This document shows positions 1 through 13,154 of a DNA stretch of 13,154 nucleotides, piece by piece. Origin of the DNA: Acanthamoeba lenticulata (Eukaryota > Discosea > Longamoebia > Acanthamoebidae). The first letter of the stretch is position 1. Each line of letters opens with the position of its first letter. The stretch is taken from the NCBI GenBank assembly GCA_002179805.1, contig NAVB01001944.1, positions 1 to 13,154 on the forward strand. Reading direction: 5' to 3'. The notes below the pieces were generated by a model that was not told where the DNA came from, did not search any database, and saw only the letters and a program-made list of their open reading frames with translations. The position numbers and the translations under genes were made by a program.

Positions 1-1
1 C

Positions 2-1022
2 GTGTGGAACGCCCTCCAGCGCCTCGGCTTCGCGCCGTTCCTGTTCCACTACGCGCCCCGGGCCGAGCGGCTCAAGCTGAGCGCCGAAGAGGTCGCGACC
101 CTCCTCGCCAGTACGTCGTACTCAATCCTCCCCGGCACGGCCAGCACGCGCTGACGTCATCAATTTCTTGCTGACGTCATCATCATCACCACCAGGCTAC
201 CGCCACGTCTTCCAGCGCAAGAAGGCCGCCAGCGGGACGGCTCCGGCGGAAGACAGGCAAGAGTGCCGCTACGGGGCGCGCTGCGCGTTCATCAACGACC
301 GGCTCCACCGCAAGTTTTATGAGCACAAGGAGAGGCCCCGCGCGCCCTGCAGGTGGGGCGGCCTGTGCACGAGGACGGACGACAACGAGCACCGCCAGCA
401 CCTGGCCCACCCGCCGGCGTGTAGCCGCGACCCCTGCACCAAGCTCCACTTCTACGACCACCGCATGAACTTTGCCCATCCACCCGTCGCGTGCCGCTAT
501 CAGAGCCACTGCCGCGAGCTGCACAACAAGGAGCACACGCTGCTGTTCCTCCACCCGTCGTCGACCGGTCGTCCAGTCGGCCATCCCCGCGCCGCCCAGC
601 CGGCCGCGACCGCGACCGTGACCGTGGCCGCGACTGCTGCTTTGCCTGTTGTTGCCGCCGATCCATCTCCAGAGGGCGGTCATGACGCCGCAGCTGCTGA
701 AGCCGAGGTCGAAGCCGAAAAGGAGGAGGAAGAGGAAGCAAACGAGGAGCAGCAGGAAGAAGAGGGGAGCGATGAGTGCATCATCTGCTTCGATGCGGCC
801 AAGGATGCGCTGCTCTACCCTTGCGGCCATGTTGCCTTGTGTCTCCCCTGGTATTATCTCTCGCAGGCCTTGGCGTCATGCGTGTGTATGTGTGTGAATG
901 GCGAGCCAACCCGCGTCGTTGTTGTTGCGATGTGCAGTGGCCAGCGTATCAAGGGCGAGGGCGGCACGTGCCCAATCTGCCGGTCGCGCATCGAAGGTGT
1001 CGTAAAGATGTACTTTGCTTGA
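2..1022 (+). CDS. RING-type E3 ubiquitin ligase with four PBZ-like zinc fingers (5' end outside window)
   Basis: Spliced model: exons 2-110, 196-850 and 938-1022, giving the last 282 residues. Four tandem Cys-Cys-His-His repeats follow (C-x4/5-C-x7-H-x5-H, each Cys pair beginning like CRYG or CRWG). This is close to the poly(ADP-ribose)-binding PBZ finger (C-x5-C-x6-H-x5-H) but one residue longer in the middle spacer. An Ala/Glu-rich acidic stretch then leads to a C-terminal C3HC4 RING: CIIC, CGH, then CLPC and CPIC. The sixth ligand Cys and the proper C-x2-C spacing appear only when intron 851-937 is removed (TG joined to T), which supports that splice strongly. Intron 111-195 joins frames cleanly and removes the ATG at 168, so that ATG is not the start. 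By family knowledge the RING recruits an E2 enzyme; ADP-ribose binding by the fingers is inferred. The far N-terminus is not visible. Confidence 0.85.
150..182 (+). repeat. Direct repeat of 13 bp inside intron 1 of the RING gene
   Basis: GCTGACGTCATCA occurs at 150-162 and again at 170-182, 20 bp apart. Each copy contains the palindrome TGACGTCA and a CTGAC, a good match to a branch-point motif; the second lies about 20 nt before the acceptor AG at 195. A duplicated branch site is the simplest reading. Confidence 0.7.
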
Positions 1023-1121
1023 CACCTTGGTCCCCCTCCGCAAGTGTAACTCGTTTCCTTTGTCGTAAAGTAAAACAACGCAAACTGAGCAGCTCCATCC
1101 ATGGCGTGGGTCTGGCCAAGA

Positions 1122-1127
1122 AATAAA
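1122..1127 (+). promoter_or_regulatory. Poly(A) signal of the RING gene
   Basis: AATAAA lies 100 nt downstream of the TGA at 1020-1022, in the right orientation for the plus-strand gene. Confidence 0.75.
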
Positions 1128-1188
1128 ATGGTGAACTCTTGAGCCGCGGCGTGAGGAGGGTCAATGGTGTGCCCCTTCTTTCTTGTTT

Positions 1189-1194
1189 TTTATT
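1189..1194 (-). promoter_or_regulatory. Poly(A) signal of the cysteine protease gene
   Basis: TTTATT on the plus strand is AATAAA on the minus strand, 83 nt past the protease stop codon. The two convergent signals (1122 plus, 1194 minus) point toward each other, so cleavage sites of the two genes lie close together. Confidence 0.75.
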
Positions 1195-1276
1195 GATTGG
1201 GCGAGCGACAACAACCGACACCACCAGGAGTGGATCAGCGCTGGGGAGACCTCGCCCGTAGTGGGGCGCCTGCGGC

Positions 1277-4224
1277 TTAGATGAGGGCGTAGTTGGCTTG
1301 CGTCTGGTGTCGTGTGCAGGTGGTATTGGGAAGAGAGTCGTGAGCACATCCAATTCGTATGCGGGGGCTGTGTCAGGGAGGAGAAGGGCGAGACACGTAC
1401 AGCAATGCCGCAGTTGTTGTTGCGGTTCCTCGCCATCCTATGAATGATTGTTGGTGGTGTGATGGTGGGTTGGGCGTCAATCACACGCGCAACAAACAGG
1501 AAAATGATCATGAAAAGAAATAACAAAAGGAGGATATCACGACGTACTTGACGTAGCCGTTGTCGCCCCAGTGAGTCGACCACGAGCTGTGGGAACAGGA
1601 AGGGACCGGAATCGTCAGTCGATGCGCAAAGAGAGTGAAGGAGGAAGAACGGAAGGAAGGAGGGGAAGGCGGGCGGCGCACTTCTTGACGAGCCAGTAGT
1701 CCTGGCCGTTCTCGGTGCCGTAGCCCACGGCGAGGACCTCGTGGTCGAGGTCGTCGATGTCGTTCTTGCACTCGGGCAGGTAGAACACGCCGCTCGAGTA
1801 GAAGAGGAACTCCGGGTGGGAGGCGTCGATGGCGACGGCCACGGGGCCCGCCGTCGCGATGGCCTGCTGGAGGGCGGCCTCCGAGCCCGACGTGACGTTG
1901 ACGTAGCCCTGGACCTTCACGCCGGAGCTGCGGTCGCTCGGCAGACACCAGGCGTCCTGCATGAGGTACGGGTAGTTGGCCTCCAGCGCGATGCCGCCGT
2001 TGTCAATCACCCCTGTGTGCGTCCAATTGGGCGTGGCCGTTCGTGAGATGGAATATTAATACATTAAAAATCGTAAATAAATTAAAGTAAATAATAATAA
2101 TAATTAATTAAGTTAACGTACACTGGATGGCGCCCGAGGCGAAACCGCCATCGCAGCCGAGGTTCTCGCCGGTGGAGGGCGAGCCGTAGCCCTGCGCGCG
2201 CACACAAGAGTCAGTAAATGACGAAAACCAAATCAAAAGAAATAGTATTAGCAAATACCCAGGCGCAGTCAACGAGCTGCTGCTCAGAGAGGGAGACGAG
2301 ACGGCCGGTCTTGAGGAACCAGGCGCCCTCCAGAGTGCCCGTGGTACCAAAGGTCCAGCTGAACAAAAAGGGGAAGAAAATGAGTGAGCTGACGTTGGTC
2401 CTGATCGGAGAAAAAGACCCAGACACGCAGAGAGAGAGGGAGAGGGCACGCACCAAGAGCCGCAGGAGCCCTGGTCCTTGACGGGGGTGACGGCGCCCTT
2501 GGACACCCAATCGACGGTAAGGGGCAGCGAGGCGAGGACCTCCGAGTCGACAGGCTTCTGCTCGATGGCCGAGGAGATGGTGCGGGCCGCACGCTTGTTG
2601 CTCGCCTGCCTGTTTATCCATCCGTCCAGCCATCACACCCATGTCAGCCGCCTGTGGGAGGAGGAGGAGGACTGCGGGCATCAAAGAATGAAGCACACCT
2701 CCTGGCGTTGGGGAGCATCAGGTCAACGATCTCCTGGTAGGTCATGTCACCGAAGTGGTTCATGGCCACTACGCCATGAGCCGCGCGCGGCATAGCGTCA
2801 GTCCTCCATAAGAGAAGAGAAGAGAAGAGAGAAGACCTAAAGGGGGCAAAGGTGCGTACGCTTCATGCCGGTGTTCTTGCTGTTGTAGCTCTCGATGTAA
2901 TCCATGTTCTTCCTGAAGATGCTGAGGCGCTGGGTGTACTCGCTCTCATCGGCGTAGATCCTGCCAAACTTCTGCACGTGGGCGGCGAACTGGGCCGCAA
3001 CCTTGTCCTGGCGCTCGTCGGCGGCGACAGGGGCCGACTGGAACATCTTGCGGAGCACCGACAGCTTCCTGCGGCTGGCGTGCTGGGCTGCGGCACCAAA
3101 TGATGATAATAAAAAAAAGAAAAGAAAAAAAAATACAGACACGTCAGCAACGCCATTAACCAAACGACGAGGTCGACTCCAACAAAGATGAACAGAGAGG
3201 AGAATACCGGAGACGGTGGGAGGCAGGGCCTGCGACTGCGAGCAGGCGGAGGGGACCGAGAAGATGCCGGGCAGGTTGACGTTGGGCTGGTAGAGGTGGT
3301 AGTCCAGGACGTAGATATCTGCCGGGCCGGTGCGAGTGATGAATAATCAACACACATAACAACAACAACAAAGGCGGGGCAGGCTACAACGAATAGGGCT
3401 GCGTACCGCTGTGGGAGTCAAAGATAGCATTGCGGCCGCTCATGTAGAACTGGATGGGGCGGGCATCACCCTCGTGGCCGGGCTCCCTGTAGACGTACAT
3501 GTTGTACTGCTGCACGTAGGAGTAGTTCTTCATCTTCAGCTCCCAGTTCTCCACCAGCCAGCCGTTCACGCGGGCCATGCCTGTGCAGATGCCAACCAAC
3601 GTTTCCTCCGACACTTGTTAAAACACCGACGCTGTGCTGAGCCCAACTGCAGTTAGGGGCGCGAAACGGACCCTGGTACTGGTAGTTGGAGAGGTCGGGA
3701 AGCACGTTGATGAGCCCGCTTCCGCTGACGTTGGACTGGAAGCAGACCTGGCGATCGATGCGGGGCACGACCTCATAGGCAGCACCGCTAGTGTAATCGT
3801 AAAGGTTGGACGTCTTCCGGTGGCCGGAGATTCAAACAAAGGCCGGCAAATTAGACGAGAGCGGGTGTAAGCACTCAATGGCGGATTGAAATGCGTTAAG
3901 TGACGGCATGACGTAGTACCAGCTGGTTGTAGTAATCAAAACGTTGGCGGTTGTTGACTCCGTCGAAGTTAGCGGTGATGGGCTCGACGATGTTGAAGTA
4001 CGGAATGCTGATGGTACCCTCAACCAAGTACTGCAGGTTCAAAGAGCGCATAAAAAAGATTTTCAATACGTTTATTCGGAAGTTTGATTTTGAGGTCGTC
4101 TTCTTTACATGTCAAGTGCGGGGGACCGAGTAGTGCGTACCGTGGAGGGCCACTTGGGCGGAGCGATGGCAGCCGCGCAGGCAATGCCCAAGAAGAGAAT
4201 GACAGCGAGCGTAAGGCGTTGCAT
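1277..4224 (-). CDS. Papain-family (C1A) cysteine protease, 26/29 kDa-proteinase type, 14 exons, 559 aa
   Basis: Exons in coding order: 4224-4141, 4030-3920, 3813-3672, 3580-3407, 3318-3208, 3087-2860, 2768-2699, 2609-2454, 2358-2259, 2191-2122, 2012-1682, 1586-1548, 1437-1401, 1303-1277; all phases agree. Residues 1-20 look like a signal peptide. Residues 21-207 form the accessory domain of insect 26/29 kDa proteinases (starts near PPKWPSTYLVEG). The I29 propeptide carries a perfect ERFNIN motif (E257, R261, F265, N268, I272, N276) and an NHFGD segment. The mature enzyme begins near L335. Catalytic residues are Q353 (oxyanion), C359 in CGSCW, H506 in DLDHEV and N526 in KNSW. Possible N-glycosylation sites are NVS, NYS and NVT. 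Role: secreted or lysosomal endopeptidase made as a zymogen. Dictyostelium CfaD may be a relative (from memory). The exon-3 acceptor (GGAAG before 3813) is the weakest junction; the others are well supported. Confidence 0.93.
2051..2118. repeat. AT-rich low-complexity tract inside a protease intron
   Basis: Almost pure A/T with a run of AAT triplets, entirely within protease intron 2121-2013. On the transcribed strand it is T-rich. The contrast with GC-rich flanking exons helps mark this as intron. Confidence 0.8.
2811..2830. repeat. Four-copy AGAGA pentanucleotide repeat
   Basis: AGAGA occurs four times in a row within protease intron 2859-2769. On the transcribed strand it is a TCTCT polypyrimidine run upstream of the acceptor, so it may also serve as the pyrimidine tract. 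Confidence 0.8.
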
Positions 4225-4539
4225 CTCACGTGCAGTGGAGGTCTAGAAAAAAACACCAGCGAATCTTCCTTGCGTCTTTCACTGGCGCGAACTCGTACCA
4301 GACAAAATCCGGCCAGTGTGATCCCACGCTAACTCCACCCTTCTCCTGGAATGTCAAGCTAGCTCGCATATTTATCCAATCTGCATAACAAGCGTTTCTG
4401 GAATGCCCAACATTTTCGCCAATCGCGCGAAGTTGCCTGCGTGACGGTGTCCTCGGCAATTTTACGTCGCACACGCAAAGCGGTTTGCGGGCGTGGGTCG
4501 ATTCTGTATTATTCTCCTGAAGAAGCATCAACTCTCTCC
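4225..4539. promoter_or_regulatory. Shared promoter region between divergent protease and MRH genes
   Basis: This 315-bp stretch has no convincing gene and separates two divergent start codons. It holds a TATA-like element for the minus gene (4376-4367), CCAAT boxes on the plus strand at 4376-4380 and 4419-4423, and TTCTGGAA at 4396-4403, a minimal heat-shock-element-like inverted pair. Only the position and short motifs support regulation; binding factors are inference. Confidence 0.55.
4367..4376 (-). promoter_or_regulatory. Candidate TATA box of the cysteine protease gene
   Basis: On the minus strand the sequence reads GATAAATATG, about 143 nt upstream of the protease ATG and preceded by ATTGG. 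It is the best TATA-like element on that side of the intergenic region; the implied 5' UTR of about 110 nt is plausible but unproven. Confidence 0.4.
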
Positions 4540-5897
4540 ATGAAGACTTTGGCCTTTGCGCTGGTGCTTCTGGGCCTCCTCGTTCTCGCGTCCGCCCACG
4601 GTTCGGATTCGAACCGTCACCATGGTGCCCACCATGGCGGCCCGCAACACGAAGCCCAAAAGGGTTCGCACCACCAGGTTTGCCAGTACAAGGACTCCAA
4701 GGGCCACCACTTTGATCTCAGCCGTCTTTCCCAGTACGTAAGATACTGTTCGTTCGTACATTTTTTTTAAAAAACTTCAAAAGTCCTTAACACATTAAAT
4801 GTGGCCATTCGGCAACATTAGGCAGGATTTGATTGTGAAGGACATGGTGAGCGGCTCTTCCTTCCATTACTCGGCTTGCGGCCCGGTCCATTCCCAGGCC
4901 TGCCCTGCGGGTTCGGCGGTTTGCGAAATCACCAACAAGGGTGCAGCCATCTCCTACGGTCTTGCCAACGATGCTCACTGGGCCGATGGTGGTATGCACC
5001 TCCGTGAAGCACCTCATTCTCTTGGATTTGGTTTTTTAGACGCGGTCCAATTGGTTAAAAATGCCTCTCTTCTCGTGACACAGTCGAGGCTGGTTCTTCG
5101 CTTGAGGTCATCTATGGCGGTGGCGAGCGCTGCTCTGATGGCGAGGCTCGCAAGGCCGTTGTCGAGATGCGTTGTCTGCCTACGGGTAACCCCAACTCGG
5201 GCGCCAGCTACCTTATTGGTCTCATGAAGGAGGAGTGCGTCATCAAGCTCATCGTCGAGTCGGCGCACGCCTGCGACAAAGAGGGTACCCTTTGCTTGCT
5301 CTTTGCCATCTCGGCTTGCTAAGCCTCCGTGGACTAACCCTCGAGCGCGCCGGTGCAGTCCTTTGCTCGGCGATTATGTCCGAGGACGTGTGCCAGGCCA
5401 ACGCTGATCTGTGCGACTGGTCCGCCGGCCGCTGCGTCGCCTCGATGGGCACTCACTACAAGTGGAACTCGCACAAGACCATCGTCATGTTCGCTGTGTC
5501 GGCTCTCATTGGTTTCACCGCCGTCGTGTGCCTGGGCTGCGCGGCCTTCTGCGTCTGCCTGGCCTGCCGCCGCGCCGTCAAGCGCAGGCACCTGCGTCGC
5601 AGCCTCCCCACCCACAAGAGCAAGAAGGCCGCCGCCGCCGCCAAGAAGGCCGCTGCCAAGAACCCCGAGGAGGAGATGAGCCTCATCACCCCGGAGGCCA
5701 CCCTCGACGCCGGCATCCAGCAGCCCTTCGCGCCCTTCCCGGTCGTCATCCAGCAGGCCGACGGCACCTTCGTGCAGGTGCCCATGAGCTTCCCCGGCGG
5801 CGGCATGGTGCCCCACGGCTACTCGATGGTGCAGTACATGCCGGTCTACCACTCTGGCCCCGTCCCCGAGCAGCAGCAACAGCAGCAGCAGGCCTAG
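4540..5897 (+). CDS. MRH-domain (mannose-6-phosphate-receptor-like) type I membrane protein, 367 aa
   Basis: Exons 4540-4733, 4822-4991, 5084-5284, 5359-5897. For intron 1, donor 4738 with acceptor end 4825 is also in frame, changing Gln66 to Tyr. Signal peptide 1-19; His-rich linker 20-45 (8 His). MRH domain about 48-185, with CGPV, the YGGGERC turn, R144 eight residues before C152, and closing Cys 173 and 185. A PSI-like Cys motif (C191, C200, C207-x-W, C214) precedes a transmembrane helix at about 229-255, a Cys-rich then basic juxtamembrane stretch, and a Pro/Gln-rich cytoplasmic tail. The tail has an acidic dileucine-type motif (E293-x3-L-I) and two Y-x-x-hydrophobic motifs (Y343 SMV, Y348 MPV), as expected of a Golgi/endosome sorting receptor. 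The ligand Gln and Tyr of true mannose-6-phosphate receptors appear to be Glu100 and Ile175, so sugar binding is uncertain. Start 4540 was chosen because the signal peptide begins there. Atg27-like proteins are an alternative. Confidence 0.85.
5871..5891 (+). repeat. CAG/CAA repeat encoding seven Gln at the MRH protein C-terminus
   Basis: Seven Gln codons (six CAG, one CAA) sit two codons from the TAG stop. A short polyglutamine tract of this kind may vary in length between strains. Confidence 0.9.
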
Positions 5898-5980
5898 GCA
5901 TTGCGCCCCGTGCCATGTCTGGCCTTGGCCGCCACGTCTGGCTCGTCCCATCCCCGGTGTGGGCTTCTCTCCCTTTTTTA

Positions 5981-5986
5981 AATAAA
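5981..5986 (+). promoter_or_regulatory. Poly(A) signal of the MRH-domain gene
   Basis: AATAAA lies 84 nt beyond the TAG at 5895-5897, after a short T-rich run. The stretch from here to 6138 shows no other feature. Confidence 0.75.
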
Positions 5987-6138
5987 CTTGTTTGTAGATA
6001 GAGGTCCTTCTTGTGTGCTCGGTACTGGAAGAGGCGTTGCCAACGTTGGCGTTTGGCTAAGGGCTCCGTTCTTTCCTTAGAGGCCCAGCAAACCACGAGT
6101 GCACTTTGGCGAAGAAGTGTATTCACAGCTCTATTTGT

Positions 6139-6144
6139 TTTATT
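6139..6144 (-). promoter_or_regulatory. Poly(A) signal of the ABCG transporter gene
   Basis: TTTATT on the plus strand reads AATAAA on the minus strand, 25 nt past the transporter stop codon, implying a very short 3' UTR. Confidence 0.75.
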
Positions 6145-6168
6145 CTGTACATGTAAACCTGTGTGCTG

Positions 6169-9071
6169 CTACCAATACTCGGTGCGGGAGAAGCACTGAG
6201 AAAGGCGTGTCCACGCCGAGGAGACCAGGTTGCTGGGCGAGGGCAGCCGCCAGGCGCCTCGTCGGACCAGCTCGAGCACGATGAGGCACACCAGGCGGCA
6301 AGCCACACCCATGGCCACGAGGACGCCGATGTGCATGGTCATGCTGCGCGTCATGTCGAACTCGAACATGGCGGCGATCTGGTTCTTGGTGGGCGCGTAG
6401 ATGTCCGGGTAGTGCGCGGCCTCGATCTGGAAGAGCGCCTCCGTGAGCCAGAACCCATACGACCCATAACAGATGACCCCAAACTGCCCGAGCTCGCTCT
6501 TGAGCGGCGAGAAGCCAGAGAGACCACTGAGGACCAGCGTCACCACGACCGCGGCCAGCTGAGCCTTGGCCGGGTCGAGAGCCACCGAGATGACGTGGCC
6601 GATGCCGCTGAGGGCCCACTGGGCGGCCAGCAGGAGCACGAGGTAGTCGGCGAAGGCGCCCCGCGGGTTGGAGAACGAGTAAAACAGCGCGACAAAGATG
6701 AACGGCAGGAGGAAGAGGTCGGCCAGCGAGGACACGTTCTTGCCCAGGAAGTAGGCCAACCGGCTGATCCCGCTGTCGGCCTCGCGCGCAAACACGGCCT
6801 GCTCGGAGCCGAACAGGCGCAGGGCTTGTTGCGTCGATGCGAACCCGAGCGCCATGCTCAGGAACAGGTTGACGTTGGCCACGTGATCGAGCTCTACCGC
6901 GTGGAAGAGCAGGCCCAGCACGAGACCCGCCGTGGCCACGAGACCGTAATCGGTCAGCGCTGTGTGGAGCTCGCGTGTGCGCTGAATCACGGCGCGCTTG
7001 GTGCAGAGCCAGCTCTGGCTCAGCACGCTCGCCGTCTGGCGTTGGATGCGGAACAAGTCGGTCATGTTGCTGCTGGCGTGCAGCGCGGCGGCCTGCTCCT
7101 TGGCCTCGGCCTCCAGGCGGCGTCGCTGCCACTGCTCCGCCAGGTAGGCAGCGTGGTCGGCCTTGTTGTCGCCTCCGTCGCCAGCCGCGCCGAGACGCGG
7201 CACCGCACCCGAGATGACGTCCAGGAAAAAGTCGGCTGCCGCACGCACATCACACGCACATGCCACATCGTCAGCAGTCCACTTTAAACCCGACGTGCTG
7301 GGCGGGATCGCCCGTACCTGGGTTGCACTCGTCGGGGAGGTGGTAGCCCACGCTGGCAAAGTACGACACGGCGTCGGCTGTGGGGCCTGCGTAGACCGTG
7401 CGCCCGCCAGGAGCCAACAAGAGGAGGTCGTCGAACAAGCGCAGGATCTCGACGCGCGGCTGATGCAACACCACCACCACGTTGACCCCCGACTGCGCGA
7501 CTCCCTTCAGCGCCCGCACCACGTCGATGCTGGTCGACGCGTCCAGGCCCGACGTGGGCTCGTCGAGCAGCAGCATGCTGGGCTGCGCCACGAGCTCCAT
7601 CCCGATGTTGACCCGCTTGCGCTCGCCGCCGGACACGCCGCGCTCGGTGTCGTCGCCGATGCGACTGCGCATGACGCTCGGACTGTCGAGACCCAGCACG
7701 TCGAGCGCAGCGAACACGATGTCGAGCTTTTGCTTGTGGTTCATGTGCCGCGGAAGTCGCCACCTCGCGTTGAACTCCACATTCTCAAACACGGTGAGCG
7801 AGCGGTGCATGATGTCCTCCTGCGGCACAAACCCGAGCACGGCCTTGCAGTCGCGGAGCGACAGGTCGCGGCTGCCGTTGATGTAAATGTCGCCGCTTAC
7901 ATTGCCAGCCACGTGCCGCCCAGCGAGCGTGTGGAGCAGGACCGACTTGCCGGCGCCAGACGGGCCCATGATGGCTGTCGCGCGCCCGGCCAGCAGCCGC
8001 CCGCTCACCCCGTTGAGGGCCCACTTGCCATCGGCCTGATCGCCGAGCTGCACGGCGACGTTGTCGAGCGCCACATCGATGCGCTGAATGACTTCGCGGC
8101 TCGGCAGCAGCAGATGCTGCTCCTCCATTTCGCACTTGAGGTCGAAGTCCTCGTCGTCGTGGTCGTGCGCTGGCTGTTGGCTCGCGGCGGCCTTGCGCTG
8201 CGACCGAGCGGCGAGGTGCTTTTGCCAGCTGTGGTTGGATCGACGGCGGGCGAGGAAGACGATGAAAAACACCAGGCCCAGCACGGCCAGCACCTGGGCC
8301 AGGCCTCCCAGGTTGATCTCTGGTGCCGAAGAGCCCGCAGGGCAAGCGGCCAGCGGAGGGCAGCGCTGTGGTCGCCTGCGAGCGCGCGGCAACGTTTCCA
8401 TCGTCACATCAGCCCAGCGGACAAAAAGAATGAACATGATGCAACAATGACCACGCCGACACGTACCTGGAGCCTGAGGGGCAATAGTGGTCTTTGGGAC
8501 AAGCGATGGCGGTCGAAGTGTTGGGGCAGTAGTGGCCCGTCGGGCAGGGGAAGTTGGACTGCGCGCCACCGCAGCCAAGATAGGGCGTTGCCACGGTGCC
8601 GTAGGGTGCACAGAAGGTGCCATTGTCGTCGGCCTGCACGGGCGGGCAGAAGGCACCGGCCGAGCACGGGATCATGCACGTGACGCCCACTGGGCAGTAG
8701 TGGCCCGGGCAGCATCGCATGCCTGGGTAGAACAAGTTGAGGAACAGGCGGCGGCTGCTCATCTCGGCCGAGTCGGGCGAGAAGAAGCCTGGCAGACAAC
8801 CAACGTCGTAGTTGGAGGGCGAGCAGCGCGAGAGATCGTAATAGCCAGCGCTTTCCTCGAGATCCTTGATCACCTTGGCCGAGCACAGGAGGCTTTGATA
8901 GAGCTCCCCGTCCGGCGAACTTGTCCGCAACTTGCAGAACTCAGTAGAATCGGTTCCATTAATGAGGACGGCCACCATTCCCGCCATCCCGGGAGGCAGC
9001 TGCGCGCTAACGTTCCCACACAAAAGGGCCAACGCCAGGGCCAAATGAAGAAGGGCTTGCGCGCATCGCAT
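6169..9071 (-). CDS. ABCG-family half-transporter with Cys-rich extracellular N-terminal domain, 909 aa
   Basis: Exons 9071-8467, 8375-7318, 7235-6169, phases consistent. Start chosen at 9071 because a signal peptide (about 1-22) begins there; an upstream in-frame ATG would spoil it. Residues 23-215 form a Cys-rich ectodomain with CPxGxxC-like turns (CCPGHYCP, CPTGHYCP, CPSG), followed by a transmembrane helix at about 227-244. The nucleotide-binding domain has Walker A GPSGAGKS (339-346), Q-loop Q387, signature VSGGE (449-453), Walker B MLLLDE (469-474), SGLD D-loop and H-loop H506. The join NPADFFLDVISG, typical of ABCG proteins, is recreated only by removing intron 7317-7236. Six hydrophobic segments follow. 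N-terminal ABC then membrane domain is the ABCG (White) order; the secreted Cys-rich leader resembles plant ABCG24/ABCG28. It would act as a dimer and likely exports lipids or other amphipathic substrates; the substrate cannot be told from sequence. Confidence 0.92.
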
Positions 9072-9213
9072 GGTGTGGCACGCGTGTGGAGCTAAGAAGC
9101 TCCGCTGGACTGGGAGCAGTTGCGACGTTCTTGCAGGAGTGTCGAGCTTCTGTCCGCACGGCCATAAACTCACCCCCAGAAGCGTCCGCCGGAACGAGGA
9201 AGCTTCTCTCGGC

Positions 9214-9221
9214 CCTTTTAT
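9214..9221 (-). promoter_or_regulatory. Candidate TATA box of the ABCG gene
   Basis: ATAAAAGG on the minus strand, about 143 nt upstream of the transporter ATG. It is the best TATA match on this side; the start site is not determined. Confidence 0.4.
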
Positions 9222-9369
9222 TTACGTAAATTAGCCACAACCTTAAAGAACACGTCGACCCTATCAATGAACTCCGCGAGACTGCAATAGGCCAGAAAAA
9301 AGTTCCCACAAGATTGGCTATGGAACATAAAGGAAAGTCGGGTCCTGAATTTCGAAGAACCACCAAAGC

Positions 9370-9378
9370 TTTTAAAAG
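9370..9378 (+). promoter_or_regulatory. Candidate TATA box of the prohibitin-like gene
   Basis: TTTTAAAAG, about 43 nt before the ATG at 9421. With the usual spacing of about 30 nt to the start site, the 5' UTR would be only some 15-20 nt. Confidence 0.45.
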
Positions 9379-9420
9379 GGGTCGCCTGTTGAGGAACAGT
9401 ACTAAACCCAGCCAGCAAAA

Positions 9421-10768
9421 ATGCGACGAACCACCACAGCAGTCTCTGCGCACGCTTTCCTGGCGAGAACTGGTGGTGCTGCAGCTACTTTCAGGAAGTT
9501 TGCCCGAGCTGGTGGCCACCAGACACTTACCACCCGCTTGCCTCTTGGCTGCTCTCCCCTACGAACACAAGCCCGCCGTCTTACCACAGATTCATCTGGT
9601 GCTCGTGGCAACGCTTTCAACTCCGACATCCTTGATGTGCTACAGTCTCTTCCTGGGGTGCCCAAAGCAGGCAGGATGTTGAAAGTGGCCATGGCGCTGG
9701 GAGTGGGCGGCGTGATCCTGGCCACTTGTCCTCCCTGGTGTGTCGTGCCTGCTGGCCACGTTGGCCTCCTCGACTTCTTTGGTGATGTTGCCGACAAGAC
9801 GCTCCAGCCTGGCTTCCACCTCAAGGCACGCCCTGCTGCCCCATTTGTTTCATGTATGACCTGGGCAGTAGCTAATAGAGATGCAATCAATCCACACAAC
9901 AACAGAATCCACTGGCCAAGTGTGTTGTCTTCTCCACAAAGACACAGCGGGTCGAGACCACAGCGTCAGTACCATCACGTGAAGGCTTGACAGTTCAGCT
10001 GGAGGTGTCGGCCCTTTACCGTCTTGACCCTAGCAAAGTCCAGCATCTCTACAAGGCACGCTGCTTCACACATGATAGGGGTGCTTGTGCGTCAGTGTGG
10101 ACTTACTCGCTTTCAAACAGACCGTGGGAACCAACTATGAGGAAGTGGTGCTGCTGCCCCACTTCAAGTCCATCATCCGCGAGCTCACCTCTGCGCATGA
10201 GGCCAAGGGCCTCTACACGGCCATGGTGCGCATGGAGATCAGCACACAGCTCACTCGCCAGCTGTCAGAAGTGCTCAAAGAGCGCGGAGTGGTGGTCGAC
10301 GAGACGCCCATCAATGGGATCATCATGCCCCAGCGCCTTGTTCATGGTACAGTTGCCACTGCAATCCCCTATTTGCCCCGCTTCTGTTTAGTTGTCGCTA
10401 AGTTTTTCCTCTCTACACGTACACGTGCAGCAATCGAGGAGAAGCTGAGGGCTGAGCAGGAAGCTGAGCGGATGGCTTGGGTGCTGCAGCGCGAAGAGGC
10501 GGAAGCCAAGCGCAAGGTGATCGAGGCCAAGGGTATCGCTGACTTCCAGAAGATCGTGACACAAGGCATCTCGGAGCAACTGCTTCGGTGGAAGGGCATT
10601 GAAGGTGCCCCCCCCCCAATCCTAATCCACCTTTTTTGCTTACGGTGTTAACCCAGTTCTCTTGTTTTGACTGCACGCGCAGCCACGGAGAAGCTGGCCA
10701 CATCGAGTAACGCCAAAATGGTGGTGATTGGCAAGACCGACGGCTTGCCTCTTGTACTTGCTCCTTGA
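9421..10768 (+). CDS. SPFH/prohibitin-family protein, probably mitochondrial, 346 aa
   Basis: Exons 9421-9825, 9906-10055, 10121-10346, 10431-10604, 10683-10768. Residues 1 to about 56 are rich in Arg, Ala, Thr and Ser with no acidic residue, like a mitochondrial presequence. A hydrophobic segment (about 88-103) is followed by a Band-7/SPFH domain: VPAGHVGLLDFFGDV, PGFHLKNPLAK, TKTQRVETT, SALYRLDPSKV, TVGTNYEEVV. A charged helical stretch then follows (AIEEKLRAEQEAERM, EEAEAKRKVIEAKG), as in prohibitins. By family knowledge such proteins form ring-like scaffolds in the mitochondrial inner membrane; this one is longer than classic prohibitins (about 270-300 aa) because of the presequence. The splices at 9825 and 10055 use GC donors, forced by the conserved text on both sides (HLK/NPL and LYK/TVG). 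The stop codon lies 33 bp from the stop of the convergent neighbour. Confidence 0.9.
9826..9905 (+). other. GC-AG intron 1 of the prohibitin-like gene
   Basis: The donor reads AAG/GCACGC and the acceptor CAACAG. No GT lies near enough to give an in-frame alternative, and the joined protein matches the conserved PGFHLKNPLAK segment of the family. Length 80 nt, phase 0. Confidence 0.8.
10056..10120 (+). other. GC-AG intron 2 of the prohibitin-like gene
   Basis: The donor again reads AAG/GCACGC, with acceptor AAACAG. The only nearby GT (in AAAGTCCAG) would delete the conserved VQHLYK segment. Length 65 nt, phase 0. Confidence 0.8.
10608..10617. repeat. C10 homopolymer just after a donor site
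   Basis: Ten C residues start at position +4 of prohibitin-like intron 4 (10605-10682). Homopolymers of this length are also error-prone in sequencing. Confidence 0.85.
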
Positions 10769-10801
10769 AGTTGCAAAAAGCTTCTTCTTTGGATCAACCA
10801 A

Positions 10802-13154
10802 CTAGAAACCACTTGAGCCGTTGAGAAGGGGCGCGAGCGGCGGGTAGTCCAGCCACACGTCGGTGAGAGCCTCAGGCCGAAAGGTCCTCCCTGGCGGGTG
10901 ATTCACGCTGGACAGGCGGAAGTAGACGGCGTAGCGGATGTTGCTCGACACGTTGGGCGCCACCTGCACAAGAGATTCTCGCTCACTTAATCAATGGTTC
11001 AGACACAAGGAAGTGGCTGGCAGCAGCAGCGTACGGTGTGGGGCATCGAGTAGTGGACCAGCACAATGTCACCGGCCTTGCCTCGGATCTGCTGCGGCGG
11101 AGCCAGCGCGAGGCCCTCTCGTGGAAGGCCTTGGTCCCTGTTGTTGATGCCGACGAAATCAGCTCCAAGAGTGACGGTGTCCACCTGGACCAACGTCCCA
11201 GCGTACCCCTCATTGAGGACCGCCTGCGTGCCGGCCGAGCGAAAGTGGGTTTGCATGGCCAGGTGCCCGCCGGGGAACACCGTCAGGTTGCCGCTCATCT
11301 CCTCTACAACAGCCACCACAGGCGACGCAACAAGCATAACACGTGATAAGCACGGCCCGTGCGTGTGAGCGATCGATAGTTGAGGATAAGCGCACTGCAA
11401 GCGACGAACCAGGCACGTCGCACAGCAGGACGCCCAGGAGGAGCGTGAAGTTGTGGACTTGCCCGCGCGGCACGCCGCTGAAAGGCGAATGCAGGCCTAT
11501 CCCATACGAGCCCACGCACATGATCGCGAGATCAGCGCTTAGCAAGCTCGAGCTTATGGAGCCTCGAAGCGGGACTGCGCACCGTCGATGTGCCAGGCAT
11601 GAGACCAGTTCTCGGGATACACAAAGGACGTCCCCGACCAGGGCAGGCCGCTGGCTGCCGCCGGCATGCAGCTGAACCCCGGAAACCGCAGCGCGAGCTG
11701 CCCGCCAAACGCCGGGTGGGTCTTGCCCACAATGCTCTGCACCAGCGGCAACGCAGCCGTCTTGTAGAGCAGGTCTGTTGTGTGGACCAGATTCACGTCA
11801 GCTGATTGCGGGGAAGGAGGCCAAAACAGCACACCGTGACCGCACCGGTGATTTGCCAACCGGTCTCCACGTGCGGGCGGCGGAAGGTGAGCAGCTCTCC
11901 CGGTTGGAAGCCCTTCCCCAACTCGTAGCTGTTGTCTGGCGTCAATTGGGCAATGAACATGAAGGTGAACGTGAGGAAGGAAGCACGCACTTGATGAGCT
12001 TGAGCGCCTCCTGCAGCATCTCAGGCGGGACGATGCCTGGCAACTGGACGTGCATGATGAACGAGGAAGAGAAGAAGGACATGAGACCAAAGAACAAGAG
12101 ATCAAAAGGATACGGCACGGTGGATTCCCGGGTGGTCGCCCACCCCAGTACTAACACCGCCTGGCGCAGCTTAACTTCGCTGTTCGGATGGGAAGCGGTG
12201 CTTTCTGCGCAGTATGGCCGTATCCGGCACTAGGTCAAGAGGGGGCCCACACCCACACGTACATGAACGTAGCCGTTGGTGATGAAGCTGCGCTTCTGGT
12301 TGTCGGTCAACCGGCAGTGGGCAAAGCGTGGGTCGGGCTCGAACAGCTGCTCCTTCTCGCGCTCGATGCTTCGCCTGATCTCCTTTTGAAGCTGTTGTGA
12401 CCAGCTCAGCTGAGGTGAGACGCAAGAGGGACGAACCTGATCGGTACCTAAAAGCCTGAGCCACATACCTCCTCGACCTTGGCCTGGATTTCCTTGGCGG
12501 CCTTGGCCTGCTCCGCCTGGAAGTCGGACACCGCCTGGGCCAAGCGCGACCCGATGGACTGTTGCAGCGCGAGGCCTTCTTGGATTTGTCGTTGCACCAA
12601 CGCTGCACCACACCGGCACAACACACCGATGGTCATCGCATTTGGCTTCCTTCTTGATGAGGGCACAATGCACAAACCTTGTTGGGCTGCCATGGCCTCT
12701 CTGGTCTTTGCGGCCACACGCTCCATAATCACGCCCATACCCAGAGTGAAGGCTGGACTTGCCGCCACACAACATAACACAACACACAGCAGCATCCATT
12801 GTCAGTGCTTCTGCTCCGGCAACGCTGGACGTCCAGGGCAGACCTTGGCTGCGTAGGCTCTGCTCAAGGGCGGCCTTCTCTTGCTCGACCTTCTGCCTGA
12901 ACTCATCACTTTCGCGCTGGTGTCTGTTGTGTTTGTTTCTCAGAATATTGTAATGTTTGTGAGGTTCTGAAAGAATGGGGCTGGTGTGGTGGGCGGACCT
13001 GAGCTTCATCTCGTCAGCATCTTTCTGGATCTGGGCTCGCATGGCAGCCTGGCGCTGCTTCGCCTTCTCCTCCCACTGGATAGAGGGGGAGACCAGACAG
13101 TTGGAGGTAGTGGCAAGCAGACTTGTTGGGGGGGGGGGTGTACATTGGCTTGGA
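10802..13154 (-). CDS. Coiled-coil protein with C-terminal PhyH-like Fe(II)/2-oxoglutarate dioxygenase domain (N-terminus outside window)
   Basis: Exons in coding order: 13154-13144 (partial), 13075-12999, 12923-12844, 12752-12678, 12602-12469, 12409-12263, 12043-11991, 11928-11846, 11801-11576, 11477-11410, 11303-11035, 10963-10802; 460 visible residues with consistent phases. The first about 150 residues are Glu/Lys/Arg/Gln-rich and helical (WEEKAKQRQAAM, RQKVEQEKAALEQ, AKAAKEIQAKVEE), a likely coiled coil. The rest matches phytanoyl-CoA-dioxygenase-like proteins: opening FITNGYVHLPGIVPPEM, iron-binding HID in SHAWHIDGAH (codons 11592-11584), NFTLLLGVLLCDVP, GNLTVFPGGH, then HYSMPHTVAPN with the distal His and NIRYAVYFR with the likely 2-oxoglutarate Arg. 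Role: oxidative hydroxylation of an unknown substrate. Weaker points are the 44-nt intron 11845-11802 and the choice of acceptor at 11929. No AATAAA is visible downstream. Confidence 0.85.
12104..12107 (-). terminator. RNA polymerase III terminator of the 5S rRNA gene
   Basis: Four T residues on the minus strand directly follow the helix I 3' strand; the first is probably the last base of the mature RNA. T4 is the minimal Pol III stop signal. Confidence 0.8.
12107..12225 (-). rRNA. 5S rRNA: 5S ribosomal RNA gene, full length, nested in an intron
   Basis: The minus strand from 12225 to 12107 is 119 nt. Its ends pair perfectly over 8 bp (GGATACGG with CCGTATCC, helix I). It contains the universally conserved loop CCCATCCGAAC, the GAAGTTAAGC segment, and AGTACTGGGGTGGGCGACC near the 3' part, in correct order and spacing for eukaryotic 5S RNA. 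A TTTT run follows at once. From memory it agrees with the published Acanthamoeba castellanii 5S RNA. It is transcribed by RNA polymerase III and the product joins the large ribosomal subunit with ribosomal protein L5. It lies in the same orientation as its host, the PhyH-like gene. The intact stem, promoter and terminator argue that this is a working gene rather than a relic. Confidence 0.97.
12129..12175 (-). promoter_or_regulatory. Internal control region of the 5S rRNA gene (A box to C box)
   Basis: Corresponds to 5S positions about +51 to +97. The A-box-like GTTAAGCTGCG starts at +51 and the C-box region around AGTACTGGGGTGGGCGACC at about +74 to +92. By family knowledge these are bound by TFIIIA and then TFIIIC. 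All expected blocks appear intact. Confidence 0.8.
13128..13138. repeat. G11 homopolymer (C11 on the transcribed strand) just after a donor site
   Basis: Eleven C residues on the minus strand start at position +6 of intron 13143-13076 of the PhyH-like gene. The arrangement mirrors the C10 run in the neighbouring prohibitin-like gene. Confidence 0.85.

Follow-up and report, generated by a model that had tools for sequence, protein, structure and literature searches.

A complete 5S rRNA gene nested in sense orientation in a predicted intron of a PhyH-domain gene of Acanthamoeba lenticulata

A complete 5S rRNA gene lies in sense orientation within a well-supported predicted intron of a PhyH-domain protein gene of Acanthamoeba lenticulata, an unusual arrangement that emerged from sequence analysis of the 13,154-nt contig NAVB01001944.1 (the whole stretch analysed, here called the window, or C1222 where contigs are compared). 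The explanation we favour, with a probability of about three in four, is that a dispersed 5S copy is nested in a normally spliced intron of the PhyH gene, is looped out and tolerated there, and is kept similar to other copies by exchange.

The host intron and its 5S gene

The locus comprises the following features (window coordinates).

10802..13154, minus strand: host gene with N-terminal part and PhyH domain, its 5' end outside the window (prediction, Pfam, homologues)
12263..12409, minus strand: upstream exon of the host gene, ending ...FITNGYVH (gene finder and homologue alignment)
12044..12262, minus strand: predicted host intron, 219 nt (37 nt, 5S gene, 63 nt), GT at 12262-12261 and AG at 12045-12044
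12226..12262, minus strand: donor-to-5S segment, 37 nt, ending TGCC (C246 and C857 have an equally long segment in their 5S introns)
12107..12225, minus strand: 5S rRNA gene body, 119 nt (Rfam and comparison with other copies)
12104..12107, minus strand: T4 run at the 3' end of the 5S gene (seen in the sequence)
12044..12103, minus strand: pyrimidine-rich tail from the 5S gene to the acceptor (a CT-rich tail is the norm among 5S copies read)
11991..12043, minus strand: downstream exon of the host gene, beginning LPGIVPPEML (gene finder and homologue alignment)

The 5S body matched Rfam RF00001 over model positions 1-120 with 113.8 bits (gathering score 38, E 5.3e-25), the sole Rfam match at the gathering threshold within the window and the top value among 47 copies scored. 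It differs from the commonest copy type by one change, T to C at position 111, by which pair 8-111 of helix I becomes G-C instead of G-U and the helix is strengthened; the identical body was found in two more copies (C62 and C822). In the computed fold of the whole intron the 5S fold was intact and helix I was closed, with nine pairs at probabilities of 0.98-1.0, as the initial annotation had described it, and the T4 run it reported is present at 12104-12107. Such a run after 5S resembles a Pol III terminator, its putative function. The minimum-energy fold is also predicted to pair the donor region (12250-12262) with the acceptor region (12044-12056). No target-site duplication was seen by eye around the window 5S gene.

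Introns were predicted with a purpose-written two-strand gene finder trained on 157 kb of the same genome, the window included. The gene finder returned exons 12263-12409 and 11991-12043 and intron 12044-12262 exactly as first annotated, and after in silico excision of the 5S gene the posterior was 1.00 for an intron, 0.92 for precisely these ends and 0.00 for intergenic sequence. Ranked among predicted plus-strand introns, the donor score stood at percentile 83 and that of the acceptor at percentile 30. The host intron had been described as longer than the 34 others in the window, and among 35 predicted introns this held (219 nt, all others shorter), with a corrected range of 54-122 nt for the others in place of 44-120 nt. 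If the intron were retained, the reading frame would stop after VRVGVGPLLT, adding ten residues.

The N-terminal part of the host protein, which by eye is coiled-coil-like in composition, gave no Pfam domain when scanned in pieces, a result that would fit two separate genes with the 5S gene in intergenic DNA, the case named in advance as fatal to the nesting. However, the PhyH domain (PF05721, 27.7 bits, cut-off 22) starts at residue 3 of the spliced protein that was scanned while the joint follows residue 8, so that the domain spans the splice joint, and two long homologues, the 496-aa P0001 (labelled jgi and lgn at source) and the 480-aa P0002 (transcriptome set MMETSP0413, another organism, read as Filamoeba), each hold the N-terminal and PhyH parts in a single chain and align without gaps over the YVH|LPG joint. 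Because of these one-chain homologues, the gapless joint and the intergenic posterior of 0.00, we rejected two separate genes, to which only the slightest chance is left.

The same gene, intron and 5S copy are found on a second contig, C1010, at ~97% identity; assembly error is therefore unlikely, and an assembly artefact was rejected as the source of the nesting. The 14 best matches to the host gene all fell on C1222 and C1010, with no third copy or empty-site paralogue among them. Rfam, the gene finder, the PhyH match, the homologues and C1010 all agree with the central claim of the initial annotation, a complete sense 5S gene in the 219-nt intron of a PhyH-like gene. Between the two contigs, differences number 3/119 in the 5S body, 9/100 in the rest of the host intron, 20/710 in other introns and 10/400 at third codon positions. 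Two of the three body differences lie on one base pair, G8-C111 in the window and A8-U111 in C1010, both paired, and the third is in a loop; these pair-preserving changes hint at structural constraint on the 5S sequence, a reading made post hoc on few sites. For the LRR host gene, C100 and its second haplotype C1825 differ at 0/119 body sites, 6/183 host intron sites and 22/827 sites of other introns, so that for both haplotype pairs pooled 3/238 body sites differ versus 42/1537 across the remaining introns of both host genes. Selection on the 5S body was not convincing from these pairs, the window-pair rate of 3/119 being close to the 20/710 of other introns. DNA searches for second haplotypes over the intron at C246, C1175, C191, C486 and C62 gave one for C486 only (C857), and the C1175 query found C1176 with its 3' part only. 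Second haplotypes are at hand for C1222 (C1010), C100 (C1825) and C486 (C857).

Intronic copies among the dispersed 5S genes

A 5S core pattern with at most two mismatches gave 150 matches in the 48.5 Mb genome, in keeping with the dispersal of 5S genes stated at the outset. We read 93 loci plus C889, C857 and C714, with ~55 of the 5S copies outside this sample; after removal of six loci (>6 sites off the main type) and merging of seven near-duplicates the 93 became 80 distinct loci, or 81 with C889. The initial annotation had called for a survey of intronic copies, and by curator judgement 8 of the 81 distinct full-length loci are intronic, six of them in hosts with domain support (PhyH, LRR, GH15, Cupin_8, purple acid phosphatase-like and TPMT):

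C1222, this window: PhyH host, domain over the joint
C100 (second haplotype C1825): LRR host, domain over the joint
C1175: TREH_N-GH15 host, TREH_N reaching over the joint and GH15 on the other side
C486 (second haplotype C857): Cupin_8 host, domain over the joint
C889 (L039): TPMT host, domain over the joint
C62 (L001): purple acid phosphatase N-domain, match over the joint below the Pfam cut-off, hand-added exon
C246: Metallopep (peptidase) domain downstream, intron from the gene finder
C191: no clear domain, intron from the gene finder

C62 lies below the short-intron threshold and was accepted on the domain and the hand-added exon. The two major body types account for 3/11 intronic copies (second haplotypes counted) compared with 64/84 of the others, truncated copies included (p = 0.002). 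CT-rich or pyrimidine-rich tails downstream are general to the 5S copies read.

The genomic settings of the copies vary. Where the intergenic posterior reached at least 0.5 (67 loci), the 5S gene lies between convergent predicted genes in 22 cases and between divergent ones in 7; at the remaining loci the neighbours are on the same strand, or a gene was seen on a single side or on neither. Two inverted 5S copies stand ~65 nt apart at L026:1500-1800, one with a rearranged 3' end, and a tRNA-Lys(ctt) gene lies on the opposite strand ~100 nt 3' of the 5S gene at 2 of the 22 loci scanned (L004:1720-1794 and L030:1719-1793). Fragments of 5S sequence occur beside complete copies at C246, where the 3' end is repeated downstream (L034:1632-1647), and at C1660 (L075), where positions 13-34 recur upstream; these are perhaps traces of exchange or insertion.

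All eight accepted intronic loci carry the 5S gene in sense orientation (p = 0.008, two-sided), a small count of loci chosen partly by judgement and not blind; if the three introns with a 37-nt donor spacing (see below) share an origin, the count becomes 6/6 (p = 0.03). Without filtering, a short-intron posterior of at least 0.5 was reached by 11 sense entries, second haplotypes included, versus one antisense entry (L012). Introns in non-host loci were predicted 120 times in sense and 108 times in antisense orientation relative to the 5S gene, so the gene finder has no strong strand bias. Long intron predictions were balanced (summed posteriors 7.2 and 7.5) and were read mostly as false fusions of neighbouring genes. 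The sense entries left out by judgement were L005, L011, L017, L020, L035, L079, L095 and L101, of which L011, L017 and L020 are above the short-intron threshold; they were set aside because a gene, actin or another, continued into its neighbour or because no domain covered the joint, with Pfam scans for L017 and L035. On the antisense side, an intron posterior of at least 0.5 at any length was found at L006, L010, L012, L022, L040, L069, L104, L106 and L110. L006, L040 and L069, where Pfam domains differ on the two sides, and L010, L022 and L110, with a Pfam domain on one side only, were read as fused neighbours. L106 gave no Pfam match. The sense-only count excludes the antisense candidates L012, L104 and L106, which were neither accepted nor dismissed. 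An antisense copy would put a purine-rich stretch at the 3' splice site and make RNA complementary to 5S; these two effects may explain the absence of confirmed antisense copies.

The upstream signature and related introns

An upstream signature (RYTGAY at -6..-1, G at -16, G at -22 and A at -27), which may be part of the promoter, is common to the 73 distinct copies outside the accepted intronic set. The median signature score was 9.0 for these copies and -9.5 for 38-mers of the window. The window copy scored -7.9, below all 73 and a value that 40% of window 38-mers equal or exceed, so that it is not of the type usual in this genome, and its own Pol III transcription is consequently less certain than initially assumed. 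Scores were low also at C1010, C100, C1825, C191 and C246 and intermediate at C857, whereas four of the eight intronic loci (C62, C1175, C486 and C889) have a normal signature. The intronic class compared with the others gave a one-sided p of 0.095, or 0.024 with C857 replacing C486. A class-wide difference obtained earlier (p = 0.005) was abandoned, since it fell to the one-sided 0.095 after C889 was added and C486 used.

The 5S gene starts exactly 37 nt after the donor in three host genes, those for the PhyH protein (C1222 and C1010), the peptidase (C246) and the Cupin_8 protein (C857). The C246 and C857/C486 introns open with the 15-mer GTACGCGTTCTSGTC, which occurs at three places in 48.5 Mb, each at the donor of a 5S intron; the reversed control pattern had one match. 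TGCC followed by the 5S start was likewise found at three places, C1222, C1010 and C246, all intronic 5S copies. C246 and C857 have 22 of the 37 nt in common, when the mean for intron pairs is 12.0 (sd 2.9) and 88 of 61776 pairs, allelic pairs included, reach 22 agreements. C246 agrees with C1222 at 15 positions, which is not clearly above chance, and with C1010 at 17; what ties the window intron to the rest is accordingly the spacing and the leader. The 37 nt upstream of C714 match the C486 segment at 30/37 positions; the 381 bases read there gave no clear genomic context, and the C714 5S has an altered core word. The tails of the related introns differ, and among the 5S introns compared the likeness is limited to the donor-side segment.

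It therefore seems from these comparisons that a donor-to-5S segment was moved or exchanged between introns of unrelated genes. This bears on the initial suggestion that an ordinary intron had received a 5S copy by insertion. The nesting stands, and the insertion is doubtful: three introns share the 37-nt spacing, and pairs of them have sequence in common that is rare in the genome, so the 5' segment of the intron may have travelled or been exchanged with the 5S gene. The two haplotypes of the Cupin_8 gene offer a further comparison. The C857 intron is compact (190 nt: 37 + 119 + 34; posterior 0.99), while in C486 the same donor is followed by the first 15 nt of 5S, a tRNA-Cys gene without its 5' end, flank of the tRNA-Cys..5S type and a full 5S gene. 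The simplest reading would be that a dispersed tRNA-5S unit recombined ectopically into a 5S gene already resident in the intron. The C486 intron corresponds to L112:300-668; at C21 (L052:1299-1573) an intact tRNA-Cys(gca) gene stands ~80 nt before the 5S gene. Long flanks are common to pairs among a number of other copies.

Explanations, known systems and meaning

According to the favoured explanation, the spliceosome would remove the 5S gene together with the intron. The 5S would fold on itself on the closed helix I and loop out, leaving an effective intron of ~100 nt and possibly accounting for its tolerance, and the CT-rich tail typical of 5S copies would serve as the pyrimidine tract of the 3' splice site. 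Copies would be spread and refreshed by exchange with other copies, donor-to-5S segments of unrelated genes included, and exchange rather than function would keep the 5S body intact. Any Pol III transcription of the window copy would rest mainly on the internal promoter. Nested in the same way, the gene might instead be a dead passenger that Pol III does not transcribe; the signature score of the window copy below all 73 others and the shortage of major body types among intronic copies point in this direction, while the complete body, its top Rfam score and a single change that strengthens helix I argue against it. We regard a dead copy as a plausible but rather doubtful case, which overlaps with the favoured explanation, so that the odds of the two do not add up. 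A 5S unit might also bring splice signals along, with the donor 37 nt upstream and a CT-rich tail with an acceptor downstream; it would enter genes by insertion or copying, be removed as an intron and spread in that form, some 5S then maybe coming from the host transcript in place of Pol III. This we consider unlikely. Introners are mobile introns and, as here, share sequence from the donor onwards between introns of unrelated genes. They differ in that few such introns were found here, alike in their 5' part only and with differing tails: a donor-side segment is shared, in place of near-identical whole introns at many unrelated sites.

Two further readings would give the intronic position a function. 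5S RNA might be trimmed from the spliced, debranched lariat in the manner of intronic snoRNAs, supplied by Pol II and requiring sense orientation. The sense placement at all eight loci, set against 120:108 in non-host loci, the low signature at the window copy, C1010, C100, C1825 and C191, a helix I stable in the intron and a pair 8-111 kept in both haplotypes as G-C and A-U are in its favour; the good signatures at C62, C1175, C486 and C889, a class that does not differ from the others (p = 0.095 or 0.024) and some 150 copies that make the route unnecessary are not. We hold this route to be very unlikely, and lowered its odds slightly because C889 has a good signature. Alternatively, the 5S fold in the pre-mRNA could bind L5 or TFIIIA and control splicing, by analogy with the plant 5S mimic, an exon of the TFIIIA gene whose splicing is controlled by L5 binding (PMC5568362). 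A 5S-like fold in a Pol II transcript, intact in the computed intron fold, and a predicted early stop upon retention are common ground with that system. In the plant case, however, the mimic is exonic, whereas here a complete 5S gene is intronic, its hosts are unlinked to TFIIIA and exonisation was not seen; a TFIIIA host with an exonic 5S-like part, as in P5SM, is replaced here by a PhyH host and an intronic 5S gene. The plant parallel drawn in the initial annotation differs in these respects. With host domains that have no evident link to 5S metabolism and a C1010 body that differs at 3/119 sites, such regulation appears highly improbable.

The favoured nesting of a dispersed copy has partial counterparts elsewhere. 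Dispersed 5S genes are also known from Neurospora and Acanthamoeba, and as in such genomes single 5S genes are scattered genome-wide here; the window copy differs by its place in a predicted spliceosomal intron and by lacking the upstream signature of most of its relatives. Pol III genes nested in introns are known, for example tRNA genes in nematode introns, which likewise are small Pol III genes within protein genes; here the gene is 5S and, among accepted loci, in sense orientation only. Mammalian introns carry 5S pseudogenes, similar in being 5S-derived sequence within introns and different from the full-length, near-identical copies with CT-rich tails and a T run found here, and from the window copy with no target-site duplication seen by eye. 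snoRNAs are encoded in sense in short introns of host genes, a placement matched here, but 5S is as a rule transcribed by Pol III in its own right, and processing of 5S from an intron is hypothetical here. As in the tRNA-5S genes of Yarrowia, some copies here are near tRNA genes. Dispersed 5S copies number 116 in Yarrowia and 30 in Blastobotrys (PMC4022394). Among the papers listed by searches of open-licence literature on 5S introns, 5S dispersal and Acanthamoeba, none described a 5S gene within an intron of an amoeba.

If spliced as predicted, these introns would represent a natural case of a Pol III gene residing in Pol II introns, in several genes of the same genome and always in sense among the accepted loci, and introns of the window type could show how a single stretch of DNA serves Pol II, Pol III and the spliceosome. 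The intronic set lets one ask whether 5S can come from introns, and bears on how dispersed copies move and stay alike, with second haplotypes for three host genes providing natural comparisons.
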